This document shows, one piece after another, positions 1 through 64,000 of a stretch of 64,000 bases of DNA (within the stretch, counting starts at the first letter, position 1; each line of letters begins with the position of its first letter). The position numbers and the translations under genes are program-made. Origin of the DNA: Opitutia bacterium Tous-C4FEB (GTDB taxonomy: Bacteria; Verrucomicrobiota; Verrucomicrobiia; Opitutales; Opitutaceae); NCBI GenBank assembly GCA_002304445.1, contig NEVA01000017.1, positions 1 to 64,000 of the forward strand, in the 5' to 3' direction. The notes below the pieces were generated by a model. That model was not told the origin of the DNA. It searched no databases and saw nothing but the letters and a program-made list of their open reading frames with translations.

Positions 1-267
1 TTCCCCAGCCACCGCTCGCTCGCGACGGGCCTGCAAACCGTGACCGACAAGCAGGGCAATAAAAGCGATAAAACCGCGGTCGTCGCCTGGACCAATCTTT
101 ACGGTCCGAAACAAGCCCGCGTATTCAGCACCACCATCGGCCACACCAACGCCACCGTCGGCGACCCGCGTTTTCTCGATCTCGTCACCCGCGGCGCCCT
201 TTGGGCCGTCGGCAAACTCGGCGACGACGGCCGCCCCGCCGCCGGCTTCGGCCCCAAGGGAAAATAG
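1..267 (+). CDS. ThuA-like domain protein, C-terminal part (5' end outside window)
   Basis: The reading frame is open from base 1 to the TAG at 267, so this is the last 88 residues of a gene that starts upstream. The conserved tail is the end of a ThuA (trehalose utilisation) domain: an Ala-Trp-Thr motif, then the Val-Phe-Ser-Thr-Thr-Ile-Gly-His-Thr strand, and Asp-Pro-Arg-Phe-Leu-Asp-Leu-Val before the final helix. ThuA proteins have a glutamine-amidotransferase-like fold and in Verrucomicrobiota often sit beside Gfo/Idh/MocA oxidoreductases in sugar catabolism. That context is matched here, since two such oxidoreductases lie 1.4-4.4 kb downstream. The catalytic role of the family is not settled. 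Position 40 offers an internal GTG, but homology continues upstream of it. Confidence 0.8.
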   Translation, partial: FPSHRSLATGLQTVTDKQGNKSDKTAVVAWTNLYGPKQARVFSTTIGHTNATVGDPRFLDLVTRGALWAVGKLGDDGRPAAGFGPKGK

Positions 268-384
268 CTTTCGCCGCCCGCGTCGTTCGCTTCGGCAGGT
301 AGCGTCGCCACGTCCGGGCGCGACGTTGTTCTCCAAAAACGATCCCGCTGCCAGCGGCACCCGTTCACCGCGTTCACCTTCCCC

Positions 385-1527
385 ATGTCTGCTTTCTCCG
401 ACCCGCTCCGCGAGGCCCGCCAAAAATCCGGCATCCTCAAATGCCCGTTTCACGGCGAGGACATCACGATGCTCCTCCGCCACGAGGATGTGCGCCAAGC
501 CGCGAAGGACTGGCAGACGTTCAGCTCCGACGCGCCGTTCCGCGTGCCGATTCCCTCCGAAGAAGCCGTGCGCACGATGCGCCAACTGCCCATCGAGACC
601 AACCCGCCCGAGCACGGCGACTACCGCGCCATCGTCGAACCGTTTTTCGCCCGCGCCAAAGACCCCGCCGTCATCGCGCAAGTCGAGGCCCTGATCGCCG
701 ACCTGTTCGATCAAGCGCTCGCGCGCGACTCCGTCGAGATCGTCAACGAGTTCGCCCTGCCCGTGCAGTCGCGCGCCCTCACCCACCTGCTCAACGTCCC
801 GGCCAGCGAGGGCGAGATCTGGCTCGGCTGGGGTATCCACGTTTTCAAGGTCACCGGCGGCGAATTCAAAACCGGCTCTGTCCTCGAAGACTACCTGCAC
901 CGCAAATTCGACGAAGCCCAGGCCCACCTCGGTCCCGATTTTTTCAGCGCGCTCACGCAGGCCACCTACCGCGGACGACCGCTCACGCGCGACGAGATGA
1001 TGGGCTTCGCCAACCTCGCCTTCGCCGGCGGCCGCGACACCATCATCCACACCATCGCCTGCGCCCTCGGCCATCTCGCCGAGCATCCCGAGGCGTTGGA
1101 CTACCTCCGCGCCGACCCGAAGCGCATCACGCTCGCGAGCGAGGAATTTTTCCGCGTCTTCATGCCGCTCACCCACATCGGCCGCGTGTGCCCCGCCGAC
1201 ACCGCCGTCCACGGCACCACCGTGAAAGCCGGCGAACGCATCTCGCTAGCCTGGGCCTCCGCCAATTTCGACGAGACCGTTTTCCCGTCGCCCGAAGAAG
1301 TCCGCCTCGACCGAAAGCCCAATCCTCACCTCTCCTTCGGCTTCGGCCCTCACCTCTGCCTCGGCGCTCCCCACGCCCGCCTGATTTTGCGCACGCTCCT
1401 CCGGTTCTGCTGCGAAAAAGTCCGCGCCATCACCGTCCTCCACGCCGAAGAACGCGTGGAACACGAGGCCGCCTTCGACCGCAAACTCGGCTATCACACG
1501 TTGACCGTAAAACTCACCGCGCTCTGA
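385..1527 (+). CDS. Cytochrome P450
   Basis: A 380-residue soluble bacterial P450, probably a cytoplasmic monooxygenase that would need a separate ferredoxin and reductase (none is seen nearby). The I-helix oxygen-activation motif AGGRDT lies near residues 214-219, with the usual second acidic/Thr pair. The K-helix ExxR is EFFR near 254-257. The heme loop FGFGPHLCLG lies near 318-327, with Cys325 as the proximal ligand. The start follows a CCCC-ATG context; no strong ribosome site is visible. A second P450 at 35750-36910 is clearly paralogous: both share the block KDWQTFSSDAPF and the same heme loop. Substrate unknown. Its position between a ThuA protein and Gfo/Idh oxidoreductases suggests carbohydrate or glycoside oxidation, which is inference only. 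Confidence 0.95.
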   Translation: MSAFSDPLREARQKSGILKCPFHGEDITMLLRHEDVRQAAKDWQTFSSDAPFRVPIPSEEAVRTMRQLPIETNPPEHGDYRAIVEPFFARAKDPAVIAQVEALIADLFDQALARDSVEIVNEFALPVQSRALTHLLNVPASEGEIWLGWGIHVFKVTGGEFKTGSVLEDYLHRKFDEAQAHLGPDFFSALTQATYRGRPLTRDEMMGFANLAFAGGRDTIIHTIACALGHLAEHPEALDYLRADPKRITLASEEFFRVFMPLTHIGRVCPADTAVHGTTVKAGERISLAWASANFDETVFPSPEEVRLDRKPNPHLSFGFGPHLCLGAPHARLILRTLLRFCCEKVRAITVLHAEERVEHEAAFDRKLGYHTLTVKLTAL

Positions 1528-1650
1528 ATCGCGCCCACGTGGAGGTCACACCGCCCGCTTTCCGCTTCACCACCCCAACCGCCCTCTGAGCCGCCGCGTA
1601 AAAAAAATCGCTCCTCTCACCCCGGCACCGCGTCTTTCTTCCACCCACCC

Positions 1651-3033
1651 ATGAACCCCGTTCAACCCACGCGTCGCGAATTTATCCGCACCTCGTCCCG
1701 CTTCGCCGCCGTCTCCGCCCTCGCCGGCATCGCCCTGCCCCACGTTCACGCCCAAGGCACCGATGTCCTCCAAGTTGCGCTCATCGGCTGCGGCGGTCGC
1801 GGCGCCGGGGCCGCTTCCAACGCCCTCTCCGTCAACACCGGCCCCGTCAAACTCGTCGCCATGGCGGATGTTTTCGCGCCCCGCCTCACCACCGCCTACG
1901 ACGCCCTCAAACGCAAACACGCCGCCAGCGTCGACGTGCCCGAGGACCGCAAGTTCATCGGCTTCGACGCCTACAAGGGCGCCATGGACTGCCTCCGCCC
2001 CGGCGACATCGCGATCTTCACCACGCCGCTCGCGTTTCGCTGGGTCCACTTCGCCTACGCCATCGCGAAAAAACTCAACGTCTTCATGGAGAAACCGCTC
2101 ACGGCGGACGGCCCGACCTCGCGTCGTATGATCAAACTGGCCGAGGACGCCACGGCGCAAAATCTCAAGGTCGGCGTCGGCCTCATGTCCCGCCACAGCC
2201 GCGCGCTCCAAGAACTCCACCAACGCATCGGCGACGGCGCGATCGGCGACATCACGCTCATGCGCGGCTACCGCATGGCCGGTCCGCTCGCTTCGGCCTT
2301 TTCGGAACCCAATCCCGGCCCGCTCACCGATCTGATGTATCAGGTCCGGCGCTTCCACAGTTTCATTTGGCTCAGCGGCGGCTGCTACAGCGATTTCTAC
2401 ATCCACCACATCGACCACCTCTGCTGGATGAAAAACGCCTGGCCGGTAAAGGCCCAAGGCATCGGCGGCCGGCACTACCGCCAGAGCCCCGCCGGCAAGC
2501 CCTACATCGACCAAAACTTCGATTCCTACGCGGTCGAATACACCTTCGCCGACGGCGCGAAGCTCATGATGAACGGCCGCTGCGTCACCGGCAGCGCCAA
2601 CATGTATTACAGCCACGCCCAAGGCACCAAGGGCATGGCCGTCGTCTCAAAACAAGGCGACTGCGGCCTGCCTTCATCGATCTACTCCGGCCAACTTCCC
2701 GCCATCGAACGCCGCCTCTGGGAATCGGTCGTCCCGCCCGACCAACAAAATCCCTACCAAAACGAGTGGAACGCCCTCACCCGCGCCATCCGCCACAACA
2801 CCCCGTTCAACGAGGTCAAACGCGGCGTCGAGGCCAGCGTCGCCACCTCCATGGGCCGCTTCGCCGCCCACACCGGGCAAGAAATCACGTGGGATCAGTT
2901 CTACAACAGCCCGACCGAGCTCGCGCCCGGCGTTGACCAACTCAACCTCGACGGCCCGTCTCCTCTTCTGCCCGACGCCGACGGCCGCTACCCGATCCCC
3001 GAGCCGGGCCTCAAACGCGACCGCGAATACTGA
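1651..3033 (+). CDS. Gfo/Idh/MocA family oxidoreductase, Tat-exported
   Basis: A 460-residue NAD(P)-dependent sugar dehydrogenase family protein. The N-terminus carries a twin-arginine signal (TRREFIR at residues 7-13, a hydrophobic stretch, and an Ala-X-Ala-type cleavage region near 33), so it is predicted to be exported folded, with its nucleotide already bound. The Rossmann glycine motif GCGGRG begins near residue 47 and the EKP signature of the family lies near 146-148. A C-terminal extension with HHIDH and aromatic residues is typical of the large verrucomicrobial Tat members. It is 27 bp upstream of another member and is probably co-transcribed with it. Substrate is not predictable. Some exported family members act on amino-sugar or anhydro-sugar glycosides. 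Confidence 0.92.
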   Translation: MNPVQPTRREFIRTSSRFAAVSALAGIALPHVHAQGTDVLQVALIGCGGRGAGAASNALSVNTGPVKLVAMADVFAPRLTTAYDALKRKHAASVDVPEDRKFIGFDAYKGAMDCLRPGDIAIFTTPLAFRWVHFAYAIAKKLNVFMEKPLTADGPTSRRMIKLAEDATAQNLKVGVGLMSRHSRALQELHQRIGDGAIGDITLMRGYRMAGPLASAFSEPNPGPLTDLMYQVRRFHSFIWLSGGCYSDFYIHHIDHLCWMKNAWPVKAQGIGGRHYRQSPAGKPYIDQNFDSYAVEYTFADGAKLMMNGRCVTGSANMYYSHAQGTKGMAVVSKQGDCGLPSSIYSGQLPAIERRLWESVVPPDQQNPYQNEWNALTRAIRHNTPFNEVKRGVEASVATSMGRFAAHTGQEITWDQFYNSPTELAPGVDQLNLDGPSPLLPDADGRYPIPEPGLKRDREY

Positions 3034-3060
3034 CCACTCCTTCCCCTGCATTTTCCCTCT

Positions 3061-4413
3061 ATGATTCCCCTCCCCTCCACCCGCCGTTCCTTTCTCAAAA
3101 CCTCCGCGCTCCTGCTCTCCGCGCCGCTCATTCTCCCGAGCCGCGTGTGGTCAGCCGAGACCGCCCCGAGCAAGCGCCTCACCATCGGCTGCATCGGCAT
3201 GGGCAAAATGATGAGCGGCCATCTCCGCGGCTACCTCAACCGTGACGATGTCGAGGTGCTCGCCGTCTGCGACGTCGACACCACCCGCCGCGAGCACGCC
3301 AAGAAAACCGTGGACACCGCCTACACCGCCAAGACCGGCGGCACCTACGCCGGCTGCGCCGCGTATAACGATTTCCGCGAGGTCATCGCCCGCAAAGATA
3401 TCGACATCGTTGTCATCGCCACGCCCGACCACTGGCACGCCTACATCGCCATCGCCGCCGTCCGCGCCGGCAAAGATGTCTACTGCGAAAAGCCCCTCAC
3501 CTACAATGTCCGCGAGGCCGTCGAGCTCGTGAAGGAGGTGCGCAAGGCCAACCGCGTTTTCCAAACCGGCTCGCAACAGCGCTCGTCGAAAGAGTTCCGC
3601 ATCGCCGCCGAGCTCGTGCGCAACGGCGTCCTCGGCCGCGTCAACTCCGTCCACGTCTCCTTCGGCGATCCCGCCAAACCTTACACGCTTCCCGCCGAAA
3701 CGATGGAGCCCGGCCTCGATTGGGACCGCTGGTGCGGGCCCGGCCCGCTCGTCGCCTACAACCCGTCACTCAGCCCGCGCGGCATCCACAACAATTTCCC
3801 CGACTGGCGCAAGACCCGTGAATTCGGCGGCGGCATGATCACCGACTGGGGCGCCCACCACATCGACATTTCCCAATGGGCGCTCAACGCCGATGCGAGC
3901 GGCCCCGTCGAGGTGCGCGCCCCGCAAAACTGGGAGACCGCCAAACGCGGCGCCCAACTCGTCTACGCCGACGGCACCATCCTCACCCACGTGAAGGGCA
4001 AGGGCGTCTCGTTCTACGGCACCGAGGGCGAATGCCACGTCAACCGCGGCAAGTTTGAGCTCATCATGAACGGCAAGACGGTCCACAAATTCTGGGACAA
4101 GGACGTGGACAAGGGCACCTCGATGGAGCGCGAGGTGACGCTCACCGAGCGTGAATTCTTGGCCGACGCGAAAGTGAAACTCTACAACAGCAAGAGCCAC
4201 TTCCAGGATTTCCTCGACTGCGTGAAATCCCGCCAACGTCCGATCTGCGACGTGGAGGTCGGCGCGCGCAGCGTGATCGCATGTCACGTGATGAACTTCG
4301 CCTACTACTACGGCGCGAACGCCAAATGGAACCCCGAGCGCAACCGCTTCGCGAGCGGCGGCAGCAACCGCTGGCTCACCCGCGACAAATACCGCGCCGG
4401 CTGGGCGGTGTGA
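3061..4413 (+). CDS. Gfo/Idh/MocA family oxidoreductase, Tat-exported
   Basis: A 450-residue family member with a second twin-arginine signal (TRRSFLK at residues 8-14 followed by a Leu/Ala-rich segment). The Rossmann motif GCIGMG lies near residue 44, the PDHWHA segment follows near 123, and the EKPLTYN signature near 142. PDHWHA with EKPL is the hallmark of the verrucomicrobial/planctomycete subgroup also seen at 10617-11915. The C-terminal half has the substrate sheet with GGGMITDWGAHHID, where the histidines are expected to lie at the active site. It lies 27 bp behind the previous oxidoreductase and 120 bp before the heme-binding exoprotein. That spacing, plus a terminator-like hairpin, means co-transcription with the latter is uncertain. 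Confidence 0.93.
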   Translation: MIPLPSTRRSFLKTSALLLSAPLILPSRVWSAETAPSKRLTIGCIGMGKMMSGHLRGYLNRDDVEVLAVCDVDTTRREHAKKTVDTAYTAKTGGTYAGCAAYNDFREVIARKDIDIVVIATPDHWHAYIAIAAVRAGKDVYCEKPLTYNVREAVELVKEVRKANRVFQTGSQQRSSKEFRIAAELVRNGVLGRVNSVHVSFGDPAKPYTLPAETMEPGLDWDRWCGPGPLVAYNPSLSPRGIHNNFPDWRKTREFGGGMITDWGAHHIDISQWALNADASGPVEVRAPQNWETAKRGAQLVYADGTILTHVKGKGVSFYGTEGECHVNRGKFELIMNGKTVHKFWDKDVDKGTSMEREVTLTEREFLADAKVKLYNSKSHFQDFLDCVKSRQRPICDVEVGARSVIACHVMNFAYYYGANAKWNPERNRFASGGSNRWLTRDKYRAGWAV

Positions 4414-4422
4414 TTTTTCACG

Positions 4423-4442
4423 CCGCCTCGCGCGGTTTTTTT
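4423..4442 (+). terminator. Possible Rho-independent terminator after the oxidoreductase pair
   Basis: A CCGC/GCGG stem with a five-base loop is followed at once by seven T residues, 10 bp after the stop codon at 4413. The stem is short (four pairs), so termination may be partial and some read-through into the heme-binding gene is possible. Confidence 0.45.
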
Positions 4443-4533
4443 GCCGCGCGCCGATAAGGGATTGTCGCCCGGCCGCTCGTTCCCGATGGTGACCGAAATG
4501 CCTCCGTCGGGCCCTTAGCGCCCGCTTACTTCG

Positions 4534-7500
4534 ATGAAATTTATTCTCTCTGCCGCGCTCTCATCCCTCGGCGTCGCCGCCTTCGCCGCCGACACCCTCA
4601 CCACGCGCAACCCCAATCCCTCGGCGCCCGCCGCCACGGTCGGCACCGCGTTTGACGCCGCCAAAGAACTCCCACGCTTCCTGCCCGTCGAGCCCGCCGC
4701 CGCTCTCGCGACGTGGAAGGTAAAACCCGGCTTCAAGCTCCAGCTCGCCGCCCACGAGCCGCAGGTCCGCGATCCCATCGCGATCACCTTCGACGAAAAC
4801 GGCCGCATGTTTGCCTGCGAAATGATCGACTACTCCGAGCGCCGCGACGCCACGCCGCACCTCGGCCGCATCTCGATGCTCGAGGACAAGGACGGCGACG
4901 GCGTCTACGAAACCAGCACCGTCTTCGCCGACGGCCTTCCGCTCCCCACCGGCCTCATCTGGGCCAACGGCGGGCTCTTCGTCGCAGCCTCACCCAACAT
5001 CTGGCGCTTCGAGGACAAGGACGGCGACGGCCGCGCCGAAGTGCGCGAGGTGGCGTTCACCGGTTTCGGCACGGGCCTAAAAGCCCTCAACGTCCAAGCC
5101 ATGCTCAGCAGTTTCGCCTGGGGCCAAGACAACCGCATCCACCTCATGGGCGGCCTCGGCAACCGCGGGTTGATTCACAGTCCGAAGCGCCCCGATCTGC
5201 CCGCCGAAGAACTTGGCGCCCGCGACTTCTGGTTTGATCCACGCACCTACGCCTTCGGTTTTGAAACCGGCGGCGCGCAATACGGCATGAGCTTCGACAA
5301 CTACGGCCGCAAATTCGCCTGCTCCAACTCCGACCACCTCCAGTTCTGGGTCTACGACGAACGCTACGCCGCCCGGAACCCGTTCTTCACGCCGCCGCCC
5401 ACCCGCCAAAGCATCGCCGCCGACGGCGGGGCCGCCGAGGTCTTCCGCCTCAGTCCCGACGAACCGTGGCGCATCGTCCGCACGCGCTGGCGCATCGGCG
5501 GCGTCGTCAAAGGCATGGTCGAGGGCGACGGCCGCGTGAGCGGCTACTTCACCGGCGCCACCGGCACCACCGTCTTTCGCGGCGATGCCTACGGCGACGA
5601 GTTCGTGAACAACACCTTTACGGGCGACGCCGGCGGCCAGCTCGTGCACCGGAAAAAAATCTACCCCGACGGCGCCAGTCTCATCGGCCGTCGATCCGCC
5701 GACGAGCAGGGCTACGAATTCGCCGCCAGCACCGATACTTGGGTGCGCGTCGTGAATTTCGCCAACGCCCCCGACGGCACCCTCCACATCTGCGACATGT
5801 ATCGCGAAGTCATCGAGCACCCGTGGAGCATCCCCGAAGAGATCAAGCAACACCTCGACCTCAACAGCGGCCACACCCGCGGCCGCCTCTACCGCCTCGT
5901 GCCGGACAACGCCTCGTGGCAACGTCGCCCCCGCGTCGCGCTCGGCTCCGCCTCCACCGCCGAACTCGTCGCCACCCTCGCCCACGCCAACGGCTGGCAC
6001 CGCGACACCTCCGCCCGCCTGCTCTACGAACGCCAAGACGCCGCCGCTGTCCCGCTCCTGCGCGCCCTCACCGATCCCCTCGCGCAACACCACGCCCTCG
6101 GCGTGCTCGACGGCCTCGGCGCGCTCACCGCCGAACCCGTGCTCGCCGCGCTCACCAGCGCCGACGCCCGCCTGCGCGAACACGGCGTCCTCTACGCGGA
6201 GAAACTACTCCGAACCGGCACGGCCGTTCCGCCCGTATCGGCTTCCGCGCTCGTCGAGAAACTCGCCGCCCTCGTCACCGACGCCGACGCCCGCGTGCGC
6301 TTCCAACTCGCCTTCACGTTGCCCACGTCGCCCGCCCTCGCCCCCGCTTTCGCGCGCCTCGCCGCCCGCGACCACGCCGAGCCGTGGATCTCCGCCGCCC
6401 TCCTCACCGCCCCGCCCACGGCGCTCAACGCCACCCTGCTCCCCGCCTTCACCAGCGATCTCGCCACGGCCAACGCGGCCGCCCCGTTTGTCGCCAAGTT
6501 GATCGAGATTCGCGCCGCGTTCAGCTCCCCCGCCGACCGGGCCGAATTAATCGCTTTCATCGCCCAGCCCGGCACCAATCCGCTCTGGCTCCGCGCCCTC
6601 GGCGACGGCCTCCGCCGAAACGGCACCACGATCACCGCCGCCGATTCCTCCGGCAAATTGCGCACGGTCTTCACCCGCGCCGCCACCACCGCCGCCGACG
6701 CCAAAGCCCCCGTCGCCGCCCGCCTCGCCGCCCTCGCCCTGCTCGACGTCGCGCCCTACGACACCACGCGCAGCGCCCTCGTCGCCTGCCTCGCCGCCGG
6801 CCAACCGCCCGAGATTCAATCCGCCGCGATCAAGGTCCTCGCCCAACATCCGCTGCCCGCCGTGACGACCACCCTGATCGAATCCTGGCGCAATGGCTCG
6901 CCCGCCGCCCGCGAGGCCGTGCTCGCTGCCCTGATCGCCCGCGAGGACCGCGCCGTCGCCCTGCTCACGGCGATCACCGCCGGCACCATCAAGCCCGCCG
7001 AGATTCCTGCCGCCCAAGTCCAGGCTCTCACCCAGCACAAAACCCAAAAAGTCGCCGCCCTCGCCCGCACCGCCCTCGCCTCGGTGATCCCGCCGTCGCG
7101 CGCCGAGGTCACCGCCACGTTTCAACCCGCCCTCACGCTCACCGGCGACGCTGCCCGCGGGCGCGCCATTTACCAGGGCCGTTGCTTCGTCTGCCACCGC
7201 GCCGGCGATGAGGGCATCGCGCTCGGGCCCGATCTCGTCACCGTGAAATCGAGAGGCCGCGAGGCGTTGCTCGCCGCGATTCTCGAACCGCACAAGGAAG
7301 TCGCGCCCCACTACATCGCCTACGATGTCACCACCAAAGAGGGCAACACCTTCACCGCCATGGTCGCCCGCGACGACGCGACCGGTCTCACCCTCAAAAT
7401 CATGGGCGGCGGCGAGATCGTTTTGCCCCGCGCCCAGGTGCGCGGCAGCCGTTCCGACGGCCTGAGTCTCATGCCCGAGGGCCTCGAAGCCGGCCTCAAG

Positions 7501-7548
7501 CCCGGCGACATGGCCGACCTTCTCACCTTTATAGAAACGCTAAAATAG
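4534..7548 (+). CDS. PVC-type heme-binding exoprotein with NHL/propeller, HEAT repeats and a CxxCH domain
   Basis: A 1004-residue exported protein with a Sec signal peptide (residues 1-19, cleavage after AFAAD-like context). Residues about 60-430 form the six-bladed propeller of the putative membrane-bound dehydrogenase domain, with repeated EDKDGDG calcium-like loops near 112 and 155. Residues about 480-850 are Ala/Leu-rich HEAT-like helical repeats. The C-terminus carries a single c-type heme site, CFVCH, at 884-888, followed by LGPDLV and the conserved ILEPHKEVAPHY stretch of the PVC heme-binding domain. Such proteins are common in Planctomycetes and Verrucomicrobia and are thought to accept electrons from sugar oxidation. 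Context supports that: exported oxidoreductases upstream and a SGNH hydrolase 26 bp downstream. Confidence 0.92.
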   Translation: MKFILSAALSSLGVAAFAADTLTTRNPNPSAPAATVGTAFDAAKELPRFLPVEPAAALATWKVKPGFKLQLAAHEPQVRDPIAITFDENGRMFACEMIDYSERRDATPHLGRISMLEDKDGDGVYETSTVFADGLPLPTGLIWANGGLFVAASPNIWRFEDKDGDGRAEVREVAFTGFGTGLKALNVQAMLSSFAWGQDNRIHLMGGLGNRGLIHSPKRPDLPAEELGARDFWFDPRTYAFGFETGGAQYGMSFDNYGRKFACSNSDHLQFWVYDERYAARNPFFTPPPTRQSIAADGGAAEVFRLSPDEPWRIVRTRWRIGGVVKGMVEGDGRVSGYFTGATGTTVFRGDAYGDEFVNNTFTGDAGGQLVHRKKIYPDGASLIGRRSADEQGYEFAASTDTWVRVVNFANAPDGTLHICDMYREVIEHPWSIPEEIKQHLDLNSGHTRGRLYRLVPDNASWQRRPRVALGSASTAELVATLAHANGWHRDTSARLLYERQDAAAVPLLRALTDPLAQHHALGVLDGLGALTAEPVLAALTSADARLREHGVLYAEKLLRTGTAVPPVSASALVEKLAALVTDADARVRFQLAFTLPTSPALAPAFARLAARDHAEPWISAALLTAPPTALNATLLPAFTSDLATANAAAPFVAKLIEIRAAFSSPADRAELIAFIAQPGTNPLWLRALGDGLRRNGTTITAADSSGKLRTVFTRAATTAADAKAPVAARLAALALLDVAPYDTTRSALVACLAAGQPPEIQSAAIKVLAQHPLPAVTTTLIESWRNGSPAAREAVLAALIAREDRAVALLTAITAGTIKPAEIPAAQVQALTQHKTQKVAALARTALASVIPPSRAEVTATFQPALTLTGDAARGRAIYQGRCFVCHRAGDEGIALGPDLVTVKSRGREALLAAILEPHKEVAPHYIAYDVTTKEGNTFTAMVARDDATGLTLKIMGGGEIVLPRAQVRGSRSDGLSLMPEGLEAGLKPGDMADLLTFIETLK

Positions 7549-7574
7549 CCCCACCGCGCCGCTCTCCTGCGGCT

Positions 7575-8561
7575 ATGCTTTCGTCGCTTCACCCTATGCG
7601 CCTCCTGCCGCTCCTCTTCGCTCTCGGTGTCGTCGCGCCGGCTCTGTTCGCCACGTCCGCCACGCCGTTGCCTCCCGCCGTCGAAGCCGCCCGGCGCGTT
7701 CTGTTCCTCGGGGACAGCATCACTTTCGGCGGGGCGTATGTGGACTTCATCGAGACCGTGATCCACACCCGCGCACCCGATTGGCGCGGCGAGATCATCG
7801 ACCTCGGGCTTTCCAGCGAAACCGTTTCCGGCCTCTCCGAAGCCGGTCACGCCGGCGGAAAATTTCCCCGCCCCGATCTTCGCGAACGTCTCGGCCGCGT
7901 GCTGGCGCAGACCAAGCCCGACCTCGTCCTCGCCTGCTATGGCATGAACGACGGCATTTATTTTCCCTTCGCCGACGATCGCTTCGCCGCGTTTCGCGAG
8001 GGCATCAACCGGCTGCACGCCGCGGTCGTCGCCACCGGCGCCACGATCATTTTCCTCACGCCGCCCGTCTTCGATCCGTTGCCCATCGCCGGCAAGGTCT
8101 TGCCCGCCGGGCTGGATGCGTATCCCGCGCCGTTCGCGGGCTACAACGACGTTCTCGCCCGTTACTCCGCCTGGCTGCTCTCGCAACGCGCCGCCGGTTG
8201 GACCGTGATCGACGTCCACGGCGCCATGACCGCCGCACTCGCGCAACGCCGCGCCAACGACCCGCCGTTCACGTTCTCGAAAGACGGCGTCCATCCCGAC
8301 GCCCTCGGCCACGCCGTCATCGCCCGCGCCGTCCTGACGGCTTGGAACCTGCGCCCCGACGACGGCGAACTGATCGCCGGGCTCGCGACCACGCCCAACG
8401 ACCCGCTGCTCGCGCTCATCCGCGAGCGCCGCAAACTTCGCATGCACGCTTGGCTCACCGCGACCGGCCACCGCCGCCCGGGTGTCACCGCGGGCCTGCC
8501 GCTCGCCGCCGCCGAGGCGCAAGCCGCCGCGCTTACGGAAAAAATCCGCGCCCTCAAATAG
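7575..8561 (+). CDS. Secreted SGNH/GDSL-family hydrolase
   Basis: A 328-residue esterase/deacetylase-type protein with a Sec signal. Block I is FLGDSITFGG near residues 44-53, with the nucleophile Ser at 48. The block III Asn is in GMNDG. Block V is DGVHPD, giving the catalytic Asp and His. It probably removes acyl groups from carbohydrate in the periplasm, inferred from its placement directly after the heme-binding exoprotein. The start could also be the ATG at 7596, which gives a signal peptide beginning Met-Arg-Leu-Leu; no ribosome-binding motif decides between them. The C-terminal 60 residues, rich in Arg and Ala, are an extension of the kind seen in verrucomicrobial members. Confidence 0.9.
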   Translation: MLSSLHPMRLLPLLFALGVVAPALFATSATPLPPAVEAARRVLFLGDSITFGGAYVDFIETVIHTRAPDWRGEIIDLGLSSETVSGLSEAGHAGGKFPRPDLRERLGRVLAQTKPDLVLACYGMNDGIYFPFADDRFAAFREGINRLHAAVVATGATIIFLTPPVFDPLPIAGKVLPAGLDAYPAPFAGYNDVLARYSAWLLSQRAAGWTVIDVHGAMTAALAQRRANDPPFTFSKDGVHPDALGHAVIARAVLTAWNLRPDDGELIAGLATTPNDPLLALIRERRKLRMHAWLTATGHRRPGVTAGLPLAAAEAQAAALTEKIRALK

Positions 8562-8607
8562 CCGGGCGCGCGCCTCTCATACCGACGTACCTTAACTTCT
8601 AGACGCT

Positions 8608-8683
8608 TGTCATTGCGAGGTGCGCGAAGCGCGCCGTGGCAATCCAGCTGGATTGCTTCGTCGCTACGCTTCTCGCAATGACA
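8608..8683. repeat. REP-like nested palindrome
   Basis: Twelve-base arms (8608-8619 and 8672-8683) are perfect inverted repeats with the core CATTGCGAG. In the centre, 8639-8656 is a perfect 18-bp palindrome around CAGCTG. The unit resembles the repetitive extragenic palindromes found in many unrelated bacteria with the same CATTGCGAG ends. It lies between convergent genes (SGNH hydrolase + and NIPSNAP -), where it could also stop transcription or protect mRNA ends. Confidence 0.75.
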
Positions 8684-8708
8684 GTCTGTTTACCAAGGGA
8701 CGCTGGTA

Positions 8709-9485
8709 TCACTTCACCGGCGAAAAATCCGTCGGCATCAAGAACACCGACTTCACGCCGTCCTTCACCGTGAGCGGACCGCCGGCGGCTTTCTCCGACG
8801 CGGCACGCGCCGCAATCCAGTCCGGATCGGCCCGGAACGCGGCAAACGATTTCGCCGCCGCCTCGCGGTCTTTGTGCGCGAGAAAATAAATGAGCGTCGA
8901 GCCCGCGCCTTTGTCGGCGTCGATCGGATGATAGTAGCCGAGATGCGTCATGCCGTGCTTGGCAAACAGCGCGATCGTGTGATCGCGGAAGCGCGCATCG
9001 ATCGCCGCGACCTTGCCCGGAGGCGTGGTGTAAGTGCGCATTTCAAAAACACGCGGCGGGCCGTCATAGTTGGCCACTTGGGGTGAATAAGGGACCTGCG
9101 TCAGAAATACCGACTCGATCTTGGCGACGATCTTTCCGTCCACCTCGCTGGCTTTGGCGACCGCTTTCCACGCCGGATCGGCGCCAAACGCCTTGAACGA
9201 TTCCTTCGCCGCCTCCCGGCTCCGGTGTTGCAGCAGATAGACGAGTTTCTCGCCGGCGCCGTCTTTCGCGTCCATCGGCACGGCGTAACCCAGATTGGTC
9301 ATGCCGTGTTTTTCAAACAGCTTGAGCGTGTGATCGCGGAACCGCGCGAGCACGTTGGCGTGTTTGCCGGGCATGGCGGTGTAGGTGCGAAGTTCGAAGA
9401 CCGGCGATTCCTGAGCGGACGACGAGGCGGCGCCCAAAAGCGCGAGACCGAGAAGCGAAACCAGACGGAGGGGACGGATGTTCAT
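8709..9485 (-). CDS. Secreted double NIPSNAP-domain protein
   Basis: A 258-residue protein from the ATG at 9485 (an upstream TTG at 9509 is less likely because the ATG gives a clean signal peptide, MNIRPLRL followed by a hydrophobic core and Ser-Ala-Gln). Two copies of the NIPSNAP fold follow: residues about 27-120 begin with VFELRTYT and residues about 133-228 begin with VFEMRTYT. Each copy contains RFRDHT and KHGMT...GY. NIPSNAP is a ferredoxin-like alpha/beta barrel fold of unclear enzymatic function, and duplicated secreted forms are frequent in Verrucomicrobia. It is transcribed alone on the minus strand, convergent with the SGNH hydrolase. Confidence 0.9.
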   Translation of the reverse strand: MNIRPLRLVSLLGLALLGAASSSAQESPVFELRTYTAMPGKHANVLARFRDHTLKLFEKHGMTNLGYAVPMDAKDGAGEKLVYLLQHRSREAAKESFKAFGADPAWKAVAKASEVDGKIVAKIESVFLTQVPYSPQVANYDGPPRVFEMRTYTTPPGKVAAIDARFRDHTIALFAKHGMTHLGYYHPIDADKGAGSTLIYFLAHKDREAAAKSFAAFRADPDWIAARAASEKAAGGPLTVKDGVKSVFLMPTDFSPVK

Positions 9486-9530
9486 GGGGAAAATAGAAAT
9501 GAAGGGCAAAAAAGCGGGTGCGTCCCGCGC

Positions 9531-9875
9531 TCAGCTCGACCAATAGCCGCCCTGATGTTTTTCCGCGCCGGCGCCGACGAGTTCGCCCTCGCTGGCCATA
9601 GCCTCTTCCGGCGGCAGTTCTTCCATCGGAGCAAAGCGCTCGGACGTGAAGCCGAGTTCCTGTTTCCCCTGGTGGAAAGGATCGGGCGGATTGGTGAGTT
9701 CGGAGAGCAGCAGCCCGACCGTGGCGGAGTCGCCGCCCTTCACGATTTTCTCCCGGCCGAGAAAGACCTCGCGGATCGTGTAGGTGTTTCCTTTCACCGG
9801 CAGCTGCTTGTAAAGCGCCCGGATAAACGCGGAAAACGTATCGTTGATGCAGACTACTTTCTGACCTTTGACCAT
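9531..9875 (-). CDS. Conserved hypothetical protein
   Basis: A 114-residue protein from the ATG at 9875 (the frame also has a TTG at 9887). The first 60 residues have a conserved feel: KGQKVVCINDTF, then QLPVKGNTYTIREVFLGRE, suggesting a small beta-barrel (SH3-like) module of the type found in phage and chromosomal hypothetical proteins. The last 40 residues are Glu/Pro-rich and probably disordered. No catalytic motif or signal peptide is visible. It lies 46 bp upstream of the NIPSNAP gene on the same strand, so the two could be co-transcribed. Function unknown. Confidence 0.7.
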   Translation of the reverse strand: MVKGQKVVCINDTFSAFIRALYKQLPVKGNTYTIREVFLGREKIVKGGDSATVGLLLSELTNPPDPFHQGKQELGFTSERFAPMEELPPEEAMASEGELVGAGAEKHQGGYWSS

Positions 9876-9889
9876 GGGAAAGCCCAAAA

Positions 9890-9910
9890 CCTGAAAGCGT
9901 GGGTTTCAGG
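9890..9910 (-). other. Leader hairpin before the hypothetical gene
   Basis: CCTGAAA (9890-9896) and TTTCAGG (9904-9910) form a seven-pair perfect stem. On the minus strand the hairpin is followed by four T residues and lies about 15 bp before the ATG at 9875. It might be a weak terminator for something upstream or a translational leader structure; nothing else supports either role. Confidence 0.3.
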
Positions 9911-10025
9911 ATGCAACCCGAAGCCTCGAAAAATCTGCGCGCACCCAAATTGCCCTTGCCGCGTCTTTGCCCGTGCGGTTCCGATAGCTCGCCCCGCAAC
10001 CCCCACCCGTCCTTTTTCTTAAATT

Positions 10026-10610
10026 ATGAACGCGGAAACTCCCGCCGCTCCCGCGGCCAAGTCCAAGAAAGTCGTCTCGGCCAATCCGGCTGATCGTTAC
10101 TCCAACGCCGGCCCTTCACCCGACCCATGGGCCCGATGCGCCCTCATCGAATACGGCGGCGACCGTAGCTACGCGTGGACCGTCCGCGAACGCGTGATTC
10201 ACACCCCGGCCGCGGAGACTGGCCGCACCGAGCAGCAACTCCTGAAATCCCTCGCGACTCCCGGCCGCACGGAAGCGGGCCTCGCTTTCATCTGCCAGAT
10301 GCTCGCCATGGTCGGCTCGGCCAAGAGCGTGCCCGCTCTCGCCCCGCTCCTCCAAGACGCCAAGACCACCGAAGCCGCCCGCTACGCACTGCAACACATC
10401 ACCGGCCCCGAGGCCGACGCCGCGTTTCTCGCCGCCCTCGGCACCCTCACCGGCAACGCCAAAGCCGGTCTCATCGGTAGCATCGGCGTGCGCGGCGACA
10501 CCGCCGCCAAATCCGCCCTCACCGCCATCAAGGACGCCGCCACCGAGCCCGCCATCGTGCGTGAAGCCGCCACCCGCGCCCTCGCCCGCATCGCCACCTT
10601 CAAAGTCTAA
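10026..10610 (+). CDS. HEAT-repeat-like protein
   Basis: A 194-residue protein with no signal peptide. A Lys/Ala-rich N-terminus is followed by a short conserved block with WARCALIEYGGDRSYAW. From about residue 75 to the end come paired amphipathic helices rich in Ala and Leu (AGLAFICQMLAMVGSAKSVP, EAARYALQHI, AKSALTAIK, VREAATRALARI), the pattern of HEAT/armadillo scaffolds. The gene ends only 6 bp before the start of a Tat-exported oxidoreductase, so the two are almost certainly one transcript. Similar HEAT proteins next to Gfo/Idh genes are common in this phylum. Its partner is unknown, and it would remain cytoplasmic unless co-exported. Confidence 0.8.
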   Translation: MNAETPAAPAAKSKKVVSANPADRYSNAGPSPDPWARCALIEYGGDRSYAWTVRERVIHTPAAETGRTEQQLLKSLATPGRTEAGLAFICQMLAMVGSAKSVPALAPLLQDAKTTEAARYALQHITGPEADAAFLAALGTLTGNAKAGLIGSIGVRGDTAAKSALTAIKDAATEPAIVREAATRALARIATFKV

Positions 10611-10616
10611 ACCGCC

Positions 10617-11915
10617 ATGAATTCCTCGCCACTCAGCCGCCGCGATTTCCTCCGCCACTCGGCCCTCGCCACCGCCGTCGCCGCCGCCCCGCTCATTTTG
10701 CCCTCGGGTCTCCGCGGGCAAAACGCCCCGAGCAAGAAGATCACCGTCGGCATCATCGGCTGCGGCAACATCGCCGACGGCCACTACGGCCCGCTCCTCG
10801 GTTCACCCGAGTCGCTCAAGGTCCTCGCCGTCTGCGACGTGGACCGCGACCGCGTCAACGCCGCCGCCGTCCGCGTCAACACCGCCTACGAGAACACCGA
10901 TTGCAAAACCTACGGCGACTTCCGCGAACTCAACCGCCGCCCCGATATCGACGCCGTCTTCATCTGCACGCCCGACCACTGGCACGCGTTGATCGCCATC
11001 GACGCGATGCGCAACGGCAAGGATGTCTACATCGAGAAACCGCTGACCCTCACCATCGCCGAGGGCCGCGCCGTCGTCGAGGCCGCCCGCAAATACGGCC
11101 GCGTGGCCCAACACGGCACCCAACACCGCTCGATGAAACGTTTCCACGACGTCGCCGAATTCGTGCGCAACAACGGTCTCGGCAAACTCGACCGCATCGA
11201 CTGCTGGATTCCACCAAACAACCGCTTCTGCGACGCCACCTGGAAACCCGAGGCCGTGCCGGCCAACCTCGATTGGGATCTCTGGCTCGGGCCCGCCCCG
11301 TGGCGGCCCTACTCGTCCATCGGTTGCCACTACAATTTCCGCTTCATCGCCGAGAGCGCCTACGGTCAGGTGACCAACTGGGGCGCCCACTACCTCGACA
11401 TCGGCCAATGGGCGCTCGGCATGGATGACAGCGGCCCCGTCTCCGTCGAAGGCAAGGGCGAGTTCCCCAGCAGCGGCCTTTTTACCAACGCGACCAACGT
11501 CAACTTCACCGTCCGCTACGCCAACGGGGTGCCCATGCACTGCCGCACCCGCTACGAAGGCGGCGGCACCGTGCGCTTCGTCGGCGAGCGCGGCTGGCTC
11601 GACATCGCGCGCGACAAGATGAGCGCCTCCGATCCCAATCTGCTCCGCGAGATGCAGGCCCCCAACAAGCCCATCCAGCTCGAGCTCAGCAAAAATCATC
11701 AGGACAATTTCTTCGACTGCGTGCGCTCCCGCGCCCGCCCCATCGCCGACGTCGAACTCGGCCATCGCACGACGACCGTCTGCAACCTCGGCCAGATCGC
11801 GATGGTTCTCGGCCGCAAGTTGCAATGGGACGCGGCCAAAGAAGAGTTCGTGGGCGACGACGCGGCCAACCGCCTCCGCACCCGCGCCATGCGCTCGCCT
11901 TGGTCGTTGGCCTGA
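10617..11915 (+). CDS. Gfo/Idh/MocA family oxidoreductase, Tat-exported
   Basis: A 432-residue member. The twin-arginine signal is SRRDFLR at residues 7-13 followed by an Ala-rich core. The Rossmann motif GIIGCGNIA begins near residue 46. PDHWHA lies near 120 and the EKPLTLT signature near 140, as in the protein at 3061-4413. In the C-terminal domain NWGAHYLDIGQWAL matches the His/Asp active-site strand of the subgroup. It is the second gene of a tight operon with the HEAT-repeat protein. Expected to act in the periplasm on an unidentified sugar or glycoside with tightly bound NAD(P). Confidence 0.93.
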   Translation: MNSSPLSRRDFLRHSALATAVAAAPLILPSGLRGQNAPSKKITVGIIGCGNIADGHYGPLLGSPESLKVLAVCDVDRDRVNAAAVRVNTAYENTDCKTYGDFRELNRRPDIDAVFICTPDHWHALIAIDAMRNGKDVYIEKPLTLTIAEGRAVVEAARKYGRVAQHGTQHRSMKRFHDVAEFVRNNGLGKLDRIDCWIPPNNRFCDATWKPEAVPANLDWDLWLGPAPWRPYSSIGCHYNFRFIAESAYGQVTNWGAHYLDIGQWALGMDDSGPVSVEGKGEFPSSGLFTNATNVNFTVRYANGVPMHCRTRYEGGGTVRFVGERGWLDIARDKMSASDPNLLREMQAPNKPIQLELSKNHQDNFFDCVRSRARPIADVELGHRTTTVCNLGQIAMVLGRKLQWDAAKEEFVGDDAANRLRTRAMRSPWSLA

Positions 11916-11942
11916 TCTGAGCGGGCTCGGCCACAGTTCTTC

Positions 11943-11970
11943 GTGTAGGAGCGAGCTTGCTCGCGATGCT
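11943..11970. repeat. REP-like hairpin, copy 1
   Basis: GTAGGAGCGAGCTTGCTCGC core with perfect arms GCGAGC (11951-11956) and GCTCGC (11959-11964). A near copy lies at 52064-52090. The same short palindrome is well known as a REP unit in Pseudomonas, so its presence in this background is notable. Confidence 0.65.
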
Positions 11971-12275
11971 CGTGGTTGAGGTCCGCGCAACGGTTTTGCG
12001 CGGACCGGCCAAAACATCCGATCCTGCCCACGCAAGCCGCGCCCTGCTCCCGCTATGGTCCGCCGGAAACCGTGCGCCGCGTGGACCGGCTCATACCCGC
12101 GCCCGAGGCCGCGAGGTGCTGATCCGCTTCGGGGCCGCGCGGTCTTTTTCGGTGACCGCGCCCTGCCTCGGCGGCTCAACTGCGCCGCACACCGCTTCGA
12201 CAACCGCAGACAAGAATTTACCCACGACCGTGCCCGCTGCGGCGTCATCATAAAAACGGCCTCTCTTTCAGACAT

Positions 12276-12300
12276 GTTTGTCATCTATTAGATGACAAAC
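12276..12300. promoter_or_regulatory. Perfect 25-bp palindrome: operator-like site or terminator
   Basis: Arms GTTTGTCATCT (12276-12286) and AGATGACAAAC (12290-12300) are perfect complements around ATT. TTGTCAT...ATGACAA is the style of site bound by GntR/FadR-type repressors. However, it lies between the 3' ends of two convergent genes with no promoter-proximal gene, so an orphan operator or a convergent terminator (four T residues follow on the plus strand) are both possible. Confidence 0.5.
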
Positions 12301-12354
12301 TTTTCCGGCCGTCGGTTTAGCCCGGGTCGCGAAATGAGAGGAGCGAACCGTCGT

Positions 12355-12828
12355 CTATTCGATCCGTCTCTCGTCGAAATCCATCAGATCGGCGACGCTG
12401 ATGATCTGCTCGGTGCGGTCGGCGCAGCCCATGTTGGTGAGCGCGGTTTTCAAGAAATCGCGACCGGCTGCCGTCATGCCTTTTTGCACGTAGTCCCGGT
12501 TCCACTTGGCGACCCGCATTTCCGCCGGGAACAACGCGAGCAACCGCCGATCGCGCTCCGAATCGCCGAGCCCGGCCGACATGCACTCATGGACGATTGC
12601 TTCCACCGCCGCCGGGTCGATCCCGAGGTGCAGGCAGAGAAATTTATCCATGCCTCGCTTGTAATTCTTCGCGTAGCTCGCGGGCAGCGCACCGTGGGTT
12701 TTCACGTAACGACACTTGGCCAGAAATCGCGGCAGGTGCAGCAACCCCGTCGCCGCGTGGGGCACGTAAGGCGAGGGCAACTCGGTCAACACTTCCCCCG
12801 AGGATCCGGGAATCGGTTTGGACAACAT
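12355..12828 (-). CDS. DUF5069 domain protein
   Basis: A 157-residue protein starting at the ATG at 12828; the open frame continues upstream but without conserved sequence. Conserved blocks are LPRFLAKCR near residue 30, YAKNYKRGMDKFLCLHLGID near 50-70 and WNRDYVQKGM near 115, matching the DUF5069 family, which is found in Verrucomicrobia and Planctomycetes. No signal peptide or catalytic motif is apparent. The reaction is unknown. The gene is transcribed alone, convergent with the oxidoreductase operon, with a consensus -10 box about 100 bp upstream. Confidence 0.75.
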   Translation of the reverse strand: MLSKPIPGSSGEVLTELPSPYVPHAATGLLHLPRFLAKCRYVKTHGALPASYAKNYKRGMDKFLCLHLGIDPAAVEAIVHECMSAGLGDSERDRRLLALFPAEMRVAKWNRDYVQKGMTAAGRDFLKTALTNMGCADRTEQIISVADLMDFDERRIE

Positions 12829-12924
12829 ATCCCCAACAAACCCACTCCCGCGCTCTGCGCCAGCCCGCATTGCGCGCATCGCATGCGCGATTTCCCCAAA
12901 GAACCTCCGATCTGTTTTTAAGAT

Positions 12925-12930
12925 ATTATA
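12925..12930 (-). promoter_or_regulatory. Candidate -10 box for the DUF5069 gene
   Basis: On the minus strand the sequence reads TATAAT exactly, in a locally AT-rich patch (12915-12935) within very GC-rich DNA, about 97 bp upstream of the ATG at 12828. The -35 region at the right spacing is a poor match, so this is tentative. Confidence 0.35.
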
Positions 12931-12954
12931 TTGGCCGAAACGATGCAGTGGGAG

Positions 12955-13104
12955 AACCGCGAATGAACACGCATGAACGCAAATTCCAGAGGAAGGCGGA
13001 CGGAAAGCTCCTCTGGAATTTTGGTTCATAGTTTGGTGAGACATTAAGTTTGGGGGGCGGCAGTCGCGGATTTGATTCGCGGCCATTGGCGTTCATTCGC
13101 GGTT
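12955..13104. repeat. Palindromic intergenic element with 14-bp perfect terminal inverted repeats
   Basis: The ends AACCGCGAATGAAC (12955-12968) and GTTCATTCGCGGTT (13091-13104) are perfect complements. Inside, AAATTCCAGAGGA (12981-12993) pairs perfectly with 13009-13021 across a 15-base loop. The whole unit could fold into a long branched hairpin. The end motif CGCGAAT is shared with the element at 62406-62487, suggesting a dispersed MITE-like or REP-like family. It has no coding capacity. Confidence 0.7.
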
Positions 13105-13215
13105 CAATCGCATAGATTCGGCTGGAGCATTCGGCCCGTTGCGACCCGCCGCCCGTGCCCCGCGCCGCAACGGGCTTGCGGCTTTGCGCGGCGTGGCCTG
13201 ACATCGCACTTCACC

Positions 13216-13695
13216 ATGGACAAAGCCGCGCTGCGTCAGGCCATCCTCTCCCTGCTCGAAGCCGAGCTCGCCACGCTCACCGCCGCCGCGCACGACGCCC
13301 ACGCCGAGGCCACCGACGAGGAAAATCGCTCCGAGGATAAATACGATATGCGTAGCCAGTCGGCCGCCTATCTCGCCGCCGGCCAAGCCAAGCTCGCGAC
13401 GGAGCTCGGAGCCGCGATCGGAGCCTACCAAACGCTCGCGCTGCCCGCGTTTGGCCCCCGCGACGCCATCGCGACGGGCGCACTCGTGACTCTCGAAGTC
13501 GGCGGCGAACCGGCCGTTTATTTTCTCGGCCCGCACCGCGGCGGTCTCGAAGTTGTGATCGGTGGACAAACCGTCGTAGTCGTGACCGTCGCCTCGCCGC
13601 TCGGTCGCCAACTCGTCGGCCGCCACCTCGGCGAGAGTGTGATGCTACCCGGCCGCACCGGCCCGGCACTCCAAAAAATCAGCGCCGTCGCCTAA
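13216..13695 (+). CDS. GreA/GreB-like C-terminal domain protein
   Basis: A 159-residue protein from the ATG at 13216 (the frame is open upstream, but the translated sequence there is unconserved). The first 55 residues form a helical pair containing EENRSEDKYDMRSQSAAYLA, with acidic residues near a helix tip, as in Gre-factor coiled coils though shorter. The C-terminal part (VTLEVGGEPAVYFLGPHRGG, then SPLGRQLVGRHLGESV) has the SPLGRALLG-type signature of the GreA/GreB FKBP-like domain. It probably binds RNA polymerase or is a Gre-like regulator rather than canonical GreA. The short coiled coil makes transcript cleavage activity uncertain. Confidence 0.75.
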   Translation: MDKAALRQAILSLLEAELATLTAAAHDAHAEATDEENRSEDKYDMRSQSAAYLAAGQAKLATELGAAIGAYQTLALPAFGPRDAIATGALVTLEVGGEPAVYFLGPHRGGLEVVIGGQTVVVVTVASPLGRQLVGRHLGESVMLPGRTGPALQKISAVA

Positions 13696-13933
13696 ACCCT
13701 TTAGGCTGATCGGGGCACGAGGCTCCCCCGGTTACCACTCACGTCCGCCGGCTCACTTCGCCGCCGGGCTTAGCCCGTACGGCCGCCACGTTGTCTCTCA
13801 GCTGAGTGGGGGTTGTCCGAATCGCGCCCCACGGAACTGATCTCGCGGGCAAGCCGGCGGGGGCATTTTCGTCGCGCGAAAAAATTTGCCGACGAGTTTG
13901 GCGTTTCGCCCAAACCGCCACACGCTTCGCTCC

Positions 13934-14716
13934 ATGTCGTCCAGCGAAAATCCAACCGCGTCCCCCTCCGTTCCTCCCGTCATTCTCATCGCCGGCGTCA
14001 CCGGCGGCATCGGCTCCGCCCTCGCCCGCCGCCTCACCGCCGCCGGTGCCAACGTCGCCGGCTACGCCCGCAACGCCGATAAACTCGCCGCCCTGCACGC
14101 CGAGCTCCCCGCGCTGCTCCCCCTCACGGCCGATGCCACCCAACCCGCCGAGCTCGAAGCCGCGGTTGCCGCCACCGTCGCCCACTACGGCCGGCTCGAC
14201 GGCTACGTCCACGCCGTCGGCTCGATTGTGATCAAGGCCGCCCACCAAACCCGCCCCGAGGAATGGCTGCGCGTGCTCGACCTCAACCTCAACTCCGCCT
14301 TCTACGGCCTCCGCGCCGCCCTCGGACCGATGCAGTCGCAGAGCGCCGGCAGCATCGTCTTCATCAGCTCCGTCGCCGCCCAAGCCGGCCTGCCCGCCCA
14401 CGAAGCCATCGCCGCCGCCAAGGCCGGGGTCGATGGCCTCGTGCGCTCCGCCGCCGCCAGTTACGCGCCGCGCAACATCCGGGTGAACTCCGTCGCGCCC
14501 GGCCTCGTCGACACCCCGCTCGCCGCTCCGCTCCTTGCCAGCGAAGCCGCCCGCGCCTTCTCCGAAAAGATGCACCCCCTCGGTCGCATCGGCCGTCCCG
14601 ATCAGGTCGCAAGTCTCATCGCCTGGCTGCTCTCGCCCGACGCCGATTGGGTCACCGGCCAGACTTACTCGATCGACGGCGGCCTCGCCCACCTCCGCCC
14701 CCGGCCCAAGGTTTAA
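13934..14716 (+). CDS. SDR-family oxidoreductase lacking the catalytic tyrosine
   Basis: A 260-residue Rossmann protein from the ATG at 13934. The cofactor motif GVTGGIG lies at residues 21-27. The NAG-equivalent is replaced by AVGS, and the Ser strand [10 protein letters not shown] is present. The usual YxxxK is IAAAK within [10 protein letters not shown], so the catalytic Tyr is Ile while the Lys is kept. The [13 protein letters not shown] segment and the C-terminal GQTYSIDGG are standard. I recall [10 protein letters not shown]-type SDRs as a recurring subgroup, so this looks like a conserved deviation rather than decay, but the reaction is unclear. It lies 82 bp before the inositol oxygenase gene and is possibly co-transcribed. 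Confidence 0.88.
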
Positions 14717-14798
14717 TCCCGAACTCGCCAATCCGCCTTCCGCCATCGAAAATCGGGAATCGAAAATTGTAAGTCGAAACCCTTGGTTTGAAATCCCC

Positions 14799-15716
14799 AT
14801 GATCACCCCTTCCGACCCCGCCCCCGCCAGCGATCAACCTCTCGCGAGCCTCGACGAGTGGGAAGATTTCCTGAAGGACAAGTACCCCGAGCCCGCCCCG
14901 GCCCCCGCCCGCGGCACGCCCAGCGTTGGCACCGATCCCGACAAAAAGAAGGAAGATTTCCGCGTCTACGAAGCCGACGCCCGGCCCTCGGTCCGCGAAT
15001 TCTACCGGCTCAACCACACACACCAGACCCACGAGTTTGCCCTCGCCAAACGCCAAGAATTCCTCGGCCGCACCCGCCTCACCATGGGCATCTGGGAAGC
15101 CATGGAATATTTGAACCAGCTCGTCGACGACTCCGATCCCGACACCGATCTTTCCCAGCTCCAGCACCTCCTCCAAACCGCCGAGGCCATGCGCCGCGAC
15201 GGCCAACCCCGCTGGATGATCCTCACCGGCCTCATCCACGACCTCGGCAAAATCCTCTGCCTCTGGGGCGAACCGCAATGGGCCGTCGTCGGCGACACCT
15301 TTGCCACCGGCTGCGCGTTCTCGGACAAAAACGTTTTCCCGCAATTCTTCGCCGCCAACCCCGACAGCCAAGTCGCCCGCTTCCAGACGCCCAACGGCAT
15401 CTACGAGCCCGGCTGCGGTCTGGACAACGTCGTCCTCTCCTGGGGCCACGACGAATACATCTATCACGTCGCGAAAGACTATCTCCCGCCCGAGGGCCTC
15501 GCGATGCTCCGCTACCACAGCTTTTACCCGTGGCACCGCGAAGGCGCGTATGACCAATTCTGCACGCCCGCCGACCGCGCGCTCATGCCGTGGGTGCTGA
15601 AATTCAACACCTACGACCTCTACACCAAGAGCCACGAAGCCCCCGACGTCGCGAAGTTGAAACCGTATTACGAAGAACTCATCCGCGAGTTCTTCCCCGA
15701 AAAAGTCCCCTGGTAA
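14799..15716 (+). CDS. Inositol oxygenase (myo-inositol to D-glucuronate)
   Basis: A 305-residue protein from the ATG at 14799; a longer frame exists, but conservation starts after about residue 50. It matches the MIOX family: NHTHQTHEF near 72-80, WEAMEYLNQLVDDSDPDTDL near 99-118, HLLQTAEAMR near 123, LTGLIHDLGK near 142-151, EPQWAVVGDTF near 158-168. The six di-iron ligands of the mammalian enzyme have apparent counterparts at His123, His147, Asp148, His217, His240 and Asp273. The enzyme splits the inositol ring with O2 to give glucuronate. Bacterial copies are sporadic. No classical inositol dehydrogenase operon is present here, but exported Gfo/Idh proteins and an aldolase lie nearby. Confidence 0.93.
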   Translation: MITPSDPAPASDQPLASLDEWEDFLKDKYPEPAPAPARGTPSVGTDPDKKKEDFRVYEADARPSVREFYRLNHTHQTHEFALAKRQEFLGRTRLTMGIWEAMEYLNQLVDDSDPDTDLSQLQHLLQTAEAMRRDGQPRWMILTGLIHDLGKILCLWGEPQWAVVGDTFATGCAFSDKNVFPQFFAANPDSQVARFQTPNGIYEPGCGLDNVVLSWGHDEYIYHVAKDYLPPEGLAMLRYHSFYPWHREGAYDQFCTPADRALMPWVLKFNTYDLYTKSHEAPDVAKLKPYYEELIREFFPEKVPW

Positions 15717-15720
15717 AAAA

Positions 15721-15786
15721 GTAGGGCTGGGTCTCCGACCCGCCCTCGGCCCTCGGATCGCCAAAGTGGCACGGGCCTCTGGCCCG
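15721..15786. repeat. Two tandem intergenic hairpins at a convergent junction
   Basis: The first hairpin (15721-15750) is the GTAGGGC-GGGTC-loop-GACCCGCCC unit, also present at 41995-42020 and 58978-59002. The second (15772-15786) is a perfect CGGGCC/GGCCCG stem with a TCT loop. Both lie directly after the inositol oxygenase stop and before the 3' end of the minus-strand aldolase, where they could act as bidirectional terminators. Confidence 0.65.
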
Positions 15787-15963
15787 CGGGTTTTCGTTGG
15801 GAGTCAACCGCCCCCATCTCGCTCCCCTTGTCGGGCCGCCGCTCGTCGGCGCACTTTCCGCCTACGCTCCGACTGTTACCCATCACCCCGGACAGAGTGC
15901 CACCTATCTCTCCGAATCATACCCGGCGGCCACCTTTTGGTTAAGCCGCATAGGGGCCGAAGG

Positions 15964-16785
15964 TCAGGCGTAAGGCGAACGCACCGGCGGGCGGACATCG
16001 GCCGGCAATTCCGCGATGAGCCCGCGGACGAGGTCGAGGCGTTGTTTGACGTAGCCGGTGAGGGCGATGACATCGGCGCCGATGTTGATCACGCGGTAGC
16101 CTTCCTCGACCAAGGTCGCGAGCGGGGCGATGAGGCCGGCGGTCATGGCGAACTTGCCGTGTTGGCGGGTGGCGGCGGCGACGCGCTTGCGGGCCGCGAC
16201 GACCTCCGGCGCGTCGAGCTGGCCCGCCTTGCCGATGCGGTGACTGAAGTCACCTGGGCCGAAGAGGATGCCATCGAAGCCCGGCAGCGAACAGATTTCC
16301 TCGACGTTCTCCAGGGCCTCGGGCGACTCGATCTGCAGGATGACGATGCGCTCGGTGTTGGAATGCTGGATGTATTCTGCCATCGGCAGGAGGCAGAACT
16401 CGCCGTCGATATTTCCACCGTCGAGGGCGCGCTTGCCGATGGGGTGAAAACGCACCCAGTCGATGATCTGGCGGGCCTCGGCGCGGCTGGCGACGTGCGG
16501 GACGATGATGCCGGTGGCCCCGGCCTCGAGGGGGCGGATGTAATCGCTGTAGCTGCCGCGCCCGACGCGGACCAGCGTGTCGATGTTGTGGACGCGGGCG
16601 GCGCGGATCTGGTTTTCCAGGCCGATCCAATCATTGGGCACGTGCTCGGTGCACAGCCAGACGGCATCGACGCCGCAGAAACCGGCGATCTCGATGACGC
16701 GGGGCTCGGAGAGATTTACTTTGAGGACATTCGGGAGCTGTTGCTCGCGAAGAAGTTTCAGGATTCGGCTGGGACGTGCGCTCAT
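15964..16785 (-). CDS. HpcH/HpaI-family aldolase
   Basis: A 273-residue class II pyruvate-type aldolase. The N-terminus carries FCGVDAVWLCTEHVPND near 36-52, where the EH pair corresponds to the family base region. VRVGRGSYSDYIRPLEAGATGIIVPHVA near 72-100 follows the Arg and phosphate/pyruvate-binding segment. IESPEALENVEEI and GFDGILFGPGDFSHRIG near 150-185 contain the metal-ligand Glu and Asp. Such enzymes cleave 2-keto-3-deoxy sugar acids into pyruvate or tartronate semialdehyde plus an aldehyde. It is the last gene of a minus-strand catabolic cluster whose middle genes are truncated (16797-17084 and 19463-19759). Only 11 bp separate it from the fused ORF upstream. Confidence 0.9.
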   Translation of the reverse strand: MSARPSRILKLLREQQLPNVLKVNLSEPRVIEIAGFCGVDAVWLCTEHVPNDWIGLENQIRAARVHNIDTLVRVGRGSYSDYIRPLEAGATGIIVPHVASRAEARQIIDWVRFHPIGKRALDGGNIDGEFCLLPMAEYIQHSNTERIVILQIESPEALENVEEICSLPGFDGILFGPGDFSHRIGKAGQLDAPEVVAARKRVAAATRQHGKFAMTAGLIAPLATLVEEGYRVINIGADVIALTGYVKQRLDLVRGLIAELPADVRPPVRSPYA

Positions 16786-16796
16786 GATAATTGGGT

Positions 16797-17084
16797 TTAA
16801 ATTTCGGAGAGGAGAACTTCGCGGCCACCTGCGGCGCGACTGCGGATGCCGGCGATGACCAGTTGCATCAGCTCGACCGTCTCAGCAAAGGGGACGGGAC
16901 GCTCGCCGATGCGAAGGTAGGCGATGAAGGCCTCGAGCTGGGACTTGAAGGCGAAAAAGGTGTCGCCCGTGGGGACATTCACGTGGCCGGCTAGGTTTGG
17001 CGGGTGGATCTCGGACCCGTAGCAGCCGAGGGCATCGGTGCGGAGCCGGTCGCTTAGGATGAGCAGAATGTTTTGGCGGGACAT
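16797..17084 (-). pseudogene. Fused remnant: sulfatase N-terminus joined to Gfo/Idh oxidoreductase C-terminus
   Basis: A 95-residue open frame. Residues 1-33 (MSRQNILLILSD, then DALGCYGSEIHPPNLAG) match the very start of a type I sulfatase, including the first metal Asp region. Residues about 36-95 (FKSQLEAFIAYLRIGERP, then PFAETVELMQLVIAGIRSR ending LSEI) match the extreme C-terminus of a sugar oxidoreductase. Neither half could work alone, so an internal deletion removing most of two adjacent genes is the simplest reading. The ATG overlaps the symporter stop (TGATG), so it is probably still translated. A sequence assembly error is the main alternative. Confidence 0.75.
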
Positions 17085-19426
17085 CAAGCGGAGCCCGCCG
17101 GGCCGCGGGGGGGCACAGTCCAGATAGTGAGGCCGGTGAGCGGGCGACGCTGGCCGCCGGTGACTGCGCCGACCGCCAGCGAAACGACCCCACAAGTCAC
17201 GAAGCCGACGATGCCGTACCAAAAGAAATGAAGTCGGGTCGCCTGCTGCACCCAGACAAGGACGGCGCCGCTGGCGACCACCCCGGCGAGGGCCCCGGCC
17301 GCGTTCGCACGGGTGGTGAAGATTCCCAGCGCGAAGACCGCGGCCAGCCCGGTACCCATCAAGCCGACGAGGGCGATGTAGGCGTCGAGAAAGGATCGGA
17401 TATCCAGAGTCGTCAGCAGCAGTGCGAGGCCGGTGGTGGCGACGCCGAGGCCGGCAGTGGTGCCGCGGGCCCAGCGCAGGCGCGCGCGGTCAGACAGGCC
17501 CGGCCGACCCCGCTCGACAAAATCCGTCACCAACGCCGTCGCGCCGCTGTTGAGGTCGCTCGAGACGTTCGACTGTGCCGCGGCGAAGATGCCCGCCACC
17601 ACCAGCCCAGCCAAGCCCGCCGGCATGTGCTCGGCGACGAAGAACGGCAGCAGGGACTCGCCGGCGATCGCCGGGTGCAGGGCCGCCGGCTGGTGCTTAA
17701 AGAAAAGGTAAAGCCCGGTCCCAAGGGAAAAATACAGCATCGCTGACGGCAAGGCGAACAGCCCGTTTAGCCAGATTGCGCGCCGCGCCTGCGCCTCTTC
17801 CTTTGTCGTCAGGTACCGCTGGATCACGGATTGGTCGGAAGTATAGGGGACGAGGTTGTTGATCAGATTGCCGATAACGATGATCCAGGTCGTCGCCTGA
17901 ACCGCGCTCCACGACCAGTCGAAGAGCCGGAGCTTCCCGTCCGCGAGGGCCTCACCCACGAGAGCGGTGGCGCCGCCTCCGACGCCCCCTAGCACCGCCC
18001 CAAGGCAGAGCAGCGCGGCGGTCAGCATCACGGCCGACTGCAGCACGCTGGTCCAGATCGAGCCCTCGATCCCGCCTAGCACGGTATAGACGGTGCAGAG
18101 CCCGCCGATCAATAATACGCAGGCGACCACGTCGAGGCCGCAGACAACGGCGAGGGCCAGCGAGGGCAGGTAGGTCACGATGGCGACGCGCCCGAGCTGA
18201 AAGCAGACGAACACTAGGCTGGCGTACGCGCGCAGGGCGAAATTGAAGCGCCGCTCCAAGTACTCATAGGCACTCGCGACCTCGAGCCGGCGGAAGAACG
18301 GCAGGTAAAATCTAATGATCACCGGCGTCAGCAGCAGGATCGTGAGCGGCGCGAGCAGGAAGGTCCAGTCGGTGGCAAAAGACTTCGCAGGCGCTGCTAG
18401 CACAGTGATCGAACTGAGGGTGGTCGCGTAGACGCTGATGCCGGCCGCCCACCAAGGGATCCGGCCATCCGCGAGGAAGTAGCTGCGCGCGTCCCGCGCG
18501 CGCCGCATGAAGTACGCGCCTAGACCCAACATCCCGACGAGGTAGGCGCCCAAGGTCGCGTAGTTGGCCACGCCGAACTCCGGCCTGCGCGGCGCAAGTG
18601 TGAGCAGGCCCGCGGTCCGCGCCCCGGCTGGACCGATCGCCGCGGCTAGGCCCGCCCCGGCCGCGGGGCCAGCTGGAACCACCCCGGACGCGAGCGCGTG
18701 CGCGGCCCACGCTCGGGTAACCGGATGCCAGAGCAGAAGGAGCCCGGGCTCGCCGGACGCCGCAAAGCCGAGGTGCGCCGCGCCTACCCGCGCGGCGACG
18801 AGCTCCACCGGCACCGGCTCGTCCGTGGGGCTCAAGTGCTCCCGCCAGGTGTCGCCCACGCGCTGCCAAAGAGACCATCGCGCCCCGGCAGCGACGGCGA
18901 GGACCAGTCCGTCGCGGCTGGCGACCAGCGCGAGCGGTCGGGCATCCGCCGGGACGGGCGGCCGAGGCTCCTCCGTCCAACCGTCGCCCGCGCCTACGCG
19001 GCCCCAAACGCGGACGGCCCCGTCCTGCACCGCGGCGGCGAACAAGTCGTTGCCGGCGCCGGCCGCTAGCACCGGCTGGCGGGCCCCCGGGGCGGGCACC
19101 GGCACGGCGGCTCCCGCCGTGGCGTAAAGTGCGCGCCAGACGCCGGCCGCGTCGATCTCAGCCACCAGAAAACCAGAGGCCAGCGGCAGGATCGGTCCCG
19201 GCGTCCCTTCAACCCGCGCGGCTTCACGCTCCGGGCCGCCGGGAGCGGAAACCCGAGCAGTCCAGCCGCCCGGACCGACCGCGAGTTCGAGGCGCTCGCC
19301 GCGGCCGTCGAGGGCGAAGCGGGGCCCGCCGGACCAAGGCGCGCCGTCGACCGTAAAGGCCGGAGGGGTGGCCAGCGCCGGGGCGGCGGCGAGTAGTGCG
19401 GCCAGCAGTGCGACCCGGGCGGCCAT
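17084..19426 (-). CDS. Sodium:solute symporter with large N-terminal periplasmic domain
   Basis: A 780-residue protein from the ATG at 19426, chosen because it begins a clean signal peptide (MAARVALLAALLAAAPALA). Residues about 25-300 are a Gly/Ala-rich beta domain with repeated WSLWQRVGDTWREH-like strands, probably a propeller or lectin-like sensor. From residue about 305 comes an SSS-family transporter core of roughly 13 helices: YFLADGRIPWWAAGISVYAT, AYEYLERRFN, LGGIEGSIWTSVLQ, VPYTSDQSVIQRYL, FAAAQSNVSSDLNSGATA. The last motif lies in the sodium-site region. It likely imports a sugar or sugar acid with Na+. The frame is open upstream into a TonB-receptor remnant. CTAG tetranucleotides are unusually frequent here, hinting at a different origin from neighbouring DNA. 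Confidence 0.88.
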   Translation of the reverse strand: MAARVALLAALLAAAPALATPPAFTVDGAPWSGGPRFALDGRGERLELAVGPGGWTARVSAPGGPEREAARVEGTPGPILPLASGFLVAEIDAAGVWRALYATAGAAVPVPAPGARQPVLAAGAGNDLFAAAVQDGAVRVWGRVGAGDGWTEEPRPPVPADARPLALVASRDGLVLAVAAGARWSLWQRVGDTWREHLSPTDEPVPVELVAARVGAAHLGFAASGEPGLLLLWHPVTRAWAAHALASGVVPAGPAAGAGLAAAIGPAGARTAGLLTLAPRRPEFGVANYATLGAYLVGMLGLGAYFMRRARDARSYFLADGRIPWWAAGISVYATTLSSITVLAAPAKSFATDWTFLLAPLTILLLTPVIIRFYLPFFRRLEVASAYEYLERRFNFALRAYASLVFVCFQLGRVAIVTYLPSLALAVVCGLDVVACVLLIGGLCTVYTVLGGIEGSIWTSVLQSAVMLTAALLCLGAVLGGVGGGATALVGEALADGKLRLFDWSWSAVQATTWIIVIGNLINNLVPYTSDQSVIQRYLTTKEEAQARRAIWLNGLFALPSAMLYFSLGTGLYLFFKHQPAALHPAIAGESLLPFFVAEHMPAGLAGLVVAGIFAAAQSNVSSDLNSGATALVTDFVERGRPGLSDRARLRWARGTTAGLGVATTGLALLLTTLDIRSFLDAYIALVGLMGTGLAAVFALGIFTTRANAAGALAGVVASGAVLVWVQQATRLHFFWYGIVGFVTCGVVSLAVGAVTGGQRRPLTGLTIWTVPPRGPAGSA

Positions 19427-19462
19427 GCGCCGGAAAGCTTTGGGGGCGGGAGTCACCACGCA

Positions 19463-19759
19463 GAACCTCCAGGAAAGCGACATCTGCGCAGTGGGCCGCG
19501 CGCTGGGTTCGATGTTGTTCGCGCCTGTCGAGCTGGTGTTGTAGATCTCATCTGTAAGGTTGCGGGCGGAGACTGCGGGGGACCAACGTGCGCCGGCGTC
19601 ACCCCCGATCGCGTCGACGGTGGTGTAGCCGGGCGCGTTGGGCCCGGTCGGGTAAAAGAGGACGCCGCGGTGGACGGCGCAAGCGCCAACATAGAACCCC
19701 TTGAGCGCACCGCGACCTACAGTGTATTTCGCCCAGAGGCTGGAGGCCTGACGAATCAA
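19463..19759 (-). pseudogene. C-terminal remnant of a TonB-dependent receptor
   Basis: About 99 residues of open frame preceded by an in-frame TAG and beginning at a TTG. The sequence has SLWAKYTV, GALKGFYVGA, APGYTTVDAIGG, VSARNLTDEIYNTSS and a terminal LSWRF, which is the last beta-strands of a TonB-dependent outer-membrane receptor ending in the characteristic Phe. The barrel, plug and signal peptide are missing. After the final Phe the expected stop is replaced by TGC, so the frame runs on 12 codons into the symporter start at 19426. It was probably once the first gene of the catabolic cluster. Confidence 0.72.
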
Positions 19760-20028
19760 CTACCGCCCGGAATACCGGAAGTCGTCAGGATGCAGAAGTG
19801 AATGGAACGAAATGGGATTCGGTCGTGGTCAATTTAGAATCCAACTATCCACCATGCCATAATTTTTGAATTTAGCTCAGCCTCTCTGCAGTGATCTCCC
19901 GAAATTCGACGATCACTTAAATTATTGTATTTCATGAGTTTTAAAAAGACATGGCGCTACTCCACGCCGAAAGACCCTCACTTGCATCTCTTCGGGATCG
20001 AGCCATGTTTCCCAAAGTCCCCTGTTTT

Positions 20029-20481
20029 ATGCTCTCACGTATCTTCTTATTCGCAGCCTTACTCACCCTCGTCTTGGCGATGACCGGATGCAGCACTATC
20101 GATAGCCGCATCCGCGAAAAGTCCGCCGTCTTCGCGGCTCTCGATGCGCCTACGCAGGACAAAATCAGACTCGGCCGCATCGAAGTCGGGTTCTCGACGG
20201 ACCTCGTCTATATGTCCCACGGGGCGCCCGATGAGCGCCTCACGACGACGAGCGCCACGGGCACCGACGAGACGTGGATCTACAACAGCTACCGCCAAGA
20301 ATATCTCGGTTCTGCCCTCGTCGGTTATCGGCGTTACGTCGTGATCGATCCCAAGACCCGTCAGCCCATCGTCTACTTCGAGCCGGTCTATGACTCAATT
20401 TATCGCGAACGGGTCGAGGAACGCATCCGGATAATTTTCAAAGGCGGCAAGGTCGAGGCGATCGAACAGGTCAAACGCTGA
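20029..20481 (+). CDS. Small lipoprotein, SmpA/OmlA-like
   Basis: A 150-residue protein from the ATG at 20029, chosen because it gives a standard lipoprotein signal: Arg near the start, a hydrophobic core, and LAMTGC as lipobox with Cys at about residue 20. An upstream ATG at 20005 is in frame. The mature part has IRLGRIEVGFSTDLVYMSHGAPDE, like the BamE/SmpA fold in which a short helix pair precedes a beta-sheet, then TDETWIYNSYRQEY. It is predicted to be anchored in the inner or outer membrane facing the periplasm. Its 3' end overlaps the convergent aat gene by 11 bp. The AT-rich stretch at 19850-19950 is the likely promoter region. Confidence 0.78.
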   Translation: MLSRIFLFAALLTLVLAMTGCSTIDSRIREKSAVFAALDAPTQDKIRLGRIEVGFSTDLVYMSHGAPDERLTTTSATGTDETWIYNSYRQEYLGSALVGYRRYVVIDPKTRQPIVYFEPVYDSIYRERVEERIRIIFKGGKVEAIEQVKR

Positions 20482-21163
20482 GCGGCGGGAACAACTCACG
20501 GCCGACGCCAATCTCCTTCGCCAGCCCGGCCAGAAACACGGCGCGCGTCACCTCACGCGCACCGAGCCGTGCCAGGTGGGGCGTGAGTTGCTGGATATCC
20601 ATCCACGCCTGGCCGCGCTCGCGCAGATAAGTCGCGAGAAACCAGATCGCCAATTTCGAGGCGTTATCCACGCGGTGAAACATGCTCTCCCCGCCAAAAA
20701 AACCGCCCGCATCCACGCCGTAAAGTCCGCCGACCAAATCCTCTCCCTGCCACACCTCGACGCTGTGCGCCTGCCCCGCGCGATGCAGCGCAGTGTAGGC
20801 CTCGAGCACGGCCGGGCTGATCCAAGTGCCTTCTTGTTCGGGCCGACTGGCCGCGGCACACGCTGCGATCACGGCCGGGAACGCGCGGTCGATCGAGTAA
20901 CTCCAACCGCTTTTGCGCGCGGCTTTTTCCAGGGTGCGCCCGGGCGTAAGCTCATCGAAAACCAACACCGCCCGCACGCGCGGACAACACCAGGGAATCG
21001 GCGCGGTGACGCCGCCGGGCCACGGAAAAATCCCCCGGCGATACGCCGCGCGGAGATTCTCCACGGTCAACGCCGTCGCATCGCTGCTCGCGACGACCTC
21101 GCGTCCGCGCGCCAGCGCCGCACCCTCGGGAAAGATTAACGTTGGCCTCAGCACCGATCGCAC
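20471..21163 (-). CDS. aat: Leucyl/phenylalanyl-tRNA--protein transferase
   Basis: A 230-residue protein matching Aat, which adds Leu or Phe to N-terminal Arg/Lys of proteins to create N-degrons for ClpS/ClpAP. Signature motifs: AAYRRGIFPWPGG near 39-51, PIPWCCPRVRAV near 55-66, WISPAVLEAYTALH near 114-127, and VGGLYGVDAGGFFGGESMFHR near 143-163 followed by DNASKLA. The start is a GTG at 21163; another in-frame GTG three codons in is equally possible. It is co-oriented with gpsA and lysA, 30 bp after gpsA, so a shared transcript is plausible. Confidence 0.93.
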   Translation of the reverse strand: MRSVLRPTLIFPEGAALARGREVVASSDATALTVENLRAAYRRGIFPWPGGVTAPIPWCCPRVRAVLVFDELTPGRTLEKAARKSGWSYSIDRAFPAVIAACAAASRPEQEGTWISPAVLEAYTALHRAGQAHSVEVWQGEDLVGGLYGVDAGGFFGGESMFHRVDNASKLAIWFLATYLRERGQAWMDIQQLTPHLARLGAREVTRAVFLAGLAKEIGVGRELFPPLSV

Positions 21164-21193
21164 TTCCTGAACTTCCTCTGCTCCCCTGCCCGC

Positions 21194-22195
21194 TTACTCG
21201 CGTTTCAGCCCGCGCAACATCAGCGTGTGCAATGCGAGCGCCGGCGCTTTGCCCTCAAACAGGATGGCGTGCATCTCACGCAAAATCGGGGCGTCGATTT
21301 TCCGCTCCACGCATAGGCCGTGAAACGACTCGGTGGTCCGGTAGCCTTCGACGACGGTCTTGCGGTGCGCGATCAGCTCGGCGGCGCTCCGACCTTCGCC
21401 GATGCGTTGGCCAAACTCCCGGTTGCGACTCCACGCGCCGTGGCAGGTCGCCACGAGATCGCCGAATCCACTCAGGCCGTAGAACGTCTCGGGCCGGGCG
21501 CCGAGCGCCGAACCCACCCGGACCATTTCGGCGAGCGCCCGGGTCAGGAGCGCAGCATTGGCGTTGTCACCGAGCCCGAGACCGGCCGCACAACCCGCCG
21601 CGATGGCGTAGATGTTTTTCAGGCAACCGCCGTATTCGACGCCGGCCAAATCATCGCTCGTGTACACCCGCAGCGTCGGCCCGCTCAGCGCCGCCTGCAC
21701 GTCGGCCAGCCATGCCTGCGCATCGCTCCCGGCCCCCAGCACCATCGCGGCGGGCAAACCGCGCGCGACCTCAGCCGCATTCGTCGGGCCGGTCAGCGCA
21801 CCCGCCGGGACATCGGGCTGCACGGCGGCGATGACCTGCGCCGGCCGCAGATGCGAGCCGACCTCCAGGCCCTTCGACAAACTCACCACCAATTTCAACG
21901 GCGTGCCCTTGCCGCGCGCCGCCAGCACCCGGGCGGAGGTTTCCCGCAAGGCCTGAGACGGGCAGGCCAGCAAAACGACGGTCGATACGCCGAGAGCCGC
22001 CGAGAGATCGGCCGTGATCACCAACGACTCGGGCAACGCGACCCCGGCAAGATAGTCCCGGTTTTCCCGTGTCGCCAAAAGCGCCGCCGCCTGCTCCGGC
22101 CGGCGTGGCACGAGCACCACGGGCCGGCCCAGCCGCGCGAGATGCACCGCAAACGCAGTGCCCCAAGCTCCGGCTCCGACGACGCAGAATTTCAT
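21194..22195 (-). CDS. gpsA: Glycerol-3-phosphate dehydrogenase [NAD(P)+]
   Basis: A 333-residue cytoplasmic enzyme that reduces dihydroxyacetone phosphate to sn-glycerol 3-phosphate for phospholipid synthesis. The Rossmann motif GAGAWGTAFA lies at residues 7-16, the cofactor-specificity region VPRRPEQ near 29, and SLSKGLE near 107. GPTNAAEVARGLPAA near 135 and EYGGCLKNIYAIAAG near 187 contain the catalytic Lys. The C-terminal domain has ETFYGLSGFGDLVATC. Length is normal for the family. It sits between aat and lysA on the same strand. Confidence 0.95.
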   Translation of the reverse strand: MKFCVVGAGAWGTAFAVHLARLGRPVVLVPRRPEQAAALLATRENRDYLAGVALPESLVITADLSAALGVSTVVLLACPSQALRETSARVLAARGKGTPLKLVVSLSKGLEVGSHLRPAQVIAAVQPDVPAGALTGPTNAAEVARGLPAAMVLGAGSDAQAWLADVQAALSGPTLRVYTSDDLAGVEYGGCLKNIYAIAAGCAAGLGLGDNANAALLTRALAEMVRVGSALGARPETFYGLSGFGDLVATCHGAWSRNREFGQRIGEGRSAAELIAHRKTVVEGYRTTESFHGLCVERKIDAPILREMHAILFEGKAPALALHTLMLRGLKRE

Positions 22196-22208
22196 GGGCG
22201 GAAACCAA

Positions 22209-22287
22209 CCACGGAAAAACGCGGATGGACACGGATTTCTTTTCTCGCCGGGGATCCGTGGGTAACCGCGTTCATTTCCGACCGTGG
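22209..22287. repeat. Imperfect palindromic intergenic element
   Basis: CCACGG ends (22209-22214 and 22282-22287) flank imperfect complementary arms containing CGCGGATG and CACGGAT versus ATCCGTG and CGCGTTCATTTCCG. The wording (CACGGAAAAACGCGGATGGACACGGAT) belongs to the type of short intergenic repeats common in Verrucomicrobia. It lies between gpsA and lysA. Confidence 0.5.
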
Positions 22288-22291
22288 AATC

Positions 22292-23596
22292 TTACTTCAA
22301 AAACGCCGGGATTTTTTCGTTGGCGATCATCGACTCGAAGCTCTCGCGCGCATTCACCAACTCAAACGCACTACCCTGCACCATCACCTCGGCCGGCAGC
22401 GCGCGGGTGTTGTAGCGGCTCGACATCGTCGAGCCATAGGCGCCGGCACTCATGAACGCGATATACTCGCCCTCGCCCACTTCCTGGATTTGCCGGTCCT
22501 TGGCGAAGCAGTCTCCGCTCTCGCAGATCGGGCCGACCACATCGGCAACGAGCGCGCGGCGGGTGGTATCGCGGTGCAGCGGCACGATTTCGTGGAAGGC
22601 TTCATACATCGCAGGGCGCACGAGGTCGTTCATCGCGGCGTCCACGATGAGGAAACTCTTTCCGGAGCCACGCTTGAGGTGCTCCACTTTGGACAGGAGC
22701 ACGCCGGCGTTACCGACCATGAAGCGGCCGGGCTCAAGCAGAATCTTAAGCCCGAGCGGCTGAAGCAGGGGCACGAGCGCCGCGCCATAAGCTTCAGGCG
22801 TGAGCGGACGCGTCCCGGCGGGCTGGGCGTCCCACCAAGCGGCGCTGCCGCTGGCGAGAGCGTCTTTATAGACGATACCGATGCCGCCGCCGATCGAGAA
22901 ATAGGTGATGCCATACTTCGCCTTCAACTCGGCCGCGAAGGGCGCGACTTTGGCCACGGCCTCGGCAAACGGCCCGACTTCGGTGAGCTGCGAACCGATG
23001 TGCATCTGCACGCCGCGCAGCTGGATGTTGGGATATTTCGACGCGGCTTCGTAGGCGGCGGCGGCGAACTTGAGCGGGATGCCAAATTTGTTGTCGCTCT
23101 TGCCCGTCGTGATCTTGGCGTGCGTGTGGGCGTCGACATCGGGGTTGATCCGGATCGCGATGGGCGCCTTCACCCCGAGTTTGCCCGCGACGTGGTTGAT
23201 GCGGGCGAGCTCGGGTTCGCTCTCGACGTGGAACGAGAAAATCCCGCTCTCCAATGCCAGCTGGATTTCGGCCTCGGTCTTGCCGACGCCGGCAAAGACG
23301 CTGCGCTTCACATCCGCACCGGCGGCCAGCACGCGGCGCAGCTCGCCTCCGCTCACCAAATCGAACGCTGCGCCCAACTTTGCGAAGTGGCGGAGCACGG
23401 CGAGACCCGAGTTGGCCTTCATGGCGTAGCAGATCTGCACATCCAGCCCGTTCAAACTGCCGGCCAACCGGTTGTAGTTGTCCGCCATCGTCGCCGCGCT
23501 CGTGACGTAGGTCGGCGTGCCGTAGAGCCGGGCGACCTCGGCGAGATCGACCGACTCGCAGTTTAGATTCTGACCAATGTAGCGGAAATGATGCAT
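22292..23596 (-). CDS. lysA: Diaminopimelate decarboxylase
   Basis: A 434-residue PLP enzyme from the ATG at 23596 (the open frame upstream is unconserved). It decarboxylates meso-diaminopimelate to lysine. YAMKAN near residue 57 holds the PLP-binding Lys; SGGELRR and HVESEPELARI follow. HIGSQLTEVGPF near 198 and GGGIGIVY near 238 bind the phosphate. EPGRFMVGNAGVLLSKV near 296 follows, and CESGDCFAKDR near 365 holds the conserved Cys/Glu-Asp pair of the dimer active site. AYGSTMSSRYNTR near 400 closes the fold. All key elements are present, so the enzyme should be functional. Confidence 0.95.
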   Translation of the reverse strand: MHHFRYIGQNLNCESVDLAEVARLYGTPTYVTSAATMADNYNRLAGSLNGLDVQICYAMKANSGLAVLRHFAKLGAAFDLVSGGELRRVLAAGADVKRSVFAGVGKTEAEIQLALESGIFSFHVESEPELARINHVAGKLGVKAPIAIRINPDVDAHTHAKITTGKSDNKFGIPLKFAAAAYEAASKYPNIQLRGVQMHIGSQLTEVGPFAEAVAKVAPFAAELKAKYGITYFSIGGGIGIVYKDALASGSAAWWDAQPAGTRPLTPEAYGAALVPLLQPLGLKILLEPGRFMVGNAGVLLSKVEHLKRGSGKSFLIVDAAMNDLVRPAMYEAFHEIVPLHRDTTRRALVADVVGPICESGDCFAKDRQIQEVGEGEYIAFMSAGAYGSTMSSRYNTRALPAEVMVQGSAFELVNARESFESMIANEKIPAFLK

Positions 23597-23784
23597 GGGA
23601 ATTAAAAGGGCGGGAAAAGCCGACACGGTGCGAGTTTCGCCTTGAAAAAACCAATCCAAAATTGCGTGTTTGCCTCATCGTGCTGCGTTTTCTTGCCAAC
23701 CTCCTCCACCGCCCCGCCATCCGCTTCGGATTGGCCCGGGATCGCCGTGGCAGTCGGCTGCGCGATCCGAGGTTCGTCAGTTTT

Positions 23785-23937
23785 ATGGCGCAAAGCAATC
23801 GGAGGTCCCTCGATACCGATTTGCAGGACACCCTGTTGCGCGGCCGCAAGCTGGTGCGTCACGCCGTCGTCGCGGCGGCCATCGCCGGGGCGGCTTGGTT
23901 TGCGATCGAGAGCGCCCAGGCGCTTTCAATATTCTGA
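23785..23937 (+). CDS. Small single-pass membrane protein
   Basis: A 50-residue protein from the ATG at 23785. A charged N-terminus (SNRRSLDTDLQDTLLRGRKL) is followed by one hydrophobic segment (VVAAAIAGAAWFAIESA), giving an N-in single-pass topology. The frame is open further upstream to 23662, but that part is arginine-rich and looks like read-through of non-coding sequence. It is 44 bp upstream of a lipoprotein gene and may share its transcript. I recognise no named family; the call rests on the plausible topology and composition. Confidence 0.5.
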   Translation: MAQSNRRSLDTDLQDTLLRGRKLVRHAVVAAAIAGAAWFAIESAQALSIF

Positions 23938-23981
23938 GCGCGGCCTTGCGATTTGGCGGGGGACCGACTTGCCTCAGGCCC

Positions 23982-24476
23982 ATGTCGAATCACTCCCCTT
24001 TCAAGCGGTGTATGGGCCTGTTGCTTGGTCTTTGCGTCATGACCTTCGTCGCCGGCTGTGGCAGCGGCTTCAAACTGACCGGCGTGACCGTCAGCCTCGT
24101 CGATATCAAGCCCGCCGAGGCGACCGTGCTCGAGTCCAGCGCGGTGCTCACGCTGCGCTACTCCAATGAAAACGTGATTCCGATCGGGCTCTCAGGTTCG
24201 AGCCACAAAATCTATCTCAACGGCAGCTACGTCGGCAAAGCGCTCAGCAAAGACCCGGTTGGTCTCGCGGCGCTCACCAGCACCACGCAGGACGTGACGG
24301 TGCGATTCGAAAATCTCGCCCTGATGCGGCAATTCGTCGCGATGCGCGAACGGCAAACCGCCGCTTACAAAATTGAGAGCGTGCTTTACGTGACGAGCGG
24401 CGAGGAGGAATTGAATATCAAGACCTCCAACTCCGGCAGCGTCGATCTGCGGGCGCTCACCTCGGCCGCGAAATAA
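23982..24476 (+). CDS. LEA14-like (type 2 LEA) lipoprotein
   Basis: A 164-residue protein from the ATG at 23982. The signal ends in VAGC, a lipobox with Cys near residue 27, predicting a lipid anchor. The mature domain is a single beta-sandwich of the late-embryogenesis-abundant type 2 (WHy) family: GVTVSLVDIKPAEATVLESSAVLTLRYSNENVIPIGLSG is the diagnostic first half, followed by KIYLNGSYVGKA. Bacterial members are periplasmic, and their function (stress or envelope binding) is not established. It is convergent with sdhB. Confidence 0.82.
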   Translation: MSNHSPFKRCMGLLLGLCVMTFVAGCGSGFKLTGVTVSLVDIKPAEATVLESSAVLTLRYSNENVIPIGLSGSSHKIYLNGSYVGKALSKDPVGLAALTSTTQDVTVRFENLALMRQFVAMRERQTAAYKIESVLYVTSGEEELNIKTSNSGSVDLRALTSAAK

Positions 24477-24543
24477 GCCCGACACAGGGTGACAGCCGGA
24501 CGGGCGGCTCGCAGAGACGTCCCGACCGACCCACCTGAAACGC

Positions 24544-25356
24544 TTAAGCCCCGCCGCCACCCGTGTTGGCGGGCGCGGCCCTGAAGGCGGAACGAAACGA
24601 AGCCTTCACGTAATCACGGTTCATCCGCGCGATGAAATCGTGCGAGATGAGTTTGGGGCACGCGGCGCTGCACTCGTATTGATTGGTGCAACTGCCAAAA
24701 CCAAGTGTGTCCATCGTGTTCACCATCGCGAGCACGCGGCGGTCGCGCTCGGCTTGGCCTTGCGGCAAAAGACCGAGGTGGGAAACTTTGGCCGAGACAA
24801 AGAGCATCGCGCTGGCGTTTTTGCAGGCGGCGACGCACGCACCGCAACCGATGCACTGCGCGGCATCCATCGCGAGGTCGGCGTCACCCTTCGCAATCGG
24901 CAGGGCGTTGGCGTCGGGCGCGGAGCCCGCGCGCGCGGTGATAAAGCCGCCGGCTTGCTGAATTTTGTCGAACGCGGCCCGATCGGTCACGAGATCCTTG
25001 ACGACGGGAAACGCCCGCGCCCGGAACGGCTCGACGACGATGGTATCACCGTCGCTGAACGAGCGCATGTAGGTCTGGCAGGTGGCGATACCTTTGCCGG
25101 GGCCGTGAGGCTTGCCGTTGATCGTGCAAGAGCACGTGCCGCAGATACCCTCGCGGCAATCATGGGCAAAAGCGATCGGCTCGACGCCTTGCGCCGCGAG
25201 CTCGTCGTTGACCACGTCGAGCATCTCCAAGAACGACATGTTCGGGTTGAGATCCTTTGCGGGATAATCGACGAACTTGCCCGGCTGCGCGGGGCCGGCC
25301 TGACGCCAGACGCGGAGGGTGACGGAGAAAAGTTTCTGGGTGTTTACGGCGACCAT
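24544..25356 (-). CDS. sdhB: Succinate dehydrogenase/fumarate reductase iron-sulfur subunit
   Basis: A 270-residue subunit that relays electrons from FAD to quinone. The [2Fe-2S] site is CREGICGTC near residues 67-75 with a fourth Cys near 92. The [4Fe-4S] and [3Fe-4S] sites lie in [13 protein letters not shown] near 168-180 and [13 protein letters not shown] near 222-234. The missing first Cys of a canonical second cluster (Asn-Gln-Tyr-Glu-Cys spacing) fits the [3Fe-4S] type. It is the last gene of sdhCAB, 16 bp after sdhA. The Gly-rich C-terminal tail GGGGA is unremarkable. Confidence 0.95.
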
Positions 25357-25372
25357 GGTGGACAGGGATGGA

Positions 25373-27292
<1,920 letters not shown>

Positions 27293-27317
27293 GGCGATAG
27301 ACGTGAGAATTTGGAAA

Positions 27318-28088
27318 CTATTGGGCGGAGGCGGTTTTGGCCGCGGATGCCGGTTTCAGCGCGCCGGTCATAACAGCGCCGGGGATGACAAGATTCCCCG
27401 CGAAATAAGCCACACAAAGCAACGCGACGACCGTCCGGAGCGAACGGGACCAGCTCGCATTACGCCAGCCCAGCGTCTGGAAAAGGCTGTCCATCCCGTG
27501 CAAGAGATGCAGCGAAAGCAGCCCGACCGCGACGATGTAGAACAAGGCCACGAGCGGCGGTTGAAACCCCAGCACCACCATTTGATGGACATCGTGCACC
27601 GGAGTGCCTGCCGGCACCACGGTGAAGCCAAGCACCTGATAATCAGCCGTCAACGTATAGGCCGGAAGCGCAGTCTTATACGTGCCCGCTTGGGCTACCC
27701 CGAGGGTAAAATGCGCGAGGTGATATAGAATAAATCCGAGGACCACGTAGCCGGACCATCGAATATAGCGCGACGCAAACGCGGCCTGAATCCACGTTTT
27801 GACGCCGTAAGGCTCGCTGCCGCGCGCACGCCGGCTTTCCAACGTCAGCGCCGTGGCCGCCCAAATGTGAAGGCCCAAGCACACCAACAACCCGATTCGA
27901 ACCAACCACAATACCGGCCCGAGCGATTGGAGAAAATGGGCGTAGCCATTGATCTTGTCCGGGTGCGCGAAGACTTGGAGGTTTCCGACCAAGTGACCAA
28001 AAACGAAGCCGATCAGGACCAGACCGGTCAGCGCCATGATGAATTTGCGGCCAATGGACGAGCCGAAGAGGTTACAGACGAGATTCAT
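27318..28088 (-). CDS. sdhC: Succinate dehydrogenase cytochrome b subunit (B-type)
   Basis: A 256-residue membrane anchor with five predicted helices. Histidines placed for two b hemes lie in [14 protein letters not shown] near 27-40, LHIWAATAL near 93, [10 protein letters not shown] near 130 and [18 protein letters not shown] near 200-217. It is a single fused anchor, so no sdhD is needed, as expected for diheme B-type enzymes that use menaquinone. It is the first gene of sdhCAB. The 745 bp upstream contain decayed sequence, and I did not find a convincing promoter match. Confidence 0.93.
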
Positions 28089-28376
28089 CGAGGTAAAACG
28101 GGTTACAAATGGAAAACGCTGAACGATCTTCCACCCCTTAACCGATGTAAAGAGGCTGAAACCGGGTGAAGCAGATTTGAACTTTGTTATTAGCGAACCT
28201 AAACGTCAGAAGAAGTCGTCTTCGTCTGGGGCTAAGGAGATGTCCTGTTGGACAAGCCATCCCGAACACGAAAATTTTTTGGCGGCGTTTCAGGCCCAAC
28301 TTTCCCTCCCAAACCGGTGGATTGCACTGCTTCTCGACATGTTGCCCAACCCCAGCGCGGGTAACATCGACTGACT
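28089..28376. other. Upstream region of sdhCAB
   Basis: Non-coding as far as I can see. It should contain the sdhCAB promoter on the minus strand, but no -35/-10 pair is convincing. Confidence 0.4.
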
Positions 28377-28833
28377 CGAGTTCATTTTGACCGGCAGCGG
28401 AATCGCGACCGCCGCCGACGTGACTTTCACGGTGTTTGACTGCGGCTGGGCGCAGCTGACCGCGCACGACGGTGTCAAAATTGCCCTCACCCTATCGCCG
28501 GGCCCGATCCCCGCCAACGGCGTGACCTATACCAACGCCCCGACCAACTACGCAGCAACTTCGGCACGGTGATGCGGCCGATTACGGGGCGAACAATCCG
28601 GTCGCAAATTTCGCTTACGACCTCTTCCGCTCATCAAGCGGTGATAACTTGGCCACTTCGATTCGAGACGTCACCGGAACTCAAGATATCGCTGGTAGCG
28701 TCATCGACCTCTCCGATTTCAACGTTTCACTTGGCTCGCCGATTTACGGTCATCCGCTGTTTTCCAACGATTCTTCCGGCGTCATCGCGAACGGCTCGGA
28801 TCCAAAACATCTCCGGACCGAGCGCGCCGCAGG
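28377..28833 (+). pseudogene. Decayed secreted-type protein gene (two frames)
   Basis: Two protein-like stretches lie in different frames. The first, about 28387-28572, reads TGSGIATAADVTFTVFDCGW and ends at a stop. The second continues in another frame from about 28562 with ADYGANNPVANFAYDLFRSSSGDNLA and VIDLSDFNVSLGSPIYGHPLF. The Gly/Asn/Ser/Asp-rich beta-strand character and the frame change suggest a frameshifted remnant of an exported beta-structured protein. No start, signal or identifiable family is left. Chance open frames are an alternative. Confidence 0.35.
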
Positions 28834-30093
28834 CTACTTCGCGAGCGGTTTGAGCAACGCAAATTTCCCGCTCGCCGCCGGCGCGATGAATTTTTTTCGG
28901 AACGCATTCACCCGCACTCCGACACCCAACAGCCGAGCCAGAGAGGTTTCGATGTCACGATGGTTGGCCGACTCGTCAGCCACATAGTAGAAATCCCAGC
29001 GTGTTTCTCCGGTTTGGATCAAGGCGTAGTGCCAGCACTTAAAATCGGGAGGCAAAGCGCCATCGATGTCGCCCGCCGCAACCAGCGAACCATCCGGCCG
29101 AAAGTAAATGCTCCCTTCGCGACCGAGGATACGAAATCCCGTCGCGCAACGCTGCACAATATCCCCCGTGTGATAGCGCAACAGCGGCATCGCCTCGCGC
29201 TCCCGGGTCGTCACATAAATTTGCGCGACGTCCGGCAATTCCGGCCGCCATGGCACCAGCTCGATGAAGGCATTGGCGTCGATTGCCCTCAGGTCATCCT
29301 TGAAGGCCTCGCCGACGAACAAATAACCCGCCTCCGTCGATCCATAAAGATCGACCTGTGGCGCAGGGAACGCTTCGGCGATCCGACGGGCATGCTGCAG
29401 ACTCGCTTTGCCATACGTGAGTATTACCGCCCGCACGCTTGGAACTTTGACTCCCCGCTTCTGCACCGCTCGCGCGAGCAACGAGAGATAAACCGGCTCA
29501 CCCTCGATCACCTCCGGTTGAGTTGCCTGCAACTCCCGCACGATCCGATCCCACTCCGCCTCGGGAAAAACAAAGGGGTCGCTGGTCAGGTTCAAATACA
29601 CGGTGCCGTCGAAATAGCGGTGCGGAAACGGGTGGTCCTCGTAAGGGCAGAGATTGCTCGAACAACCGATCGGCGCCAACACGCACTTCCGATAGGGCCG
29701 GCCCACGAACTGCCGCAAGATTGGCGAGGCCAAATATGCGCGCTCGGTCTGCTTGTTCCACCAACCTTCCTCCATGATCACCGTCATCGGCCCACTGGTC
29801 GTGCCCGAGGTACTTTCATATTCGTAGCTCTTGTCCACCAGCCCCCGCTCGATCAACCGGTAGTCCTCAAAAAAAGCCTGATGCCCTTGCTCAACGATGT
29901 CCCTTTTGGCGAGCGTCGGGATTTCCTGAAAACACGACCATTTCAACGGTGCCGCATGTAACGGGAAGCGGCGCGCATAAAGCGGACTGCGGGCATAAAT
30001 CCGGCGCACCTCGGTTTCCAGCGAATCAGGAATCACCCGGTCCGAAACGGCTCCGAAGACAGCGGGATCATTGGCAAAAAGAGACGCGGGCAT
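28834..30093 (-). CDS. PaaK-like AMP-dependent ligase (phenylacetate-CoA ligase / coenzyme F390 synthetase-like)
   Basis: A 419-residue adenylate-forming enzyme from the ATG at 30093. The ATP loop is STSGTTSGPM near residues 92-101. LTYGKASLQHARRIAEAF near 225 and VDLYGSTEAGYLF near 245 are the A5-like motif with the Glu expected to orient Mg-ATP. LLRYHTGDIVQRC near 305 is the A7-like Asp motif, followed by GREGSIYFRPDGSL. It probably activates an aromatic or other acid as an acyl-adenylate and perhaps makes the CoA thioester. It is shorter in the C-terminal lid than classical PaaK. The NUDIX gene upstream (38 bp) is in the same orientation. Confidence 0.85.
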   Translation of the reverse strand: MPASLFANDPAVFGAVSDRVIPDSLETEVRRIYARSPLYARRFPLHAAPLKWSCFQEIPTLAKRDIVEQGHQAFFEDYRLIERGLVDKSYEYESTSGTTSGPMTVIMEEGWWNKQTERAYLASPILRQFVGRPYRKCVLAPIGCSSNLCPYEDHPFPHRYFDGTVYLNLTSDPFVFPEAEWDRIVRELQATQPEVIEGEPVYLSLLARAVQKRGVKVPSVRAVILTYGKASLQHARRIAEAFPAPQVDLYGSTEAGYLFVGEAFKDDLRAIDANAFIELVPWRPELPDVAQIYVTTREREAMPLLRYHTGDIVQRCATGFRILGREGSIYFRPDGSLVAAGDIDGALPPDFKCWHYALIQTGETRWDFYYVADESANHRDIETSLARLLGVGVRVNAFRKKFIAPAASGKFALLKPLAK

Positions 30094-30131
30094 GATGAAC
30101 GAACAGCACGAAACGACGCCCGCCCGGCAAG

Positions 30132-30716
30132 TCAAACGTGGGCCCCGGCCCGCGCCCGCCAAAGGGATTCAAAATGCATCAATCCACACACGACCAAGCT
30201 GTGCGTGATTTTCCCCTCGCGGGCCCACGCCAGCACTTCGTCGACCGGAGCCGTGATCACTTCGATCTCCTCGTCGTGGTCCCACTCCTGCGCCGAACTC
30301 CGAATCGCATTTTCGACGAGTACCAAATGGCAGCGATTATTTTGAATCGCCGGATTGGGGTGCACGGTCGCAAGCAGCCGCGCCGTGGAGCCGACAAACC
30401 CCGTTTCTTCGCGCAGCTCACGCAGGCCGGCAACGACGGGATCCTCACCCGAATCGATTACTCCACCGGGAATCTCGAGGGAAAACGCATCGATGCCATA
30501 GCGAAACTGCCGGACAAGCACCAGCCGACCGTCCGGCGTGAGCGCGATCACGTTGCACCAATCCGGCGCCGCCACGACGACGAACTCTCGCTCAATCTCG
30601 CGGCGTGGGTGTCGAAAAAGCACCCCGCGCACATCGAGCACGCGAGTCGATACAAGGGTGCGCTCGGCCAGCCGCTCCCACTGGGCCGGACCGTTGACAG
30701 GTGTCGATGTGCTCAT
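30132..30716 (-). CDS. NUDIX hydrolase, ADP-ribose pyrophosphatase-like
   Basis: A 194-residue protein with an exact NUDIX box near residues 83-105: Gly, five residues, Glu, seven residues, then RELREETGF. The preceding IPGG and the VLVRQFRYGIDAFSLEIPGG strand match the NudF/ADP-ribose pyrophosphatase subfamily. It would hydrolyse nucleoside diphosphate-X compounds to nucleotide plus phospho-X in the cytoplasm. It is first in a likely two-gene unit with the PaaK-like ligase. The LysM gene ends upstream behind a strong terminator, so transcription is probably independent. Confidence 0.92.
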   Translation of the reverse strand: MSTSTPVNGPAQWERLAERTLVSTRVLDVRGVLFRHPRREIEREFVVVAAPDWCNVIALTPDGRLVLVRQFRYGIDAFSLEIPGGVIDSGEDPVVAGLRELREETGFVGSTARLLATVHPNPAIQNNRCHLVLVENAIRSSAQEWDHDEEIEVITAPVDEVLAWAREGKITHSLVVCGLMHFESLWRARAGAHV

Positions 30717-30722
30717 CGGTCC

Positions 30723-30761
30723 AAAAAAAGCCTCCCCGCCACAAAGGGCGAGGAGGCTTTT
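30723..30761 (-). terminator. Strong Rho-independent terminator
   Basis: On the minus strand GCCTCCTCGCC-type and GGCGGGGAGGC arms (30730-30757) form an 11-position stem with one mismatch and a short loop, followed by seven T residues (30729-30723). It lies 20 bp after the stop of the LysM gene. Confidence 0.85.
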
Positions 30762-30781
30762 GAAATGGAACTTAGAAAAAA

Positions 30782-31300
30782 TTATTTCTTCGGCAACTTC
30801 ACCTTGTCGCCCACCTTCAGCTTATTCCAATTAACACCCGGATTGACGGAAACGAGATCGGCGAGATTGACCCCTTGGGAGCGAGCGATTTTCGCACCCG
30901 AATCGCCGCCCTTGACGACGTATTCCCCTGGGCCGGCCACAGCGGGTTCGCCGCTGCCTTTTTTTCCAGCGGCAACGACGGGCTTCTTGGCCGCCTCTTC
31001 AAGTTTGGTGATGGCCGCGCGTTGATTAGCGAGCTCGCCACCGACTTGATTAAAAGCGTCCTGCGTAGAGCGCTGTAGTCCCGCGCCGTCTTTGGCTGCT
31101 TTCTCGGCGGCAGCCGCGGCCGCACCGACCTGAGCCTCGATCCCGTCGATCTTGGCAATCTTCTCTTCCTGCGCCGCGAGTGTCTTGTTGACCTTAGAAA
31201 GGCTAATTGCGGCGTAGCCTCCGAGGAGAAGGGCGATGACGCCGACGATGACGCCGCCGACCGGCAACATACTGTTATTTTCGCGTGAAATGGTGTCCAT
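30782..31300 (-). CDS. Membrane-anchored LysM-domain protein
   Basis: A 172-residue protein from the ATG at 31300; the frame is open beyond, but into the tRNA gene. Residues about 11-33 form one membrane helix (LPVGGVIVGVIALLLGGYAA). Residues about 35-100 are a predicted coiled coil (KTLAAQEEKIAKIDGIEAQVGAA, then EELANQRAAITKLEEAAKK-like heptads). The C-terminal 45 residues are one LysM module (GEYVVKGGDSGAKIARSQGVNLADLVSVNPGVNWNKLKVGDKV), which binds N-acetylglucosamine in peptidoglycan. It probably ties the inner membrane to the cell wall. It is followed by a strong terminator. Confidence 0.88.
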   Translation of the reverse strand: MDTISRENNSMLPVGGVIVGVIALLLGGYAAISLSKVNKTLAAQEEKIAKIDGIEAQVGAAAAAAEKAAKDGAGLQRSTQDAFNQVGGELANQRAAITKLEEAAKKPVVAAGKKGSGEPAVAGPGEYVVKGGDSGAKIARSQGVNLADLVSVNPGVNWNKLKVGDKVKLPKK

Positions 31301-31410
31301 GGTGAGAAGTTGAACGCGAAGCTGAGGACCAATCCAAAAGCGAGGCAAGCCGAGATTATCAACATTCCCGGGCAAAATGTGGCGAGCCTGACGATAATGC
31401 GGCCAATGGC

Positions 31411-31439
31411 TTGACACTCCAAAGAAAGATCCGTGCTCT
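31411..31439 (+). promoter_or_regulatory. Candidate promoter of tRNA-Pro
   Basis: A perfect -35 TTGACA at 31411-31416 precedes the tRNA start by 34 bp. With a 17-bp spacer the -10 is TGCTCT (31434-31439), a poor match, but the predicted start falls just before the mature tRNA end. Confidence 0.45.
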
Positions 31440-31450
31440 GCGGCGTGTTT

Positions 31451-31527
31451 CGGGGTGTAGCTTAGCCTGGTAGAGCGCCTGGTTTGGGACCAGGAGGTCG
31501 TAGGTTCGAATCCTATCGCCCCGACCA
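31451..31527 (+). tRNA. tRNA-Pro (anticodon TGG)
   Basis: A 77-nt cloverleaf. The acceptor stem CGGGGTG/CGCCCCG has one wobble pair. The D-loop is GCTTAGCCTGGTAGAGC. The anticodon stem CCTGG/CCAGG encloses TTTGGGA with anticodon TGG. The variable loop is AGGTC, and the T-arm GTAGG-TTCGAAT-CCTAT. The discriminator base is A (31524) and CCA is encoded (31525-31527). It reads CCN Pro codons, mainly CCA/CCG. It is divergent from the LysM gene, and a decayed gene follows. Confidence 0.97.
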
Positions 31528-32284
31528 CTTTTTTCGGAGGAGGAAACTTAGATGTTACGGAGGTACCATCCGAATCCAAGACGCCCGGTGCGGGACCCTC
31601 TTTACTTAAGCTGCAGTGGCGTTGTCGCACCTCGCGGAGATCCTAGCCAAGCACGGGTCGCCGCCTATTCGTTCACGGGAAACACCGTGACTGCCTCCCG
31701 TGTCGCCTCTCATGCGGCTACGCATGCTTTTTGGGGAGCAACTTATCAACGACGACTAACTCATCACCCTGGTTCGGTGCGGGAGCAGGATCATGCCCTG
31801 TCAATCAATCAGGCTGGGCGGGCACGGCGCCTGGAGCCAACTACTTTCAGTTCGCCCCTATCCCAGCTTCGCGATGGTCAGTCGCGCTGACCAAAATTTC
31901 TCTCGGCGGCAATTCCCCATCAACGGGCCGAACACTTACAGCTTCCGCTCGCGCAGCGATTCATTCGCCGGAAACGTGGCTTCCAGTTCCCTCGATAAAC
32001 GATGGCAACTGGTAGGCCGACGGCTCGCAGACAACCTCACGCACCTTCACCGCCGCAACGGCATTTCGTCGTCGCGCTCGCGGCGCGTTCAGCTCGCGGC
32101 TTAATCCTTCGAGTCGACGATTTCACGGTGAAGAGCGCACCGTGCGTAGCGGGGGGGAGCCAGCCACGTTCGAAGCGGCGCGGGGTATCGCCTCCTTACT
32201 CGGAGACGTCGCTCGATGCAAAATCAAGAACCTCGGTCAGCGGTAAACTGCGCCCGATCTTAGACGGATCGGCACATTTTCGGC
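31528..32284. other. 757-bp region downstream of tRNA-Pro without an intact gene
   Basis: The region contains the fragmentary secreted-protein pseudogene listed at 31640-32100. The last 180 bp show nothing I can support. Confidence 0.55.
31640..32100 (+). pseudogene. Decayed secreted-protein (PEP-CTERM/autotransporter-style) gene
   Basis: Three frames each keep recognisable pieces in the right order. About 31658-31740: VAAYSFTGNTVTASRVASHA. About 31760-31850: SSPWFGAGAGS and SGWAGTAPGANYFQFA. About 31915-31995: GPNTYSFRSRSDSFAGNVAS. This order (AAYSFTGN, then SGWA...ANYFQF, then TGP..Y.FRSS.DSF..NVAS) is the pattern of verrucomicrobial exported proteins that end in a PEP-CTERM sorting tag. 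At least two frameshifts break it, and neither a start nor a C-terminal tag remains. Confidence 0.55.
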
Positions 32285-33043
32285 CTACTTTCCCGGCAGC
32301 TTCACTTGAATTCCGCCCTCGGGGGCGGCATCGGCCTTCTTCGCCTCAACCGCAGGCGCAGCAACCCCTGCGACAGGGAGCGCCGCCTTCAACGCCATCA
32401 CGCGCTGCGTCCAAGGGCTGGCAGGGTCGATCTGGGCAATCTGATCCGAATATTTCTTCACATCATCGGCGCGACCGGCGTCGGCGGCCAAGCTGGCCAA
32501 ATGATAGGCCGCCTCGACTCTGACGCCTTTCAACATGGCCACATCTCCGGCCATCGTCTTCAAGACCGCTTCGCCCTCGGCCGACCGGCCTGCAGCGATT
32601 TTGGACATCGCCAGTCCCAGCTGGGCGCGCGTTGCAAAAGGTCCCGTCTTCAAAACCCCGATCACCGCCTCATAGCCCGAGATCGCGTCAGCTGATTTTC
32701 CGGCCGTGTACGCCTCATCGGCGATTCGGAGCTGAGCCAGACCGGCCAGCGCGTGCCCTTTGTGGGCGGCAGCAAACGCCTTGAGCTTTTCCGTGTTCGC
32801 CGCTGCGGCATATTCCTTCTGCACGTCCGCCTCTTCCTGGGCCTCAAAGTATTCCCAACCGCCTTTGGCCACGATTCCAACGAGCACGATCACGCATCCG
32901 AGAATTACCTTCTTTCCATTCTTCTCCCAAAACAGGAGCAGCTTGTCCTCAAACGTCGGGGCCAATACGTTGGCATCGACGGCGACAAGATTACGGTCAT
33001 CACCGGCTGGGGTGGGAGTGGGAGGAGTGGTGGGCGTGGTCAT
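32285..33043 (-). CDS. YfgM-like tetratricopeptide protein
   Basis: A 252-residue protein from the ATG at 33043. A Thr/Pro-rich head is followed by FEDKLLLFWEKNGKKVILG and a membrane helix near residues 46-65 (VILGCVIVLVGIVAKGGWEYF), then helix-turn-helix repeats rich in Ala (AAANTEKLKAFAAAHKGHALAGLAQLRIADEAY, then AISGYEAVI, then AYHLASLAADAGRADDVKKYSDQ). This is the architecture of YfgM/TPR_21 proteins, single-pass ancillary factors of the Sec translocon or envelope chaperone network. The C-terminal tail is Ala/Pro-rich. It is transcribed alone. Confidence 0.82.
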   Translation of the reverse strand: MTTPTTPPTPTPAGDDRNLVAVDANVLAPTFEDKLLLFWEKNGKKVILGCVIVLVGIVAKGGWEYFEAQEEADVQKEYAAAANTEKLKAFAAAHKGHALAGLAQLRIADEAYTAGKSADAISGYEAVIGVLKTGPFATRAQLGLAMSKIAAGRSAEGEAVLKTMAGDVAMLKGVRVEAAYHLASLAADAGRADDVKKYSDQIAQIDPASPWTQRVMALKAALPVAGVAAPAVEAKKADAAPEGGIQVKLPGK

Positions 33044-33711
33044 GGCGCGAGGGTTGAAACGTGTGAACCGGAGACGAGAGCAAAAGCCGCCAACCGTGTA
33101 AATGCAGGAAATCGCCTCATCCCAGCGGAGCCATTCACGCAATTAAGAGCCGCGCACCTTGGCTGCGCGCCCCACCGGTTGCCGCAAACCCTCCAGTTAC
33201 CGCCGATGATCGAATGCGCGCCGGACTGGTCTCAAGTCTCGTCATCGGATATTTCTCGCCGCAAAACGCGTCCAGTCTCAGGCCCGCCGCCGACCCTGCC
33301 TTCGCGACCGTGCGCAACCGGTCGCGCAACTTCTCGATCGCCAACTCGGCTTGCTCCCGTCGTTCGCGTTGGACCAACGGCTCTGCTTTCAACGGCTCAG
33401 ACTAACCCTGCTCTTCGCGAACCTGTTCCGTGAACGCCGCCACCGGCGGGTTTAGAACCGCATTCTCGGCCAAAATTATCGGCCTCGTCCAAAAACTCCG
33501 CCAGCTCCTGCTTGAATTGACCGAACGAACGCACGTTCCCCCGAACGGAGTGGCAGAACCGGAAAAGCCCGATAAAACCGCAAACCAACCGCCACACGCG
33601 CAGAAGTGCAGCGCGTTTTTCGACCGAAAGCGTGCCTCAATCCGGTGGCAATCTCCGCCTGATCCCGCCCCCCGATTTTCGAGCGCCGCGCCCCGCTTTG
33701 TCGCGCCTCGT
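33044..33711. other. 668-bp region with only decayed coding sequence
   Basis: Contains the fragment listed at 33135-33597; otherwise I see no gene, repeat or strong hairpin. Confidence 0.5.
33135..33597 (-). pseudogene. Broken gene with coiled-coil-like fragments
   Basis: On the minus strand one frame gives VRSFGQFKQELAEFLDEADNFGRE (about 33535-33465). A second frame continues with AVLNPPVAAFTEQVREEQG to a TAG. In the same frame after that stop comes SEPLKAEPLVQRERREQAELAIEK and KLRDRLRTVAKAG. The helical, Glu/Arg/Lys-rich character is continuous across one frameshift and one in-frame stop, so a small inactivated gene is likely. I do not recognise the family. Confidence 0.4.
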
Positions 33712-34680
33712 CTACGGCACGAGCAGCACCTTGCCCGTCGTGCCGCGACTCTCCAACGCGCGATGCGCATCGGCCGCCGCCGAGAGCGGATAAGTCGCGC
33801 CGATCCGCACGCTCAACTTTCCGGTCAGCACCGCCGCGAACAAATCAGCCACGCGCGCCCGCAACTCGGCCGTCGTCTGCGTGTAATGCGCGAGCGTGGG
33901 CCGCGTGAGATAGAGCGAGCCTTTCTGCATCAACAGCAGCGGAGCCACCGGGGGAACAGCCCCGCTCGCATTGCCAAATGAGATCAACATCCCCCGCGGC
34001 CGCAGGCTCTCCGCGCTGCCGGCAAACGTATCTTTGCCCACCGCATCGTAGACGACATCGACGCCGCGCCCGCCGGTAAACGCCCGCGCCGCCGCCGTGA
34101 AATTCTCCCGCGTGTAAACCACCACCTCGTCCGCTCCCGCTCCGCGTGCGAGCGCCACTTTCTCATCGGTGCCCACCGAGGCGATCACACGCGCCCCGGC
34201 CCGCTTCGCGAGCTGCACCAGCAACAAACCCACGCCGCCCGCCGCCGCGTGGATCAGCGCCGTGTCCCCCGCCTTGAGCGGAAACGTATCCGTCGCGAGA
34301 TAGTGTGCCGTGAGCCCCTGCAACATCAGCGCCGCCGCCGTCCGCGTCGCGACCCCGTCGGGGATTTTCACGACGTGCGCCGCCGGCGCGACCGCCTCGG
34401 CCGCATAGCCACCCACCGCCTTGGCCGTCGCGACGCGATCGCCGATGGCAAACTCCGTCACCCCCGCGCCGACCGCCGAGACCACCCCGCCGACCTCCGC
34501 GCCAAGCGTAAACGGCAACGCCACCGGGTAGAGCCCGCTGCGCTGATAAATGTCGATGAAGTTGAGCCCTGCCGCCTCGACGCGAACCCGCACCTCGCCC
34601 GCAATGGGCAAAGGCACCGGAACGTCTTCGACCCGGAGCTTTTCCGGTCCGCCGGTTTCATGGATGCGGATCGCGCGCAT
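33712..34680 (-). CDS. NADPH:quinone oxidoreductase, zinc-independent MDR family
   Basis: A 322-residue protein from the ATG at 34680. The N-terminal GroES-like domain has GLNFIDIYQRSGLYP near residues 38-52 and TLGAEVGGVVSAVG near 57-70. The nucleotide-binding motif AAAGGVGLLLVQLAK lies near 144-158. GVDVVYDAVG near 206 and SFGNASGAVPP near 236 match QorA-type enzymes. No catalytic-zinc Cys/His set is present. It reduces quinones or enones with NADPH in the cytoplasm. It ends a minus-strand unit, 34 bp after purU. Confidence 0.93.
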   Translation of the reverse strand: MRAIRIHETGGPEKLRVEDVPVPLPIAGEVRVRVEAAGLNFIDIYQRSGLYPVALPFTLGAEVGGVVSAVGAGVTEFAIGDRVATAKAVGGYAAEAVAPAAHVVKIPDGVATRTAAALMLQGLTAHYLATDTFPLKAGDTALIHAAAGGVGLLLVQLAKRAGARVIASVGTDEKVALARGAGADEVVVYTRENFTAAARAFTGGRGVDVVYDAVGKDTFAGSAESLRPRGMLISFGNASGAVPPVAPLLLMQKGSLYLTRPTLAHYTQTTAELRARVADLFAAVLTGKLSVRIGATYPLSAAADAHRALESRGTTGKVLLVP

Positions 34681-34714
34681 GGGATCGTGGAAAAAAGACC
34701 GGTAAAAAACGCCC

Positions 34715-35572
34715 TCAATCAAACACCACCGTCTTATGCCCGTAGACGAGCACGCGGTTTTCGAGGTGCCACCGCACGGCTTGGGCGAGCACGGATTTTT
34801 CAAGATCGCGGCCTTTGCGGATCAGATCGTCGACGTCGTGCCGGTGCGTCACCCGGGCGACGTCTTGCTGGATGATCGGACCATCGTCGAGGATCGCCGT
34901 CGCATAGTGCGCGGTCGCCCCGATCAATTTCACGCCGCGCGCCGCCGCCTGATGATAGGGCTTGCCGCCGGCAAACGCGGGCAGAAACGAGTGGTGGATG
35001 TTGATGACCGGCGCTCCGCATTTTTCCAAAAAGTCCGCCGAGAGCACCTGCATGTAGCGTGCGAGCACCACCAGATCGACCCGCAGTTCGCGCAACCGCG
35101 CCAGTTGACGGGCCTCCGCGGCGGCCTTGTCGGCGGCCGTCACCGGAATGAGATGAAACGGCAGGCCATAGGCCGCAGCCGCCGGCGCGAGATCGGGATG
35201 ATTGGAAATCACGGCGACCAGGTCGCCCGCAAAGTCACCGGCCCGGTGCCGCAGCACGAGATCGTGGAAACAGTGATCAAACTTTGAGACGAAGACCGCC
35301 ACGCGCGGACGCTGCGCGGAGGACGCGACCCGGACTTGCATACCGAGCGAAGCCGCGAACGTGTGGAAAGCGGCGGTGTCGGCCGAGGCGTTGCCGTTCG
35401 CCGGCACCCACTCGACGCGCTGGAAAAACACACCCGCCTCCATGTCGCGGTGCTGGTCGGCGTGCAGAATATTACCCCCGCGCTCGAAGATCCAACCCGA
35501 GACCCGGGCGACGAGGCCGGGTTGATCGGGACCGTGAAGGAGAGCAACCAAAGTGGGAACGGGAGAGGACAT
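34715..35572 (-). CDS. purU: Formyltetrahydrofolate deformylase
   Basis: A 285-residue protein from the ATG at 35572. Residues about 5-80 are an ACT domain (LVALLHGPDQPGLVARVSGWIFERGGNILHAD) that senses one-carbon balance, classically through Met/Gly. The C-terminal hydrolase domain has VAVISNHPDL, VLARYMQVLS and VINIHHSFLPAFAGGKPYHQA, which contains the catalytic Asn-His. GATAHYATAILDDGPIIQQD follows, with the catalytic Asp. It releases formate and tetrahydrofolate from 10-formyl-THF. Length and all motifs are normal. It is probably co-transcribed with the downstream quinone oxidoreductase. Confidence 0.95.
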   Translation of the reverse strand: MSSPVPTLVALLHGPDQPGLVARVSGWIFERGGNILHADQHRDMEAGVFFQRVEWVPANGNASADTAAFHTFAASLGMQVRVASSAQRPRVAVFVSKFDHCFHDLVLRHRAGDFAGDLVAVISNHPDLAPAAAAYGLPFHLIPVTAADKAAAEARQLARLRELRVDLVVLARYMQVLSADFLEKCGAPVINIHHSFLPAFAGGKPYHQAAARGVKLIGATAHYATAILDDGPIIQQDVARVTHRHDVDDLIRKGRDLEKSVLAQAVRWHLENRVLVYGHKTVVFD

Positions 35573-35749
35573 GGGAGGAGAGAAATGACCGCCATCATCA
35601 CGCACGCGACGCGGCGCATCGGGCAAGCCTGTTGTACGAACCGTAGGAGAAGTCACAAAGCGCGGCCCCTCAAACCCGCCCAAAGTTTGACCTCGCCGCG
35701 CAATTTTTTTGTCCTTCTCCCGCTCGCCTGCGTCTACGCCCCCGCTCCC

Positions 35750-36910
35750 ATGCCCTGCCCATTTCACAACCCCAAAAACCCCACCGATCCCTTTCGAGAG
35801 CCCCGCGAGCGCGACGGCGTGCTGGTCAACAATTTCCAAGGCAAAGAAATCCCCCTCGTCCTCCGCCACGAAGACGTGCGGCGCGTGGCCAAGGACTGGC
35901 AGACCTTCAGCTCCGACGCGCCGTTCAAGGTGCCCATTCCCACCGAGGAAGACGTGCGCACCGTGCGCCAGTTGCCCCTCGAAATCGACCCGCCCGACCA
36001 ACAGGCCTACCGTGAGGTGGTCGAGCCGTTCTTCAACCGCGCCAAGTTGCCCGAGGTCATCGCCCAAATGGAGCGGCTCGTCGACGAACTCGTGACCGCC
36101 GCCCGCGAACGCACCTCGTTCGAGGCCGTGCGCGACTTCGCCATCCCGCTCCAATCGCGCGCGCTCGCGATCTTGCTCAACGTGCCCGACGCCGAGGCCG
36201 CGATCTGGATCGGCTGGGGCACCCACGTCTTTCGCGACGGCAACGGCACCAGCAAGGGCGCGGCTCTCGAGGCCTACACCAACGCCCTGCTCGACCGCGC
36301 GGCGGCCAACCCCGGCGACGACCTCTTCAGCGCGCTGACCCAGACCAAGTTTCAGGGCCGTCCGCTCACGCGCCAGGAGATGCTCGGGTTTTGCAGCATC
36401 GTTTTTGCCGGCGGGCGCGACACCGTCATCAACTCCATCACCGGTATCCTCGCCCACCTCGCGCACACGCCCGCCGACTTCGAGTTTCTGCGTGCCGACC
36501 GCAAGCGCATCATCGGCGCGAGCGAAGAGTTTTTCCGCGCGCTCTCGCCCGTCACTCACCTCGCCCGCAAGTGCACCCGCGATACCACCGTCCACGGCGT
36601 CTCCGTGCCGGCGGGCGAATTTGTTACCCTCTGTTTTTCGTCGGCCAACTTTGACGCGACCGTGTTCGATGCGCCCGACGAGGTGAAGCTGGACCGGCGG
36701 CCCAATCCCCATGTGGCCTTCGGTTTTGGCCCGCACCTCTGCCTCGGTGCCGCGCACGCCCGCCTCATCGTGCGCACGTTGCTCAACACCCTGTGTGACC
36801 AAGTCGCCCGCATCGACGTGCTTGAACAAACGTGGAAATCCGAAACTGAGCCAAGCTATGTGCGCCGCCTCGCCGCCGAATCTCTTCACGTAAAATTTGC
36901 CCTCCGCTAA
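35750..36910 (+). CDS. Cytochrome P450, paralogue of 385-1527
   Basis: A 386-residue P450 from the ATG at 35750 (the longer open frame upstream overlaps purU antisense and is not conserved). AGGRDT lies at residues 220-225, the K-helix EFFR at 260-263, and the heme loop FGFGPHLCLG near 324-333 with Cys331. Long blocks match the first P450 of this window (KDWQTFSSDAPF, VPIP-EE-VRT-RQLP), pointing to a duplication within the lineage. CPFH near the N-terminus is shared too. No ferredoxin partner is adjacent. An aldo/keto reductase starts 31 bp downstream on the same strand, so the pair may oxidise and reduce related substrates. Confidence 0.95.
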   Translation: MPCPFHNPKNPTDPFREPRERDGVLVNNFQGKEIPLVLRHEDVRRVAKDWQTFSSDAPFKVPIPTEEDVRTVRQLPLEIDPPDQQAYREVVEPFFNRAKLPEVIAQMERLVDELVTAARERTSFEAVRDFAIPLQSRALAILLNVPDAEAAIWIGWGTHVFRDGNGTSKGAALEAYTNALLDRAAANPGDDLFSALTQTKFQGRPLTRQEMLGFCSIVFAGGRDTVINSITGILAHLAHTPADFEFLRADRKRIIGASEEFFRALSPVTHLARKCTRDTTVHGVSVPAGEFVTLCFSSANFDATVFDAPDEVKLDRRPNPHVAFGFGPHLCLGAAHARLIVRTLLNTLCDQVARIDVLEQTWKSETEPSYVRRLAAESLHVKFALR

Positions 36911-36941
36911 ACCGCCCGCCGCGCGTTTTCTTTTCACGCTC

Positions 36942-37946
36942 ATGACCTCTTCCCCAACCGTTTCCGCCTCCCCGCACCTGACGCTGCCCGACGGCGGGCG
37001 TTTCCCCACCATCGGCCTCGGCATGTGGAAGATGCCCAAACCCGAACTCCCCGGCCTTGTGCGTGAGGCGATCCGCCTCGGCTACCGCCACCTCGACTGC
37101 GCGTGCGACTACGGCAACGAGCCGCAGGTCGGCGCCGGCATCGCCTCCGCCCTGCGCGACGGGCTCTGCCGGCGCGACGATCTTTGGGTCACCTCCAAAC
37201 TTTGGAACACCTACCACGAGCCCAAGCACGCACGCGCCGCCTGCGAACGCTCCCTGCGCGATCTGCAGCTCGACGTGCTCGATCTCTACCTCGTCCATTT
37301 CCCCATCGCGCTCGCCTACGTGCCGTTCGACGTGCGTTACCCGCCGGAATGGTTCTTCGATCCGGCCGCGGCTGCGCCCGGGATGAAGCCCATCGCCGTG
37401 CCCTACGCCGACACGTGGGGTGCGATGGAGGAACTCCAACGCGCCGGCCTCGTGAAGCGCATCGGCGTCTGCAATCTTAACGTCTCTGCGCTCCGCGATG
37501 TGCTCAGCTACGCCAAGATCCGGCCGGCCGTCCATCAGCTCGAGTTGCATCCCTACCTCGTGCAACCGCGCCAACTCCGCTTCTGCGCGCAGGAGAACAT
37601 CGCCGTCACCGCGTTTTCCCCGCTCGGCGCCCCGTCCTACCTGCCGCTCGGCATGGCGACGCCCGCCGAGAATGTCCTCGCCGATCCCGTCGTCACCGCC
37701 ATCGCCGCCGCCCACGGTCGCACGCCCGCCCAGATCGCCCTGCGCTGGGGCGTGCAACGCGGCTGCGCGGTCATTCCGAAGACGGCTTCGCCCGCGCGAC
37801 TCGCGGAAAATCTCGCGCTTTTCGACTTCGCGCTCACGCCCGCCGAGATGACCGCGATCGACGGCCTCGACCGCCATCGCCGTTTCAACGATCCGGGCCA
37901 CTTCGGAGAAAAGGCGTTCAACACGTTTTTCCCGATCTTCGACTGA
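36942..37946 (+). CDS. Aldo/keto reductase (xylose-reductase-like)
   Basis: A 334-residue TIM-barrel oxidoreductase from the ATG at 36942. The catalytic tetrad is visible: Asp and Tyr in HLDCACDYGNE near residues 49-59, Lys in VTSKLWN near 83, His in VHFPIA near 116. The long loop WFFDPAAAAPGMKPIAVPYADTWGAMEEL near 130-158 resembles yeast/fungal xylose reductases and mannose-6-phosphate reductases. NAD(P)H binding is expected around ALRWGVQRGCAVIPKTASPARLAEN near 270-295. It reduces an aldose or keto sugar in the cytoplasm; substrate not determined. It is 31 bp after the P450. Confidence 0.93.
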   Translation: MTSSPTVSASPHLTLPDGGRFPTIGLGMWKMPKPELPGLVREAIRLGYRHLDCACDYGNEPQVGAGIASALRDGLCRRDDLWVTSKLWNTYHEPKHARAACERSLRDLQLDVLDLYLVHFPIALAYVPFDVRYPPEWFFDPAAAAPGMKPIAVPYADTWGAMEELQRAGLVKRIGVCNLNVSALRDVLSYAKIRPAVHQLELHPYLVQPRQLRFCAQENIAVTAFSPLGAPSYLPLGMATPAENVLADPVVTAIAAAHGRTPAQIALRWGVQRGCAVIPKTASPARLAENLALFDFALTPAEMTAIDGLDRHRRFNDPGHFGEKAFNTFFPIFD

Positions 37947-38013
37947 GCGCGGCCCGCGCCCACGCCCCGAGCCTTGACGCCCGCTGCTCCGACGCGTCCG
38001 CTCGCCCAGCTGC

Positions 38014-40038
38014 ATGTTTCCCCTTCCCCGCCTCGTCCGCTGGATGCTCTCGCTGGCCGGACTTTCGTTGATCGTGCTCTCGATGCTCCGGCTCGTCACC
38101 TGGCAGATCTTCGGCCACGGCCAAGTGTCCCTCGCGCAGGCGGCGCCAGCGTTCTGGCTGGGTCTGCGGTTTGATGCCCGCATCGTCGCGGCCGTGTTGC
38201 TGCCGATATTGCTGCTCGGCCAGTTCCGGTTCTGGCACGCGCTCGATTCGCAACTCGGACGAAGGCTTTGGCTCGGGCTGCTCGGCGGCGCGGCGGCAGT
38301 CGTGTTGTTTTTTTATGTAAACGACTTCCTCCACTTCCGCTACCTCGGGCAACGGCTCAATGCCACCGCCCTCGGTTTTCTGGAGGACGCAAAAATCTCC
38401 GCCGGCATGGTGTGGCAGACGTATCCCGTCATCCGCATTCTGCTGGCCTGCGCGGTCGCGCTGATCGCGATACTTTGGGTCAACGCGTGGCTGCACCGGC
38501 GCGCCGCCGCCGCACCTGAGAATCCCCGCCGCCGCGCCCGCGTGACGTGGCTGGTGGTCACCGGACTCGCCGGGCTGCTCGCCGTCTTTGGGCGCGTGGG
38601 CCAGTATCCGTTGCGCTGGAGCGATGCGTTTAATCTGCGCAACGATTTCTCCGCCAACCTCGCGCTGAACCCCGTGCAGTCGTTTTTCAGCTCGCTGGCG
38701 TTTCGCGACACCGGCTACGACCGCGCCAAGGTCCTCGCGCACTATCCCCGGTTGAGCCGCTACCTCGGCGTCACGGCGCCGGATGCGGCCGCGCTCAATT
38801 TCGTGCGTGACGTCCCCGCCCGGCCCGGAGCACCGGCGCGTCGGCCCAACGTCGTGCTCGTGCTCTGCGAATCGTTCAGCGCCTACAAGAGCTCGATGTG
38901 GGGCAACCCGCTCGACACGACGCCCTATTTCGCGGAGCTCTGCCGCAACGGCGTGTTTTTCGAAAACTGCTTCACGCCGACGTTCGGCACCGCGCGCGGC
39001 GTCTGGGCCACCATCACGGGCGTGCCCGACGTGACGCCGGTAAAGACCGCCAGCCGCAACCCCGCGATGGTCGACCAACACACGATCATCAACGATTTCA
39101 CCGGCTACCGAAAACTCTACTTTCTCGGCGGGAGCACGAGCTGGGCGAACATCCGCGGCGTGCTCACCGGCAACATCCGCGACCTCGTGCTGCGCGAGGA
39201 GGACAGTTTCAAATCCCCGCGCATCGACGTGTGGGGTATCAGCGACAAGAGCCTGTTTCTCGAAGCCGAGGCCGAGTTGGCCCGGCAGGCGGAGCCGTTC
39301 TTCGCCATCATCCAGACCGCCGGCAACCATCGGCCCTACACCATCGCGCCCGAGGATCTCGGCGAATTCCAACCCATCGACGTGCCCTTGGAAAAACTGC
39401 GGGCCCACGGCTTCGAGTCGCTCAAGGAATTCAATGCGTTTCGCTACACCGATTTCTCGTTCCGCAAGTTCATGGCCGCCGCGCGTCGCTCGGCCTATTT
39501 CGAGAACACCGTGTTCATCTTCATCGGCGACCACGGCATCGGCGGCAACGCCGGCACCATGTTCCCCGCAGCTTGGACCGAGCAGGCGCTGACCGCCTAC
39601 CACGTGCCGCTGTTATTTTACGCGCCGAAATTATTGCCGCCGCGCCGGCTCGCCGCGCCGGCTTCGATGCTCGATGTCCTGCCCACCGCCGCCGGGATCG
39701 CCAGGATCGCCTACCGCAACTCGGGCCTCGGGCGCGATCTCTTGCACCGCCAAGAAATCGACGCCGGCCGGGGCAACGCCGCCTTCATTCTCGATCACAA
39801 CAACAAGACCTTCGGCGTCGTGCAGGGCCGGCATTACGGCTACCGCCAGTTGCAGGGCGACCGCACCGGCTTCGTCTGGGCCGATTTTAACGCACCCCCG
39901 CCCCCGTCAGAGGAGTCGACGGCAGGTTTGTCGGAACATCTCGCCCTGGCGGATGCGTTTCACGAGACGGCGCGCTATCTCCTGCTAAACAATCGAAAAC
40001 CCCGCGACGAACCGTCCGTTCGCAGAGAAACCCGTTGA
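38014..40038 (+). CDS. LtaS/MdoB-family phosphoglycerol or phosphoethanolamine transferase
   Basis: A 674-residue membrane enzyme. Five hydrophobic segments occupy residues about 7-215, then a periplasmic alkaline-phosphatase-fold domain. VVLVLCESFSAYKSS near 285 holds the first metal ligand Glu. NCFTPTFGTARGVW near 320 holds the nucleophile Thr. FIIQTAGNHRPY-like near 430 and FIFIGDHGIGGN near 503 hold further metal ligands. In Gram-negatives such proteins decorate osmoregulated glucans or lipids with phosphoglycerol. It is first in an operon with a sialidase-fold protein (37 bp) and a membrane protein, suggesting envelope polysaccharide modification. Confidence 0.9.
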   Translation: MFPLPRLVRWMLSLAGLSLIVLSMLRLVTWQIFGHGQVSLAQAAPAFWLGLRFDARIVAAVLLPILLLGQFRFWHALDSQLGRRLWLGLLGGAAAVVLFFYVNDFLHFRYLGQRLNATALGFLEDAKISAGMVWQTYPVIRILLACAVALIAILWVNAWLHRRAAAAPENPRRRARVTWLVVTGLAGLLAVFGRVGQYPLRWSDAFNLRNDFSANLALNPVQSFFSSLAFRDTGYDRAKVLAHYPRLSRYLGVTAPDAAALNFVRDVPARPGAPARRPNVVLVLCESFSAYKSSMWGNPLDTTPYFAELCRNGVFFENCFTPTFGTARGVWATITGVPDVTPVKTASRNPAMVDQHTIINDFTGYRKLYFLGGSTSWANIRGVLTGNIRDLVLREEDSFKSPRIDVWGISDKSLFLEAEAELARQAEPFFAIIQTAGNHRPYTIAPEDLGEFQPIDVPLEKLRAHGFESLKEFNAFRYTDFSFRKFMAAARRSAYFENTVFIFIGDHGIGGNAGTMFPAAWTEQALTAYHVPLLFYAPKLLPPRRLAAPASMLDVLPTAAGIARIAYRNSGLGRDLLHRQEIDAGRGNAAFILDHNNKTFGVVQGRHYGYRQLQGDRTGFVWADFNAPPPPSEESTAGLSEHLALADAFHETARYLLLNNRKPRDEPSVRRETR

Positions 40039-40075
40039 AGCGACGAGCTCTCCGCGCCAACCTCACCGTTCCCCT

Positions 40076-41359
40076 GTGATTGCCCCGCGCACTGAACTCT
40101 CCGTCACCCCGGTCCTGCTGGACCAATCGGCCGGCCGCGCGGGCCGGTCGCGCCCGTCCCGGCTGAACCCCGTCCAACGACTGGCGTGGATTGCCGTGAC
40201 CCTCATCGCCGGCGGCGCCGCCGTGAAATACTCGGCGCCGATCAGCGTCAACCCGCCCCTCGCCCTCGAGCCCGCCTCGGCCCCTTGGGCCCGCGCCCCG
40301 CAGAGCGTGGGCGAGGTTGGGACGCCCCGGTTCGAACGTGGCTGGGTTTCGCCGGAGGCCCAGCTCGCCCACGTCCATTGCAGCATGGTGAGCGCGTTGC
40401 CGAGCGGCGACTTGCTCGCGCTCTGGTATGGCGGATCGCGCGAGGGCGCGGCGGATGTCGCGGTCTTCACTTCGCGCATGACGGCAGGGACGAAGACTTG
40501 GGGTCCGCCCATCAAGGTGCTCGACCGCGCCAGCGTCGAAGGCGAGCTCGGCCGCCGCATCAAGAAAATCGGCAATACCGTGATCTTCCCGGACCGCACC
40601 GGCCGGCTGTGGATGGTTTACGCCAGCGTGAGCCTGGGCGGCTGGTCGGGCTGCGCACTCAACATCAAGTCGTCGCCCGATGCCGGCCTCACCTGGGGCC
40701 CGAGCCAGCGGCTCACGTTGAACGCGTTCTTCAACATGAGTACGCTCGTGCGCAACAAGCCGATCTACGCCGCCGACGGCCGCATCGGGCTGCCCGTGTA
40801 TCACGAGATGGCCACCAAATTCCCCCAGATCCTGTGGTTCCAGCCCGGCCCCGACGGCACCGTGGAAGATTACAAAGTCCGCAATCTCAGCGCGTCCAAA
40901 GGCCTGATCCAGCCCGTGCTGGTCGCGCTCGGCGGTGACCAAGTTCTCATGATGCTGCGCGATACGAGCAGCCAGCGCTCGTTGCGCACCTCGCTCTCCA
41001 CGGACAACGGCTGGACTTGGCCGGACCCGACCCCGAGTTCCCTGCCCAATCCCGATGCGCCCGTGGACGCTCTCCGCCTCGCCGACGGCCGGATTCTCCT
41101 CGCCTACAACCACGCCTCGAGCGGCCGCGAGACCTTGGGTTTGTCCCTCTCAACCGATGAAGGACGCACGTGGAAGAAACACTCCGTGCTGGAGCGCGAG
41201 ACGGAGAAGGAATTTTCCTATCCGCAGCTGACGCAGGGCCCCGGCGGGATGATCCATCTTACGTATACTTGGAAACGGGAACGCATCGGACACATCGCGT
41301 TTAACCTCGGTTGGCTCGACCAGTATCGCGAACCCGCCGGCGGGTTGCCGCCCCCATGA
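40076..41359 (+). CDS. Membrane-anchored sialidase-fold (BNR) protein
   Basis: A 427-residue protein with a GTG start at 40076. One N-terminal membrane segment lies near residues 36-52 (RLAWIAVTLIAGGAAV), then a six-bladed propeller. Three Asp-boxes are visible: SSPDAGLTWG near 201, STDNGWTWP near 308, STDEGRTWK near 361. WYGGSREGAADVAVF near 117 and NTVIFPDRTGRLWMVY near 163 match the exo-alpha-sialidase superfamily. The catalytic Arg triad and Tyr cannot be confirmed by eye, so hydrolysis of sialic acid is not assured. It is co-transcribed with the transferase upstream and overlaps the next gene by 4 bp (ATGA). Confidence 0.85.
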   Translation: MIAPRTELSVTPVLLDQSAGRAGRSRPSRLNPVQRLAWIAVTLIAGGAAVKYSAPISVNPPLALEPASAPWARAPQSVGEVGTPRFERGWVSPEAQLAHVHCSMVSALPSGDLLALWYGGSREGAADVAVFTSRMTAGTKTWGPPIKVLDRASVEGELGRRIKKIGNTVIFPDRTGRLWMVYASVSLGGWSGCALNIKSSPDAGLTWGPSQRLTLNAFFNMSTLVRNKPIYAADGRIGLPVYHEMATKFPQILWFQPGPDGTVEDYKVRNLSASKGLIQPVLVALGGDQVLMMLRDTSSQRSLRTSLSTDNGWTWPDPTPSSLPNPDAPVDALRLADGRILLAYNHASSGRETLGLSLSTDEGRTWKKHSVLERETEKEFSYPQLTQGPGGMIHLTYTWKRERIGHIAFNLGWLDQYREPAGGLPPP

Positions 41360-41991
41360 ACCACGCTTGGCTGCCGCCCTCGGACGCGCTCGCGGTTTTC
41401 GCCGCGGTGTGGCTGATGCTGCTCGGGTTCGGCGGCCGCTTCATGCCGCTACAGGCGTCGGTCGCCCTGCGGCTGACCGTCGCGGTGACGGCCGCGGGCG
41501 TGATGCTGGTACCGATCATGGATCTGCAGCTCTGGAACTGGGTGTTCAGTTATTACCCCAATCCCTCGTTGCCGATCCTCGGCCTGTTGATCGCGCAACG
41601 CAGCCCGCGCTTTCTCGGCGTCACGATTTTCCAATCGGCCGATTGGTGGGCGACATGGATTTTCGGCGCGGTCGTGGGTTCGCTGGTATACCTGCAACCG
41701 CTGATTTTTGGCCGCGGCATCGATTTTCACTATTGGGGCTGGCACTCGAACTACGCCGCCGCGGCGCTCGCATTGACCGCGATCGTTTTTCTGGCTTGGG
41801 GAAACCGATTCGGCGTGTTGCTGGTGGCGGCGCTGGTGGCATTTGGACTGGGCGCGCTCGAGTCGTCCAACTGCTGGGATTACGTCGTCGATCCGATCTA
41901 CTGGCTCGCGAGTATCGTGGTGATCGTGAGGCGGGGCGCAATCGCGTGGTGGACCGGGCGACGGGCGAAGCTTAGCCAAACCACGGCTTAA
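41356..41991 (+). CDS. Polytopic membrane protein of unknown function
   Basis: A 211-residue protein whose ATG overlaps the preceding stop codon (ATGA), indicating translational coupling with the sialidase-fold protein. About six hydrophobic segments: ALAVFAAVWLMLLGF, LTVAVTAAGVMLV, LPILGLLIAQRS, WATWIFGAVVGSLVYL, AAAALALTAIVFLAW, VLLVAALVAFGLG. Conserved-looking polar spots are DFHYWGWHSNYA and SSNCWDYVVDP. No transporter or enzyme family is recognisable. Context suggests a part in making or moving an envelope glycan. Confidence 0.8.
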   Translation: MNHAWLPPSDALAVFAAVWLMLLGFGGRFMPLQASVALRLTVAVTAAGVMLVPIMDLQLWNWVFSYYPNPSLPILGLLIAQRSPRFLGVTIFQSADWWATWIFGAVVGSLVYLQPLIFGRGIDFHYWGWHSNYAAAALALTAIVFLAWGNRFGVLLVAALVAFGLGALESSNCWDYVVDPIYWLASIVVIVRRGAIAWWTGRRAKLSQTTA

Positions 41992-41994
41992 AAG

Positions 41995-42020
41995 TAGGGC
42001 GGGGTCTTTGACCCGCCCTA
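41995..42020. repeat. TAGGGC-GGGTC hairpin at a convergent junction
   Basis: TAGGGCGGGGTC and GACCCGCCCTA pair with one bulged G around TTT. It lies 4 bp after the membrane-protein stop and 15 bp before the carB 3' end. It is the same unit as at 15721-15750 and 58978-59002 and probably acts as a two-way terminator. Confidence 0.7.
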
Positions 42021-42035
42021 CCTTCCCGGCCCCGC

Positions 42036-45275
<3,240 letters not shown>

Positions 45276-45476
45276 GAGCGTAGATTTGGGCGAGGGTTGG
45301 GCGCGCTGAAACGGGCGGCAAGCGGGAAAGCGCGGCGACCGAATTTCCGCCCGTGGCCGACGCCGCCGACCACGGATTGCCGTCGCCCAAACGTTACATA
45401 AACCGGCGAATTTTCATCGCTTGGAAATCCGGCCGCGGCTCAGCTCGATCCTTCCTTTTTTCACTCTTTTCCCCAC

Positions 45477-47054
45477 ATGAACCGTCCGCTTTTTCCTTTG
45501 CCCGGCGTCCAAGCACTCAGCCGCCGATCCTTCTTGGCCGGCAGCGCCTCCTTCGCGGCGGCGGCGCTTCTTTCGACCCGGGTAGCGGGCGCGGTGGCGC
45601 GAACCGGCTCGTTTTCCGACTCTCCTTTTTCCCTCGGAGTCGCTTCGGGGGATCCGTTGCCCGACGGGGTGGTGCTCTGGACGCGGCTGGCCCCCCGGCC
45701 GCTGGAAGTCGGCGGGGGGATGAAAGCGGGACCGGTCGAAGTCGCGTGGCAAATCGCCGAGGACGAAGGGATGGCGCGGGTCGTCCAATCCGGCACCGCG
45801 ACCGCCCGCCCGGAGTGGTCGCACTCGGTCCATGTCGAGGTGTCCGGGCTGCGGCCGGGTCATTGGTATTGGTATCGGTTTAAAGTCGGCAGCGAAGTGA
45901 GCCCCAAAGGCCGCACCCGCACCGCGCCGCCAGCCGATGTGATGGCCGAGCGCCTGCGCTTCGCCTTTGTCTCCTGCCAGCACTACGAGGCCGGTCTTTT
46001 CACGGCGTATGACCATCTCGCGCGCGAGGACCTCGATCTCGTGGTCCACCTCGGCGACTACATCTACGAAGGCCCCGCGGCCGATGGCCGGGTGCGGCGT
46101 CACCTCGGCGGCGAATGCTTCGCCTTGGACGACTACCGGCTGCGCTACGCGCTCTACAGAACGGATCCCCATTTGCAGGCGGCGCACGCCACGGCGCCGT
46201 GGATCGTGACGTGGGACGACCACGAGGTGGCCAACAACTACGCGGCCGACATCGCGGCGAAGCCCGCGCAACAGGCGTCCTTTCTCGCTCGGCGGGCCGC
46301 GGCCTACCAGGCGTATTTCGAGCACATGCCCCTGCGCCGCTCGGCGCTGCCAAAAGGCCCCGAGATGCTACTCTACCGCCGCCTTGATTTCGGCCGGCTC
46401 GCGCAATTTCACGTGCTCGATACCCGCCAATACCGCACCCCGCAACCGCTCGGCGACGGCCAGAAAGCCCCGACGCCCGCTTTGCTCGATCCGCGCGGCA
46501 CATTGATGGGCGATCGCCAACGCGATTGGCTTTTCTCGGGGCTCGGCCGTTCGCCGGCGAACTGGAACATCCTCGCCCAACAAGTCATGATGGCCCGCGT
46601 CGACCGGACCGGAGGGAACGAGGTCAAATACAGCATGGACCAATGGCCCGGCTACGAGTTTGAGCGGCGGCGCGTGCTCCGGCATTTTCGCGAGCAACAG
46701 GTCAAAAACCCGGTCGTTATCACCGGCGACATTCATTCGCACTGGGCCAATGAACTCATCGCCGATTTCGACGAACTCGATTCGCCCGTCGTTGGCACCG
46801 AGTTTGTCGGGACTTCAATCAGCTCGGGCGGGGACGGGGCCGCCGCGCCCAAGGCCCACGATCACCTGTTGGCCGAGAATCCGTTTCTGAAATTCTTCAA
46901 TGCCGAGCGGGGCTACGTGCGTTGCGAGGTGACGCCGCAAACGTGGCGCTCCGACTACCGAACGGTGCCCTTCGTCACCAAGCCCGGCGCGCCTCTGGTC
47001 ACGCGGGCTTCGTTCGTGGTGGAATCGGGCCGGCCGCAGTTGAATCGAGCCTGA
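45477..47054 (+). CDS. phoD: PhoD-type alkaline phosphatase/phosphodiesterase, Tat-exported
   Basis: A 525-residue exported enzyme. The twin-arginine motif is SRRSFLAG near residues 15-22, followed by an Ala-rich core. An N-terminal fibronectin-like domain (FSLGVASGDPLPDGVVLWTRLAP near 50-73) precedes the metallophosphatase core: FVSCQHYEAG near 162, HLGDYIYEG near 185, WDDHEVANNYA near 243, VITGDIHSHWANEL near 412. The Cys in FVSCQ and the Asp/His set match the Fe3+-Ca2+ centre of PhoD, which requires folded, Tat-dependent export. It releases phosphate from mono- and diesters and is usually controlled by phosphate limitation; no Pho box was identified. Confidence 0.93.
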   Translation: MNRPLFPLPGVQALSRRSFLAGSASFAAAALLSTRVAGAVARTGSFSDSPFSLGVASGDPLPDGVVLWTRLAPRPLEVGGGMKAGPVEVAWQIAEDEGMARVVQSGTATARPEWSHSVHVEVSGLRPGHWYWYRFKVGSEVSPKGRTRTAPPADVMAERLRFAFVSCQHYEAGLFTAYDHLAREDLDLVVHLGDYIYEGPAADGRVRRHLGGECFALDDYRLRYALYRTDPHLQAAHATAPWIVTWDDHEVANNYAADIAAKPAQQASFLARRAAAYQAYFEHMPLRRSALPKGPEMLLYRRLDFGRLAQFHVLDTRQYRTPQPLGDGQKAPTPALLDPRGTLMGDRQRDWLFSGLGRSPANWNILAQQVMMARVDRTGGNEVKYSMDQWPGYEFERRRVLRHFREQQVKNPVVITGDIHSHWANELIADFDELDSPVVGTEFVGTSISSGGDGAAAPKAHDHLLAENPFLKFFNAERGYVRCEVTPQTWRSDYRTVPFVTKPGAPLVTRASFVVESGRPQLNRA

Positions 47055-47650
47055 CGGGAGGCACCCGCAGCGGTGAGCCCGATTCGCCGCGTCCGCCGGC
47101 AGCTCGGACGGCCAAGGCCCGCAACTGCCGGCGAGCAGTTGCCGGGGCTTCGTGCCCGGGCCACGGGCGACGGAACCGTGGGCCGGGGCAAGCGTCACGT
47201 CGTAGCCGGGCGTGAGGTAGTTGATGCGGTTCAGATGCCAACCTGCGCCGCCGGCCTGCACCGCAAGAAATCTTGCCGAAGCGAGTGTCACCCAGCCGGG
47301 CACTATAGATGTGCCATGCCCACGGCACGCCGAGTTGAACCCTGTCGCAGGGCTGCCCCTTTTCCATCCGGAAGCGCTCGGTCGGGTCGAAGAGCGGGAT
47401 TCCGGTAAAGCGTCGCAACGCGGAGTTGGCCGAAGCAACGACGGGACCGGCTAGGAAACAAGCGGCTGCGACCGGTAGGCCGATCGGCAATCGCTGCATT
47501 GCGAGCACGGCGATGCCTGCTTGGTTTTTTGGGGAGGGCTCGATCGGCATTCACCATCGCCCTAGACCCATTAAAACTCGACCGGCCTTTCTCCACTCGC
47601 CTTGGGCCTTGCGCGGCGCTCCGGCATGACATCCGCTCACTCTACCCGCT
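47055..47650. other. 596-bp region with only fragmentary coding potential
   Basis: On the minus strand one frame (about 47550-47260) reads plausibly: LPIGLPVAAACFLAGPVVAS, then PLFDPTERFRMEKGQP and VPWAWHIYSARLGD. Another frame continues with AVQAGGAGWHLNRINYLTPG and YDVTLAPAHGS. That would fit a frameshifted, inactive gene with a membrane or signal segment, but no family is recognised and the plus strand is an arginine-rich shadow. Treated as uncertain. Confidence 0.3.
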
Positions 47651-49438
47651 ATGAAACGCACCCGCTCCGCCGTTGTCGCACTCAACTTCATCACCGCGCT
47701 CGCCCTCGTTTTGGCACCGGCTCCTCGCGCTCTCGCCCAGCGGGCGCCGGTCGAGGCCAAGCACGGCATGGTCGCATCCGTTCACGATCTCGCGTCCGAA
47801 GCCGGCGTGGAAATTCTCAAAAAAGGCGGCAACGCCGTGGACGCGGGCGTCGCCGTCGGCCTCGCCCTCACCGTCGTCTATCCTTTCGCCGGAAACATCG
47901 GCGGCGGCGGCTTCATGATGATCCACCTCGCCGACGGCCGCGCCGTCGCCATCGACTACCGCGAGACCGCCCCCGCCGCCTCCGGCCGCGACATGTATCT
48001 CGGCCCCGATGGCAACGTCCTCAAACCCGGTCCCGGCTCCTCCACCGTGGGTTGGCGCGCCAGCGGCGTCCCCGGCTCCGTCGCCGGCTTCGCTCTCGCC
48101 CAACAAAAATACGGCTCCGGCAAAGTCTCTTGGGCCGACGTCTGCGAACCCGCCCGTCGCCTCGCCGCCGATGGCTTTGTCCTCTCCCAAGGCACCGCCG
48201 CCAACCTCAAGGCTTACGCCAAACTCCTCTCCCAGTTCCCCGAATCGAAACGTATTTTTCTCGCCGACGGTGCGTTTCACGAGGCCGGCACTTTGTGGCG
48301 CCAGCCTGATCTCGCCGCCGTCTTTGCCCGCCTTCAGAAAAACGGCCCGCGTGAATTCTACGAGGGCGAGACGGCCCGCCTCATCGCCGATGCCATGGCG
48401 AAAAACGGCGGCACCATCACCCTCGCCGATCTCAAAGGCTACGCCGCCGTCGAGCGCAAACCCCTGCGCGGCACCTACCGCGGTCACGAGATCGTGACGA
48501 TGCCTCCGCCCAGCTCCGGCGGTATCGCCCTGCTCCAAATGCTCGGGATGCTGGAAACCCACGACGTCGCCAAACTCGGCGCCAACTCCGCCGCAAAATT
48601 CCACCTCTTCATCGAGGTCATGCGCCGCGCCTTCCGCGACCGCGCCGAGTTTTTGGGCGACCCCGATTTCGTCAACGTTCCCACCGCCGGCCTGCTCGAC
48701 CGCGCCTACATCGCGGGGCTCATGAAAAATTTTAACCCCGCCAAAGCGACGCCCAGCGACGGTCTCGCCCCCGGCAACCCGGCCGGTTGGACCCCGATCA
48801 AGGTTTCGCAACTCGACGATCACCGCGCCCGCCTCGCCGCCGAATCCACCGAGACTACGCACTACTCCATCGTCGACGCCGCGGGCAACGCCGTCAGCAA
48901 CACCTACACCCTCAACGGCGGCTACGGCTCCGGCGTCACCATCCCCGGCACCGGCATCCTCATGAACAACGAAATGGACGACTTCACTTCGAAGATCGGC
49001 GTGAAAAACATGTTCGGCCTCCTGCAAGGTCCCGCCAACGCCATCGCCCCCGGCAAGCGCCCGCTCTCTTCGATGACGCCCACCTTCGTCCTCAAAGATG
49101 GCGCTCTCCTCCTCGTCACCGGCAGCCCCGGCGGCCCCACGATCATCAACACCGTGCTCCAGGTCATCACCAACGTCATCGATCACCAGATGCCCGTGAT
49201 GCAGGCCGTCGAGTTCCCCCGCTTCCACCACCAATGGCAGCCCAACACGATCAGCCACGATCGCTTCAGCATGAGCCCCGACACCTCCGCGCTGCTCACC
49301 GCGATGGGCCATTCGTTGAACGAACGCCCCAACGTCGTCGGCGGCGACGCCGAAACGGTGATGATCGACCCCGAGACGAAACTCCGCCTCGGCGCCGCCG
49401 ACCCCCGCAAACCCGACGCCAAAGCGGTCGGCTACTGA
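47651..49438 (+). CDS. ggt: Gamma-glutamyltransferase
   Basis: A 595-residue periplasmic Ntn hydrolase with a Sec signal (residues 1-29, ending ALA-Q). The precursor self-cleaves before the nucleophile Thr in ETTHYSIVDAAGNAVS near residue 400. GGNAVDAGVAVGLALTVVYPFAGNIGGGGFMM near 59-90 is the family's large-subunit signature. PLSSMTPTFV near 475 and GSPGGPTIINTVLQVITNVID near 492 form the small-subunit oxyanion hole and core. It hydrolyses or transfers the gamma-glutamyl group of glutathione and related peptides. A clear terminator follows 26 bp after the stop. Confidence 0.96.
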   Translation: MKRTRSAVVALNFITALALVLAPAPRALAQRAPVEAKHGMVASVHDLASEAGVEILKKGGNAVDAGVAVGLALTVVYPFAGNIGGGGFMMIHLADGRAVAIDYRETAPAASGRDMYLGPDGNVLKPGPGSSTVGWRASGVPGSVAGFALAQQKYGSGKVSWADVCEPARRLAADGFVLSQGTAANLKAYAKLLSQFPESKRIFLADGAFHEAGTLWRQPDLAAVFARLQKNGPREFYEGETARLIADAMAKNGGTITLADLKGYAAVERKPLRGTYRGHEIVTMPPPSSGGIALLQMLGMLETHDVAKLGANSAAKFHLFIEVMRRAFRDRAEFLGDPDFVNVPTAGLLDRAYIAGLMKNFNPAKATPSDGLAPGNPAGWTPIKVSQLDDHRARLAAESTETTHYSIVDAAGNAVSNTYTLNGGYGSGVTIPGTGILMNNEMDDFTSKIGVKNMFGLLQGPANAIAPGKRPLSSMTPTFVLKDGALLLVTGSPGGPTIINTVLQVITNVIDHQMPVMQAVEFPRFHHQWQPNTISHDRFSMSPDTSALLTAMGHSLNERPNVVGGDAETVMIDPETKLRLGAADPRKPDAKAVGY

Positions 49439-49463
49439 GCACCGTTCCAGCATCTCGCTCCTC

Positions 49464-49493
49464 AAGCGCCAGCCTACCCGCCGGCGCTTTTTT
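49464..49493 (+). terminator. Rho-independent terminator after ggt
   Basis: AAGCGCC (49464-49470) pairs with GGCGCTT (49483-49489) and the stem runs into six T residues. It lies 26 bp after the ggt stop. Confidence 0.8.
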
Positions 49494-49529
49494 ACGCCCT
49501 GCCAGCAGCGGGCCCAAACCGTTTCTGCC

Positions 49530-49856
49530 CTTCAAAAACGGGCGTTTTGTGCACGTTTTCGTTCACCCTCTTCAAAGTCGCCGAAGCAAATCGCGATAAT
49601 TTCCCCTCCAGCGACGAAATCGGAACCGGCACATTTTCGGTCGAGATCTTTTTCACCGCCGACCCTGATCTGGACGGCAACGCAACGTCGGTGAATTTAT
49701 AAATCTTGGCTCCGCCAATCCTCGCGGGCCGATTTGAACCGCGACGATTTCCTCAAAATCAGCGATTACGAAAGCTTTCACCTCCCCGCCCAATTTGGCT
49801 GGAACGATCGCAACCAAAACGCACGCCTCACTTTGGAATCGTTCATCGCCGGCTAG
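49530..49856 (+). pseudogene. Decayed gene fragments between ggt and the coiled-coil gene
   Basis: One frame reads TFSFTLFKVAEANRDNFPSS, then GTFSVEIFFTADPDLDGN, ending at a TAA at 49702. A second frame (49704-49856) reads ADLNRDDFLKISDYESFHLP, then AQFGWNDRNQNARLTLESFIAG, and stops. Both have the composition of real, exported beta-rich protein rather than the arginine-rich look of shadow frames. A frameshift between them is the likely break. No start or family is identifiable. Confidence 0.4.
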
Positions 49857-50035
49857 TTTCACCTCCTCACGGGCTGATCGCCCGAGACGCCAACGGGAGC
49901 CCCGCCCGCGTCGCCCGATCGTACGCCGAAGCGCCGTTTCCGGGATTCGCCGCTGCCATTTCGGCTCAACTGTCTTTCCGCCTTGAGCAACCGCACGCCG
50001 CGGCGCACACATTTCTCGCCGCGGCGACGCCTTCC

Positions 50036-51985
50036 ATGAATCCATCCGATCCGACCTCCAAAAACCTTCCTCTCTGGATTTTCTTCCTAGTCGACGCAGT
50101 CCTCACTGCCGCCGCCATCTACATCGCGCACCACGCGCCCAAGCCTCTCTCGACCCAAGCGATCTTTACCGTCACCGCGCTGGTGCTCGTGGGCGCGCTT
50201 ATCGCCTTGGTTCCTCTGGTGGCCCGCTACGAGCGCGAGAAAAATGAAACGCTCGATGACCGCCAACGCGCCCTCGAGGCCCTCGCCCGCACGCTCACGA
50301 CCGCGGCTGAGCAAATCAGCATCGCAACCGCCGGGCTCAACGACATCGCCGACCTTACCCAAAAAAATCTCAAGAAAGCCGAGCAACTACCCGCTCAGCT
50401 CCAAGAAAAAATCGCCGAACTCACCTCGCGCCTCGCCGCCAGCGAAGCGGAGACCATCGACGCCCTCGAAAAAGAACTCACTTCACTCCGCGCCCTCGAA
50501 AGCGAGCGTCTCGCCACCACCGCGGAAAAAATCAACCAGACCGCCGATCAGCTCGGCCAACTCGCCAGTTCCACGCACCAAAACTTGGCCACCGCCCGGG
50601 AATCGCTGGCCCAACTCGGCTCCGCTTCCACCCAACACTTAGCCGAGCTCAATACCGCCACCACCGCCGCCATCAACCGAGCGCAAGCCGCCGCCGAATC
50701 AATCACTACCGCCCATGCCCGCGCCGCAGCGGCGATTGACGAAAAACTCGCGGGCAGCCTCGGCGCCATCGACTCCAAGCTGGCCCAGCTTACGACCCAA
50801 CTCGGCACGCAGCTTGACGCCGGCGCGACTCTCCTCGACACCAAGCTCGCCGCCCTCGCCGCATCGGCCGCCCAACTCGCTATCATCGCGGCCACACCGC
50901 CGCCCGCCGCCCCGCTCCCCGCGACCACCGTCCGCGAACCCGAGGTCGAGCCCGCGCCCACCTCCGCCGACTCTCACCTTTCCACCGCTGCTACGCCCGA
51001 GCCCACTCGCCGCGCCCGTAAACCGCGCCGGGAGGAAGCGCCTCCCGCCGAAGAGGTCGTGCCCGCCGAACCCGCGCCCACCGCCCCAGATCCAGCGCCG
51101 ATCTCGCTCGCCGAAGCCACTCCTGCCGCCGTCGTCGAACCCACGCCCGAACCCCTCGCCCCCACCGAACTCGCCCCAGCGGAAGCCCTACCCGTCGACC
51201 TCGCAGCCGCCGACCCGATTTTCTTTTCCTCGCCATTAGCCTCCGAGCCAACCGCCCAAGCACCCGTCGATTCACCCGCGGAAGCGGCCATCGCCGAGCC
51301 CACTCCCGCCGCTCCGGATTCCGCCCCGGCCGAGATCGTCTCTGACCTCGTAAAAACCACGCGCAAACGCGCCGCCAGAAAGACCGCCATCAACGATCCC
51401 GAATCCGGGCCAGCCGAAGAAGCCGAGCTCGCTCCCGCCGTCGAAACTCCTCCCGCGTCGCTCGAAATCGCGCCCGAGAATAATTCTCATCCGGCAGAAA
51501 CCCCGGTGATCGAGGAGCCTGATATCGAGTCGCTGGCTGCACCCGTTGCCGACGACGTTGCGCCACCGCCCGAGCCCGCCGCCGCCGAGGCGCCGGTCGC
51601 CACGGAGCCGCCGCCAGTTGATGAATTTGTTCAATTCTCACCGGACGAACTGCCAGCCGCGCCCGTTGCCGCCCCTGAGTTCAAACTCCACAGCCCCGAC
51701 GCCACGGTTTCCTCGATGACCGCCGATGGCGCCAGCCGCCTCCTCGCCACCGCCTACATTGGCATTGGCAACCGCCTCTTCATTCGCGGCGAAGGCCCGG
51801 GCCTCACTTGGGAAAAAGGCGTCCCCCTCCAATTTGTCTCCATCGGCAAATGGCGTTGGGAAACCACCGAGACCACCGCGACCGTGACGTTCAAACTCTA
51901 CAAGAACGATACCGTCGAATGCACCGCCCTCGGCGAACAAGCGATCGCCCCCGGCCATCTCACGGAAGTCACGGCGTCGTTCTGA
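50036..51985 (+). CDS. Large membrane-anchored coiled-coil protein with conserved C-terminal domain
   Basis: A 649-residue protein from the ATG at 50036 (a longer frame upstream is unconserved). Two membrane helices near residues 12-32 and 42-63 anchor it. Residues about 68-310 are a long Ala/Glu/Leu/Gln coiled coil (EALARTLTTAAEQISIATAG, LQEKIAELTSRLAASEAETI, AEKINQTADQLGQLASSTHQ). Residues about 315-560 are Pro/Ala/Glu-rich and probably extended. The last 90 residues are compact and well ordered: GASRLLATAYIGIGNRLFIR, GEGPGLTWEKGVPLQFVSIG, KWRWETTETTATVTFKLYKN. That tail probably is a beta-sandwich that binds a partner. Its function is unknown; a structural or tethering role is inferred. 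Confidence 0.85.
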   Translation: MNPSDPTSKNLPLWIFFLVDAVLTAAAIYIAHHAPKPLSTQAIFTVTALVLVGALIALVPLVARYEREKNETLDDRQRALEALARTLTTAAEQISIATAGLNDIADLTQKNLKKAEQLPAQLQEKIAELTSRLAASEAETIDALEKELTSLRALESERLATTAEKINQTADQLGQLASSTHQNLATARESLAQLGSASTQHLAELNTATTAAINRAQAAAESITTAHARAAAAIDEKLAGSLGAIDSKLAQLTTQLGTQLDAGATLLDTKLAALAASAAQLAIIAATPPPAAPLPATTVREPEVEPAPTSADSHLSTAATPEPTRRARKPRREEAPPAEEVVPAEPAPTAPDPAPISLAEATPAAVVEPTPEPLAPTELAPAEALPVDLAAADPIFFSSPLASEPTAQAPVDSPAEAAIAEPTPAAPDSAPAEIVSDLVKTTRKRAARKTAINDPESGPAEEAELAPAVETPPASLEIAPENNSHPAETPVIEEPDIESLAAPVADDVAPPPEPAAAEAPVATEPPPVDEFVQFSPDELPAAPVAAPEFKLHSPDATVSSMTADGASRLLATAYIGIGNRLFIRGEGPGLTWEKGVPLQFVSIGKWRWETTETTATVTFKLYKNDTVECTALGEQAIAPGHLTEVTASF

Positions 51986-52063
51986 TCGCGTGCCCACTTC
52001 GGAGCAGAGCTGTTTCAAATCCAGCGATCCAAAATCTGAGAGCCGGAATGTGGGATCCGAAAT

Positions 52064-52090
52064 GTGGGAGCGAGCTTGCTTGCGACTCCG
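52064..52090. repeat. REP-like hairpin, copy 2
   Basis: GTGGGAGCGAGCTTGCTTGC repeats the core of 11943-11970 with one changed position, which makes the stem imperfect. It lies between the convergent coiled-coil gene (+) and slyX (-). Just upstream, GAATGTGGGATCC and GAAATGTGGGAGC form a short direct repeat. Confidence 0.55.
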
Positions 52091-52127
52091 CGCCACGTGA
52101 CGGGCCCAGCCACGCCCACGCCGCCGC

Positions 52128-52361
52128 TCAATAATGCGGCGGACGCTCGTCCCTGAGCTCCCCACCCTCGTCGCGCCCTGCACCGCCATTCGCGCCACTG
52201 TCACCCGCGCGCTCCCGCAGCATCTTTAGCTCGGCGCGCACCCGGGCCAAGAGGTCGCTCAGTTCCAGCATGACCTTGTCCTGCGCGGTCACATGCCGCT
52301 CCAGATAGGCCACCTTTTCTTCTAAATTCAGTATCCGCCCGGCATTGTCGTGATCACTCAT
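52128..52361 (-). CDS. slyX: SlyX-family protein
   Basis: A 77-residue protein from the ATG at 52361. The first 50 residues are a short coiled coil with the SlyX layout (LEEKVAYLERHVTAQDKVMLELSD, then RVRAELKMLRERAG). The C-terminal PPHY is the hallmark of the family. The function of SlyX is poorly understood. Its ATG overlaps the stop of the preceding short ORF by 4 bp (ATGA), so translation of the two is coupled. The linker between coil and PPHY is Gly/Asp/Arg-rich and longer than usual. Confidence 0.8.
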   Translation of the reverse strand: MSDHDNAGRILNLEEKVAYLERHVTAQDKVMLELSDLLARVRAELKMLRERAGDSGANGGAGRDEGGELRDERPPHY

Positions 52362-52603
52362 AGTTTCTTGATGACTCGCTCCGCCTTCAATTTCTCGAGC
52401 TGAGGCTGCACGACCAGCACGATGCAATCCGAGCCCACCGAGTGACTGAATTCGCTGCCCGTGCGCTCGTTGAGGTAGCTCTCCGTGATCGTCCACGCCT
52501 CCCAACCATCCGTCACCTCGATCGCGTCGTGCCCAAGTTTCTGCAGCGCCTGCCGCAATACGGCCGGGGCGACAGCATCATCTTCAACGGCGAGAATTTT
52601 CAC
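52358..52603 (-). CDS. Truncated response-regulator receiver joined to an unrelated tail
   Basis: An 81-residue ORF using the GTG at 52603 (a TTG at 52645 is in frame; the GTG sits exactly where receiver domains begin). Residues 1-37 (KILAVEDDAVAPAVLRQALQ, KLGHDAIEVTDGWEAW) match the first helix and two strands of a CheY-like receiver, including the acidic pair. The phospho-acceptor Asp, Thr/Ser and Lys are absent. Instead SYLNERTGSEFSHSVGSDCIVLVVQPQ follows, which I cannot assign. It cannot be a working receiver. It overlaps slyX by 4 bp. A deletion-fusion, or a specialised short protein, are both possible. Confidence 0.55.
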   Translation of the reverse strand: MKILAVEDDAVAPAVLRQALQKLGHDAIEVTDGWEAWTITESYLNERTGSEFSHSVGSDCIVLVVQPQLEKLKAERVIKKL

Positions 52604-52669
52604 CCCTTCACTCGGACGGTTTTTCTTCGGTCCCGCAATCGGCAAAACTCTCCGCCACTCCGCCCCAAT

Positions 52670-54850
52670 TTACCCCTGCCCCAGTCGGGCCCGTAGCTGC
52701 TCAACCGTCGTCGCCGGGGCCTCGCAGGTGTGGCCCTCACACACAAAAGCCGTCGCCTTACCCTCGTTGGGCGCCATCGCCTCGATCCACGGCGCCCGCG
52801 TGGCCAACCAGCGTTGGCCTTCGCCGCCGTCCGCCGCCAGCACCGACCACCCGGCTGAGAGTGGTTCGTCCAAAACCGCCGCCAGCGCCCGAAAATCTTC
52901 CGCCCCCGGATCACCCGCCAACACCACTTGGCGCGAAGGTGCCAGCAACCGCTCGATCGCACACAACATCTGGGGCAATCCTTGGGGCGACTCCGCCCAG
53001 TGTCCGCGAAACGCTTCCACACATCGCCGCGCGCGAGCCGTCCGCGTCATTCCGCCGACCCCCATTTCTCCGGTGAAAGCCGCGAGACGGATGAGATTCA
53101 TCGCAGCAACCGAACTCGGCGTTGGCTCCGCCCCATCATAATCGTCCTTCAACCGCACCACCAGGTCCGTCGCACCTGCGGCGGAATTGAAGTAGCCGCC
53201 ACCTGCGTCGTCCCAAAACTTCGCATCCATCGTCGCCTGCAGCCGCTCCGCCCACTGCAACCAGCGCACCGCAAACGTCGCCTCATACAGATCAATCAGA
53301 CCCTGAATGAAAAATGCGTAGTCCTCCGCGAAACCTTCGCTGGCTGCACGTCCCCCGCGCCACGAGCGATATAGCACGTTGCGATCGGCATCGCCGAGCT
53401 CCCGCTCGACAAACTCCGCCGCCCGTTGCGCGGTTTCCCCATACGCGCGCTCGCCCAAAACTCGCGCCCCCTTGGCCAACGCCGAAATCATCAGCCCGTT
53501 CCACGCCGTGATGACCTTGTCGTCAAGCAAGGGGCGCGGCCGCGCCGCCCGCACCGCCTTCAATTTCTCCAGCGCCACCTGCAACCGGTTGCTGGCCTGC
53601 TCGGTCGTCAGTCCGGCGAGCCGCGCCGACTCCGCCAATGACCGCACCTGTCTCAAAACATTTTTCCCCTTCAGCTCCCCCTGCGGATCAATCTCCGCCG
53701 GGACATTGCCCTCCGCCTTCACCCCGAAGTGCCCGCCAAAAAACTCCGCGTCTCCGCCCAACACCGCCACGATCTCCGTCTGGTCCCAACCATAAAACGC
53801 ACCTTCCTTCGCGGTGGCATGGGCGTCCCGTCCAGTAGCATCCACCAACGAGTCCGCATCCTCCGCCGAGAAAAATCCCCCGTCCGTCCCCGTGAGCCGC
53901 TCCGCCACATAAGCGAAGATATCACGCGCCATCCAGGCGTAGCGTTCGTCTCCGCTCGCCTGTTTCATCTCGAGCGCGTTCAACGCGATCTGCGCCTGGT
54001 CGTAGAGCATTTTCTCGAAATGCGGCACCGCCCACGCCGGATCGACCGCGTAACGATGGTAGCCGCCGCCCACGTGATCGTGGATTCCCCCCTGCGACAT
54101 GTTTCGCAACGTGTGGCCCGCCATCTCCAGCGCCGCCACGCCCAGCTCCGAAGTCACGCCTTGTTGGGCCGCACAGCGAAACAGGAACGCCAAATTGCTC
54201 GCCCTTGGAAATTTCGGGGCACCGCCAAAGCCGCCGCAGTCCGCATCGAACGTCTCGTAGAAAAACTGAAACCCTTTTTCGAAAGCCTCCCCCGCCGCCT
54301 CCGCGAGATCTGCCTCCGCCGCGCGCTCGGCTGTCGGTTTTCGGCCCTCAGTTTTCTCCCGCAATTCCCGCAAAACCCGCTCGCTCTCTTCGATCAGCTT
54401 CGGCCGCTCCTCCCGCCAACCGCGCGCGATCGCCCGCAACAACGTCGCAAAACCCGCCCGCCCCGGCCGGTCGTGCGGCGAAAAGTACGTCCCGCCGAAA
54501 AAGGGCTTCAGCTCCGGCGTGAGCCAAGCCGAGAGCGGCCAACCGCCATGCCCGGTCAGCGCCTGCACATAGGCCATGTAAACCTTGTCCACATCCGGGC
54601 GCTCCTCGCGGTCCACTTTGATCGCGACAAAATGCTCGTTCAAAAGCGCCGCCGCCGCTTCGTCCTCGAACGACTCGTGCGCCATCACATGGCACCAATG
54701 ACACGTCGCGTAACCGATGCTCAAAAAAATCGGCTTCTCCTCGGTCCGCGCCCGCGCGAACGCCGCCTCGCCCCACGGGAGCCAATTCACCGGGTTGGCG
54801 GCGTGCTGCAGCAGGTAGGGCGATTTTTCGAAAGCGAGCGCGTTGGGCAT
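52670..54850 (-). CDS. Thioredoxin-domain protein, DUF255/YyaL (SPATA20) family
   Basis: A 726-residue protein from the ATG at 54850. The N-terminal thioredoxin-like domain has [19 protein letters not shown] near residues 9-27, [18 protein letters not shown] near 46-63 with the CxxC pair, and [22 protein letters not shown] near 71-92. A large (alpha/alpha)6 barrel follows, with [11 protein letters not shown] near 210, [14 protein letters not shown] and [13 protein letters not shown] near 275-300, and [14 protein letters not shown] near 450. The barrel resembles glycoside hydrolase or epimerase folds. It is widespread in bacteria; the reaction is unknown, perhaps redox or sugar-related. It is downstream of a strong terminator, so probably transcribed independently. 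Confidence 0.93.
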
Positions 54851-54891
54851 GACGGAGGTGAAATCACGAAACCTCCGAAACACACGAAAAC

Positions 54892-54919
54892 AAAAAAGGA
54901 GCGCCGCTACCGGAGCTCC
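54892..54919 (-). terminator. Rho-independent terminator after the deoxyhypusine-synthase-like gene
   Basis: On the minus strand GGAGC and GCTCC (54919-54898) pair, with an inner CCG/CGG step, and are followed by six T residues. About 15 bp closer to the gene a second hairpin, GCCGGCGG/CCGCCGGC (54934-54952), forms a perfect eight-pair stem. Confidence 0.8.
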
Positions 54920-54933
54920 CTTTGCACTCCAAA

Positions 54934-54952
54934 GCCGGCGGAAACCGCCGGC
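54934..54952 (-). terminator. Second hairpin behind the deoxyhypusine-synthase-like gene
   Basis: A perfect eight-pair GC stem with a three-base loop lies 20 bp after the stop. On its own it has no long T tract, so it may stabilise the mRNA end or assist the terminator at 54892-54919. Confidence 0.5.
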
Positions 54953-54972
54953 ATTTTCCTTCTCTCAAGCCC

Positions 54973-56019
54973 TTACTTCCCGAGGACCCAGTTGAAGATC
55001 AACGGCACCACGATCGTCGCGTCGCTCTCGACGATGAACTTCGGGGTCGAACCCGCGAGCTTGCCCCAAGTGATCTTTTCGTTGGGCACCGCGCCCGAGT
55101 AACTGCCGTAACTCGTGGTCGAGTCGCTGATCTGCGCGAAGTAACCCCAAAGCGGCACGCCGTCACGGCCGAGGTCTTGATGCAGCATCGGCACCACGCA
55201 GATGGGGAAATCGCCCGCAATACCGCCGCCGATCTGGAAGAAGCCGATCGAGCCTTCGCCGTTTTTCATGAGCTTCGCCGTCTTCGTATACCACTCGGCC
55301 AACCAAGTCATGTATTCGATGCCGGTGCGCACGGTGTGCACGTTCTTGATTTCACCCGTGACGACGCGGCCGGCATACATATTGCCGAGCGTGGCGTCTT
55401 CCCAGCCGGGGACGATGATCGGCAGGTTCTTCTCGCAGGCGGCGAGCATCCATGAATTTTTCGGGTCGATCTGGTAGCTCTTCTTGAGCTTACCGCCGCG
55501 CAGAATTTTATACATGAACTCATGCGGGAAGTAGCGTTCGCCCGCCTGATCGGCCTTGGTCCACTCGTCGGCCACGACCGCCTCGATGCGGCGCATGGCT
55601 TCCATTTCGGGAATGCACGTGTCGGTCACGCGGTTCATATGGCGCTCGACGAGCTTCACCTCGTCCTCGGCGGTAAGGTGGCGGTAGTTCGGCACGCGCT
55701 CGTAGTAATCGTGGGCCACGAGATTAAAAATGTCCTCCTCGAGATTCGCGCCGGTGCAGACGATGGCGTGGACCTTGTCCTCACGGATCATCTCGGCGAG
55801 CGAGATTCCAAGCTCCGCCGTGGACATGGCGCCGGCGAGCGTGACCAGCATCTTGCCGCCGGTTTTGAGGTGGGTCTCGTAGCCCTTGGCGGTGTCGAGG
55901 AGCGCCGCCGCGTTGAAGTGGCGGTAATTCTGCGCGATAAATTGGGAAACCGGGCCCTTTTTGGCGGCGAGAGCCGCATTGATGTCTTCCGGGCGTTTGG
56001 TCTGGCGTTTGGCTTTCAT
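54973..56019 (-). CDS. Deoxyhypusine-synthase-like protein
   Basis: A 348-residue protein of the DHS superfamily. VTLAGAMSTAELGISLAEMI near residues 59-78 and CTGANLEEDIFNLVAHDYYE near 88-107 form the NAD-binding half, with HMNRVTDTCIPE near 127. NLPIIVPGWEDATLGN near 198 and FFQIGGGIAGDF near 262 follow. ITWGKLAG near 320 holds the Lys that in human DHS forms the covalent aminobutyl link. Bacteria lack eIF5A, so the substrate is unknown. Known or suspected options are homospermidine or other polyamine transfer. It is transcribed alone with strong terminators behind it. Confidence 0.92.
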   Translation of the reverse strand: MKAKRQTKRPEDINAALAAKKGPVSQFIAQNYRHFNAAALLDTAKGYETHLKTGGKMLVTLAGAMSTAELGISLAEMIREDKVHAIVCTGANLEEDIFNLVAHDYYERVPNYRHLTAEDEVKLVERHMNRVTDTCIPEMEAMRRIEAVVADEWTKADQAGERYFPHEFMYKILRGGKLKKSYQIDPKNSWMLAACEKNLPIIVPGWEDATLGNMYAGRVVTGEIKNVHTVRTGIEYMTWLAEWYTKTAKLMKNGEGSIGFFQIGGGIAGDFPICVVPMLHQDLGRDGVPLWGYFAQISDSTTSYGSYSGAVPNEKITWGKLAGSTPKFIVESDATIVVPLIFNWVLGK

Positions 56020-56115
56020 AAAATTGTGGGGCGAGAAATAGCGGGGCGGTGAAAGGCAACGCCACGAAAAAATCTTCGCTTCATCCGCTTCGTTCCGTTC
56101 CCGTCGCCCGTCCGC

Positions 56116-57018
56116 ATGGTCGCCGCCTTCCTCACCACTCTCTTTTTTTCGCTCTCAACGATCTTCGCCAACCGCAGCTTGCGCGCCGTCGGCGCCACCC
56201 GCGCCAACCTCGGCCGCCTCCTCTTCGCCGCTCTCGTGCTCGGCGCGTATGCCCACCTGTTCGGCGGCGGCCTCGGCGGCTCCGGTCGCGACTGGCTCCT
56301 GCTCAGCGGCGTCATTGGCATGGGCTTGGGCGATCTTGCGGTCTTTGCCGCGTTGCCGCTTCTCGGCTCCCGGCTCACCGTGTTGATAACGCAGTGCCTC
56401 GCCGCACCTTTGGCCATCGTCGCCGAGTGGCTTTGGCTCGGCACCGTGCTCACCGGCACGCAACTGCTTTGGGGGTTCGTTATCCTTGGCGGCGTGCTCG
56501 TCGCGTTGCTGCCTTCGCGTTCAAGCCCGCCCAAGGTCACCATTCGCCCGATCGGTTTTCTATTCGGCTTCCTCGCCGCCTGCGGCCAAGGCTTCGGCGC
56601 CGTCGTCAGCCGCAAAGGCAATGCCCTCGCAGCTCTCGCCGGAGAACCCATCGACGGTCTCACCGCCGCCTACCAACGCATTCTCGGCGGTCTCGCCATC
56701 ACCCTCATCTGGCTTGCCGCCCGCGCCCTGCTCAGCGCCAAGCCCTCCGCCCCCACGCCACCCGAGGCCCCGCCGCCGTGGCGCGCCTACCTCTGGATTC
56801 CCGCCAATGCCGGTTGCGGCGCCATCATCGGCGTCAGTTGCTACCAATGGTCCCTCGCCACCACGCCCAGTGGCATCGTGCTCCCCATCGTCGCCTGCAC
56901 CCCTCTCGTTATCATCCCGCTGAGCTACTGGTTGGAGAACGAACGCCCCACCCGCCGCTCCTTGCTCGGCGGGATCATCGCCGTCGCCGGTTGCATCGCC
57001 CTCGCCCTCGCCCGTTGA
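56116..57018 (+). CDS. EamA/DMT-family transporter
   Basis: A 300-residue membrane protein with about ten helices in two homologous EamA halves. The first half covers FLTTLFFSLSTIFANRSLRA, GMGLGDLAVFAALPLLGSRL and LITQCLAAPLAIVAEWLWLG. The second covers PIGFLFGFLAACGQGFGAVV, AIIGVSCYQWSLATTPSGIV and VACTPLVIIPLSYWLENERP. The last is the usual Pro/Glu pattern of the family. It probably exports or imports small metabolites; substrate unknown. It is divergent from the deoxyhypusine-synthase-like gene (96 bp) and followed by a terminator. Confidence 0.9.
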   Translation: MVAAFLTTLFFSLSTIFANRSLRAVGATRANLGRLLFAALVLGAYAHLFGGGLGGSGRDWLLLSGVIGMGLGDLAVFAALPLLGSRLTVLITQCLAAPLAIVAEWLWLGTVLTGTQLLWGFVILGGVLVALLPSRSSPPKVTIRPIGFLFGFLAACGQGFGAVVSRKGNALAALAGEPIDGLTAAYQRILGGLAITLIWLAARALLSAKPSAPTPPEAPPPWRAYLWIPANAGCGAIIGVSCYQWSLATTPSGIVLPIVACTPLVIIPLSYWLENERPTRRSLLGGIIAVAGCIALALAR

Positions 57019-57026
57019 CGCCAACT

Positions 57027-57048
57027 GTCACCCAAAAAGTGACTTTTT
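57027..57048 (+). terminator. Rho-independent terminator after the EamA gene
   Basis: GTCAC (57027-57031) and GTGAC (57039-57043) pair around CCAAAAA and are followed by five T residues, 8 bp after the stop. The stem is short but the T tract is immediate. Confidence 0.55.
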
Positions 57049-57109
57049 CGCGCAGCTCAACCGCATCATTGACGACCCCGCGCGGCCTAGGGTTTGCTAT
57101 GCGGTTCTC

Positions 57110-58975
57110 ATGCTCACCATCGCCGACGTTTCCAAGTCCTACGGCACCCGCGAACTCTTTTCCGAAGTCTCGCTCTTCATCGCGCGCACCGATCGCCTCG
57201 GCCTGATCGGTCCCAACGGCGCGGGCAAGTCCACCTTGTTCGGCCTCATCCTCGGCGAGGAAAAACCCGACACCGGCACCATCGAATGGGAGCGCGGCGC
57301 CGATTTCGGCTACCTGCCGCAGGAGAGCGCCCCCGCCGGTGATGAGACCATTCTCCACATCGCAACGAGCGGCAAAAAACTCGAGCCCACCGACGACGAT
57401 TACGACATCGACTACACCCTTGAGCCCCGCGCCAAAAAGATCCTCGCCGGCCTCGGCTTCAAAGAGGGCGACGCGCTGAAGCTCGCGAAAACGTTTTCCG
57501 GCGGCTGGGTCATGCGCGCCCACCTCGCCCGCCTCCTCGTCGCCGAGCCCGCCCTCCTCCTGCTCGACGAGCCGACCAACCATCTCGATCTCGAGGCCCT
57601 CCTCTGGTTCCAGGAATACCTCACGCGCTACCCGGGCGGCCTCGTCGTCATCTCCCACGATCGCGCCTTCCTCAACGCGCTCTGTACCGGCATGCTCGAA
57701 CTCCGCGCCGGTTCACTCCACTACTACCACGGCAATTACGACAATTTCCTCACGGAAAAAGAAGCGCGCAAATCCCAGCAAGCCGCCGCCTTCAAAACCC
57801 AGCAGCGCGAGATCGCCCATCTCCAGGTGTTCGTCGATCGCTTCGGCGCCAAGGCCTCCATGGCTTCCCGCGCCAAATCCAAAGAGAAACAAATCGAGCG
57901 CCTGAAAGAAGCCGCCGTCGAGGAACCCACCGAGGAGCTGAAGAAAATGAACTTCAAGTTCCCGCAGCCGCCGCGCTCCGGCCTGAAGGTCATCGAACTC
58001 GAGCACGTCCAGCAGGCCTACGGCGACTTCGTCGTCTACAAAGATCTCAATTTCACCGCCGAACGTGGCCAGGGCATCGTCCTCATCGGCCCCAACGGCG
58101 CCGGCAAGTCCACCCTGCTCAAAATCCTCGCCGGCGTCATTCCGATCCAAGGCGGCACCCGCGAACTCGGCAGCAACGTCGTCCCCGGTTACTTCGCCCA
58201 GAACCGGCTCGATAACTTGAATCCCGACGCGACGGTTTTCGAGAACGTGATGGAGCTGCGCACCAACGAAAACCAGCTCACCGAGCATCAGGCCCGCGCC
58301 ATTCTCGGCGCCTTCCTCTTCCGCAAGGACGACGTGCACAAGCCCGTCTCCGTCCTCTCCGGTGGCGAGAAAACCCGCCTCGCCCTCGCCCGTATCCTCG
58401 TGAAGCCGCCGAATCTCCTCCTCATGGACGAGCCGACGACCCACTTGGACATCCAGTCGATCGACGCCTTGGTGCACGCCCTCAAGAGCTACGAAGGCAC
58501 GCTCATCTTCATCTCCCACGACGTCCACTTCATCAAGACGCTCGCGAAGAACGTGCTCCACGTCCATAGCGGCAAACTCACGCCTTACGCCGGCAACTAC
58601 GACTACTACCTCGACAAATCCAAGTCCACCGACGCCCGCGCCGCACTCACCTCCGGCCTCTCCGACAGCCGCCCCAAACAAGCCGCCGCGCCCGCCAAAG
58701 CCGCCGCGCCCGCCGCCGCTCCGACCGCGAAAAAAGCCACGCCCAACGAAATCCGAAAATTCCGCGAGGAAGTCGGCTTGCTGGAGAAAAAAGTTTCCGA
58801 GCTGGAAGCGAAACAATCCGAGATCACCGGCGCCTTGGAAGATCCCGCGTCCTACACCGACAAAGGTAAATTCCACCACCTCAACCGCGAGCTCAGTGCC
58901 GTCGTGGATCAACTCGCCGCCGCCACCGCCGCCTGGGAAACCGCCGCGACGAAGCTCGCCGAGATGGAGAAGTAA
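57110..58975 (+). CDS. ABC-F family ATPase (Uup/YheS-like)
   Basis: A 621-residue soluble protein with two ABC ATPase domains and no membrane segments. Domain 1 has Walker A GPNGAGKST near residue 35, signature FSGGW near 125, and Walker B LLLLDEPTNHLDL near 149. The interdomain linker (about 215-285) is charged, with the RFGAKASMASRAKSKEKQIE block typical of ABC-F. Domain 2 has GPNGAGKST near 328, LSGGEKTRLALARIL near 415, and LLLMDEPTTHLDI near 436. The C-terminal 90 residues form a Lys/Ala linker and a coiled coil (EVGLLEKKVSELEAKQSEIT), as in Uup. ABC-F proteins bind the ribosomal E site and relieve stalls. Confidence 0.95.
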   Translation: MLTIADVSKSYGTRELFSEVSLFIARTDRLGLIGPNGAGKSTLFGLILGEEKPDTGTIEWERGADFGYLPQESAPAGDETILHIATSGKKLEPTDDDYDIDYTLEPRAKKILAGLGFKEGDALKLAKTFSGGWVMRAHLARLLVAEPALLLLDEPTNHLDLEALLWFQEYLTRYPGGLVVISHDRAFLNALCTGMLELRAGSLHYYHGNYDNFLTEKEARKSQQAAAFKTQQREIAHLQVFVDRFGAKASMASRAKSKEKQIERLKEAAVEEPTEELKKMNFKFPQPPRSGLKVIELEHVQQAYGDFVVYKDLNFTAERGQGIVLIGPNGAGKSTLLKILAGVIPIQGGTRELGSNVVPGYFAQNRLDNLNPDATVFENVMELRTNENQLTEHQARAILGAFLFRKDDVHKPVSVLSGGEKTRLALARILVKPPNLLLMDEPTTHLDIQSIDALVHALKSYEGTLIFISHDVHFIKTLAKNVLHVHSGKLTPYAGNYDYYLDKSKSTDARAALTSGLSDSRPKQAAAPAKAAAPAAAPTAKKATPNEIRKFREEVGLLEKKVSELEAKQSEITGALEDPASYTDKGKFHHLNRELSAVVDQLAAATAAWETAATKLAEMEK

Positions 58976-58977
58976 AG

Positions 58978-59002
58978 CAGGGCAAGGTCTTCGACCCGCC
59001 CT
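58978..59002. repeat. GGGC-GGTC hairpin at a convergent junction, third copy
   Basis: CAGGGCAAGGTC and GACCCGCCCTC pair imperfectly around TTC. It begins 3 bp after the ABC-F stop and ends 25 bp before the 3' end of the phosphorylase gene. It shares its layout with 15721-15750 and 41995-42020. Confidence 0.6.
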
Positions 59003-59026
59003 CCGGTCCACGCATCAGACCGGCGC

Positions 59027-60334
59027 TTACCCAATCACCTCATCGATCAACTGCGGCGTCGTGCCCGCCACGTCGCCCACCACGATCGCACGCGCAATCA
59101 TCTCCCGTGCCGCCGCCAAGCCCGCTTCGTCGTTCGCGTGGATCACGCATAGCGGCCCGCCGGCCACGACACGCTCGCCCACCTTCACGAGGTCGCTAAC
59201 TCCGACCGCGTGATCGACGCCATCCGCCGCCTTCACGCGGCCTGCGCCAAGCCGCAACGCCGCGAGCGCCACTCCCATCGCATCGACATCCTGCACGAAG
59301 CCCGCCCGCGGCGCCGCCAGCGCGACCTTAAACTTCGCCTGCGGTAACCGCTCCGGCTCGTCCACCACCTGCGCGTCACCGCCCTGCGCCGTGATCATCG
59401 CCCGTAGTTTTCCCAGCGCCGCGCCCGATGAAATACTCCGCTCCAGCGCCACCCGCGCCTCGGCCGCCGTCTGCGCCACGCCCGCGAGCACGAGCATCTG
59501 CTCCGCGAGCGCGTAGGTGACCTCCATCGTATCGGCCGGCCCGCGGCCCTCGAGACACTCGATCGACTCGATCACTTCGAGCGCGTTCCCCACGTTGCGC
59601 CCGAGCGGTTGCTCCATCGCCGTCATCACCGCGCGCGTGGGCTTGCCCATCGCCGTCGCAACCGAGACGAGCGCCTGCGCCAGCTCGCGCGCCTTCGCCT
59701 TTTCCTTCATGAAGGCGCCACGCCCAAACTTCACGTCGAGCACGAGCACGTCGATACCCTCGGCGAGTTTCTTCGCGAGGATGCTGCCGCAGATCAGCGG
59801 AATGCACTCCACCGTCGCCGTCACGTCACGCAGCGCATAAAGTTTCTTGTCCGACGGCGCCAACTCCGCCGTCTGCCCGATCAACGACAGTCCGATCTGC
59901 TCCAACTCGGCGCGATACTCCGCCATCGAAAGATTCACGCGAAAGCCGGGGATCGATTCCAACTTGTCCAACGTGCCGCCCGTATGCCCGAGTCCGCGCC
60001 CGGAAATCATCGGCACCGCCACCCCGCACGCTGCGACCATCGGCGCGAGATGCAGCGAAACCTTGTCGCCCACGCCACCGGTCGAATGTTTGTCGGCCTT
60101 GGGCAACTTCACGCTGCGCAGATCCGCCACCACGCCGGAGTTCATCATCGCCTCGGTGTAGAGCGCCGTCTCCTCGGGCGTCATGCCCCGCAGGTAGATC
60201 GCCATGAGCAACGCCGAGAGCTGATAATCGGCCCAAGAGCCGTCAGTCGCCCCGCGCACAAACGCCCCGATCTCCTCGCGGCTCAGGACCTCACCGTCGC
60301 GCTTCTTCGCAATGATATGTTGGGGAAACAGCAT
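59027..60334 (-). CDS. deoA: Thymidine/pyrimidine-nucleoside phosphorylase
   Basis: A 435-residue enzyme from the ATG at 60334 (a TTG four codons earlier is less likely). KLPKADKHSTGGVGDKVSLHLAP near 77-99 is the phosphate/nucleoside site with the conserved Lys, His and Ser. MISGRGLGHTGGTLDKLESIPG near 109-130 is the second signature. LKFGRGAFMK-type VKFGRGAFMKE near 200 and GRNVGNALEV near 237 complete the active site. The C-terminal domain (VDAMGVALAALRLGAGR, DHAVGVSDLVKVGE) is standard. It splits thymidine or uridine with phosphate to base plus (deoxy)ribose-1-phosphate. It is divergent from ribokinase, consistent with one nucleoside-sugar pathway. Confidence 0.94.
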   Translation of the reverse strand: MLFPQHIIAKKRDGEVLSREEIGAFVRGATDGSWADYQLSALLMAIYLRGMTPEETALYTEAMMNSGVVADLRSVKLPKADKHSTGGVGDKVSLHLAPMVAACGVAVPMISGRGLGHTGGTLDKLESIPGFRVNLSMAEYRAELEQIGLSLIGQTAELAPSDKKLYALRDVTATVECIPLICGSILAKKLAEGIDVLVLDVKFGRGAFMKEKAKARELAQALVSVATAMGKPTRAVMTAMEQPLGRNVGNALEVIESIECLEGRGPADTMEVTYALAEQMLVLAGVAQTAAEARVALERSISSGAALGKLRAMITAQGGDAQVVDEPERLPQAKFKVALAAPRAGFVQDVDAMGVALAALRLGAGRVKAADGVDHAVGVSDLVKVGERVVAGGPLCVIHANDEAGLAAAREMIARAIVVGDVAGTTPQLIDEVIG

Positions 60335-60568
60335 CACCGACCCCAACCCGCCCGACTACCAAACGCAACTGCGCGCCTTTTGCACTCGCGTCTCAATCGG
60401 CCTCTGCCCACTTCCGCCGCTTGGTCTCCTGCTATTAAATCAATTAGTTCCTTCGCCTATTTTTCGTGGGCTCTTTTTTGCTTTCTCGACGACCTCGCTC
60501 AGCGAGCGGACAACGCACCGGGATGAACGGCGGCTTGTCAGCTTCCGACCCCGATCTAGCTTTGAGCC

Positions 60569-61513
60569 ATGCAACCCCACGTCGTCGTCGTTGGCAGTTT
60601 TGTCCAAGATCTCACTTGGAAGTGCGCCGCCTTTCCCGCTGCGGGCGAGACCGTCGTTGGCACATTCGTCACCGGCCCCGGCGGCAAGGGTTCCAACCAA
60701 GCCGTCGCCGCCGGCCGCGCCGGGGCCCGCACGCTGTTCGTCGGCGCCGTCGGCCGCGATGCCTTCGCTGCCGATGCGAAGAAGTTTTACCGGGCGGAGG
60801 GAATCGGTGCGCGCTTCGTCGAGAAACCGCCGCACGCCACCGGCACAGCCGCAATTCTCGTCAACGCCGCCGGCCAAAACGAGATCATCGTCGCCCTCGG
60901 GGCCAACGCCGCACTCCGTCCCGCCGATGTGCCCGCCGCCGCGCTGAGGTCGGCCCGCGTCGTCGTCACCCAGCACGAATCCGATCTGCGCACCGTCGCG
61001 GCCGTGCTCCGCGCCGCCCGCCGCGCCGGCGCGACCACGATCCACAATCCGGCGCCGATGCGGACCGACTTTGATCCCGCCCTTTTGAAACACGTCGACG
61101 TGCTCATCCCCAACGAGTCCGAGTTCGCCGCGATCGTGAATCAGCTCGGCGTCGGACCGAAGCCGGCCCTCACCGCCGACGCAGTCGCCGCCCTGCCACC
61201 CGAGCAGCTTCACGCCGTTTGCCGCGCGCTCCAGGTGCCGACCGTGATCGTCACCCTCGGCTCAAAAGGCGCCTTCGTTTCGCAAGCCGACGGCGGCACC
61301 TTGTTTCCTTCGCACAAAGTAAATGTCGTCGACACCACCGGCGCCGGTGACGCGTTCTGCGGCGGCTTCGCGGCGGGACTGGTGAAATTCGCCGGCGACA
61401 TTCTCGCCGCCGCCCACTTCGGCAACGCGGTCGCCGCGCTCTCCGTCACGAAATTCGGCACTGCACCATCGATGCCGACGGCGCGCGAGATCGCACGCTT
61501 CCTGCGGCGCTGA
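60569..61513 (+). CDS. rbsK: Ribokinase (PfkB family)
   Basis: A 314-residue sugar kinase. GPGGKGSNQAVAAGRAGA near residues 36-53 is the substrate lid and PfkB signature 1. PNESEF near 186 is family-typical. VTLGSKGAFVS near 228 precedes DTTGAGDAFCGGFAAGL near 254-270, with the anion-hole GAGD and the catalytic Asp. It phosphorylates ribose or deoxyribose at O5 with ATP. Context (deoA divergent, aldehyde dehydrogenases behind) favours nucleoside-derived pentose use. Deoxyribokinase activity cannot be told from ribokinase by sequence alone here. Confidence 0.92.
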   Translation: MQPHVVVVGSFVQDLTWKCAAFPAAGETVVGTFVTGPGGKGSNQAVAAGRAGARTLFVGAVGRDAFAADAKKFYRAEGIGARFVEKPPHATGTAAILVNAAGQNEIIVALGANAALRPADVPAAALRSARVVVTQHESDLRTVAAVLRAARRAGATTIHNPAPMRTDFDPALLKHVDVLIPNESEFAAIVNQLGVGPKPALTADAVAALPPEQLHAVCRALQVPTVIVTLGSKGAFVSQADGGTLFPSHKVNVVDTTGAGDAFCGGFAAGLVKFAGDILAAAHFGNAVAALSVTKFGTAPSMPTAREIARFLRR

Positions 61514-61528
61514 AACGTCGTTACCGCC

Positions 61529-62395
61529 TCACGCCCCCACGGGGTGCCAAGTCGTCTTGAACTCCAACGTCTCGCGGATCGCCTCGAGACTCTGCGCGCT
61601 GTCGGCCAGCCAGTCGTGTTTGTCCTCGGCCTTCCGCAGGTGCGTGCGTTTCACGCTGTCGGCGGCGCCGAGCGCGAGGGCTTTGCGTTCCTCAGCGTTC
61701 ACCACGGCGCTGATCGCGCGGAGGTGCGTGTGCGTCGCAAACGTGGAGATCAGTTCTTTGCGGAAACCGGTGAGCAAATTGACCACGCCGCCGGGCAGAT
61801 CGCTCGTCGCGAGCATTTCGCCGAGCAGTATCGCCGGGTAAGGCTGCGTCGACGAAGCGAGCGCGACCACGGTGTTGCCGCTCGTGATCGCGGGGGCGAT
61901 GAGCGAAATCAGCGCGAGCAACGGCGCCTCGTCCGGCGCGATCACGCCGATGATGCCCATGGGCTCGGTCACGGTGAAATTGAAATAAGGCGCCGCCACG
62001 GGATTCACGTTGCCGAGCACCTGCTCATACTTGTCGGTCCAGCCCGCATAGTAAATCAGACGGTCCACCGTGGCCGCGACTTCGCGTGCAGCGGCCGCGG
62101 GTGTCGCGCCGCCGAGCATAATCGCGTCGGCCATCTCACCGGCGCGCGCCTCAATCATCTCGCCGAGCCGGTAAAGAATCTGCCCGCGATTGTAAGCCGT
62201 GCGCTTTGCCCAACCGGGACCGGCCTTAGCAGCGGCCTCGACGGCGTTGCGCAGATCTTTGCGCGTGCACTGCGGGATGTTGGCGAAAAATTCGCCCGCG
62301 AAACCTGTGATCGGGAACACGCGCGCGCTCTCGGATCGGATAAACGCGCCGCCAACGTAAACTTTCGGAGTCTTGGTGATAGGAAGTCGGGCCAT
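61529..62395 (-). CDS. Aldehyde dehydrogenase-like partner protein lacking catalytic residues
   Basis: A 288-residue protein homologous to the N-terminal (NAD-binding) part of aldehyde dehydrogenases: VYVGGAFIRSESARVFP near 12-28, TEPMGIIGVIAPDEAPLLALI near 140-160, LPGGVVNLLTGF near 206. The active-site PWN is replaced by PDE, the KPA Lys loop by ASS, and the protein ends before any catalytic Cys or Glu. It probably serves as a structural or regulatory subunit of the full-length enzyme encoded 104 bp upstream on the same strand. As I recall, a long plus short ALDH pair occurs beside deoC in other bacteria, so this looks conserved rather than broken. Confidence 0.82.
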   Translation of the reverse strand: MARLPITKTPKVYVGGAFIRSESARVFPITGFAGEFFANIPQCTRKDLRNAVEAAAKAGPGWAKRTAYNRGQILYRLGEMIEARAGEMADAIMLGGATPAAAAREVAATVDRLIYYAGWTDKYEQVLGNVNPVAAPYFNFTVTEPMGIIGVIAPDEAPLLALISLIAPAITSGNTVVALASSTQPYPAILLGEMLATSDLPGGVVNLLTGFRKELISTFATHTHLRAISAVVNAEERKALALGAADSVKRTHLRKAEDKHDWLADSAQSLEAIRETLEFKTTWHPVGA

Positions 62396-62405
62396 GGTCG
62401 GAGTT

Positions 62406-62487
62406 GCCCGCGAATCACGCGAATGAGCGCGAATTCAATCAGGCCTTTGGGAGATTGGTTTGAAGTGATTCGCGTCGATTCGCGGGC
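62406..62487. repeat. Palindromic intergenic element related to 12955-13104
   Basis: GCCCGCGAATCACGCGAAT (62406-62424) and its near-complement ATTCGCGTCGATTCGCGGGC (62468-62487) form long imperfect arms around about 43 bp. The CGCGAAT words repeat those of the element at 12955-13104. It lies between the two aldehyde dehydrogenase genes and has no coding capacity. Confidence 0.65.
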
Positions 62488-62499
62488 GATACGTTGAGC

Positions 62500-64000
62500 T
62501 TAGACGAGTTTGCAGTAATCGAGCAGGCCCTGTCGGCCGCCTTCGCGGCCGAAACCGCTTTCTTTGTAGCCGCCGAAGGGCGACGTGGGGTCGAACTTGT
62601 TGTAGGTGTTGGCCCAGACGACGCCCGCTTTGAGCTCCGTGGACATCTTCAAAATTCGTGAGCCCTTGTCGGTCCAGACGCCGGCACTCAGACCGTAGGC
62701 CGTGTTGTTGGCCTTCTCGATCGCCTCGTCGACGGTGCGGAAGGTCAGGATCGACAGCACCGGGCCGAAAATTTCTTCGCGGGCCACCCGGCTGCTCATG
62801 CTCACGCCGGAGAAAATCGTCGGCCGGAAGTAAAAACCTTTCGCCGGCAGCTTGCACGCCGGTTGAAACATTTCGCCGCCCTCTTTCACTCCGGCGGCGA
62901 CGAGCCGGGTGATCTTGTCGAGCTGCTCGCGCGAGTTGATCGCACCAATGTCGGTGTTCTTGTCCATCGGATCACCCACTCGCAGCGTGCGGATGCGGTT
63001 CTTGAGTTTCGCGAGCACCTTGGCCGCCACGCTCTCCTGCACGAGCAGACGCGAACCCGCGCAGCACACGTGGCCTTGGTTAAAGAAGATGCCGTTGACG
63101 ATGCCTTCGACCGCCTGATCGATCGGCGCGTCGTCGAACACGATGTTCGCCGCCTTCCCGCCGAGCTCCATCGTCATCTTTTTGTCGGTGCCCGCGAGCC
63201 CGCGCATGATGATCTTGCCCACTTCGGTCGAGCCGGTGAACGCGATCTTCGCCGGCGTGGGATGGTTCATCACCGCCGCGCCGACTTCGCCCGCGCCCGT
63301 GACAAAGTTGACGACACCCGGCGGCAGCCCGGCGTCCTGAAAAATCTCCGCGAGCTTCAGCGCCGTGATCGACGTGGTCTCGGCGGGTTTGAGCACCACC
63401 GTGTTGCCCATCGCGAGCGCCGGCGCGAGTTTCCAGGCGCACATCAGCAGCGGGAAATTCCACGGGATCACCTGCCCGACGACCCCAAGCGGCGCGACCT
63501 TCCGGCCCGGCGCGACGTAGTCGAGTTTGTCCGCCCAACCGGCGTGGTAGAAAAAATGTGCGGCCGCCATGGGCACGTCGAAGTCGCGCGATTCCTTGAT
63601 GGGCTTGCCGCCGTCGAGCGTCTCCGCGACGGCGAATTCTCGCGCGCGATCCTGCAGGAGCCGGGCAATGCGATAGAGATATTTGGCGCGTTCGCGACCG
63701 GGCAGCTTGCCCCAGACGCCATCGTAGGCGCGCTGCGCCGCGGCATAAGCCGCATCGACATCGGCCGGACCAGCGAGCGCGATCTCCGCGAGCTTCTGCT
63801 CGTTGGCCGGATTGATGGAGTCGAAATACCTGCCGCCCTTGGGCGCGACGAACTTGCCGTCGATAAACAACTCGTAGCGCGCCTTCAGTTTCGGATCCGC
63901 CGACTCGGGCGCAGGATCAAACTCCCAAAGGTCGCCCAAAATCAGCTCGGGCGCGGGGCGGCCCGCACGAACGGCGGAGCGGTTGGATTTTTTGGAGGCG
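62500..64000 (-). CDS. Aldehyde dehydrogenase (5' end outside window)
   Basis: The frame is open to the window edge, so the start is beyond 64000; the TTG at 63939 is internal. Motifs of a full catalytic ALDH: VIPWNFPLLMCAWKLAPALA with the oxyanion Asn, VVLKPAETTS with the NAD-binding Lys, FTGSTEVGK, MELGGKAANIVFDDAP with the general-base Glu, and FFNQGHVCCAGSR with the nucleophile Cys. EEIFGPVLSI and SPFGGYKESGFGREGG lie near the end. It oxidises an aldehyde to the acid with NAD(P)+. With deoA and rbsK nearby, the substrate could be acetaldehyde from deoxyribose-5-phosphate cleavage, which predicts deoC just outside the window. Confidence 0.93.
   Translation of the reverse strand, partial: ASKKSNRSAVRAGRPAPELILGDLWEFDPAPESADPKLKARYELFIDGKFVAPKGGRYFDSINPANEQKLAEIALAGPADVDAAYAAAQRAYDGVWGKLPGRERAKYLYRIARLLQDRAREFAVAETLDGGKPIKESRDFDVPMAAAHFFYHAGWADKLDYVAPGRKVAPLGVVGQVIPWNFPLLMCAWKLAPALAMGNTVVLKPAETTSITALKLAEIFQDAGLPPGVVNFVTGAGEVGAAVMNHPTPAKIAFTGSTEVGKIIMRGLAGTDKKMTMELGGKAANIVFDDAPIDQAVEGIVNGIFFNQGHVCCAGSRLLVQESVAAKVLAKLKNRIRTLRVGDPMDKNTDIGAINSREQLDKITRLVAAGVKEGGEMFQPACKLPAKGFYFRPTIFSGVSMSSRVAREEIFGPVLSILTFRTVDEAIEKANNTAYGLSAGVWTDKGSRILKMSTELKAGVVWANTYNKFDPTSPFGGYKESGFGREGGRQGLLDYCKLV

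Follow-up and report, generated by a model that had tools for sequence, protein, structure and literature searches.

A 95-residue open reading frame in an Opitutaceae genome, probably a recently formed fusion pseudogene where fragments of two catabolic operons meet

We analyzed a window of 64,000 nucleotides from Opitutia bacterium Tous-C4FEB (bases 1-64000 of contig C9), taken from a draft genome of 3.76 Mb in 39 contigs that is 96.33% complete with 0.96% contamination. Within this window, a slot contains two operon fragments: part of a TonB receptor-symporter-sulfatase operon, interrupted at either end, and, joined to it, the tail end of an oxidoreductase-aldolase operon; the open reading frame (ORF) studied here runs across that join. 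Sulfatase 1 and sulfatase 2 denote the first and second sulfatase genes of the symporter operon, and the features are:

15871-15923, plus strand: a copy of a 53-nt dispersed repeat; the sequence shared with genome G010 on the left ends with its final base
15924-20082, no strand assigned: the variable slot, with a length of 4159 bp; between these two conserved flanks, G010 has 15667 bp of other genes
15964-16785, minus strand: intact gene of a 273-aa HpcH/HpaI-type aldolase (PF03328, E 9.9e-28; 92% identical to that of genome G001)
16797-17084, minus strand: the fusion ORF of 95 codons, with its ATG at 17084-17082 and its stop TAA at 16799-16797
16797-16991, minus strand: third piece of the ORF, the last 64 codons and the stop of a Gfo/Idh-like oxidoreductase gene (homology ends at 16991)
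16992-17016, minus strand: second piece, 25 nt, residues 24-31, best matched by sulfatase 2 of the same operon (from alignment and shuffles)
17016-17084, minus strand: first piece, codons 1-23 of sulfatase 1 (end of DNA homology at 17017)
17084-19459, minus strand: intact sodium:solute symporter gene (PF00474, E 7.8e-31; the SSF part 92% identical to that of locus L049)
19463-19761, minus strand: remnant of a TonB-dependent receptor, its last 98 residues (residues 620-717 of the L116 receptor, 77% identity)

The original prediction held that the ORF begins as a sulfatase and ends as a Gfo/Idh-like oxidoreductase, and comparison with relatives confirmed both halves: residues 1-23 are 91% identical to intact sulfatase 1 in L049 and L051 (78% in L050), and for residues 32-95 the identity is 81% to the C-terminal end of a 319-residue, intact protein in G001 (a genome of the same genus) and 88% to the corresponding end in G097. 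It was also right that the ATG shares a base with the symporter stop (TGA at 17086-17084, the last base of which is the first of the ATG, giving TGATG); the sequence across the symporter stop and the ORF start is ...GCTTGATGTCC, and there are 11 nt between the stop of the fusion ORF and the ATG of the aldolase gene. The sulfatase profile PF00884 matches ORF residues 4-32 at its positions 1-30 of 301, with 12.6 bits for the whole ORF (E 0.082) and 15.5 bits for residues 1-33 alone (E 0.011), both below the curated cut-off of 25; the intact L049 sulfatase scores 170.6 bits (E 6.3e-50). Residues 34-95 alone matched no Pfam family at E 1, and the nucleotide-binding Rossmann domain PF01408 was not matched in the fusion ORF by profile search. 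The C-x-P-x-R motif is the catalytic segment of S1 sulfatases; CTPSR is present in the intact sulfatases of L049, L050, and L051, and absent from the 95 residues. The fusion ORF retains neither parent’s catalytic machinery. The predicted structure of the 95-residue peptide has a mean pLDDT of 59, with confidence limited to two helices that belong to the oxidoreductase tail, and on this basis a stable micro-protein was rejected; the model of the intact oxidoreductase (mean pLDDT 51) was too poor for a structure search.

The borders of the three pieces were set by DNA homology. The junction had been placed near 16985, which was not borne out: homology to the oxidoreductase-aldolase side ends at 16991 in four relatives (L079, L080, L113, and L114), homology to the symporter and sulfatase ends at 17017 in three (L115, L116, and L117), and a third piece of 25 nt lies in between, which together rule out a two-piece fusion at 16985. 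For the less similar L081 and L082, the oxidoreductase-side match fades earlier, at 16817 and 16858, respectively. Sulfatase 1 was rejected as the source of residues 24-31, since the match to sulfatase 1 of L049, L050, and L051 stops abruptly past residue 23, and it is sulfatase 2 that matches, with 20 of the 25 nt identical in L049 and L051 and 19 in L050. One of 500 shuffles of the 25-nt piece reaches 20 in L115, and the 11 sulfatase loci of the same genome that were compared (several overlapping one another) reach at most 16 of 25. When the 14 preceding nt are included, the match is 33 of 39 in L115 and L117, 32 in L116, and 30 in the best sulfatase of the genome itself; because the latter comes to 30 versus 33, the second sulfatase of the symporter operon is probably, not certainly, the donor of the piece, as judged against these 11 partly overlapping loci. 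Both sulfatase genes carry a similar stretch at this point, CTCGG(C/T)TG(C/T)(C/T)ACGG, which is a natural recombination point between neighboring sulfatase genes. At the main join (16991/16992), the sequences of the parents share no stretch, by eye, that would be able to mislead an assembler.

Relatives of the symporter were drawn from 15 loci. Three of them (L049, L050, and L051) are the closest, with symporters 80-90% identical to that of the window, and the closest named matches are metagenome-assembled genomes of Opitutaceae (L049 and L051) and Verrucomicrobia (L050); the remaining loci either show much lower similarity or have their match elsewhere. In all three close relatives, the symporter gene ends in the same TGATG, which runs into an intact sulfatase of 494 residues, and a second sulfatase gene then follows sulfatase 1 in the symporter relatives. 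The start of the symporter gene was taken as the GTG corresponding to the start in L116, the listed ORF being open to 19759. On the far side, homology to the receptor ends mid-gene at 19761, and L116 is the one relative that reaches that far. In L116, the symporter start directly adjoins the receptor stop (TGA GTG). The window reads TGC in place of this TGA, because of which the remnant frame continues into the symporter frame. The resulting 891-residue ORF (17084-19759, minus strand) is, from this alignment, read as a receptor remnant plus the symporter frame and not as one protein. None of the 12 same-genus genomes searched for the symporter has one above 44% identity, which points to an origin of the symporter block outside the genus. 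Within its own genome, no other close copy was found of sulfatase 1 (at most 36% identity among the matches listed that cover most of the protein; shorter stretches reach 47%), of sulfatase 2 (49% at best among the matches listed), or of the front part of the receptor (at most 36%, in partial stretches). The genome is very rich in sulfatases: a single sulfatase query matches it in 141 places at E 0.01.

The second parent operon is seen in G001, where the intact 319-residue oxidoreductase gene precedes the aldolase gene that is 92% identical to that of the window. Searched against PF01408, two of four oxidoreductase relatives score above the cut-off and two just below it, and profile matches in the PDB are two dehydrogenases, both weak (E 0.0012 and 0.0076). 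The 319-residue parent is a divergent Gfo/Idh/MocA-like protein. In a survey of 40 loci (20 per search, own genome included), the oxidoreductase and aldolase genes lie on one strand, the oxidoreductase gene first, 16-82 nt apart (counting the stop codon within the gap), in 12 of the 13 other genomes with both genes in the surveyed loci; the exception is G017, in which the pair is on opposite strands about 1.5 kb apart. The oxidoreductase tails in these 13 genomes are 40-81% identical, and some may be paralogues. Beyond this set of loci, G096 has both genes, but its aldolase (L114:5200-6010, contig C137) matches in three pieces in different frames, and may be broken or misassembled; in G097, there is no aldolase match past the oxidoreductase in the 1.1 kb remaining on the contig. 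Judging from these two genomes, the parent pair itself would not be universal. The genome under study has no other close copy of the oxidoreductase (best 29%) or of its DUF455-like neighbor (best 28%). In the aldolase operon of G001, a 428-residue protein (L079:3470-4756) with a DUF455 match just below the cut-off sits between two oxidoreductase genes, and its relatives adjoin the oxidoreductase gene in L113 and L114 too. From a reading of the sequence, a transposase-like ORF lies 3′ of the oxidoreductase gene in L113, and another near the operon in L081.

The slot itself is a variable site of the chromosome. In G010, a sister genome of the same genus, the flanks 13489-15923 (95% identity) and 20083-25897 (94%) are both found on contig C6, with their order and orientation conserved. 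Among the genes in the slot of G010 (L146 and L163), between the inositol oxygenase and lipoprotein genes, PADLOC models and Pfam pick out defense-like ones: a DrmMI/type IIG-like methylase and two helicases, one DpdE-like (SNF2) and the other DruE-like. The 53-nt repeat at the left has many copies in G006, four of which (C51, C243, C384, and C377) are within about 200 bases of contig ends, a placement that would fit the end of a repeated element, and perhaps is an insertion-sequence end that marks the left border of the slot; we offer this as a suggestion, because the copies in G010 (C96) and G001 (C207) are contig-internal and no transposase was recognized near copies in the gene lists of G010, G001, and two G006 stretches. 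Past the inositol oxygenase gene, at about 15715-15750, there is also a short repeat (AGTAGGGCTGGGTCTCCGACCCGCC) with dozens of copies in this and related genomes. On the right, at 20029-20083, the conserved lipoprotein gene diverges from that of G010 at the signal peptide, just before the lipobox, and the border of the slot lies inside this gene. A blastn search of 15924-20082 gave no match in either a plasmid or a phage collection, and carriage by a plasmid or phage on record was rejected. Similarly, an Rfam scan of 15600-20500 gave no match at gathering scores, and a non-coding RNA at the seam was rejected.

We searched 252 genomes of the family (own genome included) with the 95-residue query at E 1e-8. 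Seventy of them match, and only the genome itself covers residues 1-95 (in the other 69, the listed matches start at residue 15 or later), so that the expected absence of full-length homologues was upheld. The dN/dS of the 64-codon tail is 0.12 against G001, 0.21 against G033, 0.06 against G097, and 0.26 against G096 (0.07-0.46 among those four). Low values of this kind fit a recent event and would also fit a retained function; they do not separate past from present constraint. Of the two outcomes proposed earlier, a recent event agrees with the low dN/dS of the remnant, and a retained micro-protein has no positive support. The coupling to the symporter had been taken as a sign of a recent event or of retention; the TGATG overlap is inherited, as seen in all three relatives, and says nothing about retention. 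In the oxidoreductase tail of the window, the two alternative frames run into stops after 3 and 35 codons, and in G001 one alternative frame is open throughout; the joined frame would thus be open by chance in about one case in three or somewhat more. On the minus strand from the symporter gene to the aldolase gene, we found two weak terminator-like sites, at 18132-18117 (inside the symporter gene) and 16977-16964 (inside the fusion ORF), and no sigma-70 promoter-like site between the two genes; the totals for the region are 8 terminator-like sites versus 3.5 (sd 2.1) in shuffles, and 2 promoter-like sites versus 0.4. On these findings, which are not proof of one transcript, we rejected the idea that a terminator or a sigma-70 promoter sets the aldolase gene apart from the symporter gene.

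We consider it likely that the ORF is a fusion pseudogene of recent origin, formed where fragments of two catabolic operons came together in a variable slot (a hotspot) with the symporter and aldolase genes left intact on one strand. The order of events that we infer starts with the neighboring sulfatase genes of the first operon, which would have recombined at the similar stretch, encoding LGC(Y/H)G, with homology preserving the frame. Next, codon 31 of this hybrid would have been linked, by a join that lacks shared sequence, to the final 64 codons of the oxidoreductase gene, whose original frame would have been kept by chance (about one in three). The leftover frame would be translated, if at all, by way of the stop-start coupling inherited from the symporter gene, its peptide most likely has no activity, and the event may have put the aldolase gene behind the symporter gene on one transcript.

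The explanation favored earlier was a single deletion between adjacent genes, in which the lineage once had the symporter and its sulfatase(s) directly before the oxidoreductase-aldolase pair, and lost the middle in one step. Both partners do lie on one strand with the joined frame open, and the hybrid of sulfatases 1 and 2 could have arisen by one further deletion within the operon. However, an intact sulfatase-oxidoreductase pair was sought in relatives and none of the nine loci compared holds both operons; the third piece does not fit with one deletion, the second broken end at 19761 would be left unexplained by it, and the lack of a symporter above 44% identity in all 12 same-genus genomes also speaks against it. 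Moreover, the two operons are on different contigs in G096 (symporter-sulfatase operon on C18, oxidoreductase on C137) and in G097 (C17 and C206, respectively), two genomes that, from matching coordinates, appear to belong to genus g7 of the same family. These contigs are 43, 8.5, 32.6, and 13.7 kb long, and on them direct adjacency is excluded, and great distance is not proven; in whole-genome searches of G096 and G097, no oxidoreductase match was found on the symporter contigs, which run about 27 kb beyond the second sulfatase. G095 has the symporter-sulfatase operon as well, and its oxidoreductase match is only 31% identical. We therefore regard the single deletion, which was not borne out by these comparisons, as improbable.

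An assembly artefact, in which the assembler joined fragments of different organisms or loci, is made conceivable by the draft state of the genome (39 contigs), by three joins within 2.8 kb, and by partner genes that are otherwise absent from the genome (for sulfatases 1 and 2, among the matches listed). It is nonetheless an unlikely explanation, because both outer flanks are conserved on one G010 contig, which makes the slot a natural variable site, and because no shared stretch is seen, by eye, at the main join; in addition, the receptor remnant has lost the stop of L116 by a point change, as in aging DNA (one relative compared). The last alternative is that the 95 codons have been kept, either to carry ribosomes from the symporter to the aldolase gene or for an active peptide. 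The open frame with its overlap at the symporter stop and its 11-nt distance to the aldolase gene, the low dN/dS, and the early closing of the other two tail frames would all suit this reading, but a search of the 251 other family genomes found the same make-up in none, the structure prediction is poor (mean pLDDT 59, as above), an in-frame join has about a one-in-three chance, and all the constraint seen can predate the event. We find retention of this kind very unlikely. Equally hard to credit is its fullest form, in which the chimera would be a newly born bridging cistron that brings the aldolase under symporter transcription and translation, with the middle gene serving only as a ribosome conveyor in a new operon; if this held, it would show an operon being born in nature by fragment fusion.

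As a probable fusion pseudogene, the ORF makes it possible to trace clearly how, in a sulfatase-rich relative of Opitutaceae, a variable slot is built from fragments of broken operons, and shows how a small, gene-like open frame can be only a seam. For annotation, the ORF should be named neither a sulfatase nor an oxidoreductase, and the upstream 891-residue ORF should not be read as a single protein.

Fusion pseudogenes and gene remnants occur at rearrangement seams in bacterial genomic islands. The ORF resembles these in that pieces of intact genes are joined at a breakpoint, with the active-site parts gone and in one genome only; unlike them, its seam is in frame, the inherited overlap with the symporter gene is kept, and between its two main parts lies a short piece that a second sulfatase probably supplied. 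Compared with S1-type sulfatases (PF00884), residues 4-32 match the start of the profile, but the remaining ~460 residues are missing, including the CTPSR segment of the intact relatives. Similarly, residues 32-95 have their counterpart at the end of a divergent member, 319 residues long, of the Gfo/Idh/MocA-like oxidoreductases (PF01408 and relatives), whereas the whole nucleotide-binding part of such enzymes is lacking. Finally, the symporter/fusion boundary has the same geometry as known stop-start overlap systems; in the window, this geometry is inherited from the intact symporter-sulfatase pair, and the coupling is putative.
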